Shown here: piece after piece, positions 1-64,000 of the stretch
How the letters are laid out: each line of letters starts with the position of its first letter
How positions within the stretch are numbered: position 1 is the first letter of the stretch
Assembly (NCBI GenBank): GCA_024398125.1
Contig: JAKSJO010000015.1
Location: forward strand, 1 to 64,000
Direction of reading: 5' to 3'
Source: Bacteroidales bacterium
GTDB lineage: Bacteria; Bacteroidota; Bacteroidia; Bacteroidales; UBA932
Length of the DNA: 64,000 nucleotides
The notes under the pieces: generated by a model
The model's database searches: none
What the model saw: the letters and a program-made list of their open reading frames with translations, nothing else
What the model was told of the DNA's origin: nothing
Translations under genes and position numbers: made by a program

Positions 1-2
1 AA

Positions 3-230
3 ACCTACCGTCTTGTAGCTTTCAAGGATATGTCAAACGAGGAAGTGTTCATCACCCGTTCATGCGTGGGTTCTAAGGAGACCATCGAAATCGAGGGCGT
101 TACCTATCCACTCGTAAAGATCGAGATCTCGAACACCTCTCACCCATTCTACACCGGTAAGACCAAGATCGTTGATACCGCCGGTCGTGTTGATATGTTC
201 TACCAGAGATACAAGAGCAGAAAGAAGTAA
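3..230 (+). CDS. rpmE2: 50S ribosomal protein L31 type B (5' end outside window)
   Basis: Reading frame is open from the first bases of the window; the residues before the internal Met at position 30 (TYRLVAFKD) match the L31 family, so the true start lies upstream and about 8-10 residues are missing. The visible part contains the family stretches [14 protein letters not shown] and SHPFYTGK and ends in the basic tail KSRKK. L31 is a component of the large ribosomal subunit near the central protuberance; the type B form lacks the zinc-binding cysteines of type A and often takes over when zinc is scarce. A single Cys is visible here and no CxxC, which fits type B. A rho-independent terminator follows. 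Confidence 0.93.
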
Positions 231-255
231 TTCACCTCTGCCACGGTATAAGACT

Positions 256-288
256 AAGCTTCGAAGCATTTGCTTCGGAGCTTTTTTT
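256..288 (+). terminator. Terminator after L31
   Basis: 12-bp stem (AAGCTTCGAAGC with GCTTCGGAGCTT, one G-U pair), 4-base loop, then a run of seven T. Confidence 0.85.
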
Positions 289-337
289 GTCCTCAGGCTG
301 TTATGCAGACACTTTTTGTCATTTTTTTCGAAAAAGA

Positions 338-368
338 TTTGCAGATATGAATTTTTGCACTACCTTTG
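338..368 (+). promoter_or_regulatory. Bacteroidetes promoter of the ABC transporter operon
   Basis: TTTG at 338-341, exactly 19 bases, then TACCTTTG at 361-368, a full match to the Bacteroides -33/-7 consensus. The transcript should start near 372-376. Confidence 0.75.
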
Positions 369-370
369 CC

Positions 371-392
371 GTGTACTAATGAACTAATACAC
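371..392 (+). promoter_or_regulatory. Probable GntR (YtrA-type) operator
   Basis: GTGTA, 12 bases, TACAC, placed directly on the predicted transcription start. YtrA-subfamily GntR repressors are known to bind AGTGTA-spacer-TACACT repeats, and the third gene of this operon encodes a YtrA-like regulator, so autoregulation is likely. The spacer also holds a direct repeat ACTAAT-GA-ACTAAT. Confidence 0.6.
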
Positions 393-403
393 TACAAAGA
401 ACT

Positions 404-1231
404 ATGATAACTATTGACAATCTTGCTTTCAGCTACGGAAAGACTCCTGTACTGAACAACATCACAATGACACTCGAAGAGGGTCATGTGTACGGTCTCC
501 TCGGTGAGAACGGAGTTGGCAAGACTACGCTGCTTACCCTACTCTGTGGACTTAAGAAACTTCAGGCTGGAACTATCGAAACCGACGGAATGAATCCGTA
601 TGACCGTGATCCGATGTTCCTCCAGAATCAGTACTACCTCCCCGATGAGGTTACTCCTTACAACCAGAGCGCAAAGCGCTTCGCCGAGTTCAACGGCAGA
701 TTCTGGCCAAACTTCGACATGGACAAGTTTCTCCAGATCATGTCCGAGTTCGAGAATGACCCATCGAAGAAGATGAACAAGATGTCCTGCGGTCAGCTAA
801 AGAAGACCTACATTTCTTTCGCACTCGCATGCGGCGCAAAGTATCTTTTCATGGATGAGCCTACCAACGGCCTCGACATCCCTTCAAAGGCTCAGTTCCG
901 CAAGGCCGTGATGAAGTATACTGCTGATGACTCTATCGTTGTGATTTCCACACATCAGGTCCGCGACCTCGAGAACATCATCGACCCAATCGTCATCCTT
1001 GACAAGTGCGACGTGCTCCTCAATGCCGACATGCAGACTATCTCGGAGAAGCTTTACTTCGACTACGGTACTACCCTCAGGCCTGAAAGCCTGTACAGCG
1101 AGCAACTCCCTGGAGGCTTCATCCAGGTAGTCCCTAATGTGGACGGCGAGGACAGCAAGGTCAACGTGGAAGCACTGTTCAATGCAGTGCACAACAATAA
1201 GGAACAGATCAAGAACATCTTCAGAAAGTAA
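404..1231 (+). CDS. ABC transporter ATP-binding protein
   Basis: 275-residue ATPase subunit. Visible in order: Walker A GENGVGKTT near residue 35, a signature motif degenerate from LSGGQ (MSCGQLKK) near residue 128, Walker B with the catalytic Glu (YLFMDEPTNGLD), and a switch His (STHQ). A short C-terminal extension of about 60 residues follows the ATPase fold. The partner permease starts 7 bases after its stop and a GntR regulator follows, the usual arrangement of YtrA-controlled ABC systems. The substrate cannot be read from the sequence; related operons respond to cell-envelope stress in Firmicutes, but that role is inference here. Start chosen at the first ATG after the promoter and operator. 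Confidence 0.9.
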   Translation: MITIDNLAFSYGKTPVLNNITMTLEEGHVYGLLGENGVGKTTLLTLLCGLKKLQAGTIETDGMNPYDRDPMFLQNQYYLPDEVTPYNQSAKRFAEFNGRFWPNFDMDKFLQIMSEFENDPSKKMNKMSCGQLKKTYISFALACGAKYLFMDEPTNGLDIPSKAQFRKAVMKYTADDSIVVISTHQVRDLENIIDPIVILDKCDVLLNADMQTISEKLYFDYGTTLRPESLYSEQLPGGFIQVVPNVDGEDSKVNVEALFNAVHNNKEQIKNIFRK

Positions 1232-1238
1232 ACACACT

Positions 1239-2054
1239 ATGAAAAACATATTCAAACTCGATCGTTTCGGCAAGTTCCTGGCCTACGATCTCAACAATAC
1301 CTGGAACCAGTATGGCCTCAGCCTGCTCATGATTGGGCTGACTCCAACCATAGCCGTTATTATCAACAGTGTCACGCATATTGTCTTCTCCGAAAGCGAG
1401 TCATCCTTATCATTTGGACTTGGTGCATTCTTGTCAATTACTGCACTCGCTCTGCTGGTTGCCATCATTGCCGGGCCGCAGAAGATCTATGGACATGTCA
1501 CTGACAAGAAGGCCGGATCGGATTATATCCTCGTTCCTGCTTCGACTTTCGAGAAGTTCTCTTCGATGATGGTCAATGTCTGCGTTGTGATTCCTGTCGC
1601 TCTCTTCATTGTCTTCAGTCTCCAGTATGCAGCTTTCAAGATCTGCGTTCCGGGTTTTAACGGAGGCATCTCGGATATAATCAGCAAGATTCATGAAGTG
1701 ACAAGAGGTAATGAGGATTTCCATGTCTCAGACTTCTCGCTTGCAATGGGTAGCTGGGCTGTATGGACACAGAACATCCTTGTATTCACCCTTGGCGCCA
1801 TCTTCTTCAAGAAGAGCAAGGCTGCAAAGACCATTCTTGCAATCATGTGCGTTTCGTTCGTGTTCTCGATGCTCACCGCCGGATTCTTCCAGATAGTCGA
1901 TGCAGATTCCTTCGAGGAGCTCTTCAAAAGGCTGTTCGACAATCCTAAAGCCGTACAGCACTTCGTCAACTGGTTCGTCAATCTCGCGCTTATTGTGCCT
2001 AATGCAGTACTCATGGCACTCATATATCTCAGACTCAAAACCATCAAGCACTAG
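1239..2054 (+). CDS. ABC transporter membrane subunit
   Basis: 271-residue integral membrane protein with about six hydrophobic segments (for example LSLLMIGLTPTIAVII, FLSITALALLVAIIAG, MMVNVCVVIPVALFIVF and a C-terminal LALIVPNAVLMALIYL). I see no enzymatic motif. Its place between the ATPase and the GntR regulator identifies it as the transmembrane partner of the ATPase. The reading frame extends upstream into the ATPase gene, but the ATG at 1239 is the sensible start: it follows the ATPase stop by a few bases and the hydrophilic upstream part has unnatural Arg/Thr/Ser-rich composition. Confidence 0.83.
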   Translation: MKNIFKLDRFGKFLAYDLNNTWNQYGLSLLMIGLTPTIAVIINSVTHIVFSESESSLSFGLGAFLSITALALLVAIIAGPQKIYGHVTDKKAGSDYILVPASTFEKFSSMMVNVCVVIPVALFIVFSLQYAAFKICVPGFNGGISDIISKIHEVTRGNEDFHVSDFSLAMGSWAVWTQNILVFTLGAIFFKKSKAAKTILAIMCVSFVFSMLTAGFFQIVDADSFEELFKRLFDNPKAVQHFVNWFVNLALIVPNAVLMALIYLRLKTIKH

Positions 2055-2059
2055 CATAT

Positions 2060-2401
2060 ATGGAATTTGATAACAACAAACCTATATACCTCCAGATTGC
2101 AGATACCATCTGCGAGAAGATTCTCTCGGGAGAGCACAAGCCGGAGGACAGGATACTGTCCGTGCGCGAGTTCTCGGCAGAGGTGGGTGTTAACCCTAAT
2201 ACGGTGCAGCGCTCGTACGAGTCACTGACCATGGCCGGAATCATCTACAACAAGCGAGGAATCGGATACTTCATCAGTCCGGATGGTCTGGAGAAGGTTC
2301 TTGAAAGAGAACGCAAGTATTTTTACGAGAATGAACTCCCTCAGTTCATGAAGAGGGTGAAGCTTCTCAATATCGACATTAAAACAATCATTGACGAATA
2401 A
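2060..2401 (+). CDS. GntR-family transcriptional regulator, YtrA subfamily
   Basis: 113-residue regulator. Residues 1-75 form a GntR winged helix: PIYLQIADTICEKILSGE, then the recognition helix region LSVREFSAEVGVNPNTVQRSYE, then a wing with NKRGIGYFIS. The remaining 40 residues form the short two-helix C-terminal extension of the YtrA subfamily rather than a ligand-binding domain of the FadR or HutC type. It lies 5 bases after the permease and 2 bases before the DUF2807 gene, so it is co-transcribed and probably represses its own operon through the inverted repeat at 371-392. Confidence 0.9.
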   Translation: MEFDNNKPIYLQIADTICEKILSGEHKPEDRILSVREFSAEVGVNPNTVQRSYESLTMAGIIYNKRGIGYFISPDGLEKVLERERKYFYENELPQFMKRVKLLNIDIKTIIDE

Positions 2402-2403
2402 CT

Positions 2404-3123
2404 ATGCTTAAAACTTTGAAAATCTTTGCGGGATTGATGCTGTGTGCGTCCCTGGCAAGCTCATGTGTGAGAGTCAGGATAAATGTAGATCCGACTGACC
2501 CTATCGTTTCATTTGGCAAGTCTGTACTTGCCACCGGCGAAATCGTGGAAAAGACTGTTGAGTTCAACAGTGACTACTATGCAATCGAGGTGCACAATGC
2601 CGCAGATATAGTATTTGTCCAGGATGATACATGCTATGCTGAAGTATCTGCTCGCGAAAGTGCTATGGAACTGCTTGAGATGGTCGTTGAGGATGGAAGA
2701 CTTTTTATCGGAAATAAGAATAATGTGAGTGTCAGCAACGGCAAGATGCGTATTGTGCTTCATTCTCACTCCATCTCGGGTTTCGAGGTATTCGGAGCAT
2801 GTGATTTTGACTCAGACTGCATGACGACTGATGGAGATTTCGAACTGTCGATTTCCGGTGCCGGTGATGTAGATATCAAAAAGATGGAGGCTGCTTCACT
2901 CACAGTTTATGTAAAGGGTGCCGGAGATATCAGCATCTCGGATGTGGCTTGTACTGGAAATGTCGGCGTTGATATACTTGGAGCCGGAGACATCACTCTC
3001 GGAGGTTACTGCAACGATGCAAATGTCAGCATCACGGGCGGTGGCGATATAGATATCAGATCTCTTGACATCAGAGGACAGTTCACCAAGCATGTTGCCG
3101 GTGGCGGTGACATCAGAAGATAA
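2404..3123 (+). CDS. DUF2807 (GIN domain) lipoprotein
   Basis: 239 residues. An N-terminal hydrophobic segment ends in the lipobox-like LASSC, so the mature protein is probably a lipoprotein. The rest is a repeated beta-strand pattern with Gly-Ala/Gly-Gly-Gly-Asp-Ile steps (SGAGDVDI, KGAGDISI, LGAGDITL, TGGGDIDI, AGGGDIRR), each about 20 residues long. This is the hallmark of the DUF2807 'putative auto-transporter adhesin head GIN domain', a right-handed beta-helix common in Bacteroidetes. Function is unknown; co-transcription with the ABC/GntR genes suggests an envelope-stress role. Ends at a terminator. Confidence 0.85.
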   Translation: MLKTLKIFAGLMLCASLASSCVRVRINVDPTDPIVSFGKSVLATGEIVEKTVEFNSDYYAIEVHNAADIVFVQDDTCYAEVSARESAMELLEMVVEDGRLFIGNKNNVSVSNGKMRIVLHSHSISGFEVFGACDFDSDCMTTDGDFELSISGAGDVDIKKMEAASLTVYVKGAGDISISDVACTGNVGVDILGAGDITLGGYCNDANVSITGGGDIDIRSLDIRGQFTKHVAGGGDIRR

Positions 3124-3141
3124 TCTCTATAAATAATATTA

Positions 3142-3169
3142 AAGGCGACCTATTCAGGCCGCCTTTTTT
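3142..3169 (+). terminator. Terminator after the DUF2807 gene
   Basis: AAGGCGACC pairs with GGCCGCCTT (one mismatch) around a 6-base loop, followed by six T. Also lies at the 3' end of the convergent nucleotidase gene. Confidence 0.75.
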
Positions 3170-3174
3170 AGTGT

Positions 3175-4914
3175 CTATTCTCCGAAGAGAAGCTCAAGGT
3201 CGTGTGCAAGAAGTGGTGCAGTGAGCGCCTTCGGTGCGAAATACCAGTCTCCGAGGAGCGCCTTGTCTCCCATGATCTCAGAGCTGAGCTCGCCGTGCTC
3301 CTGGATGAAGTCATAGAGAAGGTTTCGGATCTCAGGATAGGTATCGATGACGCGGTCGTTGATGTTGGCTACATCGATTCCCGCTCCCTTCTTGAGGATG
3401 TCTCCGCCACCGGATGCGCGGTACGAAGTGAGTGCTACGCTGTATTGTTCGTCGAGACTGAAGGCTGTGCCGTCGGCAAGGCTGGTAACCTTGACCCTCT
3501 CTCCGTATGGCTTGGTTACGTCTACTGTATAGTTAAGACCTCCTGCGGAGTCGAAGTTGAAGCTTGTGCCGATGAATGACCAGCGTCTGTTCCCGTTGCG
3601 TGAATCCGGACGGTTCGTGATCTTGAGGACATGCCCGCCTCCTGTTACAGGATTCTGGATCCATGCATCGTAAGAGTATTCCAGGCAGTCGACAATCTCC
3701 TTGCCGCTCATTTTAATCTTGTAGAGCTGATTCTCGTATGGATAGATGGTGAACAGGTCGTTGTAGATGAGCGTGCCTGCATTCACTATTCCGTTCTGGG
3801 AAAGCGGTGCGGCGAATGAGACCTGAGCTCCGGATGACTTGAGCGAAATGGTGTGTATGAGATTGATGAAATCGCTCATTCCAGCGAATGCCTGTCTCGA
3901 GTAGAGAGGGGTGGCAAGCGAACCTATCTCGCGAAGGGTGAATGCCTTTACCTTGAGATAGTCGTCATGGAACATGGCCTTCATCTGTTCGTCACAGACG
4001 CTCTTGTCAATAGGGATGAGCTCTGCATCTATGCTCTTTGCCACGACCTTGCCTTTCTTGACACTGATGTTGAGTGTGCCGTGTCCAAGGTTGCGGCTGT
4101 GGCTTCCTGAATTGATGAGGCAGATATCCTCTTTGTTTACAGTGTTTGCTCTGTGGTCATGTGCACAGATAAGGAAATCTACGTCATGAAGACTCTGGAA
4201 AAGGTCGAGACCCTGGCTTTCGAGAACTTTACCATCTCCGTTTCCATTGCCTGAGTGGACTGCGACTATGACTGCATGTGGTTTCTCCTTTGCAATTATG
4301 CGGTCGACGTCCTCCTGTACCAGCGGTGTAAGAGAATGGAACTTCATGCCGCTCCAGAGGCTCTCGTTCAGCCATGCACTGATGTTGGCGTTGTCGTAGC
4401 CGAGCACGGCGATCTTGAGACCGTTGCGCTTGATGATGGTGTATTCAGGAAAATAACGCTCTCCATTGTCGTTGCGGATGGCATTTCCTGCAAGGAATGG
4501 GATGCCTGCTGCATTCAGTTCCGCTGTCACGCGGTCATAGACAGCGTGGCCGGTCTCTATGTCATGGTTGCCGGCGACAACTGCGTCATATTCCATGTAT
4601 TCAGCCATGCGGCTGAAGATATGTTTGCTGGTTGTGTCGACGTAGTTGAAATAGTATGCGGCATTGTCGCCCTGGAGAAAATCACCATCGTCTATGAGGA
4701 TGACATTGTCCTTGCCGTACTGCCCGCGGAGCTCATCAATCTTGGCTTTTACCGCAATGAGTGAGTTGCGGGTGTCTGAATTGATATATGTGGAGTCAAA
4801 GTAGGTTCCGTGAATATCGTTGGTGGTCAGGAGGTGGAATGTGTATTCTCCATCCTTAGGACCGCATGCCGCCAGGGATATGGCTGTCAATGCTGCTATG
4901 ACCAGCTTCTTCAT
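3175..4914 (-). CDS. 5'-nucleotidase / UDP-sugar hydrolase family lipoprotein
   Basis: 579 residues. Signal peptide with lipobox LAAC at residues 14-17. The N-terminal calcineurin-like metallophosphatase domain shows the metal-binding motifs TTNDIHG, DDGDFLQG, GNHDIE, AVHSGNG and AHDH in the order expected for the UshA/5'-nucleotidase family. The C-terminal 5_nucleotid_C domain (from about residue 340) contains YENQLYKIKMSGKEI and a GGGHVL segment. It probably hydrolyses nucleotide monophosphates or nucleotide sugars outside the inner membrane for purine or phosphate salvage. Monocistronic by position, facing the previous operon. The 180-base gap upstream holds no other gene; I could not find a clear TAnnTTTG box for this gene. 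Confidence 0.88.
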   Translation of the reverse strand: MKKLVIAALTAISLAACGPKDGEYTFHLLTTNDIHGTYFDSTYINSDTRNSLIAVKAKIDELRGQYGKDNVILIDDGDFLQGDNAAYYFNYVDTTSKHIFSRMAEYMEYDAVVAGNHDIETGHAVYDRVTAELNAAGIPFLAGNAIRNDNGERYFPEYTIIKRNGLKIAVLGYDNANISAWLNESLWSGMKFHSLTPLVQEDVDRIIAKEKPHAVIVAVHSGNGNGDGKVLESQGLDLFQSLHDVDFLICAHDHRANTVNKEDICLINSGSHSRNLGHGTLNISVKKGKVVAKSIDAELIPIDKSVCDEQMKAMFHDDYLKVKAFTLREIGSLATPLYSRQAFAGMSDFINLIHTISLKSSGAQVSFAAPLSQNGIVNAGTLIYNDLFTIYPYENQLYKIKMSGKEIVDCLEYSYDAWIQNPVTGGGHVLKITNRPDSRNGNRRWSFIGTSFNFDSAGGLNYTVDVTKPYGERVKVTSLADGTAFSLDEQYSVALTSYRASGGGDILKKGAGIDVANINDRVIDTYPEIRNLLYDFIQEHGELSSEIMGDKALLGDWYFAPKALTAPLLAHDLELLFGE

Positions 4915-5067
4915 TTCTGTATTATATAGTGTAATGATTCATTGTTGAATGCTTCCTTGTGTCCAAGGGGTAGCATACCACGTTATAAATATACGAATAA
5001 AATGGGAAAACACTGCCAAAAGCGTCATAAGTTGTCCCATAATCGGCCTAATTTCAAAACAGATGCT

Positions 5068-5075
5068 TAATTTTG
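5068..5075 (+). promoter_or_regulatory. -7 element upstream of the GSCFA gene
   Basis: TAATTTTG matches TAnnTTTG and lies 25 bases before the ATG. Confidence 0.5.
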
Positions 5076-5100
5076 GGCAGATTCGAATCATCAGTTGTAT

Positions 5101-5970
5101 ATGATAAAGCTGAATACTCCCGTCGAAGTCCGCAGGGATTCCGTCCAGATTACCTACTCAAGCAAGATTCTTGTTCTTGGAAGCTGCTTTGCCGATGTGA
5201 TCGGTTCAAGACTGAAAAGCCTCGGCTTCGATGTCTGCGTCAATCCTTTCGGTACGCTGTACAATCCTCTCTCGATCAGGGATTCCATCCTCAGGCTTGA
5301 CAGCGGCCGGCCATTCCTGTACTCCGACTGTGTCGAGATGGGTGCAGGGGCAGGAAAGTACTGCTCGTTCAGTCATCATACCAGTTTCGCCAGGACGACA
5401 GCCGAGGAGTTCCTTTCGGATGCGAATGCCTCGCTCGAGGAGGCGTCCCGTTTCTGGCGGGAATGTGATACCGTGATGATCACTTTGGGAACTTCATGGA
5501 TATGGGAGATAGGCGCCAGCGGCCGCGTCGCCGCGAACTGCCTCAAGCGCCCTGCTTCGGAATTCCTCCGCAGACGCCTGAGCCCTTCGGAGACCCTGGC
5601 GGCTCTCCGCTCGCTGCCCCTCGGACCGCGCCGGGCTGTCTTCACAGTCAGCCCTATCCGCCACATGGCGGACGGCGCCCACTCCAACGCCCTCAGCAAG
5701 GCAGGACTTCTCACGGCCCTTGATGAATATCTCAATTGCGCTCCGGACGGCCCTAGAACCTATTTCCCTGCGTACGAGATCGTCCTTGACGAACTGCGTG
5801 ATTACCGTTTCTATGCCGACGACCTTGTCCATCCGTCGACTCTTGCCCAGAACATAATCTGGGAGCGTTTCTGTGACGCTTTCATTCCTTCTTCCGAGCA
5901 TGCGCGCATGAAGGAGGAAGAGAAAAGATTCCGCCAGTCCCTGCATAGGGACATGAGCAAGAAGAGCTAG
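5101..5970 (+). CDS. GSCFA domain protein
   Basis: 289 residues. The conserved GSCFA signature that names the family is present (ILVLGSCFADVIG, near residue 25), followed by NPFGTLYNPLSI and later SPIRHMADGAHSNALSK and DDLVHPS, which are the other conserved blocks. The family resembles SGNH/GDSL hydrolases: Ser in the first block and Asp/His in the DDLVH block could form a catalytic set. Substrate unknown. The ATG at 5101 was chosen over a TTG two codons upstream. Its last codons lie inside a long hairpin that also ends the convergent ffh operon. The middle of the gene is notably GC-rich compared with its neighbours. Confidence 0.82.
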   Translation: MIKLNTPVEVRRDSVQITYSSKILVLGSCFADVIGSRLKSLGFDVCVNPFGTLYNPLSIRDSILRLDSGRPFLYSDCVEMGAGAGKYCSFSHHTSFARTTAEEFLSDANASLEEASRFWRECDTVMITLGTSWIWEIGASGRVAANCLKRPASEFLRRRLSPSETLAALRSLPLGPRRAVFTVSPIRHMADGAHSNALSKAGLLTALDEYLNCAPDGPRTYFPAYEIVLDELRDYRFYADDLVHPSTLAQNIIWERFCDAFIPSSEHARMKEEEKRFRQSLHRDMSKKS

Positions 5971-5993
5971 CCGGGTGGCTAGCTCTTCTTGCT
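5956..5993. terminator. Bidirectional hairpin between GSCFA gene and ffh
   Basis: A perfect 17-bp inverted repeat (AGCAAGAAGAGCTAGCC and its complement) around the loop GGGT. The left arm includes the last four codons and the stop of the GSCFA gene. No strong T-run on either side. Confidence 0.7.
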
Positions 5994-6008
5994 ATTATGT
6001 GTTTTGGA

Positions 6009-7337
6009 TTAACGTCTCCTGAGATTCCTCATCTGGTTCATGAGAGATCCGCTCATAGCTGACTTCATAAGCTTGCGGGTGCTCTCGAACTGCTTGAGCA
6101 GTCTGTTGACCTCGGCGATGGAAGTTCCGCTTCCCGCCGCGATTCTCTTGCGGCGGCTGCCGTTGATCACTTCCGGATGCTCGCGTTCGTATACGGTCAT
6201 CGACTGGATGATGGCCTCGGTGGACTTGTATGCGGTCCTGTTGTCGATGTCGACATCCTTGAGAGCCTTGTCCATTCCAGGGATCATGCCTGCGAGGTCC
6301 TTGATGTTACCCATCTTCTTCACCTGCTGGATCTGGTCGTAGAAGTCGGCGAGTGTGAACTGGTCCTTGGCGAGTTTCTTCTTGAGCTCGCGTGCCTGCT
6401 TTTCGTCAAACTGCTCCTGAGCCTTCTCCACGAGAGAGACGACGTCACCCATACCGAGGATACGGTCTGCGATACGGGCAGGATGGAATATGTCGAGGGC
6501 CTCCATCTTCTCGCCTGTAGAGACGAACTTGATCGGCTTGCCGACAACAGCCTTGATCGAGAGAGCTGCACCGCCTCGGGTGTCACCGTCCATCTTGGTG
6601 AGGACTACTCCGTCGAAGTCGAGTCTGTCGTTGAATGCCTTTGCGGTCTCGACTGCGTCCTGACCGGTCATGGCATCCACAACGAAGAGAGTTTCGGTCG
6701 GATGGACTGCGGTATGGAGTGCCGAGATCTCGTCCATAAGCTCCTGGTCGACTGCGAGACGGCCGGCTGTATCGACGATAACCACGCTGTAGCCTTCGCT
6801 GCGGGCCTTCTTGACTGCGTTCTGGGCAATGCTGATAGGATCCTTTACACCGTCTTCGCTGTATACGTCAACGCCGACCTGACCTGCAAGGGTCTTCAGC
6901 TGCTCGATAGCCGCAGGACGGAAAGTATCGCAGGCTGCGAGGAGAACCTTCATTCCCTTCTTGCTCTTGATGTGCAGGGCAAGCTTTGCCGAGAAGGTGG
7001 TCTTACCTGAACCGTTGAGGCCGGCAACGAGGACGATGCCTGGCTGGCCCTTGACATTGATGTCAGAGAACTCGCTGCCCATGAAGTCGGCAAGCTCGTC
7101 GTGGACGATCTTGACCATCATCTGCTGAGGCTTGACAGCGGTCAGCACGTTCTGACCCATGGCCTTTACCTTCACGCGGTCGCAGAACTCCTTCGCAACC
7201 TTGAAGCTTACGTCGGCGTCAAGCAGTGCTCGACGGATGTCTTTCAGAGTCTCTCCGACATTGATGTCGGTAATCTTTCCTTCACCCTTCAGTATCTTGA
7301 AGGACCTTTCCAATCTTTCCGATAGATTCTCAAACAT
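6009..7337 (-). CDS. ffh: Signal recognition particle GTPase Ffh
   Basis: 442 residues, usual length. N domain (residues 1-90), then the G domain with GLNGSGKTT at 106-114, DTAGR near 190, TKMDGDTRGG near 247, followed by the Met-rich M domain (QVKKMGNIKDLAGMIPGM; GSRRKRIAAGSG, the RNA-binding helix-turn-helix) ending in a Met-rich tail. It binds signal sequences and 4.5S RNA and delivers ribosome-nascent chain complexes to FtsY at the membrane. It lies 14 bases downstream of lysA on the same strand and is probably co-transcribed with it. Confidence 0.97.
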   Translation of the reverse strand: MFENLSERLERSFKILKGEGKITDINVGETLKDIRRALLDADVSFKVAKEFCDRVKVKAMGQNVLTAVKPQQMMVKIVHDELADFMGSEFSDINVKGQPGIVLVAGLNGSGKTTFSAKLALHIKSKKGMKVLLAACDTFRPAAIEQLKTLAGQVGVDVYSEDGVKDPISIAQNAVKKARSEGYSVVIVDTAGRLAVDQELMDEISALHTAVHPTETLFVVDAMTGQDAVETAKAFNDRLDFDGVVLTKMDGDTRGGAALSIKAVVGKPIKFVSTGEKMEALDIFHPARIADRILGMGDVVSLVEKAQEQFDEKQARELKKKLAKDQFTLADFYDQIQQVKKMGNIKDLAGMIPGMDKALKDVDIDNRTAYKSTEAIIQSMTVYEREHPEVINGSRRKRIAAGSGTSIAEVNRLLKQFESTRKLMKSAMSGSLMNQMRNLRRR

Positions 7338-7351
7338 ATTTGATGTAACTT

Positions 7352-8527
7352 TTATAATTCATCAGAGTAGACTGCAGGAGCGAACTCGTGCAGGTTGTAG
7401 CGCGAAGCCATTACCTGGCCGTATGCGCCTGCGCTTCTGAGCGCCACAAAGTCACCTCTGCGGCTCTCGCGGAGAACACGTCCCTCGCCCCATACATCGC
7501 TGCTTTCGCAGACAGGACCGACTACGTCGTATGCGCAGTCCTTCTCGTCCTCGTGTCTGAGGTAGTGGGCGCTGAGGTTCTCGATCTTGTGGTAAGCACC
7601 GTAAAGTGCCGGACGGATGAGGTCATTCATGCCTGCATCCAGTATGAGGAAGTTCTTGGTCGTGCCGGTCTTGACGTAGAGTACTCTTGCGATGAGGTTG
7701 CCGCACTGTGCTACCATCGATCTGCCCGGCTCCACGTGTACTTCCTGGTCCTCGCGAACCTTGAGATTCTCGTGGATGACTCTCATCCAGGTCTCGAAGT
7801 CGGCGATAGGGTTGGTGTCGGGGTCGTCGTAGTCGATGCCGAGACCGCCTCCGAGGTCGATGCTGGTGACTTTGAGGCCGGTCTTCTCGAAATTCTCCAC
7901 TATATCGTTGACGCGCTCGCATTCAAGCTTGAAAACGCTTTCAACCTCGGTAATCTGCGATCCGATGTGGAACTGGAGCCCCTTGAACTCGAGGGATGGC
8001 TTGGACTTGATGAGCTCGGCAGCCTTGGGAAGATCGCATTCGAGCAGTCCGAACTTGTTCTCGTTGAGTCCGGTTGTGATGTACTTGTGGGTGTGCGCAT
8101 CGATGTTGGGGTTTACACGGATGGCAACAGGGGCAATCCTGCCTGTCTTGGCGGCGAGTTCCGCGATGACTTCAATCTCCTGGAGAGATTCTACGTTGAA
8201 GCATCCTACTCCACAGTCAAGAGCTGCGAGTATCTCGCGGTCGCTCTTGCCGACACCGGCAAACATGACCTGACAGCCTGGGAATCCGCAGGATACAGCA
8301 TGAACCACTTCTTCGCCGCTGACAGCATCTGCACCGAATCCACTTGCGCTGATAGTCTCGAGGATCGGCTTGCATACATTGGCCTTGATGGCGTAGTGTA
8401 CCTTGATTCCGTACTTGCTGGAGATGGATGCGACACGCTCCATTGTCTTGCGCAGCAGATCCATGTCGTAATAGTAGAATGGAGTGCGCAACTTGTCGAA
8501 CGCCGCAATGTCCTTGATGTTTAACAT
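7352..8527 (-). CDS. lysA: Diaminopimelate decarboxylase
   Basis: 391 residues. PLP-dependent fold-III decarboxylase: HYAIKAN with the Schiff-base Lys at residue 48, HIGSQI near 190, DLGGGLGIDYDD near 225 (phosphate-binding loop), EPGRSMVA near 265 and CESSD near 332 (substrate Cys). It converts meso-diaminopimelate to L-lysine, the last step of lysine biosynthesis. First gene of a lysA-ffh transcript; a TACCTTTG box lies 28 bases upstream. It is divergent from the metal P-ATPase gene, with a palindrome between the two. Confidence 0.96.
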   Translation of the reverse strand: MLNIKDIAAFDKLRTPFYYYDMDLLRKTMERVASISSKYGIKVHYAIKANVCKPILETISASGFGADAVSGEEVVHAVSCGFPGCQVMFAGVGKSDREILAALDCGVGCFNVESLQEIEVIAELAAKTGRIAPVAIRVNPNIDAHTHKYITTGLNENKFGLLECDLPKAAELIKSKPSLEFKGLQFHIGSQITEVESVFKLECERVNDIVENFEKTGLKVTSIDLGGGLGIDYDDPDTNPIADFETWMRVIHENLKVREDQEVHVEPGRSMVAQCGNLIARVLYVKTGTTKNFLILDAGMNDLIRPALYGAYHKIENLSAHYLRHEDEKDCAYDVVGPVCESSDVWGEGRVLRESRRGDFVALRSAGAYGQVMASRYNLHEFAPAVYSDEL

Positions 8528-8554
8528 TTTCAGTATCTATTTGTAAAGCGGACA

Positions 8555-8562
8555 CAAAGGTA
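8555..8562 (-). promoter_or_regulatory. lysA -7 promoter element
   Basis: TACCTTTG on the minus strand, 28 bases before the lysA ATG. Confidence 0.6.
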
Positions 8563-8580
8563 CGCAACCAAACTGCATTT

Positions 8581-8595
8581 TGCAACCCGGTTGCA
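8581..8595. promoter_or_regulatory. Palindrome between lysA and the metal P-ATPase gene
   Basis: TGCAACC-C-GGTTGCA, perfect 7-bp arms around one base; a further GCAACC half-site occurs at about 8564. It lies 12 bases before the P-ATPase -7 box, where an operator would block or twist the promoter. The regulator is not known. Confidence 0.45.
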
Positions 8596-8607
8596 GTCTA
8601 TGGAGCA

Positions 8608-8615
8608 TAACTTTG
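8608..8615 (+). promoter_or_regulatory. P-ATPase -7 promoter element
   Basis: TAACTTTG, 28 bases before the ATG. Confidence 0.6.
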
Positions 8616-8643
8616 CGGTGTTGAAATCAAAAAGTACCAGCAT

Positions 8644-10554
8644 ATGTCTGAACATAATCACCAGCATGACCATGATTCCCATCATGAACACGGCGAGATT
8701 AAGGAAGGAATAATCAGAATCGTGGCGGCCTCGCTGCTGCTCGTTGTTGCCGGCGTGATGGATAAGTCGCTGTCTCTCAAGACATGGCAGTCGCTACTGA
8801 TATTCCTTGTCCCGTATCTCATTGTCGGTTGGGAGACTCTTCACGAAGCGGTTGAGGACCTTATGGAAGGCGAGGCGATGGACGAGGACTTCCTCATGAG
8901 CATCGCTACCATCGGAGCCCTGGCCATAGGATTTCTCCCCGGCGCGGAACCTCAGTTCGCCGAGGCTGTGTTCGTAATGCTCTTCTTCCAGATCGGTGAA
9001 CTTTTCGAAGGACTGGCCGAAGGCAGGAGCCGCAGGTCGATAGCGCATCTCATGGACATGCGTCCGGACAGTGCAAATGTCGAAAGAGACGGCAAGGTTG
9101 AGGTTGTCTGCCCGGAAGAGGTCGGGATAGGGGAGACCATCGTGGTGCGTCCCGGCGAGAAGGTCCCGATGGACGGGATCGTGCTGGAAGGTCAGTCTAC
9201 ATTGGACACAAAGGCATTGACCGGCGAGAGCCTTCCCCGCAGCACTGGCGAAGGAGATGAGATCGTCTCCGGCTGCGTGAATCTTTCCGGCGTGCTCAGG
9301 GTAAAGGTTACGAAGGCATTCGGAGAGTCGACTGCCTCGAAGATTCTTGAATTGGTTGAGAATGCCGCCGCCAGCAAGTCATCCAGCGAGTCCTTCATCA
9401 CCCGTTTCGCAAAGGTTTATACTCCTGTGGTTGTCGTGCTTGCCTTGCTGCTTGCTGTGGTTCCCGTACTTTTGGGTGGTCAGTTCTCCACCTGGCTTTA
9501 CAGAGCTCTCATGTTTCTCGTGGTCTCTTGTCCATGCGCTCTTGTGATCAGCGTGCCGCTGAGCTTCTTCGGTGGAATCGGTGGAGCTTCACGCCATGGC
9601 GTGCTTGTAAAGGGAGCCAACCGGCTTGAGTATCTTGCTCGCTTGGAAACTGTCGTGTTCGACAAGACCGGCACTCTTACCGAGGGAGTATTTGAGGTGA
9701 CGGCAGTCCATCCCGAGACGGTATCCGCTGACGAACTGCTGCACATGGCTGCACATGTCGAGCGTTATTCCACGCATCCTGTTGCGGTCTCCCTCAAGGA
9801 AGCATATCCTGATGAGGATGATACTTGCAGCGTCGAGAATGTCGAGGAAATTGCAGGACATGGCATAAAGGCTCTTGTAAACGGCCGTGTCGTCTGCGTG
9901 GGCAATTCAAGGATGATGGAAAGCCTGGGCGTTGACTGGCATGACTGTGGCGAGACCGGAACGATCGCCCATGTTGCGATTGACGGCAGGTATGAAGGAC
10001 ATATCGTGATATCTGATCGGATAAAGGAAGACTCGGCAAAGGCCGTGGCTGCGCTGAAGGCTGAGGGTGTCGGAAACATGGTGATGCTGACGGGAGATGC
10101 CGAAGCGGTGGGAAAGGCTGTCGCTGAAGAGCTCGGGCTGGATGAATACCATGCGGGATTGCTGCCTGTTGACAAGGTCGCACATGTGGAGAGACTTCTC
10201 CGGGAACAGAGCCTGGGCAAGGTGCTTGCCTTTGTCGGCGACGGCATAAATGATGCTCCGGTGCTGGCCAGGGCTGATATCGGTATCGCAATGGGTGGCC
10301 TCGGTTCGGATGCTGCCATAGAGGCTGCGGATGTCGTGATTATGGATGACAAGCCTTCCAAGATAGCTCAGGCGGTGCGTATTGCGCGAAAGACTGTTCG
10401 TATTGCGAATGAAAATACCTATTTTGCGATAGGAATAAAGTTGCTGGTACTGATGCTGGCGGCTCTGGGACTGGCGACGATGTGGATGGCTGTATTCGCG
10501 GATGTCGGTGTGACGATACTTGCTGTGCTCAATGCAATGAGAACACTTAGATAG
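8644..10554 (+). CDS. Heavy-metal P1B-type ATPase (Zn/Cd/Co class)
   Basis: 636 residues. The N terminus is a His-rich stretch (MSEHNHQHDHDSHHEHGE) in place of the usual HMA domain. Then come paired TM helices, the actuator motif TGES near residue 194, the transmembrane metal-binding motif SCPCAL near 294, phosphorylation motif DKTGTLTEG with Asp340, the class-defining HP locus (STHPVAV), MLTGD, and the hinge GDGINDAP near 532. Two further TM segments close the protein. CPC plus the HP locus and His-rich tail point to zinc, cadmium or related divalent ions rather than copper. It exports the ion across the inner membrane using ATP. A strong terminator follows. Confidence 0.92.
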   Translation: MSEHNHQHDHDSHHEHGEIKEGIIRIVAASLLLVVAGVMDKSLSLKTWQSLLIFLVPYLIVGWETLHEAVEDLMEGEAMDEDFLMSIATIGALAIGFLPGAEPQFAEAVFVMLFFQIGELFEGLAEGRSRRSIAHLMDMRPDSANVERDGKVEVVCPEEVGIGETIVVRPGEKVPMDGIVLEGQSTLDTKALTGESLPRSTGEGDEIVSGCVNLSGVLRVKVTKAFGESTASKILELVENAAASKSSSESFITRFAKVYTPVVVVLALLLAVVPVLLGGQFSTWLYRALMFLVVSCPCALVISVPLSFFGGIGGASRHGVLVKGANRLEYLARLETVVFDKTGTLTEGVFEVTAVHPETVSADELLHMAAHVERYSTHPVAVSLKEAYPDEDDTCSVENVEEIAGHGIKALVNGRVVCVGNSRMMESLGVDWHDCGETGTIAHVAIDGRYEGHIVISDRIKEDSAKAVAALKAEGVGNMVMLTGDAEAVGKAVAEELGLDEYHAGLLPVDKVAHVERLLREQSLGKVLAFVGDGINDAPVLARADIGIAMGGLGSDAAIEAADVVIMDDKPSKIAQAVRIARKTVRIANENTYFAIGIKLLVLMLAALGLATMWMAVFADVGVTILAVLNAMRTLR

Positions 10555-10559
10555 ACAAG

Positions 10560-10591
10560 GCTCCTGGGAAATGTCCCAGGAGCTTTTTTTT
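10560..10591 (+). terminator. Terminator after the P-ATPase
   Basis: Perfect 10-bp stem GCTCCTGGGA/TCCCAGGAGC with loop AATG and eight T. Confidence 0.92.
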
Positions 10592-10688
10592 ATTCATCTA
10601 ATTAATGATTTTATGATTAATTTTACTGGCAGCTTGTCCCTCGGGACAGGGATTGGATTCCGCCGTTTCATGGCGCGGAACAAAAAAA

Positions 10689-11102
10689 ATGTTTTCTATG
10701 GTTGACCGAAGGATCCATGACGGATTGACCGCGTGGATAGAGGAGAGAGGATATAGGGAGAGCGGGGTCCTGCCATCGGATCTTGCAAGAAGGCTTGATG
10801 TCGAGCCTGAGCAGCTGAGCGCTTTTTTTTCGCTTTATGTAGGCTGCAGTTTCAAGGAGTGGCGAAAACGTATGAGGATAAAGGATGCCCAGAGCATGCT
10901 GCTTGAGAATCCTTCGTGGCCGATAAGCCGCGTCGGTCATGCTGTCGGAATCGAAGATTACAGTGATTTCCGCCGCCAGTTCAAGGACGTTGCGGGCTGT
11001 TCGCCGTCGGAGTGGCGCAGTATCAACAGGGGAGTGGTGAGATGGCTCCGCTTATTCTTTGGAAAGATAAAGGTCGTTCCTCGTGATCGTATACGACTTT
11101 GA
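10689..11102 (+). CDS. Small stand-alone AraC-type DNA-binding protein
   Basis: 137 residues. Residues from about 30 to 115 form a complete double helix-turn-helix of the AraC family: LPSDLARRLDVEPEQLSAFF, CSFKEWRKRMRIKDAQSMLL, then ISRVGHAVGIEDYSDFRRQF and GCSPSEWR. There is no sensor domain; about 35 N-terminal residues and a basic C-terminal tail flank it. I chose the ATG at 10689 (after an A-run) over a TTG further upstream. It follows the P-ATPase terminator, and its last 51 bases overlap the convergent lipoprotein gene. The 100-base leader contains two short palindromes (TGTCCC-TC-GGGACA at 10635-10648, TTCCGC...GCGGAA at about 10656-10678). Target genes unknown. Confidence 0.75.
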   Translation: MFSMVDRRIHDGLTAWIEERGYRESGVLPSDLARRLDVEPEQLSAFFSLYVGCSFKEWRKRMRIKDAQSMLLENPSWPISRVGHAVGIEDYSDFRRQFKDVAGCSPSEWRSINRGVVRWLRLFFGKIKVVPRDRIRL

Positions 11103-11516
11103 GACCTCGTTGAAGCAAGGACTGGACTGCTCAAGATAGAGGTCCAGATTCCCAGGCCTGTAATGTTCCTGACGTATAGGGGAGTTGTCCAGAGTCTTGA
11201 CCGAGTATATCCTTGTTTCCATGCACTTGAGGTACGAGAAGCTGTAGCTTCCGTCCTGGCGCGAATAGGTTGTGTCGGTGTAGAATGGCTTGTAGAAGCG
11301 GGTGATGTCCGTTTTTTCGTATGCACACAGTACGACGGTGACGCCTTCGATGGTCTCTCCGTTCTGGCTGTCAAAGACGTTTCCGCCAATGAACAGCGCC
11401 TGTACGTCCGGAACGCCGTCGCTCCAGTCGGGATTTATTATATTCCTTTCACAGGATATTAGAGCCACTGCTGACAGCAGGAGGACCAAGGCAGTTTTCA
11501 AGTACTTGATTTTCAT
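11052..11516 (-). CDS. Small lipoprotein, beta-sandwich (carboxypeptidase regulatory-like)
   Basis: 154 residues. Signal peptide with lipobox ALISC at residues 17-21. The mature part has the pattern of a transthyretin-like or carboxypeptidase-regulatory domain: IGGNVFDSQNGETIEGVTVVL, then QDGSYSFSYL, then a strand-rich end. Such modules mediate binding at the cell surface in Bacteroidetes; the ligand is unknown and no polysaccharide-utilisation genes are nearby. The start was placed at the ATG preceding KIKYLKTALVLLL rather than the in-frame upstream codon, because the signal peptide then starts normally. Its 3' end overlaps the AraC-type gene by 51 bases. Confidence 0.65.
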   Translation of the reverse strand: MKIKYLKTALVLLLSAVALISCERNIINPDWSDGVPDVQALFIGGNVFDSQNGETIEGVTVVLCAYEKTDITRFYKPFYTDTTYSRQDGSYSFSYLKCMETRIYSVKTLDNSPIRQEHYRPGNLDLYLEQSSPCFNEVSKSYTITRNDLYLSKE

Positions 11517-11599
11517 CCGGTAGTTTGGTTTACCAGCTGAGGTTTTAAGTGCACGTGGCAAAAATATGAATAAATCTTCAATTTTTCGTGTCTTTTTGT

Positions 11600-11607
11600 T
11601 AACTTTG
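11600..11607 (+). promoter_or_regulatory. -7 element of the coiled-coil/zapA operon
   Basis: TAACTTTG, 25 bases before the ATG at 11633. Confidence 0.6.
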
Positions 11608-11632
11608 CAATGATTAGGTCTTATTGGACGCC

Positions 11633-11905
11633 ATGCTTGAGAAGATAAAGGAAAATTTCGAGAGGCTCATCGCCAGATATGAAGCGGCCATGCAGGAAAG
11701 CAAGTCCCTGCGTGCCAGCCTGGAGAAGAGCGAGGCTGAAAACGAGGCTTACAGGAAGCAGATAGCAGAATTGGAAAGACAGGTTGACAACCTGAAGCTT
11801 ACCCAGGCATTCATGACTCCGTGCGACGCCTCGCCTGAGGCTCGACAGAAGGTTGATAAGTTGATAAAAGAGATAGACAAGTGTATCTCATTGCTAGAAA
11901 AGTGA
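11633..11905 (+). CDS. Short coiled-coil protein encoded with zapA
   Basis: 90 residues, almost entirely predicted coiled coil (residues 1-55 with heptads such as LIARYEAAMQESKSLRASLE and IAELERQVDNLKL), then a Pro-containing break and a helical tail. There is no signal peptide. It is not long enough to identify by motif. It lies 4 bases upstream of zapA, and the size and shape resemble ZapB-like division proteins, which act with ZapA on the Z-ring; this role is inferred only from context and coiled-coil character. Confidence 0.7.
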   Translation: MLEKIKENFERLIARYEAAMQESKSLRASLEKSEAENEAYRKQIAELERQVDNLKLTQAFMTPCDASPEARQKVDKLIKEIDKCISLLEK

Positions 11906-11909
11906 CGAT

Positions 11910-12200
11910 ATGGCTCAGAGGATAGTAGTGAGTATAGCTGGCAAGGAGTATCCATACATGGTGGACAGTCCTGAATTGGAACAGCGCATGAGGAAAGCTG
12001 CCGAATATGTCAACGGCAAGCTTGAGAAGATGACTGCCCAGTATCCGGACAAGAGTATGGAGGAACGCCTTTCGAACATCGCCTTCGTCGCTGCGGTAAC
12101 AATCCAGGCCGCTCAGGAAAAGATGGCGGCTCTCGGAGATGAGGTCGGAAAGCTTACAGAGCTTACAGGCAGATACCTGGACGAAATAGAAGAAAAGTAG
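11910..12200 (+). CDS. zapA: Cell division protein ZapA
   Basis: 96 residues, the normal size of short ZapA. N-terminal beta-strand domain (IVVSIAGKEYPYMVDSPELEQRMRKAAEYVNGKL) followed by a long helix with the conserved NIAFVAAVTIQAAQEKM stretch and a coiled-coil end. ZapA tetramers crosslink FtsZ protofilaments at midcell. In many bacteria zapA is followed by the 6S RNA gene, and a structured non-coding segment follows here too. Confidence 0.9.
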   Translation: MAQRIVVSIAGKEYPYMVDSPELEQRMRKAAEYVNGKLEKMTAQYPDKSMEERLSNIAFVAAVTIQAAQEKMAALGDEVGKLTELTGRYLDEIEEK

Positions 12201-12378
12201 CCGCCGGCCCCTTTTGCTGAAAACAACACTTATTTTCGGAAACGGGTCACTCGGCTGGGGATGGCAGACCAAGGTTACCTTCGGGGATTCCGCATTGCGG
12301 GACGATGGATTCCAGAACCTATTACGGAGCCCAAATCTTATCAGAATCTATTTTCTGACAAACGGTCGACGGCTTTTT
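12201..12378 (+). ncRNA. ssrS: Probable 6S-like RNA
   Basis: The 178 bases after zapA carry no reading frame of coding character and end in seven T. The two ends can pair into a long interrupted rod (5' GCCG with 3' CGGC, CCG with CGG, TTTG with CAAA, AAAA with TTTT), and an inner hairpin CCGC-ATT-GCGG lies near the middle. Length (about 180), rod-like closing helix, a U-tract immediately after it, and position directly after zapA are all as in known 6S RNAs, which bind RNA polymerase holoenzyme in stationary phase. The family assignment is inference; I have not aligned it to a covariance model. Confidence 0.5.
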
Positions 12379-12395
12379 TTCTTTATACACTGCGG

Positions 12396-12417
12396 GGCGC
12401 TTCCTTGTGGAGGCGCC
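12396..12417 (+). other. Stable hairpin in the rny leader
   Basis: GGCGCTTCC-TTGT-GGAGGCGCC (one G-U pair), enclosed by a further GCGG/CCGC pairing, about 50 bases before rny. It could terminate weakly or be a 5' UTR structure. Confidence 0.5.
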
Positions 12418-12466
12418 TTTGTCGTGCCCCGCTGACTGAAATTTATTAACAACAATATACTTTTTT

Positions 12467-14008
12467 ATGAATATCGTATTCTTGCTTATCGGTATCCTCC
12501 TTGGAGCTGCAGTGGCTCTGGTGGTGTACACGACATTGCATAAGCGCAACCTGAACGGCCAGAAGGAGGAGATTATCCGCAACGCCGAGGTCGAAGGTGA
12601 AAATATCAAGAAGGAGAAGATCCTTCAGGCAAAGGAGAAGTTCAGCCAGCTCAAGAGCGAGCATGACCGTATGGTCAACGAAAAGAACAATCAGATCCGC
12701 GATACCGAGAACCGTCTCAAGCAGAAGGAGAACTCATGGAACCAGAAGAACGAGGATCTCAACAAGAAGCTCCGCGACGCTGAATCATCAAAGAACAACT
12801 ACATTGCCCAGAAGGAAAAGTTCGAGGCAAAGTCTCAGGAGTATGACAGGCTCATCTCCCAGGCCAACAAGCAGCTCGAGACCATCGCCGGAATGACGGC
12901 AGCAGAAGCCAAGAACATGCTTGTCGAGAACATGAAGGCTGAGGCACGCAGCGAAGCCCAGGCATATATCAACGACACTATGGACGAGGCTCGTCTCAAT
13001 GCTGCAAAGGAAGCAAAGCGCATCGTTATCAATACCATCCAGCGTACAGCGACCGAGACTGCCATTGAGAATGCCGTCACCACATTCCCTATCGAGAATG
13101 ACGAGATTAAGGGCCGCATCATCGGTCGTGAGGGTCGAAACATCCGTGCCCTCGAGGCTGCCACAGGCGTCGAGATCGTTGTCGACGATACACCTGATGC
13201 AATCCTTCTTTCTGCTTTCGATCCTGTCCGCAGAGAGGTCGCAAGACTTGCTCTCCACCAGCTTGTAATCGATGGACGTATCCATCCTGCAAGAATCGAG
13301 GAAGTCGTTGCCAAGGTCCAGAAGCAGCTTGACGATGAGATTCTCGAGACTGGAAAGCGCACCTGCATCGATCTCGGTATCCATGGCATGAACATCGAGC
13401 TCGTCCGTCTCATCGGTAGGATGAAGTACCGTTCTTCATATGGTCAGAACCTTCTCCAGCACTCCCGTGAGGTTGCGAATATCAGCGCCATCCTCGCATC
13501 GGAACTTGGTCTCAATCCGAAGATTGCAAAGCGTGCAGGACTCCTTCATGATATCGGTAAGGTTTCGGAGATGGATCCGGAACTGCCTCATGCACTCCTT
13601 GGTATGAAGCTCGCCGAGCAGTATAAGGAGAAGCCAGAGATCTGCAATGCCGTCGGAGCCCACCACGAGGAGACTGAGATGACCAGCATCTACTCTCCGC
13701 TCGTTCTCGTCGGCGACGCAATCTCAGGTGCACGTCCAGGCGCACGCCGTGAGGTTATTGAGTCATATATCAAGCGTCTCAAGGGTATGGAAGACCTTGC
13801 CGCATCTTATCATGGAGTGACCAAGTCTTACGCTATCCAGGCTGGACGCGAACTCAGAGTCATCGTGGGTGCGGAAGACGTTTCGGACGATGCCGCATCA
13901 AGACTTTCAGCAGACATCGCCCAGAAGATTCAGGATGAGATGACCTATCCAGGTCAGGTAAAGATCACCGTTATCCGCGAGACCCGTTCAGTGGCATACG
14001 CGAAATAA
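12467..14008 (+). CDS. rny: Ribonuclease Y
   Basis: 513 residues, standard length. N-terminal TM anchor ([20 protein letters not shown]), a long coiled coil to about residue 190, KH RNA-binding domain with [13 protein letters not shown] near 217, and an HD domain with the metal-binding LLHDIGK near 360 and AHHEE near 405. It is a membrane-attached endoribonuclease that starts mRNA decay. Its last 38 bases overlap the 3' end of the convergent purine nucleoside phosphorylase gene, so the two mRNAs are complementary at their ends. Confidence 0.96.
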
Positions 14009-14825
14009 GCTTTCCAAAAAGCTCGGACATACGGTCAGCTGCCAGATCGGCCTGCTTGACAACATCGTCACCGTCGTTAAGTACCTTAGCGACGGTGTCT
14101 GTATTTGATATGTTGGTGATAACAGACATGCCGAATACCCTGAGCCCGCAGTGGCGTGCTACGATCACCTCCGGAACAGTTGACATGCCTACTGCGTCGG
14201 CGCCGGCCAGGCGGAAGAATCGTACCTCTGCCGGTGTCTCGTATGTTGGACCTGTGGTTCCATAGTATGTGCCTTTCTGGAGCATGATGCCCATTTCGCC
14301 CGCAATCTCTTCGGCCATGGCGATCATCTCGCGGTCGTATGCGGCTGTCATGTCAGGAAATCGAGGTCCGAACTCTTCCATGTTGGGACCGATGAGCGGA
14401 TTCGGAAGGGTGTTGATGTGGTCGTTTATGATCATGAGGTCGCCTACGTGAAACTTCTGATTCAAACCTCCGGCAGCATTGGATACGAAGAGACGCTCTA
14501 TTCCTATCTTGCTCATGACTCTGATAGGGAGAGTGACCATGTCCATAGGATAGCCTTCATAATAGTGGAATCGGCCCTGCATTGCAATCACCTGCTTACC
14601 TCCGAGGATTCCGCTGATGAGGTTTCCCTTGTGTCCGACAGCTGTGGATACCGGGAATCCTGGAATCTCCTTGTAAGGAATGACTATAGGGTCTTCTATC
14701 TTGTCTGCAAGTTTGCCAAGTCCGCTGCCCAGTACTATGCCAACCTGTGGCTTCCTGCCTTGGAGAAGATTCTCTACATAGGTGGCGGCGTTGTTGATTC
14801 TTTCGATTCTTGAGTCCATGGTCAT
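13971..14825 (-). CDS. punA: Purine nucleoside phosphorylase
   Basis: 284 residues from the ATG at 14825 (an ATG two codons further in is also possible). Trimeric PNP family motifs: [53 protein letters not shown], and [16 protein letters not shown] with VITNIS. It cleaves inosine and guanosine with phosphate to base and ribose-1-phosphate for purine salvage. The reading frame continues upstream through the DUF3276 terminator but with low-complexity sequence, so the start was set after that terminator. The end overlaps rny by 38 bases. Confidence 0.93.
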
Positions 14826-14841
14826 GTGTTTTTTTTGTAAA

Positions 14842-14866
14842 GAAAACGGCCGGAAGAACCGGCCGC
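14842..14866 (-). terminator. Terminator after the DUF3276 gene
   Basis: On the minus strand CGGCCGG-TTCTT-CCGGCCG followed by TTTTCTTT, 33 bases after the stop. Confidence 0.8.
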
Positions 14867-14898
14867 TATGCTTTTGAGCGTCGGAATCGACGGCTCGT

Positions 14899-15243
14899 CT
14901 ATCTGTTGTCTGATTCTTCGTGAACATCCTCGAAAGACTGTCCGTCGAAGAAGGTGTCCCTGATGTAGGTGATGACATCCGAGAGACCGGCTGTGAACTT
15001 CTCGAAGTCCTCTTTATAAAGGAAAATCTTGTGTTTGTCGTAAGTGAAGCTTCCGTCACGTTCGGTGCGGCGCTTGCTCTCCGTGATTGTAAGGTAGAAG
15101 TCGCTGTTGTCCCTTGTGGACTTCACATCGAAGAAATATGTCCTCTTTCCAGCCCTGACCGGCTTTGAGTAAACCTCGTCTCCACGATCCTGTGCGTCAG
15201 CACGTCCAAAATCCTCTCTGTACATATTCTTGAATTGATTCAT
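14899..15243 (-). CDS. DUF3276 PUR-alpha-like protein
   Basis: 114 residues. The core resembles a PUR repeat: [31 protein letters not shown] and [17 protein letters not shown]. The family is widespread in Bacteroidetes and is related to eukaryotic PUR-alpha, which binds purine-rich single-stranded DNA and RNA; the bacterial role is not established. The gene is divergent from nusB, with back-to-back -7 boxes (15251-15258 minus, 15282-15289 plus), and has its own terminator. Confidence 0.85.
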
Positions 15244-15250
15244 TATATCA

Positions 15251-15258
15251 CAAAAATA
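15251..15258 (-). promoter_or_regulatory. -7 element of the DUF3276 gene
   Basis: TATTTTTG on the minus strand, 8 bases before the ATG, so the transcript would be nearly leaderless. Confidence 0.5.
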
Positions 15259-15281
15259 AGTTTTTTATCGGATTCTAATGT

Positions 15282-15289
15282 TATCTTTG
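15282..15289 (+). promoter_or_regulatory. -7 element of the nusB operon
   Basis: TATCTTTG, 21 bases before the nusB ATG. Confidence 0.6.
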
Positions 15290-15309
15290 TAAAAATTTCG
15301 TTGAAAATC

Positions 15310-16269
15310 ATGTTGAACAGGAGAATACTGAGAATAAAGGCATTCAAGGTGCTTTACAGCTATGCCGAGAATCCTCAGATGAGTCTCAAGGACGCCGAGG
15401 CACAGCTCGAGATGTCCTGCAATTCCGTAAGAGACCTTTATCTTTTCATGCTCTCGATCATTCCTGCCGTAACCGGTGTCGCAAAGGCCAGGATCGAGGC
15501 TGCCCGTAACAAGTTCAATCCAACCAGAGAGGAACTCAATCCGAACATGAGGTTCGTTGAGAATTCCATTTCACGCATACTTCTTGGTGATATAGACTTC
15601 CAGAAGATTGTCGGCAAGACCAAACTCAGCTGGGATCAGTATGACGTGCTTCTCCGTAAGCTGTACGAAGACATGTGCACCAAGCAGTGGTTCATCGACT
15701 TTATGGCAAAGGACAGCGTCACTCCTGCTGATGAGGCTGCGATGTTTACCAAGATGTATGAAGAGGAGTTTGTGGACAACGAGGATCTCGAGGCTATCCT
15801 CGAGGAGATTTCCATCTGGTGGAATGACGATCTTGCCTATGCGCTTACATGGTGCTGCAAGACCGTGTCCGGACTCGCTGCCGGCGAGCGTTGGGCTCTG
15901 CCTGCGCTCTACCTGAGCGATATCCAGAAAAAGCCTGCTTCGGAGAGCGACAAGGCGTTCGTCTACAACCTGCTTCGCGCTGCATACACCGGTCTCGGCC
16001 GTTACAGCGAGATGATTTCGGGCACTGTTCCACAGTGGGACCGCGAGCGTCTCTTCACAATCGACACCATGCTTATCGTGTGTGGACTTGCGGAGGCGCA
16101 GACCTTCCCTGAGATTCCTATCAAGGTCACCATCAACGAGTACGTCGAGATCTCGAAGTTCTACAGCACTCCGAAGAGCCGTTCATTCGTTAACGGTATT
16201 CTGGACCGTCTTATCCAGCAGATGGTCAATGAAGGAAAGATCGTCAAGTCCGGAAAGGGACTTCTTTAA
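15310..16269 (+). CDS. nusB: Transcription antitermination factor NusB (long Bacteroidetes form)
   Basis: 319 residues from the ATG at 15310; in-frame codons upstream are skipped because the promoter lies among them. It starts like NusB (LNRRILRIKAFKVLYSYAEN) and the C-terminal 150 residues contain the NusB core (RERLFTIDTMLIVCGLAEA, VTINEYVEISKFYSTPKSRSFVNGILD). About 150 residues are inserted compared with the 140-residue E. coli protein, which is the usual Bacteroidetes form. NusB with S10 (NusE) binds boxA and supports rRNA antitermination. First gene of the nusB-yajC-ybbR-coaE-rimO run. Confidence 0.9.
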   Translation: MLNRRILRIKAFKVLYSYAENPQMSLKDAEAQLEMSCNSVRDLYLFMLSIIPAVTGVAKARIEAARNKFNPTREELNPNMRFVENSISRILLGDIDFQKIVGKTKLSWDQYDVLLRKLYEDMCTKQWFIDFMAKDSVTPADEAAMFTKMYEEEFVDNEDLEAILEEISIWWNDDLAYALTWCCKTVSGLAAGERWALPALYLSDIQKKPASESDKAFVYNLLRAAYTGLGRYSEMISGTVPQWDRERLFTIDTMLIVCGLAEAQTFPEIPIKVTINEYVEISKFYSTPKSRSFVNGILDRLIQQMVNEGKIVKSGKGLL

Positions 16270-16293
16270 CAAGCATATCAAAAAGATTTTATA

Positions 16294-16608
16294 ATGAACA
16301 TTATCGCAACAGTACTTCAGGCTGCTCCTGCAGCCGCTGGTTCAGGATTGAGCATGTGGATCATGCTCGCCCTTATCTTCGTCATCATGTGGATGTTTAT
16401 GATCCGTCCGCAGAGAAAGCAGCAGAAGGAGCTCGAGCAGTTCCGTGCAGGTCTCAAGAAGGGTGACAAGATCGTTACCATCGGTGGTATCTACGGTGTC
16501 GTTGACTCGATCAGCGACAAGTATGTGTCAGTAAGGGTTGACGGAGATGTAAAGCTTCGTTTCGACAAGACAGCTATCCAGAAGGATCCTAATTCTGACG
16601 CACAGTAG
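16294..16608 (+). CDS. yajC: Preprotein translocase subunit YajC
   Basis: 104 residues: one N-terminal TM helix (GSGLSMWIMLALIFVIMWMFM), then the YajC signature IRPQRKQQKE and a small soluble domain (KGDKIVTIGGIYGVVDSI). It is an accessory partner of SecDF-SecYEG in protein export. It lies 24 bases after nusB in the same operon. Confidence 0.95.
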   Translation: MNIIATVLQAAPAAAGSGLSMWIMLALIFVIMWMFMIRPQRKQQKELEQFRAGLKKGDKIVTIGGIYGVVDSISDKYVSVRVDGDVKLRFDKTAIQKDPNSDAQ

Positions 16609-16626
16609 AAGTAATTCCTGAAAGAG

Positions 16627-17619
16627 GTGCTTCGTAACCTGTACCATAGGCTGCTCAGTGTATTACACCTGGACAGGAGGGATACGGCAGTGTTTCTGCT
16701 TTCCCTCCTGTTGGCGTTAAGTATCTGGCTGATAAATACGCTCTCCCGCGACTTTACGGGAGAGTTGACAGTCAATGTCAGAGCTGTCTGTGGTCAGCTT
16801 GAAGGACATATGTATCGCTCCGAGGATGAACATCCTGTCACGGCCCGCTGCCGTACCAGCGCATTCAGGCTTATCCGCGCAAGGACGTCTTCCCGCCGCG
16901 AAGTCAGCGAGGTGGAGTTTGAGGCTGCCGATCTTCAGCATGTCGCCGGGGATACATACTCAATCAGTGCAGAGGCATTGGACAAGTATGTCGACAATAT
17001 TTTCGGCAAGGATATCAGTGTCTCGTCCATCCTGACACGCAGCGTCAGCTTCAACTTCCCTGGAACCACCCATCGCAAGGTGCCTGTCAAGTGGGAGGGC
17101 TCTTTGACCTACAGGTCTCAGTATATGCCCGAAGCCGGACTGGTCATGACACCAGACTCGGTCGTGATCTATGGAGAACCGCGTTCCCTTGAGGGAATCA
17201 ACTACGTCAGTACGGAGAACCGTTCTTTCAGCGATATCTATGAACCTCTCCAGGGTACTATACGCCTCAAGGCTCCGCGTGGTCTTCGACTGTCTCATGA
17301 CGAGGTCGATTACAGCCAGAATGTCTACCAGTTCGTGGAACTTAGCCGTGAGGTCCCTGTCGTGGTCGATAATGTTCCTCCTGGAAAGACAGTACAGGCT
17401 TTCCCGTCAAAGGTCCGCGTCATCATGCGTTGCCACTTTGCCCCTGACCATAATCCAACAGAGCTTGTATCTGCCATGCATGTGGATTATAAGGATTTCG
17501 AGTCTTCGAGGACTGGTAAGTGCATACCGACCACAAAGGTTGCTCTTCCGTACAACGTGTTCGGCTACAGAGTGGAACCTCAGGTGGTTACCTGTATAGA
17601 AATGACGGAAAGGAAGTGA
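16627..17619 (+). CDS. YbbR-like domain membrane protein
   Basis: 330 residues beginning at GTG 16627, which follows an AAAGAG ribosome-binding stretch and lies 18 bases after yajC. One TM helix at about 19-37 (TAVFLLSLLLALSIWLIN), then an extracytoplasmic region of repeated YbbR-type beta domains (VPVKWEGSLTYRSQY, PDSVVIYGEPRSLEGI, VPVVVDNVPPGKTVQAFPSK). In Firmicutes YbbR (CdaR) regulates the diadenylate cyclase; in Bacteroidetes the gene is linked to yajC and coaE and its role is unknown. Its stop overlaps the coaE start (TGATG). Confidence 0.8.
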   Translation: MLRNLYHRLLSVLHLDRRDTAVFLLSLLLALSIWLINTLSRDFTGELTVNVRAVCGQLEGHMYRSEDEHPVTARCRTSAFRLIRARTSSRREVSEVEFEAADLQHVAGDTYSISAEALDKYVDNIFGKDISVSSILTRSVSFNFPGTTHRKVPVKWEGSLTYRSQYMPEAGLVMTPDSVVIYGEPRSLEGINYVSTENRSFSDIYEPLQGTIRLKAPRGLRLSHDEVDYSQNVYQFVELSREVPVVVDNVPPGKTVQAFPSKVRVIMRCHFAPDHNPTELVSAMHVDYKDFESSRTGKCIPTTKVALPYNVFGYRVEPQVVTCIEMTERK

Positions 17620-18665
17620 TGGTTCTTCTTGTCACCGGAGGTATCGGCAGCGGCAAGTCGGTGGTGTGCCGCATGCTTGAGGACATGGGCATTCCTGTCT
17701 ATGACTCGGATTCCCGTGCGAAGTCCCTGTATGAGAGGGACCGTGCGCTTTTGGACTCGGTAAAAAACCTCTTTGGCGACGATATCATCGGGACCGATGG
17801 TTTGCTGGACAGGAAGAAACTTGCTTCAAGGGCATTCGCATCAGCCGAGGCGACAGCCTCTTTGAATGCATTGGTGCATCCTGCTGTGCTGCGTGATTTT
17901 GATGTCTGGAGCAAGGAACAGTCGGCGGGAGTCGTTGTAATGGAGTCGGCGCTTGCCGGTACAATTCCTGAGTACAGGGCTGTGATTGACAAGATCCTGC
18001 TTGTCGATGCTCCATTTGATCTCAGACTGGAACGGGCTATGAAACGGGACGCCTGTGACAGGGAGGCGGTCGCTGCCAGGATGAGCAGGCAGTCTTTTGA
18101 GGGACTGGCTCCGGATGCGGTCATTGTCAATGATGGCAGTGAGGCTGACTTGAGAAGCAACTTGGCTTCGGCAATGGAAAAATTGAGTATATTTGTACAT
18201 AATAATAACGTAAACAAGATGAAAACAAATCTTTCAAGAATTTTGTCAGTGTCCGGTTATCGCGGACTGTATCTATATCTGGCCCAGGCTAGAAATGGCG
18301 CTATCGCAGAGTCTCTCTCGGACAAGAAGAGGATTCTTTTCGACCTTAAGGCTCGTATCTCGACTCTTGCAGACATCGCAATCTTCACTGAGGAAGGCGA
18401 ACTCAGGCTCGAGGAGGTATTCGAGAAGATGCATGAGGTTCTTGGTGACGCTGATGCTCCAAGCTCAAAGGCACCTGCAGACGAGATCAAGGCAGTGTTC
18501 GAGAAGGCTGTTCCTACATACGACGCTGACAGATTCTACGTTTCTCACATGAAGAAGGTTGTCGACTGGTACAACGAGCTCAAGAACTACGCTTCACTTG
18601 ACTTCCTTAAGGAGGGTGACGTTGAGGAGGAAGCCGCTGAGGAGACAGCTGCAGAGCAGGAGTAG
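17619..18665 (+). CDS. coaE: Dephospho-CoA kinase fused in frame to DUF5606
   Basis: 348 residues from the ATG at 17619, which overlaps the ybbR stop by one base. Residues 1-200 are a complete CoaE: P-loop GGIGSGKS at 7-14, YDSDSRAKSLY, LNALVHPAVLRDF, VMESALAG, RLERAMKRD and VIVNDGSE. CoaE phosphorylates dephospho-CoA to coenzyme A. No stop codon follows; the frame continues through LSIFVHNNNVNK into a full DUF5606 domain (from residue 201, KTNLSRILSVSGYRGLYLY) and an acidic tail. In most relatives these are two genes. A -7 promoter box and ATG at the junction suggest DUF5606 can also be made alone. Either a fusion protein is made, or the readthrough is a small part of the product. Confidence 0.85.
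   Translation: MVLLVTGGIGSGKSVVCRMLEDMGIPVYDSDSRAKSLYERDRALLDSVKNLFGDDIIGTDGLLDRKKLASRAFASAEATASLNALVHPAVLRDFDVWSKEQSAGVVVMESALAGTIPEYRAVIDKILLVDAPFDLRLERAMKRDACDREAVAARMSRQSFEGLAPDAVIVNDGSEADLRSNLASAMEKLSIFVHNNNVNKMKTNLSRILSVSGYRGLYLYLAQARNGAIAESLSDKKRILFDLKARISTLADIAIFTEEGELRLEEVFEKMHEVLGDADAPSSKAPADEIKAVFEKAVPTYDADRFYVSHMKKVVDWYNELKNYASLDFLKEGDVEEEAAEETAAEQE
18188..18195 (+). promoter_or_regulatory. Internal -7 element at the coaE/DUF5606 junction
   Basis: TATATTTG, 23 bases before the internal ATG at 18219 and inside the open frame; a good consensus match at normal distance from a start. Confidence 0.55.
18219..18665 (+). CDS. DUF5606 protein (alternative internal start)
   Basis: 148 residues if translated from the ATG at 18219, which is where free-standing DUF5606 proteins begin (short basic start, LSRILSVSGYRGLYLYLAQA, then ESLSDKKRI, ISTLADIAIFTEEGE, VPTYDADRFYVSHMKKVVDWYN). 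The end is an acidic Glu/Ala tail. DUF5606 occurs throughout Bacteroidetes, usually as a single gene close to coaE; its function is unknown. It is listed separately because a promoter-like box precedes it, but it shares the frame with coaE. Confidence 0.6.
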   Translation: MKTNLSRILSVSGYRGLYLYLAQARNGAIAESLSDKKRILFDLKARISTLADIAIFTEEGELRLEEVFEKMHEVLGDADAPSSKAPADEIKAVFEKAVPTYDADRFYVSHMKKVVDWYNELKNYASLDFLKEGDVEEEAAEETAAEQE

Positions 18666-18666
18666 C

Positions 18667-19956
18667 ATGAAACAGACACTGCAGGTAATCACACTCGGAT
18701 GTTCAAAGAACACCGTTGATACGGAACATCTTCTGTCCCGTGTGGAGGGATCGTACGATATTCTCCCTGAGAATCATGACGGTCCTGTAGATTGTCTGCT
18801 GATCAATACCTGCGGCTTCATCGGTGACGCCAAGGAAGAATCAATCCAGACTGTGCTTCAGGCTGCCGAGAGAAAAAAGAGGGGAGAGGTCGCAAGGCTT
18901 CTCGTCTTCGGTTGTCTGTCGCAGCGCTATGGCAATGAGCTTCCTGATCTCATTCCGGAAGTGGATGCCTGGCTGGGTGCACGTGAGCTGGATCCGATAC
19001 TTCGTGAGCTTGGAATCGACCCTGTATCGGTTCCGCAGTCGCGTCGTCTCAGCCGTGCGACCAACAGTTATGCTTTCCTGAAGATTTCTGAGGGATGTGA
19101 CCGAAGATGTTCATACTGTGCAATCCCGCATATTCGTGGCAACCACAGGTCTGTCCCTATGGAGGAGCTTGTAAGCGAGGCTCACTATCTGGCTTCCCAG
19201 GGTGTACGCGAGCTTGTACTTATCGCTCAGGATACCACGTTCTACGGTCTGGACCTTTATCACAGGAGGGCGCTCGCCGAGCTGCTCCAGAAACTTTCCG
19301 AGGTTGAGGGAATCGAGTGGCTCAGGATACACTATTCATATCCTGCGGATTTCCCTGAGGATGTGCTTGACCAGATGGCGAACAATCCTAAGGTATGCAA
19401 GTATCTGGATATTCCTCTGCAGCATATTGCGGATACTGTCCTTGACAACATGCATCGCAATGTGAATGGTGCCTGGACCCGTGAACTTGTCCGAAAGCTG
19501 CGTGAACAGGTTCCGGGTGTTGTTCTCCGTACCACCATGATTGTAGGACACCCCGGAGAAGGTCTCAAGGAGTTCAATGAACTCATGAGATTTGTACGCG
19601 AAGCCCGCTTTGAAAGACTCGGTGCCTTCAAGTATTCCGAGGAGGAGGGTACCTGGGGCGCAAACAATCTCAGGGACAGTGTCATGCCTAAGACCAAGAT
19701 CCGCCGTCTGGACGCTCTCATGGAACTCCAGAAGGGAATATCGCTTGAGTTCAACATGAGCCGTGTCGGCCGTGAGGAACGTGTCCTGGTCGATGAGGTC
19801 ATGGACGATGTGCTTGTATGCCGCACCCAATATGAAAGTCCTGACGTGGATGGCGAGATTCTTGTAGGCAAACGTCCGGGAATAAAGGTCGGTGATTTCA
19901 TCAATGTCCGCATTACTGCTGCGGATGAATATGACCTCACGGCCGAGATTATATAG
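18667..19956 (+). CDS. rimO: Ribosomal protein S12 methylthiotransferase RimO
   Basis: 429 residues from ATG 18667, one base after the previous stop. UPF0004 domain with Cys in LGCSKNTVD, NTCGFI and FGCLSQRY (second iron-sulfur cluster), the radical SAM motif with Cys144, Cys148 and Cys151 (SEGCDRRCSYCAIPHIRG region), RIHYSYP, DIPLQHI, and a C-terminal TRAM domain. ISEGCDRRCSYCAIP and the DIPLQH block fit RimO rather than MiaB. It adds a methylthio group to Asp of ribosomal protein S12. Confidence 0.95.
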   Translation: MKQTLQVITLGCSKNTVDTEHLLSRVEGSYDILPENHDGPVDCLLINTCGFIGDAKEESIQTVLQAAERKKRGEVARLLVFGCLSQRYGNELPDLIPEVDAWLGARELDPILRELGIDPVSVPQSRRLSRATNSYAFLKISEGCDRRCSYCAIPHIRGNHRSVPMEELVSEAHYLASQGVRELVLIAQDTTFYGLDLYHRRALAELLQKLSEVEGIEWLRIHYSYPADFPEDVLDQMANNPKVCKYLDIPLQHIADTVLDNMHRNVNGAWTRELVRKLREQVPGVVLRTTMIVGHPGEGLKEFNELMRFVREARFERLGAFKYSEEEGTWGANNLRDSVMPKTKIRRLDALMELQKGISLEFNMSRVGREERVLVDEVMDDVLVCRTQYESPDVDGEILVGKRPGIKVGDFINVRITAADEYDLTAEII

Positions 19957-19967
19957 ACTGTAAGACT

Positions 19968-20801
19968 ATGAAAAGATTTTTGATGCTGTCGGTTATCCTT
20001 GTCCTCTTTGGACTTGGATCGTGTACTCCTACTGCGTACAACCTGATTTATGAGAGCCGCAAGCCTTCGGATTCCGGATTGGATCTGGGCGGAAAATCCA
20101 TGGCTGTCGTTTATCTTGAATCGGAAGACGGGCGTGACAGCCTGTACAACAATCTTTTCGCGGACGCTTTTGCACAGGCCCTCGAGGAAGAGTATTTCGG
20201 GGGAGAGGTTGCAGTTGACGTCTTCCGTCAGGTCAAGGATGAGACCAAGGACTATTCTTCCGTAAAGGAGATGTCCGATCTGGTGCTGAGTCTTGAGAAT
20301 GATGTGATATTCCTTGTGGATACACCGGTCATCTCTCAGGATGGCAAGACCACCTTGACCAGCCTTTATGCGTATGATTCCATGGCCGGTGGGGCGGATG
20401 AGGTTTTCAAGAGGTCTCTTTCTGCAACATCTACTGTAGCAGTCAGCCAGGGTGCTGTTGCCAGAAGGCTCGCTTCTTCAATGTCGAAGGACTTTGTCGG
20501 AAACTGGACCAAGGAGAGTGTGATCCTTCTTTGTTTTGACTGGGAGGATGAGTGGATAGAAGCTGCCATCCATGCAAACGATATGGAATGGAAGGAGGCC
20601 AGCGATATCTGGATTTCCCTTCTTGGACGAAAGACGGGACTTGGCCGTTCAGCTGCGGAATACAACCTTGCTGTCGCATGTTATATCGAAGGGGAGCTGG
20701 ATCTTGCAACGGAATGGCTGGACAGGTCTGACGAAGATTACAACATTTCGATCTCAAGCAATCTTAGACAGATGATAGAGAAAAAGAAAGCAGGGAACTG
20801 A
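19968..20801 (+). CDS. Bacteroidetes lipoprotein of unknown function
   Basis: 277 residues. Signal peptide with lipobox GLGSC at residues 15-19. An N-terminal mixed alpha/beta part (AVVYLESEDGRDSLYNNLFADAFAQALEE) is followed by a C-terminal helical region resembling a TPR-like pair (SAAEYNLAVACYIEGELDLATEWLDRS). The outline resembles DUF6340-type lipoproteins, but I am not certain of the family. It lies 11 bases after rimO and is the last gene of the operon; a strong terminator overlaps its stop. Confidence 0.7.
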   Translation: MKRFLMLSVILVLFGLGSCTPTAYNLIYESRKPSDSGLDLGGKSMAVVYLESEDGRDSLYNNLFADAFAQALEEEYFGGEVAVDVFRQVKDETKDYSSVKEMSDLVLSLENDVIFLVDTPVISQDGKTTLTSLYAYDSMAGGADEVFKRSLSATSTVAVSQGAVARRLASSMSKDFVGNWTKESVILLCFDWEDEWIEAAIHANDMEWKEASDIWISLLGRKTGLGRSAAEYNLAVACYIEGELDLATEWLDRSDEDYNISISSNLRQMIEKKKAGN

Positions 20802-20822
20802 TCCCTGCTTTCTTTATTTTTT
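20787..20822. terminator. Bidirectional terminator
   Basis: AAAGCAGGGA-ACTGA-TCCCTGCTTT, perfect 10-bp stem followed by T-rich TCTTTATTTTTT on the plus strand; it overlaps the ends of both convergent genes. Confidence 0.85.
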
Positions 20823-21875
20823 CTTTCTCTTGATTTTCTTGTCAATACTTGCGTGAAGATTCTTTCTGCGCTGTTCCATCTTTTTGAGGTATCTTTCCTC
20901 AAAGTCGGCCTCAAGCCTAGGGAAACGTTCGCGCATCCTGTTCATGAGCTGCCTCAGGAATGAATCCATGTGACGGTGGAGTCTCTCCTTATAGATTTCA
21001 TCGAAACATACCAGGATGCCTGTTTCTTCCACGAGACCGAACTCGTCGTTGACTGCTGTACCGAACATCTTGATGGTTGGCGATGTAGTCATGTATGAGT
21101 TGATAAGTGGTGGGATGGCTGTGCCGAGCTGCATGACAGCTGACTTGAGGTTCTTGTAGTCCTCTTTCTGGTCATCATCCTTGAGGATGAGGTTCAGGAG
21201 GCGGGCGTCATTCTTAGGCATGCAAGGCTCGAATGGGCGTACAAGCTCATCCGGGTCGTCGAAATGCTTCCAGAGATAGTGGAGGATAAGGTCTCTTCCC
21301 ACAGCGTCATAGGTTGGATACATTGTCATCTTTCCGAAGAAATAGACGTTGTGAGGATGGTTCAGCATGAGGGTCACAAGTCCGTCCCAAAGGTTGTCCA
21401 ATGCGAAGAGAGCCTTTGCGCCGGCCTTGGAACTTTGATACTCAGGGGTTACGAAAGAACGGCCGAGCTCGATCACGTGTGGAAGGTAATCCTTGATGAA
21501 CTGGTCTGAGAAGTGGAACATGTGAGAGGTGGCGAGCAATGGCTGGCCATCTTCCTTGAGCTGGATTTCGTTGCCGAGGATATATCTATAGCCTCCGAGA
21601 ATCTGCTCTGCCTGCGGGTCCCATACGATGAGCTGGTGGTAAGGCTTTTCCATGGTGTCGAATTCGTCTATGTCCATGGAGAGCCCTGAACATCCGCCTG
21701 CTGCGCGGAATGTGACTTCACGAAGCCTGCAGACCTCCTTTACTGTGTTTGGAGAATCATGCCAGGTCACCGAGTACAATATGTTTCCACCTTTGTTGGT
21801 GTGGCGGACAATCTTGTCGTCAGTGAGCTCTGCCTTTATGAGTTCTACTGGAATGGGTTCAATTATTGGTTCCAT
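20814..21875 (-). CDS. glsB: GNAT-type N-acyltransferase, GlsB/OlsB-like
   Basis: 353 residues. An OlsB-type acetyltransferase-fold domain is recognisable by VCRLREVTFRAAGG, then DPQAEQILGGYRYILG and ELGRSFVTPEYQ. The C-terminal end is strongly basic (KKIKRKKK). OlsB-like enzymes transfer 3-hydroxyacyl groups from acyl-ACP to an amino acid amine; in Bacteroides thetaiotaomicron the homologous pair glsB/glsA makes glycine lipids. It is encoded 25 bases after a PlsC/OlsA-like O-acyltransferase on the same strand, which supports this reading. The amino acid used here (glycine, ornithine or other) cannot be told from sequence. Confidence 0.72.
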   Translation of the reverse strand: MEPIIEPIPVELIKAELTDDKIVRHTNKGGNILYSVTWHDSPNTVKEVCRLREVTFRAAGGCSGLSMDIDEFDTMEKPYHQLIVWDPQAEQILGGYRYILGNEIQLKEDGQPLLATSHMFHFSDQFIKDYLPHVIELGRSFVTPEYQSSKAGAKALFALDNLWDGLVTLMLNHPHNVYFFGKMTMYPTYDAVGRDLILHYLWKHFDDPDELVRPFEPCMPKNDARLLNLILKDDDQKEDYKNLKSAVMQLGTAIPPLINSYMTTSPTIKMFGTAVNDEFGLVEETGILVCFDEIYKERLHRHMDSFLRQLMNRMRERFPRLEADFEERYLKKMEQRRKNLHASIDKKIKRKKK

Positions 21876-21900
21876 TATCCGGGTGGTTAGGTTGTGTCAC

Positions 21901-22716
21901 TTACATTGAATACACAAGTTCCTTGACCCACTGAGCCCATTCCATGTGGGTCTTTGATGAGTCGAAGAATGACGGTGCCAAAGGCTTGCCGATTATGACC
22001 TTGTACTTGCCGTTGCGAGCTTTGTACAGTTCGTCAGGCAACAGCAGCATGGCAAGGTTGAACTTGATCTTTAGGGTCTTGCAGAGGTTGGCAACTCTGT
22101 AGAAACGCTTTGAGTTCTCGCCTATGAAGTGTACGGGAACAATATATCTGTCGGTGTCTATGCTTTTCTTGATGAAAGCCTTGCCCCATTCGCGATCCTT
22201 GATGATGCCGTGGTTCTTGCGTGAGCACAGACCGGCAGGGAAGATGATCATCTGGTCATCGGATCTGAATGCGTCATCTATAAGCTTTGGAAGGTTTCGC
22301 GCCTGGCCGCCGAACTTGTTGATAGGGACGCAGATCGGTGCCAGTCCCTTGAGGTTCATGAGCAGGTCGTTTACAAGATAGCGCACGCGTCCGTTGTACC
22401 GGCGGCCTACTATCATGCCCATGGTCACACCGTCCACACCGCCAAGAGGGTGGTTGGATGCAAATGTAAGACGGGCGTCATCCGGAAGGGAATCAAGGTT
22501 CTCCATTCCTTCGACTTCTACGTCTATGTTGAGGTACTTGAGTGTATTCTCGCAGAAATCAACGCCATAGTATCCCTGCTTGAGATACTCGTTGATGTAA
22601 TCTTGGTGAATGAAACGCTTAAGCCAGTTGACAAGGAACTTGGGGAACTTTTTGTCTCCGGCCTTTGACGCGATCAGCTGTTCGACGTCGAGCGTCTGGG
22701 CGTATGGATTGTCCAT
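21901..22716 (-). CDS. glsA: Lysophospholipid-type O-acyltransferase, GlsA/OlsA-like
   Basis: 271 residues. PlsC-like domain with NHPLGGVD (His-to-Asp catalytic block) near residue 88, then PINKFGGQARN and FPAGLCSRK, and later VPVHFIGENSKRFY. The HPLGG form is that of the OlsA/GlsA and hemolysin-like acyltransferases rather than of classical PlsC (NHxSxxD). It would add the second, ester-linked acyl chain to an N-acyl amino acid made by the next gene. It has a clear minus-strand -7 box (22747-22754) and is the first gene of the pair. Confidence 0.78.
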   Translation of the reverse strand: MDNPYAQTLDVEQLIASKAGDKKFPKFLVNWLKRFIHQDYINEYLKQGYYGVDFCENTLKYLNIDVEVEGMENLDSLPDDARLTFASNHPLGGVDGVTMGMIVGRRYNGRVRYLVNDLLMNLKGLAPICVPINKFGGQARNLPKLIDDAFRSDDQMIIFPAGLCSRKNHGIIKDREWGKAFIKKSIDTDRYIVPVHFIGENSKRFYRVANLCKTLKIKFNLAMLLLPDELYKARNGKYKVIIGKPLAPSFFDSSKTHMEWAQWVKELVYSM

Positions 22717-22746
22717 TTTCGCTTATTTGTCAGGTTTTAGTTTGGA

Positions 22747-22754
22747 CAAATATA
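22747..22754 (-). promoter_or_regulatory. -7 element of the glsA/glsB-like operon
   Basis: TATATTTG on the minus strand, 31 bases before the ATG. Confidence 0.65.
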
Positions 22755-22789
22755 GGAAATATGAATCAATTGGCAAAAGGTCGCTTTGT

Positions 22790-23413
22790 TTAGCTGATGG
22801 TATCAAACTCTTCTTCGAAGATTGAGCGCAGAAGATCCTTGTCCTTGATGATGGAACGAAGTTCTTCAAGAGGGGCAGCATTTGGAGAATCGTCCAGCCA
22901 TAGCTTGAGATATCCTCCTTCTGCGTACTTCTCGTCGAGATGTTCCAGGGTGCGGAGGAACTGTTCTTCCCTGCCAAGGCTTGGGAAGTGTGAGATTCCG
23001 TACTGGATGATTCTGCGTATGACTGTACGCGGCTCGATCAGCCTGTCGGCTTCTGCCACGATCATTCCATAGATGCTGCGGGGAGGGTTCTTGCCGGAAG
23101 CCCTGTGGTCTTCGGCTGCCTGGGCGATGGTTTCGATCTGTTCAGCGTTAAACCAGTCGCTGAGTCTTGTGTCTTCCCTGATGATGCGCCCCGATGCGAG
23201 GTGATGCGTCTCGCGACCTTCGCAAAGGCCTGTGTCATGATAGGCTGCTGCCGCATAAGTCATGTCTGCATCGGCACCGTGATTTTCCGCCAGAGCCAGA
23301 GAACGGGCAATGACTGTGTCCGCATGATCGCGGCGATGGGCTGTGTCGTGTCTGTCGTAGCGGGGCAGTATCTCGCTCTCGATGTACAGTCTCAGAGACT
23401 CGTTGACCGGCAT
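22790..23413 (-). CDS. HD-domain metal-dependent phosphohydrolase
   Basis: 207 residues. HD-superfamily metal ligands are visible: His26/His30 in AHRRDH, the HD pair at 59-60 in AAAYHDTGL, and His102-type EDH. The small single-domain form is usually called a YedJ/YpgQ-like HD hydrolase; the substrate is unknown. Its ATG overlaps the stop of the upstream glutaminyl cyclase gene by one base (TAATG), so the two are translated together. Confidence 0.82.
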   Translation of the reverse strand: MPVNESLRLYIESEILPRYDRHDTAHRRDHADTVIARSLALAENHGADADMTYAAAAYHDTGLCEGRETHHLASGRIIREDTRLSDWFNAEQIETIAQAAEDHRASGKNPPRSIYGMIVAEADRLIEPRTVIRRIIQYGISHFPSLGREEQFLRTLEHLDEKYAEGGYLKLWLDDSPNAAPLEELRSIIKDKDLLRSIFEEEFDTIS

Positions 23414-24177
23414 TACTTCACTTCCTTGATCTTCACTTCGTACATGCGGGGCCAGTTCTTACCGGTAAGGTAGATCTTGCCGTCGGATGGGTTGCGTGCG
23501 ATTCCGTTGAGCACGTCGGTGGTCCTGTCGCGGAGCTTGTCTGGGAGAAGGCCTGAACAGTCGATGCTTCCCTCGACATTGCCTGAGTCAGGGTCGATGA
23601 TAAGTATGAGGTCAGTCATGTAGATGTTTGCCCATACCTTTCCGTCGATGTACTCAAGTTCATTGATATAGCGGATAGGACGTCCTTCCAGCTTGACGTT
23701 GACGGTCTTCTTGACGTTGAACTTTTCGTCCATGAAGAAGAGCTTGGATGTTCCATCTGAGGCAATCAGCTGTTTCCCGTCGGTCGTGAGGCCCCATCCT
23801 TCGCGAGGATATGACCAGCTGGATTCATACTCGAGAGTCTTTGCATCGTAGATGAATGCCACCTTGCTCTCCCATGTGAGTATGTAAAGCTTGTCTCCGA
23901 GGATCACTGAACCCTCGATGAAGTATTTCTTGTTGAAATTGAAGCTCTGGAGCGCCTTGCCGCTTTCTATGTCGAGAATGCGGAAACTTGATTTACCGTA
24001 TTGGCCGTTGCTCTCATAGAGCTTGCCGCCATGGAAAAAGAGACCTTGGGTATAGGCGTCGCGCATGTGCGGGTATTCCTTGACGATCTCGAGTCGGTAT
24101 TGCTTTACCTTTGCGTCGCATGATATGAGTGTAAGGAGAAATGCTGCGAGCGCAAGCAGTCTGTTCATTGTTTTCAT
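23413..24177 (-). CDS. Glutaminyl-peptide cyclotransferase (lipoprotein)
   Basis: 254 residues. Signal peptide with lipobox TLISC. A five-bladed beta-propeller of the plant/bacterial glutaminyl cyclase family is shown by YPHMRDAYTQGLFF, YESNGQYGKSSFRI, FNFNKKYFIEGSV, YPREGWGLTTDG, YINELEYIDGKVWANIY, DVLNGIA and LTGKNWPRMYEV. It converts N-terminal Gln to pyroglutamate on exported proteins, which in Bacteroidetes is common after signal peptide cleavage. No promoter box is visible between it and the RNase P RNA gene directly upstream on the same strand, so the two may share a transcript. Confidence 0.88.
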   Translation of the reverse strand: MKTMNRLLALAAFLLTLISCDAKVKQYRLEIVKEYPHMRDAYTQGLFFHGGKLYESNGQYGKSSFRILDIESGKALQSFNFNKKYFIEGSVILGDKLYILTWESKVAFIYDAKTLEYESSWSYPREGWGLTTDGKQLIASDGTSKLFFMDEKFNVKKTVNVKLEGRPIRYINELEYIDGKVWANIYMTDLILIIDPDSGNVEGSIDCSGLLPDKLRDRTTDVLNGIARNPSDGKIYLTGKNWPRMYEVKIKEVK

Positions 24178-24195
24178 CGCTGTTTCTTTAAATAG

Positions 24196-24516
24196 AAAGA
24201 CAGGTGGGGCCGTAAGCCGGTTTCTGTTTTTAAATCTGTCATTTATCTTCGCAACCTACCCCCTGGCATCGGGCGGGCAGCCCTCATCTGCCAGTATATT
24301 TGGTCTTGCAGGCCCCGGTGCCGTACCCCCGTGACATCGCTGCCCCGGGTCGTGAGCTCTTGCCTCGCGTTTTCACCCTTGCCGTACTGGACGGCGGTAC
24401 TTTTCTGTTACGGCATCCAAAAGATTACTCCCTTCTGCGCTTTCCGCAGCGGGGCGCCCTTTCCTGTCCGGACTTTCCTCTCATTATCGAGCGACAGATC
24501 GTCCCACCTGTGTTTC
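24196..24516 (-). ncRNA. rnpB: RNase P RNA
   Basis: On the minus strand the segment begins with the P1 arm CACAGGTGGG, soon followed by the universal GAGGAAAGTCCGGACA (CR-I, P4 5' strand) and ends with ACAGAAACCGGCTTACGGCC and the P1 partner CCCCACCTGT. The P4 partner and these conserved regions define bacterial type A RNase P RNA, the ribozyme that matures tRNA 5' ends. Length about 320. The 5' end is set from the promoter, the 3' end from P1 and a weak T-rich stretch. Reading frames in this segment have no protein character. Confidence 0.93.
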
Positions 24517-24521
24517 TTGTG

Positions 24522-24553
24522 CAAAAATACTGACATTAGCGCAAATGCCCAAA
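24522..24553 (-). promoter_or_regulatory. rnpB promoter
   Basis: Minus strand TTTG (24550-24553), 20 bases, TATTTTTG (24522-24529): full Bacteroides consensus, start about 6 bases downstream. Confidence 0.75.
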
Positions 24554-24561
24554 TGTTCGGG

Positions 24562-24592
24562 TTTGAGAAATCTGGCTGATTGCGTATATTTG
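24562..24592 (+). promoter_or_regulatory. slyD promoter
   Basis: TTTG (24562-24565), 19 bases, TATATTTG (24585-24592), 20 bases before the ATG; divergent from the rnpB promoter. Confidence 0.78.
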
Positions 24593-24612
24593 TATGCTTA
24601 TAAAGAAACCAT

Positions 24613-25266
24613 ATGATTATTGAGAACAAATCAGTCGTTGCGCTCAGCTATGTGCTTGAGGTTGACGGCAAGGTGGTGGATCACGCTGGATCCGATGCAC
24701 CATTCGACTATATCCACGGAACCTGCATGATCATTCCGAAGCTCGAAGCTACCCTTGACGGTATGTCTGCCGGTCAGGACTTCGAGTGTACCGTCTCGCC
24801 TGAGGAAGGCTATGGCGAGTATGACATGGCAAAGGTTTTCGATGTCCCTATGTCGACGTTCATGTTCAAGGGAGAGCTCCGCAAGGATCTTCTTGAAGTT
24901 GGACGATACATTCCGCTGCTCAACTCGGCAGGCGAGGTTTGCCGCGCCATGGTGGTTGATGTAAAGGAAGATAGCGTGACCTTGGATTTCAATGATCCTA
25001 TGGCTGGAAAGACTCTTGTATTCAGGGGCACCATCCTCAGTGTGCGCGAGGCAACCGAAAAGGAATTGCTTGAAGGCCTTCATGGAGAGTTCCTTCCTCC
25101 ACAGGGTGGCTGCTGCCACGGAGGATGTCATGGCAATGGAGGCTGTCACGGCGACGGCGGATGCTGCCATGGAGGCGAGGAAGGCCATGAGTGTCACTGC
25201 GGTGAAGAAGGTCACGAATGCCATTGCGGTGAAGAGGGCCACGAATGCAGCTGCGGCAAGAATTGA
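24613..25266 (+). CDS. slyD: SlyD-like FKBP peptidyl-prolyl isomerase with metal-binding tail
   Basis: 217 residues. The FKBP half-domain and insert-in-flap arrangement of SlyD are visible: SYVLEVDGKVVDHAG, FDYIHGTCMIIPKLEATLDGM, VSPEEGYGEYD, then the insert domain and LVFRGTILSVREA. The last 55 residues are Gly/Cys/His-rich and include three tandem 9-residue units, GEEGHECHC twice and GEEGHECSC, after a GGCCHGGCHGN-type stretch. SlyD is a cytoplasmic folding helper whose tail binds nickel or zinc and supplies metal to hydrogenase or urease in other bacteria; no such enzymes lie in this window. It probably forms an operon with the glycosyltransferase 6 bases downstream. Confidence 0.92.
   Translation: MIIENKSVVALSYVLEVDGKVVDHAGSDAPFDYIHGTCMIIPKLEATLDGMSAGQDFECTVSPEEGYGEYDMAKVFDVPMSTFMFKGELRKDLLEVGRYIPLLNSAGEVCRAMVVDVKEDSVTLDFNDPMAGKTLVFRGTILSVREATEKELLEGLHGEFLPPQGGCCHGGCHGNGGCHGDGGCCHGGEEGHECHCGEEGHECHCGEEGHECSCGKN
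25174..25254 (+). repeat. Three tandem 27-bp units in the slyD tail
   Basis: Three in-frame units (25174-25200, 25201-25227, 25228-25254) encode GEEGHECHC, GEEGHECHC and GEEGHECSC. Codons differ between units (GGC GAG GAA, GGT GAA GAA, GGT GAA GAG), so the protein repeat is kept rather than recently copied. Confidence 0.85.
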
Positions 25267-25272
25267 TGAAGC

Positions 25273-26334
25273 ATGAGCAAGGCCGCGGTTGTCATACTCA
25301 ACTGGAACACCAGAGTATTGCTTGAACGCTTCCTGCCCGGCCTGGTCAAGAGCCTGAATGGACTGGATGCTGAGCTGATTGTGGCTGATAATGCTTCCAA
25401 GGATGATTCTGTAGCATTTCTTAAAGAGAACTGGCCAGGGGTCAGGCTTATTGAATTAAATGAAAATTACGGCTTCACCGGCGGGTACAATCGTGCACTC
25501 GCGCAGGTTGAAGCCGATTATTATGTCCTTATCAACTCGGACGTCGAAGTCCGGGACGGTTGGCTCGATCCTATGACAGTCTGGATGGATTCACATCCCC
25601 AGTGTGCTGTCTGTGGACCGAAGCTTCATTCATTGAAGTATCCCGACAGCTTTGAATATGCCGGTGCAGCTGGTGGTTTGATTGACAGTTTCGGTTTTCC
25701 TTTCTGCCGCGGACGTGTCATGGGAAGGATTGAAAGGGATTCCGGTCAGTATGATGACAGGAATGCCGGCGTGATGTGGGTGAGCGGGGCATGCATGATG
25801 GTCCGCAGTTGTGTCTGGCACCGGCTCGGTGGACTCGATGAGCGTTTCTTCGCGCACATGGAAGAAATCGATTTCTGCTGGCGTGCACAACTGGCCGGCT
25901 ATGATGTGAATGTCATACCTCAGTCCGTTGTGTGGCATCTCGGCGGCGGTACCTTGCCTCAGGGATCACCGATGAAACTGAAACTGAATTATCGCAACAA
26001 CCTTCTCATGATGAGCAAGAACCTTGCGGGCACTTATATGTGTGCCGGCATCGAGCCTGGAAAGGCCAGACGAAAGTCAGGCCGCAGGCTGCGTCTCCGT
26101 ATGATAATAGACAGGCTGACCGCGATAGCCTATGCGCTGGAATTCAACATCAGGGATGTCAAGGCTGTCCGTGATGCCCACAGGGAGTTCATGACAATAC
26201 GTAGGACCTTGCCTCCTGTGGCCGTTCCGCAAAGGACTGTGCCGGTTGCCGGGATCTATGGGGGCAGCATGATCGTGGCTTCGATGCTGCACCGTGGCAA
26301 AGTTTTTTCTTTTTTCCGGTCAAAAGGTTTCTGA
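25273..26334 (+). CDS. Family 2 glycosyltransferase (rhamnosyltransferase-like)
   Basis: 353 residues. GT-A fold signatures: VVILNWN at the N terminus, VADNASKDDS, ELNENYGFTGGYNRAL, VLINSDVEV (metal-binding NSD), and GLDERFFAHMEEIDFCWRAQLAGY with the catalytic-region Glu-Asp. This order is that of WbbL/rhamnosyl-type transferases that act on lipid-linked glycans at the cytoplasmic face. The C-terminal 100 residues contain hydrophobic and Arg-rich segments that may sit on the membrane. The acceptor is unknown. Co-directional with slyD, 6 bases downstream. Confidence 0.87.
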   Translation: MSKAAVVILNWNTRVLLERFLPGLVKSLNGLDAELIVADNASKDDSVAFLKENWPGVRLIELNENYGFTGGYNRALAQVEADYYVLINSDVEVRDGWLDPMTVWMDSHPQCAVCGPKLHSLKYPDSFEYAGAAGGLIDSFGFPFCRGRVMGRIERDSGQYDDRNAGVMWVSGACMMVRSCVWHRLGGLDERFFAHMEEIDFCWRAQLAGYDVNVIPQSVVWHLGGGTLPQGSPMKLKLNYRNNLLMMSKNLAGTYMCAGIEPGKARRKSGRRLRLRMIIDRLTAIAYALEFNIRDVKAVRDAHREFMTIRRTLPPVAVPQRTVPVAGIYGGSMIVASMLHRGKVFSFFRSKGF

Positions 26335-26406
26335 CCCCTTTTTTCCTAGAGGATCGTCCGATTTTGACGAAAAAACAGTCGAAATGTACGAATCTTCATA
26401 ACTGAT

Positions 26407-26424
26407 GGATGTTTTCAAACATCC
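26407..26424. promoter_or_regulatory. 18-bp palindrome upstream of the lipoprotein/hybrid sensor operon
   Basis: GGATGTTT-TC-AAACATCC, perfect 8-bp arms, centred about 42 bases before the likely transcription start (7-element at 26444). That is the normal position for an activator site or for an operator. Confidence 0.5.
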
Positions 26425-26443
26425 CCATACTGCATTTAATACC

Positions 26444-26451
26444 TATATTTG
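26444..26451 (+). promoter_or_regulatory. -7 element of the lipoprotein/hybrid sensor operon
   Basis: TATATTTG, 20 bases before the ATG at 26472. Confidence 0.65.
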
Positions 26452-26471
26452 TGTAGAGATAACATCTACAC
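26451..26471 (+). promoter_or_regulatory. Inverted repeat directly before the ATG
   Basis: GTGTAGA-GATAACA-TCTACAC, perfect 7-bp arms; the right arm touches the start codon at 26472. As RNA it would hide the start region; as DNA it would be an operator on the transcription start. Confidence 0.5.
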
Positions 26472-27392
26472 ATGAATAAGTTTTTTGCAGTCTTTTCTAT
26501 CGCGTCGCTTTGTTTTCTTTCCTGCTCGACGAATAATTCATTTGTTGAGATGGTCGATGTAGAAGGAGGCACTTTCCTTATGGGGGCGCATAACTCTGAG
26601 CTGGATTGGGCTACGGGGGACGAACTGCCCGCTCACTATGTCAGACTTAGCAACTACAGAATCAGCAAATATGAAATAACCGTCGGACAGTTCAAGGAAT
26701 TCGTCGACGAGACCGGATACGTCACTCTTGCTGAAAGAAAGGATACACTTCAGGACAGGGTGTTCAAGAGCTGGATAGTCGATACCACCGGAGGTGTATC
26801 AAGGCAGGTTCAGGTTGATTCCATAATCTCGTGGCGAAATGGAATGTTTGGCCAGAGATTGACTCCAAAAGACTATGACAAGCCGGTTGCAATGGTCTCC
26901 TTTGATGACTGCAAGGCTTTCTGCCGATGGCTTTCCGACAAAGAAGGTGTTGAATATGACCTTCCGACCGAAGCCGAGTGGGAATTCGCAGCAAGGGGAG
27001 GCAACCTTTCAAAGGATTATTTTGCATCCGGCAGCAACGATGTGGACAAGGTTGCCTGGTATGCGGACAATTCAGGAGGGGACCTGCATCCTGTGGGCAA
27101 GAAGATGGCTAATGAGCTCGGAATTCATGATATGACAGGAAATGTTCGTGAATGGACTCTGGATCATCCTTATTCATATCGTGAATTCATAGGTATCGAC
27201 ACGATGGTGAATCCTGTCCTCCAGCCTAGGACTGGGACTTCTGATGCGCATGTCGGCCGAGGCAGTTCATCCAACCTCACTGTTTCCAGATGCAGGATTT
27301 CATATCGTACTTCTTTTCAGGCCGGCAGGCGTGGCGCTGGACTCGGTTTCAGGATTGTTCAGCGTTTCGAACCATGCAATCCGTACAAATAG
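26472..27392 (+). CDS. SUMF1/FGE-like lipoprotein, catalytic cysteines missing
   Basis: 306 residues. Signal peptide with lipobox FLSC (Cys at 17-18). The rest is a formylglycine-generating-enzyme (SUMF1) fold: DVEGGTFLMGA, YRISKYEITVGQFKEFV, DKPVAMVSFDDCKAFCRWLS, DLPTEAEWEFAARGG, YADNSGGDLHPVGKK, GIHDMTGNVREWT, and GLGFRIV. The strand that carries the two active-site Cys in true FGEs (GGSYxC...YCRRYR) reads GRGSSSNLTVSRCRISYR, so oxidase activity is unlikely. The GldK/PorK lipoproteins of the type IX system are similarly inactive members. Next in order are two hybrid sensors, 27 bases downstream, so it may be an outer-surface accessory or ligand-binding partner of that sensor. Confidence 0.8.
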   Translation: MNKFFAVFSIASLCFLSCSTNNSFVEMVDVEGGTFLMGAHNSELDWATGDELPAHYVRLSNYRISKYEITVGQFKEFVDETGYVTLAERKDTLQDRVFKSWIVDTTGGVSRQVQVDSIISWRNGMFGQRLTPKDYDKPVAMVSFDDCKAFCRWLSDKEGVEYDLPTEAEWEFAARGGNLSKDYFASGSNDVDKVAWYADNSGGDLHPVGKKMANELGIHDMTGNVREWTLDHPYSYREFIGIDTMVNPVLQPRTGTSDAHVGRGSSSNLTVSRCRISYRTSFQAGRRGAGLGFRIVQRFEPCNPYK

Positions 27393-27419
27393 TGTAATTG
27401 AACCTAAAGCTTAAGATAT

Positions 27420-30400
27420 ATGAAAAAGATATTTTGTGCATTGATAATCGCTCTGGCAGTTCCGTCATTGCAACTCCACTCTGAGAATATCAGACCTGGA
27501 GATATCCAGATGAAGACGATATCCATCCTTGATGGATTGAACTCGTCCAGTGTGACATGCATAGCGTCGGATAATGACAGGCATCTTTGGGTCGGAACGG
27601 ATGATGGTTTCAATATCATCAACAACGGGCATGTGTTTCCCTTCATACAGTACATGTCTGAGGAAGATACCCTCAGGGCGAGGGTGGGACACGTCGCAGC
27701 TATGGCCGTTTCTCTGCAGAAAGCTTTGATTGCCGCAGAATTGGGTCTGTTGCAGTTCGACAACAAGACGGGAAGATATCGGGAAATCAGATACAACGGC
27801 AGGCGCATGGATGTGACAGCCATGACGGAATGCGTGAATGGCAGTGATTTTACATATTTATTTGATTCAGCGTCGAACTGCATATTTCAGGCAACCATAT
27901 CCGATGGTGAATTAAGGCTCTTGAGGGATTTTGGTGAGAATGTGTCATATAACTTTGGAAAGATCATCGCGAATCCGGACAAGGACGATATGCTTATTCT
28001 GGCCGATGATGAGAAAGGTGTATACCAAATGTCGATAAGCTCAGGAAAGCTGACAGCCATCGTACCTGAAGGCGATAGGATCGTGGCTAAGAGCTGTATA
28101 CTCGACAAAGAGGAAAGAATATGGGTTTCCAGATTCGGAGAGGGACTTTCATCCTTTTCGCTGGATGGCCATCCTGATGTCATGATGGGGTACACATCCT
28201 CTAATTCCGGGCTTCCAAGCAACTACGTGAACTGCGTGCTGGAACTTTTGGATGGCAATATGGCGGTTTCCACCGATGCCGGTGTCTGCATCATCAATAG
28301 AAGGAACAGGGTCGTAGAATCAGTTACCGATCATGAGGCATGGTTCTCTACAGCTCTCTTTTCACTGTCTCCTCTTGAGATTATCGTGGGAACACGTTTT
28401 AATGGAATCCATGAGCTGCGACGTACATCTCTTCATTTCATCGGTCATGCTCATGATGCATCCGGCTTTTCGTTGCCGGATGAAATGATCATTTCCGCTC
28501 TTGATGGAGGTAATGGAAAGGTTTGGCTGGGAACGGCTGGTGGCGGGCTCTACCGTTTCAATGAAGCAGAACGAAGACTTGATTCATTCGGATCCACTCG
28601 AGGGAATCAGATTACTTCGATATGCAACCTTGACGAGAGAAACCTCCTTGTTGTTTCAAGATTCGAGGGCCTTAAGGTTTTCAATAAGACCGATGCCAGA
28701 TTGGGTTCATATCATCTTGACTGTCTTGATGACTTTAATAAAGGCAGACTGGACTTTGAAAAAGTACTTCTCAGCAATGCCGCGGATGGCTCCATACTGA
28801 TCCTTAACCTTGATGGAAACTGTTGCCGGATCAAAGACGGGAAGAGTACCATGTTCCAGCTTTTCCAGGGGAATTCTGATGAAGTATTCATGAAAGTCTT
28901 CTCTCACAAGTTTACAAATGTACTTGTTGGAAAAAGAAGGGTCTATATCATGGATAACCGTGATGAGCTTTGGGCAAAGACTGTTTTCTCCACAGATGAG
29001 GATATACTCACAGCGGCTATAGATGATGATTGTAACATCTGGTATATAACCCACTCGGCTGTATACAGGTATATCATGTCCACCGGTGAAACCGAACTTG
29101 TCATGCCGCAGAGCCAGGATATGCAATTCGTAGGCATACAGTGTGTCGGTGATCAGGTCTGGTTCTCCGGACGTGACCGATGCCTTTATTGCTATTCGGT
29201 GAAAGATAAGGGTTTCAAGGCCTTTACCGAGGAGGATGGAATCCTGCCTGGAAATGACTTCTCGGATGTTGCTTTCAGAAGTGACGATGCGGTTTATTTC
29301 GCCGGTCTCGAGGGATTGGTCTCAATTGTACTTTCCGAGAACCCTGTTCCACTGCGTTCCCGTGGCTACGGCATTGAATGCCTTACCATGGCAGTCGATA
29401 ATAAAACAGCACGGTTTGAAAACGGACATTATATACTTCCGAATAAATATAACAAGGCTATCCTTGTCCTTTCGGTAGATTCTCAGTCTGCATTTACGCC
29501 GTCGACTTTCCGCTATGAGATAGTTGACAAGTCTGGGCATGTGATTGTGTCTTCGGAGGTAAGCAATCCGGTCCTGTCCATGGGAAGGCTTCCATCCGGA
29601 GCTCATTCCGTACGTGTGTCTTCCTTTGGTGAGAATGGATGGGGAGAATACAGGGAAGTTGCCCGAATCTATCGTACAAATGACCATCTCACAGAATCTC
29701 TTGGCATATTGATCCTGTCCATCATTCTGGTACTGCTCGGACTCTGTTTCCATATCACATTTGTAAAAAATGCAAGGGAGAGAGCTCACATGAGGGAACA
29801 GGTTGAAAAACTGAAGAATTCCAGCAATGACGCTATGGCTGGATTCGTGCAGAACGTCCTTCAGGTTATGGGATTGCAGCGGGCGTCAATCTCCTCCCAG
29901 CTTGAATCCATGCTGAACCGGGGCAAGGATAACGCTGGCATTGACAAGACTATCAAATCTGCTCTTCTCCAGCTATCCAGAACTGATGAATGGCTTGAAA
30001 TGGTCAATACATCATCCGATGGCAAAACCGGACGCAAACCTCATCTTGAATCATTCGCGATTGATGACTGCCTCCGGATTGCCGAACAATTCAAGTCTGT
30101 AAATGGCAGGAATGTCAAGGTTGAGTATGTCCCATCCCCAGAGCCCCAGATGGCCGTTACTGACCGGGAGTCTTTCTTGGTCGCAATAAATACGTTCATT
30201 ATCAATGCATTTATCAATAGGGCCAAGAGCTCGGTCAAAGTTGTTCCATCGACAACGAATCTTGGTTACGTGAGAGTGTCTGTCATTGATGATGGAAACT
30301 CTTATTCAGGAGACTATGATGATCTGTTTTCTTCTTCTGCAGGCTACGTTACCGATGGCTTCTCATCGATGGGACTTGCTGCCGTGAGGACTAGGATCGA

Positions 30401-31412
30401 GTCTGTCGGAGGCAGGGTTTCCGGCTTCAGAAACGTGGATCAGGGTGGCTCGACATTCTATGTGGATGTACCTGTTGCTTCAAGGGAACATGCACCTGTG
30501 CCAAAAACTGCTGAGGAGAAGGATGTGAAGAGAGAGATCCTGACTGCCCCAGAGGGAGAATCGGCTTCTTCCATGCCGGATGTCCCTGAGGTCGGAGATT
30601 TCGAAAACGTTTCGGAGATGCTTGATGTTGACAGCTTCGATACCAAGGGCCAGACATTGCTCATCGTCGACGATGAAGCCGATGTCAGGGATTATCTCTC
30701 AAGTGTATATGCATCAAAATTCAAGGAGATATATCTTGCTTCAGATGGCAAGGAGGGTCTTGAAATAGCGAGAGGAAAGCAGCCTAGCATAATCGTATCC
30801 GACGTGAAGATGCCGAGAATGAACGGATTCGAATTCTGTAAGGCAGTGAAATCCGATATCGACATCTCCCATCTGCCTTTCATCCTCCTTACCTCTCTGG
30901 CAGAGTCCAAGAGCCAGGAGATCGGATATAAGATGGGTGCGGACGTCTTCATTCCGAAGCCGTTTGATGTAAAGATGCTCTATAATGCAATCCAGACGCA
31001 GCTGAGAAACAGATATGAGATCAAGAAACGCTATTTCTCTTCTGCTCTGCCGGAGATTACCGAGGAACAGACTTTCAGTGCGGCCGATGAAACGTTCGTA
31101 TTGAAGCTTAACAAGTTCATTAATGACAATATCGGAAATCCTGACCTGAACATTGACATGATACTCAGCGAAATGTGTGTATCAAGGTCAACCCTGTTCA
31201 ACAAGATGAACAGTATCATCGGAGTTTCTGCTGCCAGGTACATCAAGAACATCCGCATTGAGAGGGCAAAGAAGCTTCTTGCAAAGACTTCGATGACCAT
31301 CTTTGAAGTTGCGTCCGAGGTCGGCTTCACGGAAAGCCAGTACTTCAGCACCGTGTTCAAGCAGGAGACAGGTCAGACTCCATCACAGTATCGTGCCCAG
31401 GCTAACAGATAA
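27420..31412 (+). CDS. Hybrid two-component system regulator, pseudokinase with full AraC output
   Basis: 1330 residues. Signal peptide (1-22), a periplasmic two-component-propeller domain with repeats such as HLWVGTDDGFNIINN and VWLGTAGGGLYRF, a Y_Y_Y-type module near 690-755, and one TM helix at 761-783. After the TM no H-box is present (the region reads NSSNDAMAGFVQNVLQVMG), and the ATPase lid is degenerate: the G1 box is DDGNSYSG and the G2 region SSMGLAAV. The receiver is intact: VDDEADV, phospho-acceptor Asp1128 in SDVKMPRMNG, the Thr and the Lys in PKPFDV. The AraC domain from about 1225 is complete with both HTH (LNIDMILSEMCVSRSTLFNKM; IFEVASEVGFTESQYFSTVF). So it can be phosphorylated and bind DNA, but probably cannot phosphorylate itself. 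Confidence 0.85.
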   Translation: MKKIFCALIIALAVPSLQLHSENIRPGDIQMKTISILDGLNSSSVTCIASDNDRHLWVGTDDGFNIINNGHVFPFIQYMSEEDTLRARVGHVAAMAVSLQKALIAAELGLLQFDNKTGRYREIRYNGRRMDVTAMTECVNGSDFTYLFDSASNCIFQATISDGELRLLRDFGENVSYNFGKIIANPDKDDMLILADDEKGVYQMSISSGKLTAIVPEGDRIVAKSCILDKEERIWVSRFGEGLSSFSLDGHPDVMMGYTSSNSGLPSNYVNCVLELLDGNMAVSTDAGVCIINRRNRVVESVTDHEAWFSTALFSLSPLEIIVGTRFNGIHELRRTSLHFIGHAHDASGFSLPDEMIISALDGGNGKVWLGTAGGGLYRFNEAERRLDSFGSTRGNQITSICNLDERNLLVVSRFEGLKVFNKTDARLGSYHLDCLDDFNKGRLDFEKVLLSNAADGSILILNLDGNCCRIKDGKSTMFQLFQGNSDEVFMKVFSHKFTNVLVGKRRVYIMDNRDELWAKTVFSTDEDILTAAIDDDCNIWYITHSAVYRYIMSTGETELVMPQSQDMQFVGIQCVGDQVWFSGRDRCLYCYSVKDKGFKAFTEEDGILPGNDFSDVAFRSDDAVYFAGLEGLVSIVLSENPVPLRSRGYGIECLTMAVDNKTARFENGHYILPNKYNKAILVLSVDSQSAFTPSTFRYEIVDKSGHVIVSSEVSNPVLSMGRLPSGAHSVRVSSFGENGWGEYREVARIYRTNDHLTESLGILILSIILVLLGLCFHITFVKNARERAHMREQVEKLKNSSNDAMAGFVQNVLQVMGLQRASISSQLESMLNRGKDNAGIDKTIKSALLQLSRTDEWLEMVNTSSDGKTGRKPHLESFAIDDCLRIAEQFKSVNGRNVKVEYVPSPEPQMAVTDRESFLVAINTFIINAFINRAKSSVKVVPSTTNLGYVRVSVIDDGNSYSGDYDDLFSSSAGYVTDGFSSMGLAAVRTRIESVGGRVSGFRNVDQGGSTFYVDVPVASREHAPVPKTAEEKDVKREILTAPEGESASSMPDVPEVGDFENVSEMLDVDSFDTKGQTLLIVDDEADVRDYLSSVYASKFKEIYLASDGKEGLEIARGKQPSIIVSDVKMPRMNGFEFCKAVKSDIDISHLPFILLTSLAESKSQEIGYKMGADVFIPKPFDVKMLYNAIQTQLRNRYEIKKRYFSSALPEITEEQTFSAADETFVLKLNKFINDNIGNPDLNIDMILSEMCVSRSTLFNKMNSIIGVSAARYIKNIRIERAKKLLAKTSMTIFEVASEVGFTESQYFSTVFKQETGQTPSQYRAQANR

Positions 31413-31415
31413 GAC

Positions 31416-34400
31416 ATGAGAAGAATAGGTGTATTCATAATCGAGCTTTTGTTTCTGCTTGTCCCACTTGCATCCAGTGCGAGTGAACTTGCTTTCCGAA
31501 GATTTCTTCCAGACCAGGAAGTACGGTGTATGGTGCTTGACGACCATAGCCGCCTCTGGGTCGGTACCAACAATGGCTTCTCTATCATAAACAACTCGAT
31601 TGTAAGAGATTTCGTCATTTCCGATCTTACTGCTGGACAGCTTTCGGACCTTGCGGTGTCACAGATTGTACCATCCGGAAAGCAGGCATTGGTGGCAACG
31701 GCAAGTTCTCTGTTCCTATTCGACATAGAGACTCAGGGCTTGGATGAGATTCTTTTTGACGGCAGGAAGATTTCGGTTGACGCGTCTGCTTTTTTCTCTG
31801 ACAAGGCATATCTATATTCCATCGCAGACCAGGCTCTTTATGCGTACTCTTATGATTCCACGACTCTGGAGATCTGCTATCAGTTTGACAGGCATGATCG
31901 ATATCAGTTCCACAGCATCTCTGCGGGTATCTATAACTACCTGCTTCTTGCAGACAACAACCGTGGATTGTTCAAGTATGATGTGTATAAGGGCACGATA
32001 CAGCATCTGGATGACCTGCCTGATAATATCATCGCTTCGGCGGTCGCGATAAACAGCGATAAGTCATATCTATGGGTACCTGGCCCATTCGGTATCAACT
32101 GCTACAAAATAAACGGGGAAGATCTCAGCCTCATCTCTACGGTCTCACGCGAGTCAGGAGTCCTCAGTACAAATGAGACCCAGGATATCGTGGCGTTGTC
32201 AGACTATGCTTTCGTCGTTGCGCAGGGATATGGAATGACTCGTGTAAATACAAAAGGCGAGGTGCTCCAGAGAGTTAATGGCAGTTTCACCAGCAATCTT
32301 GTAAGCATCGCCGCCCAGCGTTTTTCTCAATCCTTCATAGGAGGAACTTCATACAACGGTCTTATCGTTGCCAAGGATCATATCATAAAGGAGCTGTCAA
32401 GTACCGCCATTTCAAATTCTACACTGACGAGCAGTACGGTGACGTCTTATCTTGATACTCACGACGGACTCGTCTGGCTTGGTACAGCTGGAAATGGAAT
32501 CAACTGCTATGACCAGAATACTCATGAAGTCATGAAGTATCCATTGCCTTCTCTCGGTACAATTTCTTCAATGGTATCCTATGGTGATGGGTATATCCTC
32601 TGTGTCGTCAATCATCGCGACATTGTCTTGTTCTCAAAGAAAAGCGGCAAGGTGGAACCTATCTCGGTTCCTGCGCTTGAGATGATACTTTCGGACATCG
32701 ATACTGAAAGCCAGATGATGGTGGCTGATGCCGGAAACGGGTCGATCTTCGTATTGAATGTAAATGGTGCCAATTACAGATTCACCCCTGGGGTGAACAG
32801 CATTGAATCCTTTGTGCTCGGCACCCGCGAGCATCCGGATCCTGTGGCGGGAATCGAGGTGGGCAATCATTCCACGTTCATTCACAGCCAAAATGCCGTG
32901 TATGAGCTGGACAATGTCAGCCTTATGGTACGTAGACTGTACCATGACGATGAACGCACGGTACACGATATCAGCTGTATGGAGGGTGAATGCGTGATAG
33001 CAGCCCTCTCCGATGCCCTTATTCGGATTGATACCGGGACGAGAAAAGTCGAGGATATTACTGAAATCCTTAGTAACGAGAAAGCTTTGGGCATCAGTTT
33101 CGATGCGAATGGGACCCTTTGGACTATCACCGAGAATAGTTTTCTCATGAGTGTCGATCTTGCAAGCGGCAAGAGGAGATATTTTCCGGAGGCCGGCTAT
33201 GCACAGTATTCCGGTTTCTTTTCATATGCGACTAAGGAGAACAACTTGTTTTTCTCCAGATCGTCAGGTGTGCTTGCCATAAATGTCGATGAACTTTCTG
33301 AACAGAATAAAAGCGAGGTGAGTCCACGAATTGCTCTGGAGCGAATCAAGTTAAACGGAGAGGTATTCCAGGTCCCTCTAGGAAACACTAGAATCGAGCT
33401 GCCGGCAAAAAATAATTTCTTTGAGTTCGATGTTCTTGTCATCTCGGATGATCCATTGTCTGAAGTCCCTATCAATCTTGTCCTTTACAAGAAGGACAAG
33501 GCCATAGGTTATCAATATGGAAGCCTGACGAATTATCTTATTTCCAGATTCGAGCCTGGAACATACCAGATCAAGGTTTCGATGCTTACCTCATTCGGAT
33601 GGACTGATGAAGAGACGATATTGGAGGTTCATGTACATAACCCATGGTTTCTGACATGGTGGGCAGCTTTGCTGGCATTGATACTTCTGTCTTCTGGCTT
33701 TATGGCTGAGTATGTCATCATGAAGGAAAGAAGAAAAAGAAGCCTTGAAAAGACTGCCAGTCAGATTGAGCACCAGAAAAATGAAGAGAAGATCTCTCTC
33801 ATGGCGAACCTCGCGCATGACCTTAGATCGCCGCTTTCTCTTGTCCAGAACATGATCAATTCCGTCATTGATGACAGAAACGATGATGTATTCGTGTCAA
33901 AGACACTTGGAGGAACCGTACCTCAGATTACACGTATGACTGACATGATCAACATGATTCTCAGCATCCAGAAAATGGATACTACAAGTGAGGAGGTAAG
34001 ATATGAGGTCATCAACCTGAATAAATGGATATCCGACAGGCTTGAGTATGAGTATAAGCCTAAGTGCCTTGCCAAGGGTCTTAAACTGGAATTCATCCCA
34101 GAGAAGTACCTGAGTGAGATCCACATGGATATCTCCAAGATATATGCTTGCTTCCAGAATCTTATGACGAATGCCATAAAGTTCAGCGAAGAGGGAACCA
34201 TTACTGTTTCTACCCAGATCGTGAACAACTATATACGAATCAGTGTCGCTGATGAGGGATGTGGCTTTGATGGTCCAGCTGAGGATCTGTTCAGAAAGTT
34301 TTATAGACAGAACACAGCGGTGAGTGGATATGGTCTTGGACTGGCTTATGTGAAGACTCTGGTCGAGAAGCTCGGTGGTGTCGTATCAGCTTATCACAAC

Positions 34401-35114
34401 ATCTCCGGCGTGGGATCCACATTCTACTTCGATGTGCCGCTGATCAATGTTGAAGGTTCTTCAACGGCAGTCGAAAGGGAACGCAACATAGAATACGATA
34501 GCCGTCATGACATCCTCCTGGTTGTGGATGACCAGAAAGATATCAGGGATTACGTGACATCCGTCTATAAGGACCAGTTCAGAAAGATTCTCACCGCACC
34601 CGATGGTCTCCAGGCTCTTCAGGTCATAACGGAAAAGCATCCGGATCTCATCATCAGCGATCTTATCATGCCGAACATGGATGGATTCGAACTTTGCAAG
34701 CAGGTCAAGTCGACGACGGAGATCAGCCATATCCCATTTGTACTGTTCTCGACCAAGGAAGATGCCTTGAGCCAGCATATCAGCTACAAGCTCGGTCCGG
34801 ATGACTGTATTGCCAAGCCTTTCGATGTGAAGCTGCTTACAGATATCATCAGGTTCCAGCTGAGGAGCCGCAGACGTTTCAAGGATTCGCTGAAATCCAA
34901 GGAGATTTCAAGGATATCAAAGGATATGCTCATCAGTAAGGCTGACGAGGACTTCATCTCACGGCTCGATGCTTTCATCGTACGTGAAGATGCGACCTTG
35001 GAAAGCTGCGCCCGCCACATGGGAATGTTTGCGAAGGATTTCGAATCCAAGCTTGAGGCTCTTACAGGCATGAGTGTGAATGACTACATCCAGATGGTCA
35101 TTTTGAATGATTGA
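31416..35114 (+). CDS. Hybrid two-component system sensor, active kinase with truncated AraC domain
   Basis: 1232 residues, starting 3 bases after the previous stop. Signal peptide, then a periplasmic propeller clearly paralogous to the previous protein (RLWVGTNNGFSIINN against HLWVGTDDGFNIINN). TM helix at about 744-767. Intact H-box with His801 in LAHDLRSPLS, N-box Asn919 (NLMTNAIKFSEEG), G1 DEGCGFDG and G2 GYGLGLAYV. The receiver has VVDDQKD, Asp1082 in SDLIMPNMDG and KPFDV. After it only the first half of the AraC domain remains (ATLESCARHMGMFAKDFE and EALTGMSVNDYIQM); the stop comes where the second HTH should start. It therefore looks like a kinase unable to bind DNA in the normal way. 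Confidence 0.85.
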   Translation: MRRIGVFIIELLFLLVPLASSASELAFRRFLPDQEVRCMVLDDHSRLWVGTNNGFSIINNSIVRDFVISDLTAGQLSDLAVSQIVPSGKQALVATASSLFLFDIETQGLDEILFDGRKISVDASAFFSDKAYLYSIADQALYAYSYDSTTLEICYQFDRHDRYQFHSISAGIYNYLLLADNNRGLFKYDVYKGTIQHLDDLPDNIIASAVAINSDKSYLWVPGPFGINCYKINGEDLSLISTVSRESGVLSTNETQDIVALSDYAFVVAQGYGMTRVNTKGEVLQRVNGSFTSNLVSIAAQRFSQSFIGGTSYNGLIVAKDHIIKELSSTAISNSTLTSSTVTSYLDTHDGLVWLGTAGNGINCYDQNTHEVMKYPLPSLGTISSMVSYGDGYILCVVNHRDIVLFSKKSGKVEPISVPALEMILSDIDTESQMMVADAGNGSIFVLNVNGANYRFTPGVNSIESFVLGTREHPDPVAGIEVGNHSTFIHSQNAVYELDNVSLMVRRLYHDDERTVHDISCMEGECVIAALSDALIRIDTGTRKVEDITEILSNEKALGISFDANGTLWTITENSFLMSVDLASGKRRYFPEAGYAQYSGFFSYATKENNLFFSRSSGVLAINVDELSEQNKSEVSPRIALERIKLNGEVFQVPLGNTRIELPAKNNFFEFDVLVISDDPLSEVPINLVLYKKDKAIGYQYGSLTNYLISRFEPGTYQIKVSMLTSFGWTDEETILEVHVHNPWFLTWWAALLALILLSSGFMAEYVIMKERRKRSLEKTASQIEHQKNEEKISLMANLAHDLRSPLSLVQNMINSVIDDRNDDVFVSKTLGGTVPQITRMTDMINMILSIQKMDTTSEEVRYEVINLNKWISDRLEYEYKPKCLAKGLKLEFIPEKYLSEIHMDISKIYACFQNLMTNAIKFSEEGTITVSTQIVNNYIRISVADEGCGFDGPAEDLFRKFYRQNTAVSGYGLGLAYVKTLVEKLGGVVSAYHNISGVGSTFYFDVPLINVEGSSTAVERERNIEYDSRHDILLVVDDQKDIRDYVTSVYKDQFRKILTAPDGLQALQVITEKHPDLIISDLIMPNMDGFELCKQVKSTTEISHIPFVLFSTKEDALSQHISYKLGPDDCIAKPFDVKLLTDIIRFQLRSRRRFKDSLKSKEISRISKDMLISKADEDFISRLDAFIVREDATLESCARHMGMFAKDFESKLEALTGMSVNDYIQMVILND

Positions 35115-35124
35115 CGGAAAGAAG

Positions 35125-35132
35125 TATATTTG
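35125..35132 (+). promoter_or_regulatory. -7 element of trkA
   Basis: TATATTTG, 20 bases before the trkA ATG and 10 bases after the sensor stop codon; no terminator lies between. Confidence 0.6.
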
Positions 35133-35152
35133 CACTTTACGTCAATCAGTAT

Positions 35153-36547
35153 ATGAGGATAGTCATAGAGGGAGCAGGCGAGATCGGATCACATCTCGCC
35201 AAGATGCTCAGCCGTGAGGATAACGAGATAACGGTCATCGACACCGACTCCCAGAGGCTTGCACGCCTTACTGGAGGAGCCGATGTTGCAGTTGTCCAGG
35301 GGCATCCTTCATCCATCAAGACACTGAAGGCTGCCGGAGTTCCGACAGCCGACCTGTTCATCGCGGTCAATCCTTTCGTTCCACAGGACGTCAATATCGT
35401 CAGTGCAATCCTTGCATACAAGCTGGGTGCTAAGAAGGTGTCTGCCCGTGTGGATGACGAGGAATTCCTCGAGCCGGACAACAAGCTCATGTTCAAGGAA
35501 CTTGGTCTGGACCTCATGTTCTTCCCAGAACGAATTGCCGCCGAGGAAATCGCTGATCAGCTCAAGTACACGGCTTCTTCGGAGTCAATGAACTTCGCCA
35601 ATGGCAAGCTGGGTATAGCTGTTTTCAAGATCGAAGATGATTCTCCGCTTCTGGACATGACGGTCAAGGAGTTTGCCGAGACTGCCGGAGAGAATGAGCT
35701 CTTCCGCATCATTGCGATCACACGAAACGACGAGACCATCATCCCTAAGTACAATACCCGATTCAAATACTGCGACATGGTGTTTACGATTTCGCGTCGC
35801 GAAGGATCGGAGATGCTCATGCGCCGTCTTGGCAAGAACAACATAACCGTACGCCGACTCATGATAGTCGGAGGCTCGATGATGGCAGAACAGGTTGCCA
35901 AGTCGCTTTCGGGCAGCAATATTTCGATAAAGATCATCGAAAACGACAGAGCCAGATGTCTGGAGCTTCGTGAGCGTCTGGATGACAATGTCGCGATTGT
36001 CTGCGGTGATGGACGCAATACAGACCTGCTCGTAGAGGAACTCATTACCGAGTATGACGCATTCGCGGCTCTGACCGGCAGTGACGAGACCAATGTGCTG
36101 GCATGTGCAGCTGCAAAGCGCTTCGGTGTAGACCAGACCATTGCCGACGTTGAGCATAAGGAGTACATCCACCTTGCCGAGGAGATAGGTGTTGATACGG
36201 TAATCAACAAGAAGCTTCTTACCGCGGGCAAGATCTTCAAGTTCACGCTGAGCGGCAAGGCTCGTTCCATAAGATACATGAGCGGCACGAACGCGGAGAT
36301 TCTCGAATACATAGTTGCCCCAGGAAGTGCAATCACCAAGGGAAGGCTCATGGATATAGGTTTCCCGAGCGGAGCCGTCATCGGTGGCGTGATCCGCGGC
36401 AGCGACGCATTCATCGCGGTAGGATCGACCCGTATAGAGAAATACGACAGGGTAGTTGTCTTCGCAATGCCGGAGACAGCACGCGAAGTCGACAGATTCT
36501 TCAAGAAAGATAATGGCGAGTTACCTTCAGATAGAGAACATATCTAA
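35153..36547 (+). CDS. trkA: Trk potassium uptake regulatory subunit TrkA
   Basis: 464 residues. Two tandem RCK units. The first starts with MRIVIEGAGEIGSHLAKML (Rossmann GxGxxG at 7-12) and has the acidic strand end VIDTDSQRL; the second starts with LMIVGGSMMAEQVAKSL and KIIENDRARC. Each is followed by a TrkA_C-type domain (ELFRIIAITRND; GAVIGGVIRGSDAFIAVGSTR). TrkA is the cytoplasmic NAD(H)/ATP-responsive gate of the Trk K+ channel. The membrane partner trkH, often adjacent in Bacteroidetes, is not in this window. Start set at ATG 35153, after the promoter. The 3' end overlaps the ABC-F gene by 35 bases. Confidence 0.9.
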   Translation: MRIVIEGAGEIGSHLAKMLSREDNEITVIDTDSQRLARLTGGADVAVVQGHPSSIKTLKAAGVPTADLFIAVNPFVPQDVNIVSAILAYKLGAKKVSARVDDEEFLEPDNKLMFKELGLDLMFFPERIAAEEIADQLKYTASSESMNFANGKLGIAVFKIEDDSPLLDMTVKEFAETAGENELFRIIAITRNDETIIPKYNTRFKYCDMVFTISRREGSEMLMRRLGKNNITVRRLMIVGGSMMAEQVAKSLSGSNISIKIIENDRARCLELRERLDDNVAIVCGDGRNTDLLVEELITEYDAFAALTGSDETNVLACAAAKRFGVDQTIADVEHKEYIHLAEEIGVDTVINKKLLTAGKIFKFTLSGKARSIRYMSGTNAEILEYIVAPGSAITKGRLMDIGFPSGAVIGGVIRGSDAFIAVGSTRIEKYDRVVVFAMPETAREVDRFFKKDNGELPSDREHI

Positions 36548-38306
36548 GTCCTACGGACCGAAGATACTGTTCGAAAACATAGGATTCAACATCAACGAGG
36601 GCGACAAGATCGCCCTTATTGCGCCCAACGGCACCGGCAAGACAACGCTCATGCGTATCTTGGCCGGCAAGGACAAGTCCGATTCAGGTGGACGCATAAC
36701 ATTCCTCAAACAGATCCGTATCGCGTTCCTTGAGCAGGAATACGATTATGACCCTGACAGCACCATCTTCAACCAGATCATGTCTTCCAGCACCGAGTAT
36801 ACTGCAGGGTTGGATGATGACGGCCTGTTCGAATATGAATTGCGTGTCCAGCGTATCCTGACCGACTTCGACATGAACCGTGACCAGAAGATGTCCGAAC
36901 TCTCGGGTGGCGAGGTCAAGCGTGTCGCGCTTACCCGTATGCTGGCGACGGAGGCAGACTTCCTTATCATGGACGAGCCTACCAATCATCTGGACATCGA
37001 CGCGATTGAATACCTTGAATCAGCCCTGAAGCGTTCACGCTGTACGCTTTTCATGGTGACGCATGACCGCTACTTCCTGGACCGCGTCTGCAACACTGTC
37101 ATGGAGATGGATCATGGCGCGATATACGTCTACAAGGGAGACTACGCCAACTATCTCGAGAAGAGACAGGAGAGAATCGACAACTACAACGCCGAGACTG
37201 ACAAGGTCCGCAACATACTCCGTCGCGAGCTGGAATGGATACATGCCACTCCTTGCGCCCGTTCGGGCAAGGCCAAGTACCGAATCAATGCCTTCCATGA
37301 TCTCAAGGACAGAGCCGAACAGGTCTACAGCAGCAAGCAGATCAGCATTGCACCAGATCTTGGTGTCGCATCCAGACTCGGTACCAAAATCATCAACTGC
37401 AAGGATGTCTGCTTCAGTTATGACGGAAAGTGCTATCTCGACCATTTCACATATAACTTCCAAAGATATGAGAAGGTCGGAATAGTTGGCCGCAACGGAG
37501 TGGGCAAGAGTACCTTCATCAATCTCCTTATGGGAGCGGATACCGGCACCGGCATACTCAGCGGAGTCATCGACAGGGGAGAGTCCCTCAAGATAGGCTA
37601 CTATAACCAGAAGGGAATCACTTTCGATGAGGACCAGACTGTGCTTGAGACAGTCAATGACACCCGTCTCCTGAACCAGTTCCTCTTCCCTCATGACATG
37701 CTTAACAACAAGATTGCACGTCTGTCCGGAGGAGAGAAACGCAGGCTCTATCTTCTTACCATCCTCATGCAGCAGCCGAACCTGCTGATACTTGACGAGC
37801 CTACCAATGACCTTGATATCGTGACCCTGAACATCCTTGAGGAATATCTTCTGGGTTATCAGGGATCGCTTATCATCGTATCCCATGACCGTCATTTCCT
37901 GGACCGCCTGGTGGATCATCTCTTCGTGTTCTGCGGAGAAGGCATAGTCAAGGATTTCATCGGAGGCTACTCTGAATACCGTTCGTTCATCAAAGACTAC
38001 GAGGCGCAGCAGAAGAAGGATGCCAGAGAAGCAGAGGTACGCGAGAAAGCAGCTGCCGCAAAGGTTGCCCCTGTGGTTCAGGCTCCGGCAAAGAAGCGCA
38101 AGCTCAGCTGGAAGGAACAGCGGGAATTGGAGACCCTCGAGTCCGTCATGGCCTCACTGGGAGCGGAGAAAGAAGAACTGGAAGCAAAGATGGCTGCAGG
38201 CGACATGGATTATGCCGAGGTCCAGAAGGTGACAGACCGCTATGCGGAGGTAAAGGATCTTCTGGACGAGAAGGAACTTCGTTGGCTGGAGCTTTCCGTA
38301 GACTGA
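36513..38306 (+). CDS. ABC-F family ATPase (Uup-like)
   Basis: 597 residues. Two complete ATPase domains in one chain with no TM helices: Walker A APNGTGKTT and GRNGVGKST, signatures LSGGEVKRVAL and LSGGEKRRLYL, Walker B DEPTNHLD and DEPTNDLD. The linker between them (YASNYLEKRQER... ELEWIHATPCARSGKAK) and a C-terminal coiled coil (about 510-597, KKRKLSWKEQRELETLES) are typical of Uup/EttA-type factors. These bind the ribosomal E site or branched DNA; a coiled-coil C terminus favours Uup. The ATG at 36513 lies within trkA; the upstream in-frame part is trkA sequence read in another frame. Confidence 0.9.
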   Translation: MASYLQIENISKSYGPKILFENIGFNINEGDKIALIAPNGTGKTTLMRILAGKDKSDSGGRITFLKQIRIAFLEQEYDYDPDSTIFNQIMSSSTEYTAGLDDDGLFEYELRVQRILTDFDMNRDQKMSELSGGEVKRVALTRMLATEADFLIMDEPTNHLDIDAIEYLESALKRSRCTLFMVTHDRYFLDRVCNTVMEMDHGAIYVYKGDYANYLEKRQERIDNYNAETDKVRNILRRELEWIHATPCARSGKAKYRINAFHDLKDRAEQVYSSKQISIAPDLGVASRLGTKIINCKDVCFSYDGKCYLDHFTYNFQRYEKVGIVGRNGVGKSTFINLLMGADTGTGILSGVIDRGESLKIGYYNQKGITFDEDQTVLETVNDTRLLNQFLFPHDMLNNKIARLSGGEKRRLYLLTILMQQPNLLILDEPTNDLDIVTLNILEEYLLGYQGSLIIVSHDRHFLDRLVDHLFVFCGEGIVKDFIGGYSEYRSFIKDYEAQQKKDAREAEVREKAAAAKVAPVVQAPAKKRKLSWKEQRELETLESVMASLGAEKEELEAKMAAGDMDYAEVQKVTDRYAEVKDLLDEKELRWLELSVD

Positions 38307-38384
38307 CATTATGGCAGAGCTTCGCTATTGGCAGACAATTTGAGTCTATGGATTGAAGCAAATCAGAAAAAAAGAAAACATCAT

Positions 38385-38951
38385 ATGGCAGAGAAAGAAG
38401 AAAAGAAGCAGGCACAGGCAGAAGAGAAGCTGGTGAATGCAAAAGAGAGCAAGAAGGAAGCGAAGAAGAGTGATGAGCTTCAGGCAAAAATCGGCGAACT
38501 CGAGTCAAAGATCGAGGAATCCGAGAAGAAACTGTCGGAAGCTAAGGATGACTATATCCGTCTCATGGCGGAGTTTGAGACCTTCCGCCGCAGAAGTGCC
38601 GAGGACAGATTCAATCTTGTCGCAAACGCTTCTGCAGAGACTATCAAGGGTCTTCTTCCCGTTCTTGACGATTGTGAGAGGGCTCTTGCAATCCTTGCCA
38701 ACGGTGCAGACGAAGCTGCAAAGGAGGGCACGAACCTTATCTATAATAAGTTGATGGAGTATCTCAAGACCAAGGGACTGACCGTGATCGAAGCCAAGGA
38801 CTGCAAGTTCGACGTCGATTTCCATGAGGCAGTTGCCCAGTTCCCTGTTCCTGAGGAGGACCGAAAGGGCATCGTCATTGACGTTGTGCAGACAGGATAC
38901 CTTCTCAATGGAAAGGTCCTCAGATACGCAAAGGTTGTAGTTGGAGCATAA
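38385..38951 (+). CDS. grpE: Nucleotide exchange factor GrpE
   Basis: 188 residues from ATG 38385. A charged Lys/Glu-rich helix (1-75) leads into the GrpE core: DDYIRLMAEFETFRRRSAED, LLPVLDDCERAL, EYLKTKGLTVIEAK, DVDFHEAVAQFPVP and VIDVVQTGYLLNGKVLRYAKVVVG. It exchanges ADP for ATP on DnaK. It lies one base before dnaJ; dnaK itself is elsewhere. I saw no CIRCE element upstream. Confidence 0.95.
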   Translation: MAEKEEKKQAQAEEKLVNAKESKKEAKKSDELQAKIGELESKIEESEKKLSEAKDDYIRLMAEFETFRRRSAEDRFNLVANASAETIKGLLPVLDDCERALAILANGADEAAKEGTNLIYNKLMEYLKTKGLTVIEAKDCKFDVDFHEAVAQFPVPEEDRKGIVIDVVQTGYLLNGKVLRYAKVVVGA

Positions 38952-38952
38952 T

Positions 38953-40128
38953 ATGGCAGACAAGAGAGATTACTACGAGGTCCTTGGCCTTGCCAAGGGC
39001 GCGTCAGAAAGCGATATCAAGAGCGCCTACAGAAAGGCTGCCATCAAGTGGCATCCTGACAAGTGGGTCAATGGTACCGACGCAGAAAAGAAGAACGCGG
39101 AAGAAAAGTTCAAGGAAGCATCAGAGGCATATTCAGTCCTCAGTGATCCTGACAAGAAAGCACGTTACGACCAGTATGGCTTTGCTGGTGTGGATGGTGC
39201 AGCCGGCCCTGACTTCAGCCAGGGTTTCGGTAACCTGAACGATATCCTCAACAGCATCTTTGGAGGCGGTTTCGGAGGCTTCAGCGGTTTTGGAGGCTTC
39301 GACTTCGGTGGAGGCAGCAGCCAGAACCAGCAGCGTGTATATCGTGGCCGCGACATCCGTACCAGTGTGACCCTTACCCTTGAAGAGATTGCAAACGGTG
39401 TCGAGAAGGAGGTCAGCATAGAGCGCAGCCGTCCATGCCCGGACTGCAATGGCCAGGGAACCAAGAACAGCTCGGATGTCAAGACCTGTCCTCAGTGTCA
39501 GGGTCGTGGCCAGGTACAGCACGTTGTGAACTCTCTCTTCGGCCGTACCATGACATACAGCACCTGTCCTCAGTGCAATGGAGAAGGCAAGGTTATCAAC
39601 AATCCATGCCGCAGCTGCAGCGGAACCGGCCTTGTCCGCAAGCGCGAGACCGTAAAGGTCAAGATTCCTGCCGGTGTCGAGGCAGGCATGCAGCTGACCG
39701 TCCGCGGCGAAGGCCATGCTGCTCCGCACAATGGTGTAAACGGAGATCTTCTCGTTGTCATAAAGGAAGTCGACCATCCTCAGCTCAAGCGTGATGGCGA
39801 CAACCTCTTTTACTCCCAGATCATCTCTGTGATGGATGCCATGCTCGGCTGTGAGATTACCGTTCCATGTATCGACGGCTCGTACAAGGTCAAGGTTGAT
39901 GCCGGAACCCAGTCGGGGACTGTCCTCAAACTCAGAGGAAAGGGACTTCCATCCGTGAATGGATATGGCAAGGGTGACCTTTATGTGAAGATTCTCGTCT
40001 GGATACCTCGCAAGCTCTCCCGTGCCGAGAAAGAGAAGATGGAGTCAATGAGACAGTCCGAAAGCTTCAAGCCGGATCTTTCCCGTGACGACAAGGCTCT
40101 CTTCGACAAGGAGAAGAAGATTTTCTAG
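38953..40128 (+). CDS. dnaJ: Chaperone DnaJ
   Basis: 391 residues. J domain with HPD at 34-36, a Gly/Phe-rich linker (GGGFGGFSGFGGFDFGGG), four CxxCxGxG zinc-binding motifs (CPDCNGQG, CPQCQGRG, CPQCNGEG, CRSCSGTG) and the C-terminal substrate-binding domains (GDLLVVIKEVDHP, GKGDLYVKI). Co-chaperone of DnaK. Immediately follows grpE with no gap. Confidence 0.97.
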   Translation: MADKRDYYEVLGLAKGASESDIKSAYRKAAIKWHPDKWVNGTDAEKKNAEEKFKEASEAYSVLSDPDKKARYDQYGFAGVDGAAGPDFSQGFGNLNDILNSIFGGGFGGFSGFGGFDFGGGSSQNQQRVYRGRDIRTSVTLTLEEIANGVEKEVSIERSRPCPDCNGQGTKNSSDVKTCPQCQGRGQVQHVVNSLFGRTMTYSTCPQCNGEGKVINNPCRSCSGTGLVRKRETVKVKIPAGVEAGMQLTVRGEGHAAPHNGVNGDLLVVIKEVDHPQLKRDGDNLFYSQIISVMDAMLGCEITVPCIDGSYKVKVDAGTQSGTVLKLRGKGLPSVNGYGKGDLYVKILVWIPRKLSRAEKEKMESMRQSESFKPDLSRDDKALFDKEKKIF

Positions 40129-40141
40129 AAAAATATCGGCG

Positions 40142-41485
40142 CTAGCCGCTGAAATCCACATCAGTGAAGGCAATCGATGGGATGAGTCTGGTCGTACAAG
40201 GCCTGGCATCGTCTCCGATTGCCTTCAGATGTTTCCAGAGCTCGATGAGGTTGCCTGTTATAAGCATTTCGCGTACGGGATGGGTGATCTTGCCATCCTT
40301 GAATGCAAAGCCCTCCACTCCGAATGAATAATCACCGGTCGCGCTGTTCGAGTTGCCGCCGTTGAAGCGGGTGACGAGTATGCCGTTGCGACATTCCTTC
40401 ATGAGTGCGTCCCTGTCCATTCCTGCCTTTGGCCATGGCATGAGATGAGGACGGACAGCATCGTCGATGGTTGGTTCCATGCCGGTCTTCGCTGCCATGT
40501 AGCTGTTTGTAAAATAGGTTTTAACGACACCGTTCTCGATGATAGGCATGACCTTGGTTGCGACACCCTCGCTGTCGAACAGTCTGGTTCCTGTGAATCC
40601 TGTGCTGCGGCACTCGTCCATGACAGTCATTCCTTCGTGGAACATCTGTTTGCCAAGACTGTCCACCAGGAACGAGTTCTGCTGCTGGAGCGAATATGTG
40701 TTGAGTGCCTTCATGATGGGGGACAGTACCCTTGAAGAGCAGGCATTGTCGAGAACCATGTTGTATGAACCGCTGCGCCTTGGCTTCGGGTTGAACTGTG
40801 CCTTCGCAAGCTCTATCGCCTTGCTGCAGCAGACCTCCGGGTGCATCTCGCTTCTCTTTGGAGCCGCGTCCCACCAGAAAGCGCTGTAGCGGCGACCACT
40901 CTCGTCCGCCAGGGTCACTTCAACGCTGTATTCGAACGACGTTTCGATGTGGCGGCAGCGTGTACCGTTGCTGTCGAGGATGAGCGAGTCGAAGAGACAG
41001 TCGCAATACTCCGCTTCCTCCGACAGCATGCTGCCCTCGGGAAGAGTCTTGTACAGCGATGCGGACAGAGCCGTTTCCAGCCTCTTTCCTGCGGTCATCT
41101 CCTCGTAGACAGGGTCGTAGAGGTCCAGCTCCAGACCAGTGGTTGCTCCCTTCTCCACTCTGGACTGGTCAGGTAGCACGCGGCATGGGTCCGGCGCGAG
41201 CAAGTGGGTTGTCGCAACGGCTTTTTCGATGAATGATTCCATCGCCTCCGCCTCAAGCCTGTTTGTCGAGAACGTGCCGAAACGACCGTCAACGAACAGA
41301 CATAGGCTCATTGACCTGTCCAGACTATGGGTAACTTTGTCAACCTCGCCGTCAAGCGTGCCGATCTGGTCCATTGTACTGCGGTTCAGTGTGATCCTGA
41401 ACTTGTCTGCGCCCTTCTCCCGGGCTATTTTCATGGCAAGCTCGGTGAGCTGCAGTTCTTCCTGTGTGAATGTGTTCTCTGACAT
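40142..41485 (-). CDS. pmbA: TldE/PmbA-family metalloprotease subunit
   Basis: 447 residues. U62/PmbA fold: ADKFRITLNRSTMDQIGTLDGEV at the N terminus, FDSLILDSNGTRCRHIETSF in the middle and GNSNSATGDYSFGVEGFAFKDG near the end, the last being a PmbA/TldE hallmark. It has no HExxxH, as expected for the non-catalytic partner. With TldD it forms a heterodimeric protease that acts on unfolded peptides such as microcin or antitoxin substrates in E. coli. It is the last gene of a six-gene operon, one base after tldD. Confidence 0.9.
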   Translation of the reverse strand: MSENTFTQEELQLTELAMKIAREKGADKFRITLNRSTMDQIGTLDGEVDKVTHSLDRSMSLCLFVDGRFGTFSTNRLEAEAMESFIEKAVATTHLLAPDPCRVLPDQSRVEKGATTGLELDLYDPVYEEMTAGKRLETALSASLYKTLPEGSMLSEEAEYCDCLFDSLILDSNGTRCRHIETSFEYSVEVTLADESGRRYSAFWWDAAPKRSEMHPEVCCSKAIELAKAQFNPKPRRSGSYNMVLDNACSSRVLSPIMKALNTYSLQQQNSFLVDSLGKQMFHEGMTVMDECRSTGFTGTRLFDSEGVATKVMPIIENGVVKTYFTNSYMAAKTGMEPTIDDAVRPHLMPWPKAGMDRDALMKECRNGILVTRFNGGNSNSATGDYSFGVEGFAFKDGKITHPVREMLITGNLIELWKHLKAIGDDARPCTTRLIPSIAFTDVDFSG

Positions 41486-41486
41486 A

Positions 41487-42923
41487 TCATTCTCCTCCTA
41501 CTGTCAATTCCTTTACAAGAACGGTCGGCATGCCGCAGCTGACTGGAACGCTCTGCTCCTTGCCGCATGTCCATGTACCGTTGTGTATCTTCAGGTCGTT
41601 GCCGACCGCCACGATGTCCGCAAGAGCCTGCGGTCCGTTGCCTATGATGTTGATGTCCTTTACAGGCATGGTCAGGCGGCCGCCCTCGATAAGGAATCCG
41701 CTCTGGACGAAGAATGTGAAATCACCCTCTCCGATCTGGACCTGGCCGTTGGAAAACTCATCGACATAGATTCCCTTTTCTACGGATGCTATGATGCTCT
41801 CCGGATCGCAATAGCCATTTTCCATGTATGTCGCACGCATGCGTGGGATAGGCTGGTAACGGAAAGATTCACGTCTGCCGTTTCCTGTCGGTCTCACACC
41901 ATAGTGGTCGGCGCTGATGCGGTCATGGAGATATGAGGTCAGGACACCGTCAGTGACCATTGCTGTATACTGTCCTGGAACTCCTTCGTCATCATAGTTT
42001 ACAGCACCTCGGTTGCCACGGATTGTTCCATCGTCAACGATGGTTATCGAGCTGTCACATACCTTCTGGCCCATCTTCTCGGAGAATATCGACTGTCCCT
42101 TTCGGTTGAAGTCGGCCTCGAAGGCATGTCCCATCGCTTCGTGAAGCAGGATCCCTGATGCACCGGCACCCATTACGACACTCATCTTGCCACCCTTAGG
42201 TCTGCGGGCTTCGAAGCGTTCGTCTATGCCGTGCACTGCATCTGCCACGATATCGTTGAACAGATCGTCGTTCAGCATTTCGAAACCGCTGCGATAGCTG
42301 CGGGATACGGATTTTGTCTCGTTTCTCCCGTTGTGGCTGAAAATGACTGAAACGGAAATGCTGCCGATAGGACGGGTGTCATACTTGATCTCCTCGAGAG
42401 AGTTGTACATCAGAATGTCGCTGACCTGGCTGGACATCATTGCGATGACCTTGACGACTCTCTGGTCCTTTTCGCGTATGGATTTCTCTAACCTCTCGAG
42501 GAAAGGAACCTGGGCTGAGATGTCTGCCGTGCGCCAGTCCTGGACCATTGGATAACGGTCTGCGGCCGGATTCGGTCTGCCGAAGCGATGGCGGTTCGAT
42601 ATGTCCAGGGTCTTGGATGTGGTCCCGGAAGTGATTGCCGCAGCTGCGCGAGCCGCGCTGAGCATGGAAGCCTTGTCAGTGCTTTCCGAGTAGGCGTAGC
42701 CTGTCCTTTCACCTTTCAACACGCGTATTCCGACTCCATAGTCGACGTGGAATCCGCCAGATGCGACCTGGCCGTCACGCAGCAGCAGATTGCTGCAGGT
42801 TGTGCTTTCGAAAAATAGGTCACAGAAATCTCCGCCGGAGCGGAGACCTTCCATTGTCAGTTCGTCGAGAACCTTGTCGCTGACCTTGAACAGGTCGAGG
42901 TAATATCTCTTGTCGTTTATCAT
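41487..42923 (-). CDS. tldD: TldD-family metalloprotease
   Basis: 478 residues. Carries the catalytic zinc motif HEAMGH at 261-266 (HExxxH) within GAGASGILLHEAMGHAFEAD, plus the TldD blocks SGGDFCDLFFES, GIRVLKGERTGYAY and GRRESFRYQPIPRMRATYM. Together with PmbA/TldE it makes the TldD/E protease, where TldD carries the active site. Its ATG overlaps the previous gene's stop by 4 bases; it is followed by pmbA after one base. Confidence 0.93.
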   Translation of the reverse strand: MINDKRYYLDLFKVSDKVLDELTMEGLRSGGDFCDLFFESTTCSNLLLRDGQVASGGFHVDYGVGIRVLKGERTGYAYSESTDKASMLSAARAAAAITSGTTSKTLDISNRHRFGRPNPAADRYPMVQDWRTADISAQVPFLERLEKSIREKDQRVVKVIAMMSSQVSDILMYNSLEEIKYDTRPIGSISVSVIFSHNGRNETKSVSRSYRSGFEMLNDDLFNDIVADAVHGIDERFEARRPKGGKMSVVMGAGASGILLHEAMGHAFEADFNRKGQSIFSEKMGQKVCDSSITIVDDGTIRGNRGAVNYDDEGVPGQYTAMVTDGVLTSYLHDRISADHYGVRPTGNGRRESFRYQPIPRMRATYMENGYCDPESIIASVEKGIYVDEFSNGQVQIGEGDFTFFVQSGFLIEGGRLTMPVKDINIIGNGPQALADIVAVGNDLKIHNGTWTCGKEQSVPVSCGMPTVLVKELTVGGE

Positions 42924-43501
42924 TGATTCTGTCTGAGAAGATCGCTGATTATCTTTTCGTATTTCTTCTGGTCACGTATGACCGTATCGTTGGCATATCC
43001 TTCTGCGATTACCGAAAATGGAGGACGAGAGTTGTCGGCAAGAATCCACCTGTCGCACACGGTGCAGTAATCATTGAAGAAATACTGCAGTCCCATGGTG
43101 TAGCGTCTGCGGATGATGCTTTCGGGAATGTCATGTCCTCCGTTGCTGACACGTTCCTTGACGCGGCTGATTGCCATCTCCGGACTCTCCAGCCAAAAGA
43201 AAAGTATCGTTACCGTATAGCCGTTTTCCTTGGCTTCTTCTATCGTACGCATGAGCGAACGCGTCGCAAGGGTTGTTTCAATGCTGAAATCCTCCTTCCT
43301 GCGCATCAGATAGTGAATCTTTTCCACCATGTAACGGCCAGCCATGAGTGAGGCATCCTGCGGCGTGAAAGGGGAAAGGTACTTTGCGAACTCGTCCGAA
43401 TTCACGTACTGGTAGCACTCCAGCATTTCAGGCAGGAGGCTATACGATGCCGTTGTCTTGCCGGCACCGTTGCAACCTGCTATGATATAAAGCTTAGGCA
43501 T
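42920..43501 (-). CDS. Zeta-toxin-like P-loop kinase
   Basis: 193 residues from ATG 43501. P-loop GCNGAGKTT at 9-17, then YVNSDEFAKYLSPF, DFSIETTLATRSLM (the E-T-T substrate-binding block of the zeta family), LFFWLESPEMAISRVKERV and IPESIIRRRY. This is the AAA/zeta kinase fold that phosphorylates UDP-sugars in toxins. There is no antitoxin-sized gene beside it and it is buried between housekeeping genes with overlaps of 8 and 4 bases, so a metabolic kinase role is more likely than a toxin. Its substrate is unknown. Confidence 0.82.
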   Translation of the reverse strand: MPKLYIIAGCNGAGKTTASYSLLPEMLECYQYVNSDEFAKYLSPFTPQDASLMAGRYMVEKIHYLMRRKEDFSIETTLATRSLMRTIEEAKENGYTVTILFFWLESPEMAISRVKERVSNGGHDIPESIIRRRYTMGLQYFFNDYCTVCDRWILADNSRPPFSVIAEGYANDTVIRDQKKYEKIISDLLRQNQ

Positions 43502-44204
43502 CCTGCTGATGTGTGACTCCGTATCCGAAGAGTGCGAAGTCGCCGAGGCATGGGTCGTCAGGGAAGATTTCCCTGAAGGCATCCGTTATCTGTATCGCTG
43601 TGGTCAGATCCTTTGTCCTTCTCCTGGTGAGTCCGTTGGCGACAGCCTGGTCGTATACGTGCACGTCAAGAGGAATGATCAGTTCGGCCGGGCTTGTGCT
43701 GTCCCAGAGTCCAAGATCGACCTTCCCGTCATTACGTACCATCCAGCGTCGCATCATGTTTATCTTCTTGTCAGGAGCCTTGGGGTCTTCCTTCATGCCG
43801 AAAATGCTGATACGCATATCCTTGGCGCTGAGTTCCTCAAGCGACTCGTTCCATTTGTACCATTCGCGAAGGCGGCGGCAGATTCTGGCAACGTCGGACC
43901 ATTTTGTGGTGCGGTGTATGCTTGTGTCGTCATCGCGCCAGTCACCGGCTTTGACGTATTCGAAAGGCTTCCATTCCATGTGGTCGAAGAGCCTTTCACA
44001 GTCACGTACTATCATGGAGCGTCTGCCCCATGCAAACAGGGATGCAAATACCGCCGCAATCTCCACGTCCTGCAGGACGGCAGAACCATCCTGCATGTCT
44101 GTGGCGAACTTCTTAGGAAAGATTATCGGATCCTCGGAGAAGTACTGCGGGTCATTGTAGGTCTCGGCCCATTCGCGCAGCTGCGCGGCAATTGCTGCAT
44201 CCAT
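43494..44204 (-). CDS. DUF2400 (TIGR02757) family protein
   Basis: 236 residues. Family features visible: DPIIFPKKFATDMQD near the start, ASLFAWGRRSMIVRDCERLF, NMMRRWMVRNDGKVDLGLWD, and IIPLDVHVYDQAVANGLTRRRTKDL near the end, which resembles a helix-hairpin-helix DNA glycosylase shape. The biochemical role is not known. It overlaps the zeta-like gene by 8 bases and starts 6 bases after pepD. Confidence 0.85.
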   Translation of the reverse strand: MDAAIAAQLREWAETYNDPQYFSEDPIIFPKKFATDMQDGSAVLQDVEIAAVFASLFAWGRRSMIVRDCERLFDHMEWKPFEYVKAGDWRDDDTSIHRTTKWSDVARICRRLREWYKWNESLEELSAKDMRISIFGMKEDPKAPDKKINMMRRWMVRNDGKVDLGLWDSTSPAELIIPLDVHVYDQAVANGLTRRRTKDLTTAIQITDAFREIFPDDPCLGDFALFGYGVTHQQDA

Positions 44205-44210
44205 CTCTTG

Positions 44211-45686
44211 CTATTTTTCAGGAATTGCTTCAAGAACAGCCTTGAGGAAATCCCACACCTTCTGTACTGCAGGGATGTAGGCTCTCTCGTCAGGAGAGTG
44301 AGGGCTCATGAGGGTAGGTCCGCATGAAACCATATCCCAGTTTGGATAAGCTCCGGCAAGGATACCGCACTCGAGGCCGGCGTGGATAGCCATTACTGCA
44401 GGCTCCTTGCCGTACATGTCGGCGTAAACCTTCTTCATGGTCTTGAGGATAGGGGAACTCATGTTCGGAGCCCAGCCTGAGTATCCGCCTGCGAGCTCTA
44501 CCTTGCATCCTGCGAGCTCGAATGCTGCACAGAGTTTGGTTGCGAGGAATTCCTTCGAGCTGTCGACTGAACTTCTCATGAGGGACTTGACGAAGAATTC
44601 GCCGCGGTAGATTTTGACCATCGCCATATTGTTCGAGGTCTCTACCATGCCTGGCATCTGATCGCTCATACGGTCAACGCCGTCAGGACATGCGAGGATT
44701 GCGCGGATGAACCTGAGGGCAGCTGCCTCTTCAACATACTTGCAGTCCTCGTGGTCACAAGGCTCGTTGCAATCGTATGGCTTGAATACGAACTCTGCGT
44801 CAGGGTCTGTCGCTGCATACTCTGCCTTCACCTTTGCTGCGACCTCGTCTACGATTGACTTTGCAAGCTCTACCTGGTCCTTGGCAACATATACGCTTGC
44901 GAAAGCCTCGCGAGGGATGGCGTTGCGAAGGGTGCCGCCTTCGAGGTCGATGAGCTTGACATCGGCTCTGGTCAGGAGCTCTATGAGAACGCGGGCAGCA
45001 ACCTTGTTTGCGTTTGCGCGGCAGAGGATGATGTCCATTCCTGAATGGCCACCCTTGAAGCCCTTGACGGCAAGCTCGTAGCACTCATATCCTTCCGGCT
45101 CAGGCTTGCACTCGTAAGTCGCGCTGGCGGTAGCGTCAAGACCACCTGCGCAGCCGACGTAGAGCTCGCCTTCGGCCTCGGAGTCGAGATTGATGAGGAT
45201 ATCTCCATTGAGAAGTCCTGGCTTGAGTGCGCGCGCTCCGGTCATGCCTGTTTCCTCGTCGTAGGTTACGAGCACTTCGATAGGACCATGCTTGAGTTCA
45301 GGGCTTTCAAGCACAGCCATGGCCATGGCTACACCGAGGCCGTTGTCGGCGCCGAGGGTAGTGCCCTTGGCCTTGAGCCATTCGCCGTCTACCCATGTCT
45401 CGATAGGATCGTTCTCGAAGTCGTGAACCTTGTCGGCATTCTTCTGTGGTACCATGTCCATGTGGCCCTGGAGGATGACACCCTTGCGGTTCTCGAAGCC
45501 AGGGGTGGCAGGGATGCGCATTATGATGTTTCCTGTTTCATCCTTGATGGTCTCGATATTGTGGCTCTTGCCCCATTCGAGGAGGTATGCGATTACCTTT
45601 TCCTCGTGCTTGGATGGACGGGGGATACGGGTAAGCTGGTAAAAGTTGTTCCAGACGATTCTTGGAGTGAGGTCGTTGATAGTCAT
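44211..45686 (-). CDS. pepD: Aminoacyl-histidine dipeptidase (M20, PepD)
   Basis: 491 residues from ATG 45686. M20 metallopeptidase ligands: GHMDMVPQ (His/Asp), ADNGLGVA (bridging Asp), YDEETGMTG (catalytic and metal Glu), and a late His/Glu in MAIHAGLECGIL plus SPHSPDE. The length and the FDNEP-like middle domain match PepD (Xaa-His dipeptidase, carnosinase-like) rather than PepT. It hydrolyses dipeptides in the cytoplasm and fits with TldD/E in the same operon as peptide turnover. Upstream in-frame residues belong to the acyltransferase region and are not part of the protein. Confidence 0.93.
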   Translation of the reverse strand: MTINDLTPRIVWNNFYQLTRIPRPSKHEEKVIAYLLEWGKSHNIETIKDETGNIIMRIPATPGFENRKGVILQGHMDMVPQKNADKVHDFENDPIETWVDGEWLKAKGTTLGADNGLGVAMAMAVLESPELKHGPIEVLVTYDEETGMTGARALKPGLLNGDILINLDSEAEGELYVGCAGGLDATASATYECKPEPEGYECYELAVKGFKGGHSGMDIILCRANANKVAARVLIELLTRADVKLIDLEGGTLRNAIPREAFASVYVAKDQVELAKSIVDEVAAKVKAEYAATDPDAEFVFKPYDCNEPCDHEDCKYVEEAAALRFIRAILACPDGVDRMSDQMPGMVETSNNMAMVKIYRGEFFVKSLMRSSVDSSKEFLATKLCAAFELAGCKVELAGGYSGWAPNMSSPILKTMKKVYADMYGKEPAVMAIHAGLECGILAGAYPNWDMVSCGPTLMSPHSPDERAYIPAVQKVWDFLKAVLEAIPEK

Positions 45687-45687
45687 A

Positions 45688-46611
45688 TTATTTCTTTTTA
45701 TAGTTATTTTCAATCTGTTTCCAGCGCTTGTGTGACCAGAGGTAGTTTTCAGGCTGGGCTTCGAGGTCACGCTGAAGCCTTTCGTAGAAGCCATCCATGA
45801 TGGTCTGGGCTGTCATCTCTCCTGCATGGAGGCAAATCGGGTCGAACACGTATGTATAGTGGCCGCGTCTGTCCCGCCTCATGCCAAGATAGATCACCGA
45901 CATGTCAAGTTTCGATGCCAGCTGGGCGCCCCCGATCAGCGCGCGTGTAGGCTGGTTCATGAAACTGTCGATTTCGCAGAAAGACGCTCCTTTGTAGGGG
46001 TACTGGTCGTTCGGAAATACGTACATGAGCTTTTCGTCACGGTGGCGTACGGCGAAACGCAGCACATCCTGACTCTCTATGAGATTCTTGAATCCGGTCC
46101 CTTTCAATGGGGTAGTGCGGTTGTCCTGCATGAATCTGTCCCACATGGGACTCTTGAGCTTCTTGTAGACTTCTCCGACCTGGGCCTGGGTGAAAGGAAG
46201 CTCCACTCCACAGTCGAACAGCAGCCCCATCAGCTCCCAATTGCCTGCATGCGATGTCATGACCATCATCGACGGTGATGAATTCCAGGCTTCGTGAAGG
46301 ACATCGGCGCCTTCGACAGCAAGATGTCTTGCAACTCTTCTGTCTCCAGCCTTGCATGATCCCAGCCAGATGGTTTCGGCGATTATTTCTCCGAAATGAC
46401 GGTAGAAGCCGTGACGGATGGCACGACGTTCCTTGACTGTCTTGTCTGGGAATGAATTCTCGATGTTGCGCTCCACGACAAGCCTGCGATAGCGCAGGAC
46501 GTGCTCGGCAAGGAATGCCGGAAAGCTGCAGAGGACATAGTGGACCGGCAGAGGGAGTCTTGATAGCGCTCCCACCGTCGCCCTGAAGAGTATTTCGCCC
46601 AAATTCTTCAT
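45688..46611 (-). CDS. Lysophospholipid acyltransferase, LpxL/HtrB family
   Basis: 307 residues from ATG 46611. N-terminal hydrophobic anchor (LGEILFRATVGALSRLPLPVHYVLC), the family segment NIENSFPDKTVKERRAI, then the catalytic HAGNWE (H-x4-E form) in MTSHAGNWELMG. LpxL-type enzymes add a secondary acyl chain to Kdo-lipid A or act on similar lipids in Bacteroidetes. It is the first gene of the minus-strand operon, with a TATATTTG box 21 bases upstream and the next gene one base downstream. Confidence 0.88.
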   Translation of the reverse strand: MKNLGEILFRATVGALSRLPLPVHYVLCSFPAFLAEHVLRYRRLVVERNIENSFPDKTVKERRAIRHGFYRHFGEIIAETIWLGSCKAGDRRVARHLAVEGADVLHEAWNSSPSMMVMTSHAGNWELMGLLFDCGVELPFTQAQVGEVYKKLKSPMWDRFMQDNRTTPLKGTGFKNLIESQDVLRFAVRHRDEKLMYVFPNDQYPYKGASFCEIDSFMNQPTRALIGGAQLASKLDMSVIYLGMRRDRRGHYTYVFDPICLHAGEMTAQTIMDGFYERLQRDLEAQPENYLWSHKRWKQIENNYKKK

Positions 46612-46631
46612 CCTGCAGCCCTGCATCCACA

Positions 46632-46639
46632 CAAATATA
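46632..46639 (-). promoter_or_regulatory. -7 element of the acyltransferase/pepD/tldD operon
   Basis: TATATTTG on the minus strand, 21 bases before the ATG. Confidence 0.65.
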
Positions 46640-46650
46640 GGAAAAAATCT

Positions 46651-46658
46651 TATCTTTG
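46651..46658 (+). promoter_or_regulatory. -7 element of the POT transporter gene
   Basis: TATCTTTG, 35 bases before the ATG; the two divergent boxes are only 12 bases apart. Confidence 0.6.
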
Positions 46659-46692
46659 TCTTAAGTCAAATCTTTATAAAACTATAACCACT

Positions 46693-48363
46693 ATGTTCAA
46701 AGGACAACCAAAAGGTCTGTTTGCCCTCGCGCTGGCCAATACAGGTGAGCGTTTCGGCTACTACACCATGCTTGCCATCTTCCTCCTGTATCTCCAGGCA
46801 AAGTTCGGTTTCTCTGCCGCTGCCGCAGGACAGATGTATGCTATTTTCCTCGCATCCGTATATTTCATGCCTGTTATCGGCGGATGGCTCGCTGACAAGA
46901 TCGGCTACGGAAAGTGTGTCGTTACCGGTGTCAGCATCATGTTTGTCGGATATCTCTGCCTTTCTATCCCGATCAGCGGGTTCGCGGCAAGAGGTCTTGC
47001 AATCGCTGTCATGCTGCTTGCCCTTCTTCTGATCGCTGTTGGAACGGGTCTGTTCAAGGGTAACCTCCAGGTAATGGTTGGAAACCTCTACGACGATCCT
47101 AAGTATTCAGCAAAGCGTGATTCAGCCTTCAGCCTCTTCTACATGGCCATCAACCTCGGTTCTATGTTCGCTCCAACAGCAGCGAAGGCTCTCACCAACT
47201 GGAAACTTGCTGCAGCAGGTCTTTTCTACAAGGCTGATGCACCAGCCATCGCACACCAGATTCTTGCCGGTGACATGACAAATGCGGCAACCATGCAGGA
47301 GTATGCGGCCAACATGACAGGTTCTGCCGGTATGGATCTTCCTGCATTCAGCCAGTACTATATCGAGAATCTTTCGACTGCCTACAATCTTGGCTTCGCC
47401 GTTGCATGTGTATCCCTCATATTCTCAATCGCAATCTACTTTGCATGCCGTGGCTGGTTCAAGCATGCTGATGTCAATGCCAAGCAGAAGGCGGCTGTCG
47501 ATGCCAATGTCGTTGAGCTTACTCCAAAGCAGACAAAGGACCGTATCATAGCTCTTGTTTTTGTCTTTGCCGTAGTGATCTTCTTCTGGATGGCATTCCA
47601 CCAGAACGGTTCTTCGCTTACATACTTCGCAAGAGATTACACCCAGCCTACCGTTGCCGGCCCTCTCAGAGTCGGATTCAACATCTGGGCGCTTGCACTC
47701 ATCGCAGCTTCAGTATACACTCTCTTCTCGGTGTTCCAGTCTGAGACCAAGAACGGCAAGATTGTCAGTGGTGTTGTCACTCTGGCTCTCTGGGGTGGTG
47801 CTTACGCGCTCTATTCCGGAATGTCACCGGTCGTTGATATTCTCCCTTCTGACTTCCAGCAGTTCAACCCATTCTTCGTTGTCGCTCTTACTCCGGTTTC
47901 AATGGCAATCTTCGGAGCACTTGCCAACAAGGGCAAGGAACCTTCAGCTCCAAAGAAAATCGGTCTTGGTATGTTCGTGGCAGCTGTCGGATATCTTGTG
48001 ATGCTCCTCGCATCAAGTGGCCAGCCTGCTCCATCAGTACTTAACGGTGCGGTTTCGCCAGATCCTGTTGTTCCTTCATATCTCATCGGTACATACCTCG
48101 TGCTTACATTCGCCGAGCTTCTCCTTTCTCCAATGGGAATCTCATTCGTTTCAAAGGTGGCTCCTCCAAAGTACAAGGGTCTCATGATGGGTCTCTGGTT
48201 TGCATCCACTGCAATCGGCAACTACCTCAGCTCAATCCCATCAATGCTTTGGGAGAATGTTCCACTCTGGGTCAACTGGACAATCCTCATGGCTCTCTGT
48301 GTAATCTCGGGTGTTGTGATGTTCTCTATGCTCAAGAAGCTTGAGGCTGCAACCGCTGAGTAA
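46693..48363 (+). CDS. POT/PTR family peptide:proton symporter
   Basis: 556 residues, about 13-14 TM helices. Shows the POT signature ANTGERFGYYTMLAIFLLY (the ExxERFxYY-type motif of proton coupling) in TM1, GGWLADKIGYGKCV after TM2 and the second PTR motif SAFSLFYMAINLGSMFAP. The extra mid-region helices match the Bacteroidetes oligopeptide DtpT-type proteins. It imports di- and tripeptides with protons; the neighbouring pepD/tldDE operon hydrolyses peptides in the cytoplasm. Confidence 0.93.
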   Translation: MFKGQPKGLFALALANTGERFGYYTMLAIFLLYLQAKFGFSAAAAGQMYAIFLASVYFMPVIGGWLADKIGYGKCVVTGVSIMFVGYLCLSIPISGFAARGLAIAVMLLALLLIAVGTGLFKGNLQVMVGNLYDDPKYSAKRDSAFSLFYMAINLGSMFAPTAAKALTNWKLAAAGLFYKADAPAIAHQILAGDMTNAATMQEYAANMTGSAGMDLPAFSQYYIENLSTAYNLGFAVACVSLIFSIAIYFACRGWFKHADVNAKQKAAVDANVVELTPKQTKDRIIALVFVFAVVIFFWMAFHQNGSSLTYFARDYTQPTVAGPLRVGFNIWALALIAASVYTLFSVFQSETKNGKIVSGVVTLALWGGAYALYSGMSPVVDILPSDFQQFNPFFVVALTPVSMAIFGALANKGKEPSAPKKIGLGMFVAAVGYLVMLLASSGQPAPSVLNGAVSPDPVVPSYLIGTYLVLTFAELLLSPMGISFVSKVAPPKYKGLMMGLWFASTAIGNYLSSIPSMLWENVPLWVNWTILMALCVISGVVMFSMLKKLEAATAE

Positions 48364-48381
48364 TTATCAATGAATTCAAGA

Positions 48382-48407
48382 TCAAGCCGGTCCGATGGCC
48401 GGCTTGA
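48382..48407 (+). terminator. Hairpin after the POT transporter
   Basis: TCAAGCCGG-TCCGATGG-CCGGCTTGA, perfect 9-bp stem with a weak T-rich end (TTGTTAT). Confidence 0.6.
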
Positions 48408-48428
48408 TTGTTATATAAGCATCTTCTT

Positions 48429-49964
48429 ATGAAAATCAGAACAATAGTCATAGCGGCTCTTGCATGCTCATTATCCATGGCTTGCGGCCGTAAGGAAGGA
48501 GATACCCTCGTCAAGATCACATCCGGCCAGATTTCCGGAGCATACGAAGAGGGAATCTACTCGTACAAGGGCATCCAGTATGCTGAGGCAGAACGTTTCC
48601 AGCCGGCCGTTCCAGTCAAGTGGGAAGGTGTACGCGAGTGCCTGGAGTTTGCTCCATGGGCAAAACAGGCTGGGAACAAGGGCTCAGACGAGGCGACCGG
48701 AAACTTCGCTCTCAACGTCTGGACCGCAGGCCTTGAAGATGGCGCAAAGCGCCCTGTGATGATGTGGATCCATGGTGGCGGCTTCTCTACGGGAGCTGGC
48801 TCTGCAGGTCCGGTAGACGGTGCCGAGCTTGCAAAGAAGGGCGTCGTGCTCATCAGCATCAACCACAGACTCGACGTGCTTGGCTTCCTCGACCTTTCGT
48901 CATTCGGCGGCAAGTGGGAGAACAGTGTCAATGTCGGCATGCTAGATATCGTTGAGGCTCTCAAGTGGGCAAAGGCCAATGCAAAGACCTTCGGCGGCGA
49001 CCCGGACAACATCACCATTTTCGGTGAGTCAGGTGGTGGCGGCAAGGTCGGAACTCTCCTGAATATGCCAGAGGCAAAGGGACTTTTCAAGAAGGCGATC
49101 ATCATGAGCGGAGCCAAGGTCAACATCACTGACTCCAAGATATCACAGCCTCTTGGCGAGAGTGTCGTTGCTGAGCTTGGCCTCACTGCGGAAACCCTCG
49201 ACCAGATCCAGACCATCGACTTCGAGACTCTTTCTGCTGCAGCTCGCAAGTGTCAGGCTGAAAGCCTCGGCGCGCGTACTCCAGGAAGCGTCAAGATGTG
49301 GGGCTTCTGTCCTACCGCTGACGGCAAGACACTCCTCGAACAGCCTTATACTCCAGGGTTCACCAGTCTCTATCCTGATGTTCCGGTAATGATCGGTTCA
49401 ACCTACAATGAGCTTGAGCGCACCCAGTACTACAGCGAGCCTGATTTCAATGAGGCACAGGCTCTCGAGATCCTGGATAGACGCTATGGCGACAGGGCAG
49501 GCGAGTATCTGGAACTCCTTAAGGAAGCTTATCCGGATTCGGAACCGGCTGACTGGGTAACCATCGACAGCAATATCCGTCTTCTTTCGCTTGACGCAGC
49601 AGATGCACGCAGTGCGGCAGGTGGCGCTCCTGTTTATTCTTTCCTGCTCACATGGTATGGAAAGAATGCTGAAGGACGTCTCAGCCCTTCATATCATGGG
49701 CTTGACATTCCGCTTGCATTCAACAATCCAGGAGACGAGCGTGCCATCAATCCAAAGGATGAACGTGCAGACAAGATTGCCGACATCATGAGTGACTGCT
49801 GGGTGAACTTCGCAAAGACCGGCGTTCCTTCATCTCCTTCACTTCCGGAGTGGGAATGCTACAGCAAGGAAACGGGAGCTACAATGATCCTTGACGACGT
49901 CTGCGGAATGAAATATAATTTCGACCGCAAGCTTGAAACCTTCCTGAAAGATTATCTCAAATAG
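48429..49964 (+). CDS. Type-B carboxylesterase lipoprotein
   Basis: 511 residues. Signal peptide with lipobox SMAC (Cys about residue 20). Alpha/beta-hydrolase type B blocks: YKGIQYAEAERFQPA, VMMWIHGGGFSTGAGS (oxyanion hole HGGG), and the nucleophile elbow GESGGGGKVG. The acid is expected near YNELERTQ and the base His in YHGLDIP near the end. It hydrolyses carboxylic esters outside the cytoplasm. The substrate is unknown. It sits between the POT transporter and an acyl-CoA synthetase of opposite strand, separated by hairpins. Confidence 0.88.
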   Translation: MKIRTIVIAALACSLSMACGRKEGDTLVKITSGQISGAYEEGIYSYKGIQYAEAERFQPAVPVKWEGVRECLEFAPWAKQAGNKGSDEATGNFALNVWTAGLEDGAKRPVMMWIHGGGFSTGAGSAGPVDGAELAKKGVVLISINHRLDVLGFLDLSSFGGKWENSVNVGMLDIVEALKWAKANAKTFGGDPDNITIFGESGGGGKVGTLLNMPEAKGLFKKAIIMSGAKVNITDSKISQPLGESVVAELGLTAETLDQIQTIDFETLSAAARKCQAESLGARTPGSVKMWGFCPTADGKTLLEQPYTPGFTSLYPDVPVMIGSTYNELERTQYYSEPDFNEAQALEILDRRYGDRAGEYLELLKEAYPDSEPADWVTIDSNIRLLSLDAADARSAAGGAPVYSFLLTWYGKNAEGRLSPSYHGLDIPLAFNNPGDERAINPKDERADKIADIMSDCWVNFAKTGVPSSPSLPEWECYSKETGATMILDDVCGMKYNFDRKLETFLKDYLK

Positions 49965-49966
49965 TA

Positions 49967-49998
49967 AATAAAGGCCGGCTGAAAAGCCGGCCTTTATT
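49967..49998. terminator. Bidirectional terminator
   Basis: AATAAAGGCCGGC-TGAAAA-GCCGGCCTTTATT, perfect 13-bp stem; its right end overlaps the stop of the convergent acyl-CoA synthetase gene. Confidence 0.85.
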
Positions 49999-51610
49999 AT
50001 CTTGCGTAGAGGAATCTCTTGATCTTCTGGGAAGGGGTCTTCTCGAATCCGTCAGGGTGATATTCGATGGAAGAAATGCGTGAGAACTTGTTCACCTTGG
50101 AATTGACATACTCCCGAACCTCATTGTGGATTTCCTGGATAGCTTCTTCCATATCCTTGCCAATTGCCTTTAATGCCTTGTCAAGCTTATCCTTGTCATA
50201 CGAAACCAGAGCGACAAGATGGCCTTTGTCCATGAGTACGATGGACTCGCTGACCAGTCTGTGTGTATTGATCACATTCTCGATTTCCTCCGGGTATATG
50301 TTCTCTCCTGAAGGGCCTACGATCATGTTGTTCACGCGTCCTGTGATGCTGAGATGACCATCCTTTGCTACTGTACAGATGTCCTTGGTCCTGAACCAGC
50401 CGTCAGCTGTGATAGCGTCCTTGGTAGCCTCTGGATTCTTGTAGTATCCCAGCATGATGCTTGGAGTCTTGACCTCAAGCTCTCCCTGGCCATTCTCATC
50501 CTTGTTTACAATCCTGTACTGGATGCCCTTGCATGGAGTTCCGGTGGTGCCGACCCTGGTCTGGCCAACCGTTGCTCCGAAGAGCAGGGGAGCTGTCTCT
50601 GTAAGTCCATAGCCGATGGCGATGGGAAGACCGCCTTCGTTGAGGAAACGGTCTGTTTCGCTGTTGAGCTTAGCTCCTCCGATACCGATGAAACGCAATC
50701 TGCCTCCGAATGTCTCCGCGAGCTTCTTTCCGGCAATCTTATGATAGATCTTGCGGATCGGGGCAAGCTTGTAAGCGGCCGCGCCTAGCTTGGTCGCTGT
50801 GATGGTTCCGCGTACCTTGGCACGATAAATCTTGTCAAATACAAGGGGTACGCAGATGAATACGGTAGGACGTATCTTGTTGAACGCAGGAATCAGTGCT
50901 GCCGGAGTCGGCATCCTGTCAAGATATACGACATGGCAACCGCAGCTGAATGGGTAGATCATACCGATCGAACACTCGTAGGTATGAGAAAGAGGCAGGA
51001 TTGACAGGAATACGTCTTTCTCATCAATGGAGAAGAAAGGAACGTACATGTCCAATTGGCTTAAGAGAGCCTTGTGCGTAAGCATTACGCCCTTGGGGCT
51101 GGAAGTTGTACCGGATGTGTAGATAATGACGGCAAGATCGTCCTCGTCAGGAACGACTGCCTCGCCTTTTGGGATTAACTGCCCATCCTGCTTCTTTTCG
51201 TGCAGTGCATTCAGGTTGGTTGTGCTGATGCATATGTCAAGTTCGTCAATAGCGTCCTGGGGAATGGACTTGCAAAGTTGCTCGGATACGAACAATGCCT
51301 TTGTTTCCGAATGTTTCAGCAGTTTTGCGACCTCTTCTCCTGTGAAATCAGGGAGAATCGGTACGACTATGATGCCAGATGTAACGCAGGTGAAATACGC
51401 GACAGGCCAATAGATAGTACTGCGGGAAAAGATGGCCACTTTGTCACCCGCAGTGACTCCTGCGTTCAAAAGGCGTTCGCGGGTCTGTGCCACGAGGTCG
51501 CCGAACTGTCTGTAGGTCAAGCTGTCTCCGTTTATCATCGAGTACGCGGTATTTCCCGCGAAGCCCGCAACGGAATTATCAAAGAGCTCTTTGAAGGTTT
51601 TAGGTTTCAT
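49997..51610 (-). CDS. fadD: Long-chain fatty acid-CoA ligase
   Basis: 537 residues. ANL adenylating-enzyme motifs: P-loop IIYTSGTTSSPKGVMLTH, aromatic/structural GYGLTETAP, SIMLGYYKN and the hinge DGWFRTKDICTV. The C-terminal domain has NNMIVGPSGENIYPEEIE with the late Lys region PSQKIKRFLY. It activates fatty acids to acyl-CoA for degradation or lipid reuse. A TACCTTTG box lies 32 bases upstream; it is divergent from an AraC regulator. Confidence 0.9.
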   Translation of the reverse strand: MKPKTFKELFDNSVAGFAGNTAYSMINGDSLTYRQFGDLVAQTRERLLNAGVTAGDKVAIFSRSTIYWPVAYFTCVTSGIIVVPILPDFTGEEVAKLLKHSETKALFVSEQLCKSIPQDAIDELDICISTTNLNALHEKKQDGQLIPKGEAVVPDEDDLAVIIYTSGTTSSPKGVMLTHKALLSQLDMYVPFFSIDEKDVFLSILPLSHTYECSIGMIYPFSCGCHVVYLDRMPTPAALIPAFNKIRPTVFICVPLVFDKIYRAKVRGTITATKLGAAAYKLAPIRKIYHKIAGKKLAETFGGRLRFIGIGGAKLNSETDRFLNEGGLPIAIGYGLTETAPLLFGATVGQTRVGTTGTPCKGIQYRIVNKDENGQGELEVKTPSIMLGYYKNPEATKDAITADGWFRTKDICTVAKDGHLSITGRVNNMIVGPSGENIYPEEIENVINTHRLVSESIVLMDKGHLVALVSYDKDKLDKALKAIGKDMEEAIQEIHNEVREYVNSKVNKFSRISSIEYHPDGFEKTPSQKIKRFLYAR

Positions 51611-51642
51611 TATTTCCGTTTCTACACTTTCCGATTCTGACG

Positions 51643-51650
51643 CAAAGGTA
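51643..51650 (-). promoter_or_regulatory. -7 element of the acyl-CoA synthetase gene
   Basis: TACCTTTG on the minus strand. Confidence 0.6.
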
Positions 51651-51769
51651 TACCTGTATCGGTATGTTGAAAAGGTTGATTTTCTTTAATATTGGACTAT
51701 TTTAATCATTCTGTGCTCTATGTGGCGTTTTTTATGACTATATTTACGGAGAATTAGTTGATTTATCTT

Positions 51770-52651
51770 ATGTCTCAACAGGTTTCCTTGCCTCAGATAT
51801 GGACAGCAGAAACCGCTCGTGAAGCGGGTCGTGTCGTTCTTGGAAATGATATCGTGATGGTCCGAAGATTGACTTCTTCTTCCTTTCTGTCGCATCCATT
51901 CCGACTTGACTATTATGTACTCATCATAAGCCGTATGGGAAGCATGCGTGGAACCATCAACATGATGTCCCATACCATATCATATCCCAGCCTGGCGATG
52001 ATTCAGCCTGGAAACATGATCAGTTTTGACAGCTTCAGCGAGGATTTCCGCTGTTATTACATCCTCATATCGAGGAAATTCCTGGATGCAATGAACATCT
52101 CTGTTGCGAATCTTGTACCTCTGCGATTTTTCCTCATGATGCGTGACCATCCGGTAATGAACCTTTCTTCCTCTGATTCGGATGTCGTTGTATCCTATTT
52201 CAACCTGCTGTACCGTATCGTCCGAGATGAGACAAATCCATATCGCGACCGTTGCGCCCTTGATATCATCCGATCTTTCTTTTACCTTGCCGCTTCATTC
52301 ATCAGCCGCAACATGGATATGCTTGATTTGTCGGACAGAGATCCTCTTGTTTCCCATCTTATGACCATGATACATAAGAATGCACGTCAGCATCGTGACG
52401 TGTCTTTCTACGCGGAGCGACTGTCTCTGTCCCCGAATCATCTCTACAAGCTGGTAAAGGCTGCGACAGGACGTTCGGTGCATGACTGGATCGACGAGTA
52501 TCTCATCAGCGAGGCAAAGGCAATGCTGAAGACAACGGACATGACGGTCCTCCAGATAAGCGATGACCTGAACTTTCCGTCTCAGTCCTTCTTCGGCAAG
52601 TATTTCAAGCGCCTGACAGGTATGAGCCCCAGAGAGTACAGGAAGGCCTGA
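51770..52651 (+). CDS. AraC-family transcriptional regulator
   Basis: 293 residues. The N-terminal 185 residues form a cupin-like sensing domain of the Bacteroidetes type (SSFLSHPFRLDYYVLIISRMGSMRG near residue 45). The C-terminal 100 residues are a complete AraC domain: HRDVSFYAERLSLSPNHLYKLVK, then ISEAKAMLKTTDMTVLQISDDLNFPSQSFFGKYFKRLTGMSPREYR. It is divergent from the acyl-CoA synthetase and upstream of two transporters; it could control either, which cannot be decided here. ATG 51770 chosen over a TTG four codons earlier. A TATATTTA box near 51738 is a weak promoter candidate. Confidence 0.9.
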   Translation: MSQQVSLPQIWTAETAREAGRVVLGNDIVMVRRLTSSSFLSHPFRLDYYVLIISRMGSMRGTINMMSHTISYPSLAMIQPGNMISFDSFSEDFRCYYILISRKFLDAMNISVANLVPLRFFLMMRDHPVMNLSSSDSDVVVSYFNLLYRIVRDETNPYRDRCALDIIRSFFYLAASFISRNMDMLDLSDRDPLVSHLMTMIHKNARQHRDVSFYAERLSLSPNHLYKLVKAATGRSVHDWIDEYLISEAKAMLKTTDMTVLQISDDLNFPSQSFFGKYFKRLTGMSPREYRKA

Positions 52652-52659
52652 TTATTTGC

Positions 52660-52667
52660 TATATTTG
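52660..52667 (+). promoter_or_regulatory. -7 element of the MATE/DMT transporter pair
   Basis: TATATTTG, 20 bases before the MATE ATG; it also overlaps the end of the AraC gene region. Confidence 0.6.
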
Positions 52668-52686
52668 CGCTCCGATTCCCAGATCC

Positions 52687-54009
52687 ATGCGGTTAAGCGA
52701 TCATTTCACAACGTCAAAGCTCCTCAGGTTTACCTGGCCGTCAATCACCATGATGGTGTTCACTTCGGTGTACTCCCTTGTGGACGGATATTTTGTATCC
52801 AATTTTGTTGGAAAGGTTCCTTTCGCCGCCCTGAATCTTATCTGGCCGGCCATAGCAGTCCTGTCGGCAGCGGGCTTCATGTTCGGAGCCGGTGGCAGCG
52901 CACTTACCGCAAAGACCATGGGCGAGGGCGATCTGGACCGTGCTAACGGGTACTTCTCGATGAATGTTGAATTCACCGTCATTCTTGGTGCTCTTTTCAG
53001 CCTTGCCGGTTTCGTATTCATCAGCCCGATTGCCAGATTTCTCGGTGCAAATGACGCCATGCTGCCATATTGCTGCCTGTATGGACGCATATTGCTGGCC
53101 GGCAACGTATTCGCCATGCTCCAGAATCTATTCCAGCCTTTCTTTGTTACGGCTGGAAAGCCTAAGTATGGATTGTGGGTCATGATTGCCGCTGGAATCA
53201 CAAACATAGTGATGGACGCCCTCTTCATTCCGGTATTCGGATGGGGATTGGCCGGAGCCGCTCTGGCAACTGTCGCGGGCTGGTTGGTCGGAGGACTGAC
53301 AGGTTTGTTTTATTTCTTGCGGCTGAACAATACCAGTTCGCTTCGAATCCGGGTACGCAGGATAGAGGCCCGACCGATTGCACAATCTGCCAGCAATGGT
53401 TTTTCCGAACTGATGACACAGGTATGTATGTCTCTTGTCAGCATGGTGTACAACGCCCAGCTGATGAAGTACGCAGGGGAGAATGGAGTTGCGGCTTACG
53501 GAATGATCATGTATTTCAGTTTCTTCTTCGTCGCCATATTCCTTGGATTCTCGGTCGGAACCTCACCCGTCATTGCGTATCATTATGGTGCAGGGGACAG
53601 ATCGGAGCTTCGCAATCTGCTCCGCATCGGAGTCCGGCTGAATTTTCTCTGCGGCTTGGCCATGGTGGTGCTGACTTTTCTGTTGGCTGCACCGCTTACC
53701 AGACTGTTCCTTGGATACGACATGGAGATGTTCGAGATGGGACGGCGAGGCCTGCTACTGTTCAATCTATGCTACCTTGTAGCAGGTCTGAATGTGTTTG
53801 CAAGTGCATTCTTCACGGCACTAAACAATGGACCTGTCTCCGCCCAGGTGGCATTTTCGCGCAGCTTTTTCGAAGCCGTCGCGGTCGTTGTCATCCCACT
53901 GCTGTTCAGTCCGGAATACATCTGGTTCTCCAGCAGCGTCGCTGAGGTGGCAGCGCTGATGGTTGCAACTTTATATCTTGTCGGACTTAGAAAACGATAT
54001 GGCTATTGA
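52687..54009 (+). CDS. MATE family efflux transporter
   Basis: 440 residues, about 12 TM helices. Starts like DinF/NorM-type proteins (TSKLLRFTWPSITMMVFTSVYSLVDGYFVSNFVG) and has the internal repeat at residue 220-260 (RIEARPIAQSASNGFSELMTQVCMSLVSMVYN). MATE proteins export cationic drugs or metabolites with Na+ or H+. Substrate unknown. Its stop shares a base with the start of the next transporter gene (TGATG-type). Confidence 0.9.
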   Translation: MRLSDHFTTSKLLRFTWPSITMMVFTSVYSLVDGYFVSNFVGKVPFAALNLIWPAIAVLSAAGFMFGAGGSALTAKTMGEGDLDRANGYFSMNVEFTVILGALFSLAGFVFISPIARFLGANDAMLPYCCLYGRILLAGNVFAMLQNLFQPFFVTAGKPKYGLWVMIAAGITNIVMDALFIPVFGWGLAGAALATVAGWLVGGLTGLFYFLRLNNTSSLRIRVRRIEARPIAQSASNGFSELMTQVCMSLVSMVYNAQLMKYAGENGVAAYGMIMYFSFFFVAIFLGFSVGTSPVIAYHYGAGDRSELRNLLRIGVRLNFLCGLAMVVLTFLLAAPLTRLFLGYDMEMFEMGRRGLLLFNLCYLVAGLNVFASAFFTALNNGPVSAQVAFSRSFFEAVAVVVIPLLFSPEYIWFSSSVAEVAALMVATLYLVGLRKRYGY

Positions 54010-54866
54010 TGAAAAAGAGTAATACAAGTTCCTTGTTGCAGGCCCATCTCGCAGTCCTGTTGTTCGGCCTTGCCGGGGTAATCGGCAGGGGAGTGGCTTC
54101 TCCTGCTTTCGTCGTCACTTTTGCCAGGGTCCTGTTCTCTTCGATTACGCTTGGTTTGTTTTTCCTGCTCAGACGTCAGTCAATCAGACTTCGCAGGCCG
54201 GGAGATTTCGCCATGCTTGCTCTTGCCGGGGTGATCATGGCCGCACACTGGACCATGTTCATGGCATCGATTCAAAAGGCTGGCGTTGCGGTTGGAACGA
54301 TTACATTTGCAACATTCCCTCTCTTCGTGACTTTTTTGGAGCCGTTGATGTTCCATGAGAAGCTGAAACCTGGAGGCATAGTCCAGGCCCTCATCATGCT
54401 GATAGGTGTCGTCGTGCTCGCTCCTCTCGGAAAACCGGATCCAGGCCTGCTGTATGGCATTCTGCTGGGAATGGGATCAAGCCTTACGTACGCCATGCTG
54501 TCGCTTCTTAACCGTCGTTTCACTGCCGATTATTCCAGTTCGCAGGTATGTTTCTATGAACAGGGTGTCGCGACCATTGTTCTGCTCCCTATCATGTTCA
54601 TACTTCGTCCGGAAGTGATTGCAGCCGACATTCCATACCTGATAGTGCTGGGTATAGTCTGTACAGCCATTGCACATTCTCTGTTCATCGCATCGTTCGC
54701 GGGACTGAAAGTCCGTACCGCCGGAATCATTTCGGGAATGGAGACGGTCTACAGCATCATATTGGCCAGCCTGATTCTGGCTGAGCTTCCTTCCATGAGA
54801 GAGATCATCGGTGGTGTGATCATTCTTGGTGTTGTGATGTACTCTACTCTGAAATCCGGAGAGTAA
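54009..54866 (+). CDS. EamA/DMT family transporter
   Basis: 285 residues, ten TM helices in two EamA halves (LQAHLAVLLFGLAGVIGRG to about 140, and LLYGILLGMGSSLTYAMLSLLNRR from about 148), with the second-half conserved EQGVATI, GLKVRTAGIISGMETVYSIILASLILAELP. A drug/metabolite transporter for a small organic molecule. The ATG overlaps the MATE stop, so both are translated from one mRNA. Confidence 0.9.
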   Translation: MKKSNTSSLLQAHLAVLLFGLAGVIGRGVASPAFVVTFARVLFSSITLGLFFLLRRQSIRLRRPGDFAMLALAGVIMAAHWTMFMASIQKAGVAVGTITFATFPLFVTFLEPLMFHEKLKPGGIVQALIMLIGVVVLAPLGKPDPGLLYGILLGMGSSLTYAMLSLLNRRFTADYSSSQVCFYEQGVATIVLLPIMFILRPEVIAADIPYLIVLGIVCTAIAHSLFIASFAGLKVRTAGIISGMETVYSIILASLILAELPSMREIIGGVIILGVVMYSTLKSGE

Positions 54867-54911
54867 AGGTGCATTTCTGGGGGAGCTTTCAGGAGTCCTG
54901 TATATAAACAA

Positions 54912-54939
54912 AGAACCGAGTGGAAATCCACCCGGTTCT
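54912..54939 (-). terminator. Terminator of the rpsF-rpsR-rplI operon
   Basis: Stem AGAACCG/CGGTTCT and GTGG/CCAC (one mismatch) around AAAT, followed on the minus strand by TTTGTTTATAT. Confidence 0.7.
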
Positions 54940-54960
54940 AAAGGATATTGTCGATGCTGA

Positions 54961-55407
54961 TTACTCAGCTACAACCTCGAACTTGAGGTCAGCGAAGACG
55001 CCCTTGTAGCACTTTACCTTTGCATCGTATACACCTGGCTCCTTAACTGACTCAGAAACGATGGTTACGTTCTTCTTGTCAACATCGAAACCTGCTGCTA
55101 CGAGTGCCTCAGCGATCTGACCAGCGGTGATTGAACCGTAGATCTTGCCGCTCTCGCTTACCTTAGCGGTGAGCTTGATGAGTGACTCGGAAATCTTAGC
55201 TGCAACTGCCTGTGCGTCTGCAACAAGCTTAGCCTCCTTGTGTGCTCTCTGACGGAGGGTCTCCTCATGCTGCTTGATAGCTGAAGGAGTTCCGAGGGTT
55301 GCGAAACCCTGAGGAATAAGGTAATTGAGAGCGTATCCGGTCTTTACTTCAACGATATCTCCAGCCTCGCCGAGATTCGCTACGTCTTTCTTAAGAATGA
55401 TTTTCAT
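54961..55407 (-). CDS. rplI: 50S ribosomal protein L9
   Basis: 148 residues. N-terminal domain MKIILKKDVANLGEAGDIVEVKTGYALNYLIP, connecting helix, and C-terminal domain with GKIYGSITAGQIAEAL. It binds 23S rRNA at the base of the L1 stalk. Last gene of the S6-S18-L9 operon. Confidence 0.97.
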   Translation of the reverse strand: MKIILKKDVANLGEAGDIVEVKTGYALNYLIPQGFATLGTPSAIKQHEETLRQRAHKEAKLVADAQAVAAKISESLIKLTAKVSESGKIYGSITAGQIAEALVAAGFDVDKKNVTIVSESVKEPGVYDAKVKCYKGVFADLKFEVVAE

Positions 55408-55419
55408 ATCTCTCAATTA

Positions 55420-55698
55420 TTATTTAAGAAGGTCGGTTACATATGGGAGAAGGGCGAGAGAGCGAGCTCTCTTGACAGCCTGAGCTACCTTTCTCTGGAA
55501 CTTGAGTGAAGTACCGGTGATACGGCGAGGGAGGATCTTACCCTGCTCGTTGAGGAACTTCTTGAGGAACTCAGGATCCTTATAGTCGATATACTTGATG
55601 CCTGCCTTCTTGAAACGGCAGTACTTCTTCTTGCGAACCTCTACGGTAGGAGGGTTGAGATAGCGGATGCCGCCATTCTGTTCGTTGTTCTGTGCCAT
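55420..55698 (-). CDS. rpsR: 30S ribosomal protein S18
   Basis: 92 residues. Conserved [43 protein letters not shown] and LALLPY. It pairs with S6 on the small subunit platform. Operon order rpsF-rpsR-rplI. Confidence 0.97.
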
Positions 55699-55713
55699 AG
55701 TCTAGTCCTCCGA

Positions 55714-56103
55714 TTATGCTTCAGTGGTTTCTTCAGCCTTAGGTGCCTCCTCTGCAGGAGCAGCAGCCTTAGCCAACTTGTTGTTTCTTCTCTTCTCAGC
55801 GTATGCAACTGCATCCTTGTCGAGAGCTACAGTAAGGTAACGGAGAATTCTCTCGTCACGACGATACTGGGTCTCAAGCTTGGCGATGACCTGAGGGTCA
55901 GCCTTGAACTCGATGAGATGATAGAATCCTGATGTCTTGTGGTCGATTGGGTAAGCAAGCTGCTTGAGGCCCCAATCCTCTTCGTACACGATCTCGCCGC
56001 CCTTGGCCTTGATGTACTCAGTGTACTTTGCTACCGCTTCCTTCATCTGTGAATCAGACAAAACGGGAGTTGCGATGAAAACGGTTTCGTACTGTTTGAT
56101 CAT
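55714..56103 (-). CDS. rpsF: 30S ribosomal protein S6
   Basis: 129 residues. Typical start [13 protein letters not shown] and the [26 protein letters not shown] and [14 protein letters not shown] blocks, followed by an Ala/Glu/Lys-rich tail. First gene of the operon; a TATATTTG box lies about 43 bases upstream. Confidence 0.97.
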
Positions 56104-56146
56104 TGTTTGTAATATTAATTGATAAAGTGTTCCAAAAAATGGAGCG

Positions 56147-56154
56147 CAAATATA
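56147..56154 (-). promoter_or_regulatory. -7 element of the rpsF operon
   Basis: TATATTTG on the minus strand, 43 bases before the rpsF ATG; the leader is long enough for S6:S18 autoregulation, but I did not identify that structure. Confidence 0.6.
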
Positions 56155-56182
56155 TGAATTGTTTTTCTAAACTCCAAATATT

Positions 56183-56737
56183 CTAGCGAGTTATGTATTT
56201 TTCAGGATGCTTTCCAACGAGCTTCCTGTCCTCATAGGCCTTCTGGAGTCTTTCGGTATCGGCTCTTGCGTTGTCGGTAAGCTCAAATGGTATCTCGTCG
56301 AAGCCGACTCTCCTTGTGCCCCAGTCAAAGTATCCCATATAAACCGGACATCCTACGGAACGCGCAATCAGATGATAGCCTGTCTTCCACTTTCCAATAG
56401 GCTTTCTGGTGCCTTCGGGACAGATGGCGATGTAGTAGTTCTCGGCATTCTTCATCGTGTCAATGACACCTTTCATGCTGACGGTAGGATTCTTTCTGTC
56501 CAGAGGCAGCGCGCCCATTCCGCGGAGTATCGGCCCAAGAGGCCAGAAGAAGAACTCCTTCTTTATCATTACCTTGATCTGGCTGTCGATCGATCTTGCG
56601 AAAAGCCAGCTTACCACGAAGTCCATCATGGATGTATGCGGAACGCCAAGAATCACGCCTTTTCTGGTTTCGGGATTCGGATTGTTGTGGGTCCAGCCAA
56701 TACGGGTCAGCAGCCAGTGCGCTGTCTTAGGTCTCAT
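56183..56737 (-). CDS. PlsC-like acyltransferase
   Basis: 184 residues. Catalytic HTSMMD (H-x4-D) near residue 34, KKEFFFWPLGPILRGMGALPLDR, the CPEGTRK phosphate-binding block near residue 108 and the GCPVYMGYFDW strand. A short, TM-poor lysophospholipid or 1-acyl-glycerol-3-phosphate acyltransferase-like protein, common beside parE in Bacteroidetes. Acyl acceptor unknown. Its ATG overlaps the parE stop by 4 bases, so it is downstream of parE on the same mRNA. Confidence 0.85.
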   Translation of the reverse strand: MRPKTAHWLLTRIGWTHNNPNPETRKGVILGVPHTSMMDFVVSWLFARSIDSQIKVMIKKEFFFWPLGPILRGMGALPLDRKNPTVSMKGVIDTMKNAENYYIAICPEGTRKPIGKWKTGYHLIARSVGCPVYMGYFDWGTRRVGFDEIPFELTDNARADTERLQKAYEDRKLVGKHPEKYITR

Positions 56738-58662
56738 ATATCTATATCTTCTAGTTCTTCCTCGGAACGCAGGTTGCCGCAGATGAAATTCTGGCGCTCG
56801 ATTGTGTTGTCACCCATATAGAACTCCATTATCTCGGCGAGCGATTCCTCGTCGGAAAGTTTTACATGATCCAGGCGCATGCCCTTGCCGATGAAGTCCT
56901 TGAACTCACCGGAAGAAATCTCGCCGAGACCTTTGAATCTGGTTATCTCGGCACCCTTTAGTGCTTCTATCGCGGATTCCTTCTCCTCGATGGAATAGCA
57001 ATACCTTGTCTCCTTTTTGTTGCGTACGCGGAAAAGGGGAGTCTGGAGAATGTGGACATGTCCTCGGCGGATAAGGTCGGGATAATATTTCATAAGGAAT
57101 GTGAGCACCAGCATCCTGATGTGCATTCCGTCATCATCGGCATCGGTCGCGACGATGATGTTGTTGTATCTGAGATCGTCAAGGTCCTCCTCTACGCCGA
57201 GCGCGGAGATGAGAAGGTTCAGCTCCTCGTTCTCTGCAACTTTGCGACGGCTCTCCTTGTAACAGTTGATAGGCTTGCCTCGCAGGCTGAACACGGCCTG
57301 GAACTCGGCGTTGCGTGCCTGGGTGATGGTTCCGCTCGCAGAGTCTCCCTCGGTGATGAATACGCTGGACTTCTCTATGTTCTCCTGGGTCTTTTCAGTG
57401 ATTTTGTCGCAGTAGTGGAATCGGCAGTCGCGAAGCTTCTTGTTGTAGACGTTGGCCTTCTTGTTATGTTCGCGAGTCTTCTTCTGGATGGTCTGGATAT
57501 CTTCGCGTTCCTTCTGGGATTCCTTGATCTTTTCCTCGATGATGGGAACGATCTCCTTGTGCATGTGGAGATAGTTGTCCAGCTTCTTTGCGATAAAGTC
57601 GTTGACGAAACTACGTATGGTAGGACCGCGGTCTGTCATGACTGCTCCATCGTCACCCTTGACAGGATGGCCGTCCTTATCCTTCACTGTGTTCTCCCAC
57701 ATGTAGGTCGATCCGAGCTTGGTCTTTGTCTGACCTTCGAACTGTGGCTCCTGGATCTGGATGCTGATCGCTCCGATGATGCCCTGGCGGCAGTCTACCG
57801 GGTCATAGTTCTTTTTGAAAAAGTCCTTTAGGGTCTTTGCGACAGCCTCACGGTATGCAGCCAGATGGGTTCCGCCATTGATTGTGTTCTGGCCATTGAC
57901 GAATGAAGCCACGTTTTCGCCATACTGGGTGCCGTGGGACAGGACAATCTCGATGTCTTCGCCTTCGAGGTGGATCGGCGGATACAGTGGCTTTGCCGAC
58001 ATGCTGTCGTTCACGAGGTCGAGAAGACCGTTCTCGGACTTGAAGGTAACGCCATTGAGAACCAGAGCCAGCCCTTTCTTCAGGTATGAAAAGTTCTTGA
58101 CCATGGTCTCGAGATAATCCATGTTGAAGACATAGTCTCCGAACATGTCGTGGTCAGGACGGAAAATGACGAGCGTGCCGTTCTTCTCGCTGGTCTCTCC
58201 CTTGCCGCTGTCGAGCAGCTCTCCGCGGCAGTAACGTGCCCATGAACACTCTCCATCACGATGTGAGCATACATAGAACTCCTCGGAAAGCGCATTCACG
58301 GCCTTGGTGCCGACACCATTCAATCCGACAGACTTCTTGAATGCCTTGTCATCGAACTTTCCACCTGTGTTGAGGTCGCTTGTCGCCTTTATCACCGAGT
58401 TGAGGGGAATGCCGCGGCCGAAGTCACGTATGGTCACCTGACCATCTTCTATCTTGATCTGGATCTGTTTTCCGAAACCCATCGCAAACTCGTCGATGGA
58501 ATTGTCGACAATCTCCTTCACGAGCACATAGATTCCGTCCTCAGGGTTGTCACCATTGCCGAGGCGGCCGATATACATGCCGGCACGGCGGCGGATATGC
58601 TCCCTCCATTCAAGGGTGATTATGTTGTCGTCTGTGTAGTTTACAGTTTGGTTGCTGGCCAT
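56734..58662 (-). CDS. parE: DNA topoisomerase IV subunit B (ParE, Bacteroidetes type)
   Basis: 642 residues. GHKL ATPase domain (YVLVKEIVDNSIDEF, DFGRGIPLNSV, KKSVGLNGVGTKAVNALS), transducer domain with a Lys-containing QTKTKLGS block, and TOPRIM domain with TEGDSASGT, LRGKPINCY and ATDADDDGMHIR. The Ser in EGDSASG (instead of EGDSAGG of GyrB) and the lack of the GyrB insert agree with ParE of Bacteroidetes. With ParC it decatenates daughter chromosomes using ATP. Operon: parE then the PlsC-like gene. Its promoter overlaps an inverted repeat at 58679-58700. Confidence 0.92.
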   Translation of the reverse strand: MASNQTVNYTDDNIITLEWREHIRRRAGMYIGRLGNGDNPEDGIYVLVKEIVDNSIDEFAMGFGKQIQIKIEDGQVTIRDFGRGIPLNSVIKATSDLNTGGKFDDKAFKKSVGLNGVGTKAVNALSEEFYVCSHRDGECSWARYCRGELLDSGKGETSEKNGTLVIFRPDHDMFGDYVFNMDYLETMVKNFSYLKKGLALVLNGVTFKSENGLLDLVNDSMSAKPLYPPIHLEGEDIEIVLSHGTQYGENVASFVNGQNTINGGTHLAAYREAVAKTLKDFFKKNYDPVDCRQGIIGAISIQIQEPQFEGQTKTKLGSTYMWENTVKDKDGHPVKGDDGAVMTDRGPTIRSFVNDFIAKKLDNYLHMHKEIVPIIEEKIKESQKEREDIQTIQKKTREHNKKANVYNKKLRDCRFHYCDKITEKTQENIEKSSVFITEGDSASGTITQARNAEFQAVFSLRGKPINCYKESRRKVAENEELNLLISALGVEEDLDDLRYNNIIVATDADDDGMHIRMLVLTFLMKYYPDLIRRGHVHILQTPLFRVRNKKETRYCYSIEEKESAIEALKGAEITRFKGLGEISSGEFKDFIGKGMRLDHVKLSDEESLAEIMEFYMGDNTIERQNFICGNLRSEEELEDIDI

Positions 58663-58678
58663 TTCGAGCTACTTTTTC

Positions 58679-58700
58679 TAATCGTACAAAGTTACGATTA
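58679..58700 (-). promoter_or_regulatory. parE promoter overlapped by an inverted repeat
   Basis: The minus-strand -7 box TAACTTTG is at 58687-58694. Around it lie perfect 8-bp arms TAATCGTA and TACGATTA with a 6-base spacer (58679-58700). A protein bound here would cover the -7 element. Confidence 0.55.
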
Positions 58701-58737
58701 AGTGAGCGAAATGGCAAGAGATGGAATTCCCGCTTTT

Positions 58738-59541
58738 TCAGACAAACAGAAGCCCCAGCCATCCGGCTGCAAGAGCAAGGATGCACTTGATGAGCTTCAT
58801 CCTTACGAAAGCCTTCTTGTCGCTTGCAATAAGCGGCAGTCCGGCATGTCCTTCCTGGACGATGCAGTTTGCTATAAGAACGGGAAGAGGCAGCAATCCT
58901 TGTGCGAACATGGTCACGAAGATCATGTGAGGCCCGGAAACTGGAATGAGACCGATGAGGACTGCGACCACGACGAGAATGGAAGCATTTCCTGTCACCA
59001 GCAGCTCCAGGTCGATATAGCATCCGGCAATCTTTATGACAAGCATGGCAAAGAAGGCCCATGCGGATACTTTCAGCGCATGCAGAAGGCTGTGCTTCCA
59101 CCCTGTATGCTCATGATCGGGAACAGTGCCGGTCGGGGCCGAAACCTTGTAATCGTTTCCTTTTATTGCTGCACAGGCATATCCGATAACGATGCCGGCG
59201 ACGACGGCTCCCGCCAGGATGATCATGGCTGTCTTGGGGAACATCGCAAGCATCATGAAGGTCTCGTCGCCCATGGTCGCGATCGCCATGGCCATGACGG
59301 CTCCGAAAGGCACGACTCTTTTGTCGTAAAGGGAAACTGTCACATAGCCTCCGATACAGCCGGGAATGGCTCCCAGCAAGGCCGCAACGGGAACAGTCCA
59401 GCGCTTGCGCTTCCAGATGCCGCTTTCAGCCAGGCTTCCGGTATATGTCCGGACGAGGTCGACAAGCAACATGATTCCCACCACGACTGCGGTGAGAATC
59501 AGAGCCTCCTTGAATATGTCTGCAAGCTGACTGAAATCCAT
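58738..59541 (-). CDS. 10-TM putative metal exporter (ArsP_2/PF11449-like)
   Basis: 267 residues from ATG 59541. Eight to ten hydrophobic segments arranged as two similar halves, each with a conserved loop: GAIPGCIGGYV in the first and GLIPVSGPHMIF in the second. A His/Asp-rich cytosolic loop (VPDHEHTGWKH) separates them. This pattern fits the putative 10-TM heavy-metal (manganese or arsenic-type) exporter family of Bacteroidetes. Ion not identifiable. It starts 4 bases after the DUF1573 gene and is likely co-transcribed. Confidence 0.7.
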   Translation of the reverse strand: MDFSQLADIFKEALILTAVVVGIMLLVDLVRTYTGSLAESGIWKRKRWTVPVAALLGAIPGCIGGYVTVSLYDKRVVPFGAVMAMAIATMGDETFMMLAMFPKTAMIILAGAVVAGIVIGYACAAIKGNDYKVSAPTGTVPDHEHTGWKHSLLHALKVSAWAFFAMLVIKIAGCYIDLELLVTGNASILVVVAVLIGLIPVSGPHMIFVTMFAQGLLPLPVLIANCIVQEGHAGLPLIASDKKAFVRMKLIKCILALAAGWLGLLFV

Positions 59542-59545
59542 GGTG

Positions 59546-60712
59546 TCAATTAAGGAAACCGGTGACGCAGAGTGCCACAAGCGGTCTTACAGGTGAATTT
59601 GTGGTCAGATTGATCATGATTGTAGCCTCGCCCTTGTCAAGACCCTTGGTGTCGAATTCGACAACCAGCTTGCCGCTCTTGCCCGCGGCAATTGTGCCTG
59701 GGAGCTTGAAGCTTGCACGGCGTGTATCGCAGTCTGCCTTATAGATAGTGAGCGGCTCCTTGCCTGTGTTGGTTATTTCGAACTCGGCCTTGACCTTTGT
59801 TCCGACACTGGCCTTTCCGAAGGTGAAGGTGGTATTCTTGAAGCTTGGGATAGGGGCGTTCTTGCGCGCTTCCTTGGTAATGCCGCTGAAATTTTCCTTG
59901 GTGAAAGCCCAGAACCCGATCTTTGAGCTTCCCTTTCCAAGCTCAGGATTCGGCTCGCTGACTATGGCATCACCGCCGGCTGCGCCCGTCTTTGCTTCCG
60001 GCTCGCCGACAGACTTCATTACCTGGCCATTGATGACAGGCGTTGCGTAATACCAGCACTTGCCCCAGTTTGATCTGTCGGCCGACACATTGTAGACGAT
60101 GGTGGCTGTCTGACCGGCAGGAATTGTCTCTGGAGTTACGCTGATGGAAAGGTTGGAGGAGACATCCTTGAAGCTGAGCTTGATAGGGGTCTTTCCGATA
60201 TTCGCAACCTTGACCTGACCTCCACGCTGCTCTCCCTGAGACAGGTTGCCGACACGTATCTCGGTCTCCTTGAAAGCAAGGTTTCCGAAATGTATAGGAT
60301 ATGCCTGGTCCAGTGGCAGAGCCTTCTGGCGCGAAGTTCCGCGAAGGTGGAGCACGATAGGCTTGTTTATGTCGCTGACATATACTGTCAGGGTCTTGTC
60401 GAATGGGTATGGACCTTCGTCGTTGCTGTATGTGGCGGATATCTTGCCGCTCGCGCCAGGCTTGATCTCGTTTCTCGTCCATGTCACATCCGTGCAGCCG
60501 CATGAACTGACTACACTAAGGATGGTGACATTCCCGCTGCTGATGTTCTTTACGTTGAAACTGTGACTGACAGGACCTTCGCTCATGTAGACGTCGCCGA
60601 AGTCATGTATTATATTGTCGATTTCCACCTTGCCGGAGAATTTTGTCTGTCCGGCAAGAATGCTGCAGCTCAGCAGCAGAGCTGCAATGATGAATGATAC
60701 GGTTCTTTTCAT
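59546..60712 (-). CDS. DUF1573 repeat protein (exported)
   Basis: 388 residues from ATG 60712. N-terminal signal peptide (VSFIIAALLLSCSILAGQ) possibly with a lipobox-like LLSC. Three immunoglobulin-like DUF1573 modules: the first with IIHDFGDVYMSEGPVSHSF and VVSSCGCTDVTW, later ones with the same SF..N..G..P.T pattern (SFKDVSSNLSISVTPE; KAEFEITNTGKEPLTI). The CGC motif of the first module is typical. Exported scaffold-like protein of unknown function. It has a TAACTTTG promoter and is followed by the metal-exporter-like gene. Confidence 0.83.
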   Translation of the reverse strand: MKRTVSFIIAALLLSCSILAGQTKFSGKVEIDNIIHDFGDVYMSEGPVSHSFNVKNISSGNVTILSVVSSCGCTDVTWTRNEIKPGASGKISATYSNDEGPYPFDKTLTVYVSDINKPIVLHLRGTSRQKALPLDQAYPIHFGNLAFKETEIRVGNLSQGEQRGGQVKVANIGKTPIKLSFKDVSSNLSISVTPETIPAGQTATIVYNVSADRSNWGKCWYYATPVINGQVMKSVGEPEAKTGAAGGDAIVSEPNPELGKGSSKIGFWAFTKENFSGITKEARKNAPIPSFKNTTFTFGKASVGTKVKAEFEITNTGKEPLTIYKADCDTRRASFKLPGTIAAGKSGKLVVEFDTKGLDKGEATIMINLTTNSPVRPLVALCVTGFLN

Positions 60713-60718
60713 GTTTTG

Positions 60719-60726
60719 CAAAGTTA
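60719..60726 (-). promoter_or_regulatory. -7 element of the DUF1573 gene
   Basis: TAACTTTG on the minus strand, 7 bases before the ATG, so the mRNA would be almost leaderless. Confidence 0.5.
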
Positions 60727-60746
60727 ACAGAAAAATTGGTCCCGAA

Positions 60747-60777
60747 TTTGATTATTCACAATTATCCTATACATTTG
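60747..60777 (+). promoter_or_regulatory. Ferredoxin promoter
   Basis: TTTG (60747-60750), 19 bases, TACATTTG (60770-60777), 57 bases before the ferredoxin ATG. Confidence 0.75.
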
Positions 60778-60833
60778 TAGTGCCAAAGGCATTCAAATGA
60801 CAAAACATTTTTAACTAATAAACGAAAACGATT

Positions 60834-61007
60834 ATGGCTCACAAAATTTCTGCAGATATCTGCGTAGCTTGCGGTTCTTGCCAGGCTGAGTGCGCACAGG
60901 GCGCAATCAAGGAAGGCGATGTATACAGCATCGATCCTGCAATCTGCATCGACTGCGGCGCTTGTGCCGATGCATGCCCAATGGGTGCTATCAGCGCAGC
61001 TGAGTAA
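60834..61007 (+). CDS. 2[4Fe-4S] ferredoxin
   Basis: 57 residues. Two complete cluster-binding motifs, CVACGSCQAEC and CIDCGACADAC (each C-x2-C-x2-C-x3-C), followed by the conserved Pro in the second and P-M-G-A-I at the end. This is a clostridial-type low-potential electron carrier, used with enzymes such as pyruvate:ferredoxin oxidoreductase in anaerobes. It has its own full-consensus promoter and terminator, and is divergent from the DUF1573 gene. Confidence 0.95.
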   Translation: MAHKISADICVACGSCQAECAQGAIKEGDVYSIDPAICIDCGACADACPMGAISAAE

Positions 61008-61019
61008 TAGGCAGATACC

Positions 61020-61481
61020 TTAAAGGTCTCCAGCGGCGAAGTATTCAAGGCTTCGCTGCTTTTTTATTATGCTGACACGGAGGTCGTCACCTTGGCGTAT
61101 CAGCTCGACGTCGCGTTCTGGGTCTTCCGCAGAGGTAAAATGGCACTCGACGCCGTCACCCACGCCGATTCGTACCGGCATTCGTGTGGCGTTGCCTGGC
61201 TTAAGCTGAGCGGGCAGGCCCTCGCCGAAGGCCTCGCGCGTCGCCTTGTACCAGAAAGTGATCTGAGATGCATATTCCATGAACCGTACACCATGGGCGG
61301 TCAGCTCGACTGAACCGCGGCTGCGTACAAACAGGCTCTTGCCCATAAGTTTTTCCAATTCTGAGATATTCTGGCTGACAGCGGGCTGGCTTATTCCACA
61401 TTCGCGTGCGGCAAGCGTGAAACTGCCCAGGCGAGCCACGCTCATGAAAATCTTCAGTCTGGAGTCTTCAAAAACTGCCAT
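61020..61481 (-). CDS. LysR-type regulator with truncated sensor domain
   Basis: 153 residues. The N-terminal 65 residues are a classic LysR winged HTH (DSRLKIFMSVARLGSFTLAARECGISQPAVSQNISELEKLMGKSLFVRS) and the linker helix follows. The usual 200-residue effector domain is missing; only about 80 residues of unclear fold remain (VRIGVGDGVECHFTSAEDPERDVELIRQGD). Such short LysR proteins occur in Bacteroidetes. Its stop lies 13 bases beyond the ferredoxin stop and the ferredoxin terminator sits inside its coding end. A TAGCTTTG box upstream gives it its own promoter. Confidence 0.8.
   Translation of the reverse strand: MAVFEDSRLKIFMSVARLGSFTLAARECGISQPAVSQNISELEKLMGKSLFVRSRGSVELTAHGVRFMEYASQITFWYKATREAFGEGLPAQLKPGNATRMPVRIGVGDGVECHFTSAEDPERDVELIRQGDDLRVSIIKKQRSLEYFAAGDL
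61032..61065 (+). terminator. Ferredoxin terminator
   Basis: AGCGGCGAAG pairs with CTTCGCTGCT (one G-U) around a 9-base loop, followed by TTTTTA; it lies inside the 3' end of the convergent LysR gene. Confidence 0.75.
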
Positions 61482-61502
61482 TGTGTATAATCATTGCTTA
61501 TG

Positions 61503-61510
61503 CAAAGCTA
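61503..61510 (-). promoter_or_regulatory. -7 element of the short LysR gene
   Basis: TAGCTTTG on the minus strand, 22 bases before the ATG. Confidence 0.5.
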
Positions 61511-61615
61511 GCATATTTTTTGCAGAAAAGTGCTTGATTGAAAAAAATGTAATTACTTTGTAGCAAAAGTAAACGGACTATCGTCAAACGGATAAATAAA
61601 ACCAAATCATAAGAC

Positions 61616-64000
61616 ATGAAAAAGTTATTAGTATTATTTGTGGCAATCATTGCTTCATTCTCCTTCGCGGGAGCGCAGGAAATGCAGATGTTGCCAAATG
61701 ATCCAGCTGTGAAGACCGGAAAGCTTGATAATGGAATGACCTATTATATCAGGCACAATGAGAAGCCGGCTGACCGTGCTGAGTTCTATCTCGCAACGCA
61801 TGTCGGAGCACTCCAGGAGACCCCAGACCAGGACGGTCTTGCCCACTTCCTCGAGCACATGTGCTTCAACGGCACCAAGAACTTCCCTGGCAAGGGAATT
61901 CTCAACTATCTCGAGAGCATCGGTGCTTCATTCGGCGGCAATGTAAATGCTTCTACCGGAGTCGAGCAGACAATTTATCTGCTTACCAATATTCCGCTGG
62001 TGAACGATCAGGTTGTAGACAACTGTCTTCTCATCATGCATGACTATTCTCATTTCGTGACCTGCGATCCTGCTGAGATCGATGCTGAGAGAGGAGTCAT
62101 CCTCGAGGAGAAGCGTACCCGCAACGACGCCAACTGGCGTATGCGCGAGCAGCTCTACCAGTATCTTTTCAAGGATACCAAGTATGCTACGACTTCCATC
62201 ATCGGAAGTGAGGAAAACCTCAAGACCTTCAAGCCTGAGTCTCTCGTGAACTTCTATCAGACATGGTACCAGCCAAACAACCAGGCTCTCATCGTTGTCG
62301 GTGACATTGATGTGGACGAGGTTGAGGCAAAGATCAAGAAGACTTTCGCCGACATCCCTGCACCGGTTGATCCTAAGGCAAAGGATGTCATCATGGTTCC
62401 TGGAAACTCGGAGCCTGTCATCGGTATCGTGACCGATCCTGAGTGCCCAAGCGTAAGCATGGAGGTGTTCTGGAACAGCGATGCCACTCCGGCAATCATC
62501 AACTCTACAGCTCAGGGTTTGATGGTAGACCTCCTCAAGGATATCATCAGTACCGTTATGGATGAGCGTTTCAACGACATTGCAGCACAGCCTGATTCTC
62601 CATTCCTTAATGCGGGTATGTCATTCGCGAACCTCTGCGAGACAATGGAAAGCGCATATGCAAGTGTTGCAGCAGCGCCGGACAAGATTCTCCCTGCATT
62701 CGCGGCCATGATGGTCGAGATCGAGAAGATGAAGCGTTTCGGCTTCACCGAGGCTGAGGTTGAGCGCGCAAAGACCGAGATCCTTTCTCAGTATGAGAGT
62801 GCTGCAAAGAAGGCTGACACCCGCACCAACTCAGAGTTCGTGATGCCTCTCATCAACCATTTCTTCCAGCAGAGAGCATATATGGATCCTCAGCAGAGGT
62901 TCGAGATCGTCAGCATGATCATGCCTCAGCTTCAGGCTCAGGTAATCAACATGGTGGCAGCCCAGCTCATCACCGAAGAGAACATGGTAGTCCTCTATGA
63001 AGGTCCAAAGAAGGAAGGTATCTACAATCCTTCAGAGGCGGAGATCAAGGCTGTCCTCGACGCTGTAAAGGGCATGGATATCCAGGCCAATGAGGCAGAA
63101 GAGATCGACAGCGAGTTCCTGAACCCTGCATCTCTCAAGGGTACCAAGGTGAAGAAGTCCGCAGCCGGCATCTATGGCAGCACCGTTTGGACTCTCAAGA
63201 ATGGCGTGAAGGTCGTTCTCCTTCCTACCGAAAACGAGAAGGACAGAATCTCATTCAACCTCAGACTCAGCGGCGGTACCAGCCTTATCAGCGATGCTGA
63301 CGTCAAGTCATTCGAGGACAATATCATGACTCTCTTCTTGCAGAACAGCGGTGTATCCCAGTTCTCGAATACCCAGGTCCAGAAGATGCTCAGCGGAAAG
63401 CAGCTTGTCGTAAGTCCGTACATCAGCCTGCTCAACCATGGTATCAATGGCTCGTCTACCGTCAAGGATATCGAGACAGCGCTCCAGATGGTTTATCTTC
63501 AGTTCGTAGATCCTCGTTTCGATGAGAACGAATATGCCCAGGGTATCAAGACCATCGAGGCTGTCCTCCCAAGTCTTGTAAGCCAGCCGAATTATAAGCT
63601 CCAGGAGCAGCTTCTTTCTACTATCTATGATTCGCCACGCAAGGCGTTCATCAGCGAGGAGATTCTCAAGGCAGCAAGCCTTGACGCAATCGAGCGCAAC
63701 TACCGTATGCTCTTCAAGGATGCAGCAGGAGCTGTGATGTATATCGTAGGTGACTTTGATGTAGAGGAGATGCGTCCACTCGTCGAGAAGTATATCGGCA
63801 GTCTTCCTAAGGGAAAGAAAGCTCTCAACTGGAAGGATACAGGCGAGTCTGTCGCTTCGAAGACAGTGAAGAACGAGTTCCGCTCGGCAATGGAGACCCC
63901 TAAGGTCACTGTAGTTGAGGTCTACAAGGCTGAGACTCCATACTCTTACGATCTCGAGGCGAACATGGATGCCCTTTCATACATTCTCAACATGCTTTAT
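61616..64000 (+). CDS. M16 family zinc metallopeptidase (3' end outside window)
   Basis: 795 residues visible, open to the window end. Signal peptide of about 20 residues ending at FAGAQE. The inverted zinc motif HFLEH (HxxEH) at about residues 80-84, in AHFLEHMCFNGTKNF, and the distal Glu region (ERGVILEEKRTRND) identify a pitrilysin/insulinase-like peptidase. A second, catalytically inactive M16 half starts near residue 510 (TVWTLKNGVKVVLLPTE). Bacteroidetes M16 proteins with this length usually have about 930-950 residues, so roughly 150 are cut off. Exported to the periplasm. Upstream TTACTTTG is close to a -7 element. Confidence 0.92.
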   Translation, partial: MKKLLVLFVAIIASFSFAGAQEMQMLPNDPAVKTGKLDNGMTYYIRHNEKPADRAEFYLATHVGALQETPDQDGLAHFLEHMCFNGTKNFPGKGILNYLESIGASFGGNVNASTGVEQTIYLLTNIPLVNDQVVDNCLLIMHDYSHFVTCDPAEIDAERGVILEEKRTRNDANWRMREQLYQYLFKDTKYATTSIIGSEENLKTFKPESLVNFYQTWYQPNNQALIVVGDIDVDEVEAKIKKTFADIPAPVDPKAKDVIMVPGNSEPVIGIVTDPECPSVSMEVFWNSDATPAIINSTAQGLMVDLLKDIISTVMDERFNDIAAQPDSPFLNAGMSFANLCETMESAYASVAAAPDKILPAFAAMMVEIEKMKRFGFTEAEVERAKTEILSQYESAAKKADTRTNSEFVMPLINHFFQQRAYMDPQQRFEIVSMIMPQLQAQVINMVAAQLITEENMVVLYEGPKKEGIYNPSEAEIKAVLDAVKGMDIQANEAEEIDSEFLNPASLKGTKVKKSAAGIYGSTVWTLKNGVKVVLLPTENEKDRISFNLRLSGGTSLISDADVKSFEDNIMTLFLQNSGVSQFSNTQVQKMLSGKQLVVSPYISLLNHGINGSSTVKDIETALQMVYLQFVDPRFDENEYAQGIKTIEAVLPSLVSQPNYKLQEQLLSTIYDSPRKAFISEEILKAASLDAIERNYRMLFKDAAGAVMYIVGDFDVEEMRPLVEKYIGSLPKGKKALNWKDTGESVASKTVKNEFRSAMETPKVTVVEVYKAETPYSYDLEANMDALSYILNMLY

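Follow-up and report, generated by a model that had tools for sequence, protein, structure and literature searches.

Introduction

In published hybrid two-component systems (HTCSs), kinase and regulator are parts of a single chain that acts as a homodimer (PMC11253607). This one-chain tether is described as relaxing partner specificity and making the homodimer the signalling unit (PMC11253607). When the protein is not phosphorylated, an S/CHIP-DK contact between the receiver and the AraC domain represses DNA binding (Gao et al. 2024, PMC11253607). One HTCS, BT4236, has been taken to suggest a phosphorylation-independent mechanism (PMC11253607). Heteromeric kinase pairs are also known, DivL/CckA being one of them (PMC9491836).

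The window analysed here, a stretch of 64,000 nucleotides from a Bacteroidales genome, holds three co-directional genes at 26472-35114 (+) that encode a lipoprotein with an FGE domain and two large proteins, P1 of 1330 aa and P2 of 1232 aa. The original prediction saw in P1 and P2 two hybrid sensors degenerated in complementary ways and working together; the coordinates, the strand and the gaps of 27 and 3 bases that it gave were correct on recheck (Table 1). We place the probability that P1 and P2 together make up a split HTCS, with P2 phosphorylating the receiver of P1 in trans, at roughly 0.58. The evidence for this reading, and for its alternatives, is presented below.

Table 1. Coordinates of the cassette and its parts in the window
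Feature	Positions	Strand	Basis
Lipoprotein of 306 aa with an FGE-sulfatase domain; opens the lineage-specific cassette	26472..27392	+	Pfam PF03781, 172.6 bits
P1, HTCS-like: dead kinase, intact receiver, complete AraC DNA-binding domain (regulator chain)	27420..31412	+	Pfam and residue alignment
Linker and DHp region of P1, lacking the phospho-His; Gln815 = 29862-29864	29775..30074	+	Position by alignment
P1 degenerate ATP-binding (CA) domain	30075..30494	+	Motif losses; HATPase_c below cut-off
P1 receiver, phospho-acceptor Asp1128 = 30801-30803	30651..31019	+	Response_reg, 71.8 bits
P1 complete AraC-type DNA-binding domain	31125..31409	+	HTH_18, 71.6 bits
P2, HTCS-like: intact kinase and receiver, truncated AraC domain (kinase chain)	31416..35114	+	Pfam and residue alignment
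P2 DHp and CA, phospho-His801 = 33816-33818	33741..34451	+	HisKA, 24.9 bits (cut-off 26.9); HATPase_c, 70.2 bits
P2 receiver, Asp1082 = 34659-34661	34509..34880	+	Response_reg, 75.6 bits
P2 half AraC (first HTH only), receiver-lock contacts Asp1177 and Lys1212 kept	34944..35111	+	Alignment

Domain content of the two chains

In P1, the Pfam domains Reg_prop (27.7 bits; cut-off 20.4), Response_reg and HTH_18 all scored over their cut-offs, and HATPase_c remained below it (20.5 bits vs. 26.4). Alignment to other HTCSs places Gln815 at the phospho-His position, with no H-box, in agreement with the claim that the first protein lacks the phospho-acceptor histidine. The same alignment identified losses in the ATP site: the N-box Lys is replaced by Ile, the second Gly of G1 by Ser, and two Gly positions of G2 are occupied by Phe and Ser. 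The earlier statement that both ATP-lid Gly boxes are lacking was slightly too strong, since the N-box Asn remains, and so do Asp-x-Gly in the damaged G1 box and the final Gly in the damaged G2 box. The receiver residues Asp1084, Asp1085, Asp1128 and Lys1180 are intact, and the AraC domain is complete, as had been described.

P2 scored over the cut-off for Reg_prop (29.0 bits; cut-off 20.4), HATPase_c and Response_reg and just below it for HisKA. His801, the N, G1 and G2 box residues and Asp1082, all assigned to the second protein beforehand, were found in the alignment to other HTCSs. The protein was also correctly described as ending halfway through the AraC domain: it stops after the first helix-turn-helix (HTH), and the second HTH is absent. 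A frameshift could not restore the missing half, as just 38 bases separate the stop codon of P2 from the ATG of trkA, too few to hold it. At the level of Pfam, the losses are complementary, with no HisKA match in P1 and no HTH match in P2. A Y_Y_Y domain was matched by Pfam in neither protein.

AlphaFold models were made of single chains (pTM 0.35 for P1 and 0.41 for P2) and are uninformative on pairing. In these models the linker/DHp region of P1 consists of two long helices with pLDDT blocks of about 46-81, the CA domain of P1 has blocks of about 51-85, and the half AraC of P2 forms four helices with blocks of about 79-91.

Orthologous genes in a second species

The genus was searched with P1 (300 genomes) and P2 (400 genomes), scoring being limited to the 2 to 11 top candidates of each genome; the genus, family and order samples used in this study were drawn from larger groups and partly overlap, and frequencies taken from them are rough. 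Full-length orthologues were found in one further genome, G235, whose copies, P1g and P2g, are 67% and 73% identical to P1 and P2. The next-best matches in the genus were 24-28% identical over long matches with either query. G235 has the gene order of the window, GT2-FGE-P1-P2-trkA-ABCF-grpE-dnaJ, and the same 3-base gap between P1 and P2. Arg stands at the phospho-His position of P1g, the C-terminal end of P2g is as in the window, and the Y_Y_Y score of P2g is 20.0 bits (cut-off 26.6). Around trkA, 20 further loci of the same genus were retrieved, and in 18 of them GT2 adjoins trkA with no cassette between; of the remaining two, L167 stops at its contig end and L176 has no GT2 match there. 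FGE-P1-P2 is therefore a lineage-specific insertion, and it has been retained as a unit.

The receiver and AraC domains of P1 are 89% identical between the two species (dN 0.064 and 0.070), the CA domain is 64% identical, and the linker/DHp region, the least conserved part of P1, is 29% identical (dN 0.69). The corresponding values for P2 are 83% for DHp, 90% for CA, 86% for the receiver and 66% for the half AraC. We relied on dN and identity because dS is near saturation (2.50 for P1, 2.28 for P2, and infinite in some domains). Constraint is strong over the intact parts of each chain and relaxed over the broken ones. The last P2 codons overlap a promoter-like stretch of trkA, and their identity in the two species may stem from another cause.

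Divergent pairs in another genus

A search of 199 genomes of the family returned matches in four, including the window's own genome. In G521, which belongs to a different genus, two divergent pairs lie within 16 kb (L186). Pair A consists of P2A (1239 aa), with His and an AraC domain cut after the first HTH, followed by P1A (1319 aa), with no His and a full AraC domain. Pair B is built alike, from P2B (1252 aa; His, AraC cut) followed by P1B (1387 aa; no His, full AraC). The order P2 then P1 is the reverse of that in the window, and the reading frames overlap in both pairs. Identity to the window pair is just 22-32%, which implies that the split is old.

Pfam found HTH_18 in P1A, P1B and P1g and in none of P2A, P2B and P2g, which according to the alignment stop in the same AraC region as P2. 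HisKA was over the cut-off in P2A only, just below it in P2g and unmatched in P2B, where the His still aligns. HATPase_c was over the cut-off in P2A, P2B and P2g and also in P1B (40.3 bits), just below it in P1g and unmatched in P1A. By alignment, P1B has no His yet keeps the N-box, G1 and most G2 residues. The acidic pair of the P1A receiver is lost (Asn-Ser), and P2A has Arg in place of the receiver Lys; going by these residues, ordinary phosphotransfer in pair A is doubtful, and the pair may signal without it. A 364-aa gene beside pair A had no NCBIfam match and one Pfam match, far below the cut-off.

The search for neighbouring sensors with the same complementary losses, proposed in the original prediction as a check, thus returned four pairs in three genomes and two genera, a distribution that supports inheritance of the P1 and P2 genes as a unit. 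The reciprocal losses are identical in all four pairs found and are beyond chance. SusC/SusD genes beside the four pairs were not recognised by eye in the stretches read.

These comparisons also bear on the idea that P1 and P2 are decaying duplicate genes without a joint function. Conserved motifs have been lost in both proteins, as decay would predict. Both frames nevertheless remain long and open, the retained domains are strongly conserved in two species, and the same losses are found in pairs as distant from the window pair as those of G521. We rejected pseudogene decay on the domain conservation in G235 and the recurrence in G521, and consider decay extremely improbable.

Phylogeny of the paired genes

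Trees were built from the ectodomain alone, which leaves out the domains that define the two types. P1-types formed one clade (95; 90 with other rows) and P2-types another (87; 82), joined at 99. Adding the receiver to the ectodomain gave one clade of P1-types (97/95) and one of P2-types (94/92) as sisters (100/99). The receiver-only tree was poorly resolved, with P1A outside both groups. Branches in the trees are long, and some mutual pull between them is possible. A separate, recent local duplication for each pair was rejected by AU tests (p-AU 0.0135 for P1A with P2A, 0.0119 for P1B with P2B, and 0.0018 for the P1 proteins of the window and G235 with their P2 proteins).

The description of P1 and P2 as paralogues is upheld by their sister position in the trees; the near-identical propeller motifs first cited for it are instances of the general Reg_prop motif, which alone indicates no special kinship. 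The trees indicate that one HTCS gene was duplicated once in a common ancestor, that its functions were divided and that the copies stayed paired; the phospho-His was lost in the P1 lineage and the second AraC HTH in the P2 lineage. Division of functions after a duplication had been proposed at the outset, and it agrees with the two sister clades and with the same losses in all four pairs.

Single HTCSs and the search for further pairs

We collected 75 HTCS-like proteins of at least 850 aa whose receiver and first HTH were both aligned; they were recruited through their similarity to P1 and P2 and hence are not a random sample. Five shorter proteins (L036, L037, L038, L039 and L048) lie outside this count and bring the set to 80. 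The phospho-His is present in 74 of the 80, and the six without it are the four P1-types, G133 (Asn) and G193. The second HTH is present in 75 of the 80; it is missing from the four P2-types and from L107, a fragment cut off by the end of its contig. A motif script had marked many GTDB matches as lacking the His, and these candidates were rejected, as alignment shows the residue in variants such as HDIRTSL.

Relatives considered as further pairs were likewise rejected: the 14 loci read (G029, G032, G343, G589, G561, G065, G253, G588, G501, G930, G805, G455 twice, and G896) all hold single complete HTCSs with His. SusC-like genes were seen by eye in 10 of these 14 stretches. Profile searches found no further pair at the six best other loci in the family (77 of 299 genomes with a match) or in all five other genomes over the threshold in the order (295 genomes). 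As to relatives standing alone, which the original prediction had named as counter-evidence, no solitary P1-type or P2-type occurred among the matches inspected, and G133 and G193 are other His-less HTCSs. Both come from the genus of the window and are single, with a complete AraC domain and no partner. G133 falls in a different clade and adjoins sulfatase-like and SusC/SusD-like genes (by eye). In L036 the G193 gene is truncated; its full-length sequence shows the H-box stretch to be missing in frame. Loss of the His is therefore not always tied to a partner.

These proteins raise the alternative that P1 is a phosphorylation-free regulator, its AraC domain driven by ligand alone, with the P2 kinase acting on another regulator or on itself. 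G133, G193 and BT4236 (PMC11253607) show that partnerless HTCSs without the His exist, and in P1A the receiver acidic pair is gone; P1, P1g and P1B, however, retain the receiver phosphorylation residues. The receiver lock, Asp included, is likewise retained in all four P1-types, although a regulator independent of phosphorylation would have no use for it, and P2 lacks an output domain and is co-inherited with P1. The finding of G193 lowered our estimate for the split HTCS from 0.60 to its present value and slightly raised that for a phosphorylation-free P1, which we regard as unlikely.

Proposed signalling

The receiver lock is found in all four P1-types as S-H-(L/I)-P, Asp and Lys (SHLP-D-K in P1, with Leu for Ile), and its retention leads us to expect phosphorylation by an outside kinase. 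The neighbouring P2 is a kinase without an output domain. In all four P2-types SHIP, Asp and Lys are present despite the missing second HTH (SHIP-D-K in P2), which suggests that their half AraC is kept as a receiver cap. Glu replaces the lock Asp in G133 and G193 but also in the His-bearing relatives L017 and L032, making this a weak contrast.

A partner-matching test compared true with mismatched P1/P2 pairs, the window and G235 counting as one; with three independent pairs, the best possible p is 1/6 for each region. The largest excess of true over mismatched pairs among 1265 overlapping segments fell at receiver beta1-alpha1, where alpha1 had been spotted by eye before the scan, and the second-ranked segment (0.84 vs. 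0.85) lies in the propeller. For alpha1, and likewise for beta5-alpha5, the true pairing came first among the six that can be formed; in the six other regions compared (the remainder of the receiver, CA, DHp, the propellers, the Y_Y_Y region and the first HTH) it came fourth or fifth. Co-variation of the ectodomains by pair was rejected (rank 5 of 6). Alpha1 and the beta5-alpha5 loop form the kinase-docking side of a receiver. A match at this surface would fit two receivers reading one kinase, and we treat it as a lead only.

The docking surface and the lock between receiver and DNA-binding domain favour the view that P2 most likely phosphorylates the P1 receiver in trans, and we infer that the two chains pair physically as a heteromer. 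In such a scheme both chains would sit in the inner membrane with their propellers in the periplasm, and P2 would sense the ligand, alone or with P1. P2 would then autophosphorylate at His801 and pass the phosphoryl group to Asp1128 of P1, freeing the P1 AraC domain from its receiver for DNA binding. The P2 receiver might compete for the phosphoryl group or tune the signal, its half AraC serving as a cap and not for DNA binding, and the ruined P1 kinase could be kept as a structural or docking part.

A different contact would be made if the chains formed a DHp heterodimer like FasB/FasC, the CA domain of one phosphorylating the His of the other; this model overlaps with the split HTCS. FasB and FasC heterodimerise, and FasC is a proposed pseudokinase (PMC12675982). 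The HATPase_c match in P1B, with ATP-site residues mostly kept and no His, would allow its CA domain to serve P2B, but key ATP-site residues are gone in P1 and P1A. Two further points argue against a complex built around a DHp heterodimer, namely that DHp is the least conserved P1 domain between the two species and that its pairing rank is 5 of 6, and we judge this arrangement quite unlikely.

P2 might also restrain P1, either titrating it as a dominant partner or removing its phosphoryl group as a phosphatase, much as RetS acts on GacS. Inhibitory heteromers of this kind are known (RetS/GacS, cited in PMC12675982 and PMC9491836), and a half AraC retained without the second HTH would suit such a role. 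P1, however, lacks a kinase that could be restrained; its phosphoryl group would have to come from some other donor, and restraint by P2 seems very doubtful. Returning to the split HTCS, we lean slightly towards a standing class of obligate two-chain HTCSs, with pairs that have diversified in step since a single duplication, partner-specific receiver surfaces and a half AraC that serves solely as a receiver cap.

The lipoprotein

The original prediction called the first gene product an inactive FGE-like lipoprotein and a partner of the pair. The active site of formylglycine-generating enzyme (FGE) has two Cys. The lipoprotein has the FGE fold (PF03781) and, in the stretch aligned to that site, one Cys instead of the pair; by sequence, its relatives of solved structure include FGE, PvdO and PorK/GldK. 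It is probably not a formylglycine-generating enzyme, a single Cys being what one expects if the protein uses the fold for binding or structure, and the first part of the description probably holds.

The partner role is weakly supported. The lipoprotein of G235 is 82% identical (match at 8.6e-176), and at 1e-40 the only match among 200 genus genomes, a sample without G235, was in the window's own genome. It adjoins P1 in the window and in G235, but the G521 relative, 47% identical, lies on another contig, after acetate kinase-like and phosphotransacylase-like genes (by eye). Each of the three genomes that carry split pairs has this lipoprotein, but it is not a fixed neighbour of the pairs.

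Comparison with known systems

A split HTCS pair was mentioned in none of the titles and abstract openings among the matches listed from mainly open literature. The claim that no system of this type has been described holds for HTCSs in the literature searched, but not for heteromeric kinase/pseudokinase pairs, of which FasB/FasC is published. If the reading proposed here is true, evolution would in these pairs have reversed the fusion by which HTCSs are defined. A lineage in which the tether has been undone offers a direct test of whether partner specificity re-evolves. Split pairs also provide a handle on the ways in which paralogous receptors steer clear of heteromers or come to require them, and on the role of a receiver once its DNA-binding half is gone.

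P1 and P2 share with the HTCSs of Bacteroidota the Reg_prop ectodomain, membrane helix, HisKA/HATPase_c, receiver, AraC domain and S/CHIP-DK contact, and both fall among HTCSs in the trees; unlike the one-chain proteins described in PMC11253607, they divide these functions over two co-inherited chains. BT4236 of B. thetaiotaomicron, like P1, has Gln for the phospho-His, but it is one HTCS with the non-consensus lock CSIP-EK, whereas the P1-types keep S-H-(L/I)-P, Asp and Lys (PMC11253607). RetS/GacS and HrrS/ChrS resemble the pair in that kinases or pseudokinases interact with another kinase (PMC9491836); there, a kinase modulates a kinase or shares a separate regulator, and no HTCS is divided. 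FasB/FasC-FasA of group A Streptococcus likewise has two kinase-like sensors per operon, one a proposed pseudokinase, and one regulator (PMC12675982), and the P1 motif losses agree with one partner lacking an intact kinase. As described in PMC12675982, the Fas proteins differ in not being hybrids, in having a separate response regulator and a six-transmembrane-segment sensor, and in that the proposed pseudokinase supplies the His. The window pair is thus a set of HTCS modules wired like a heteromeric two-component pair.

Results

Between the window (24613-40128) and G235, a second species with the same gene order, dS was 2.3-2.6 in the FGE-like lipoprotein gene, P1 (the kinase-dead chain) and P2 (the kinase chain), as against 0.8-1.4 in flanking genes. 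This contrast may reflect a separate history of the cassette or codon bias of its flanks. Upstream of the lipoprotein gene lie a perfect palindrome, GGATGTTTTCAAACATCC, whose G235 counterpart is degenerate, and the sequence TATATTTG, which G235 retains; the region may hold an operator. A putative Bacteroidota-like promoter of trkA, which overlaps the 3′ end of P2 including its stop codon, is also retained in G235.

Solitary hybrid two-component systems (HTCSs) were found in two genomes of the window's genus. In G133, the phospho-His is replaced by Asn and the ATP site is degraded, making this an independent case of kinase death; sulfatase-like and SusC/SusD-like genes, identified by eye, adjoin it. 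The G193 protein is missing the H-box stretch in frame while its ATP-binding, receiver and AraC domains look intact, and this may represent a real loss or an assembly fault.

In G521, from another genus, an FGE-like lipoprotein is 47% identical to that of the window; its reading frame contains a run of unread bases. The 364-aa protein beside pair A, assignable to no known family in NCBIfam or Pfam, is a candidate target or partner. In G520, from another family of the order, Y_Y_Y matches ~3.6 kb apart on one strand apparently mark a tandem of three HTCS-sized frames.

Locations of the features discussed
Feature	Location	Strand	Remarks
Region 5′ of FGE-like lipoprotein gene	window 26335-26471		
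Putative Bacteroidota-like trkA promoter	window 35101-35132		TTTTG, 19 bases, TATATTTG
Kinase-dead HTCS, solitary	L221 7450-11334		G133
HTCS, solitary	L225 2440-6156		G193; 1238 aa
Exported-looking 364-aa protein	L186 1244-2338		G521; directly 3′ of pair A
FGE-like lipoprotein	L224 10113-11279		G521, contig C44
Three Y_Y_Y matches in a row	G520 C367, at 5124, 8710, 12366	minus	among the matches listed
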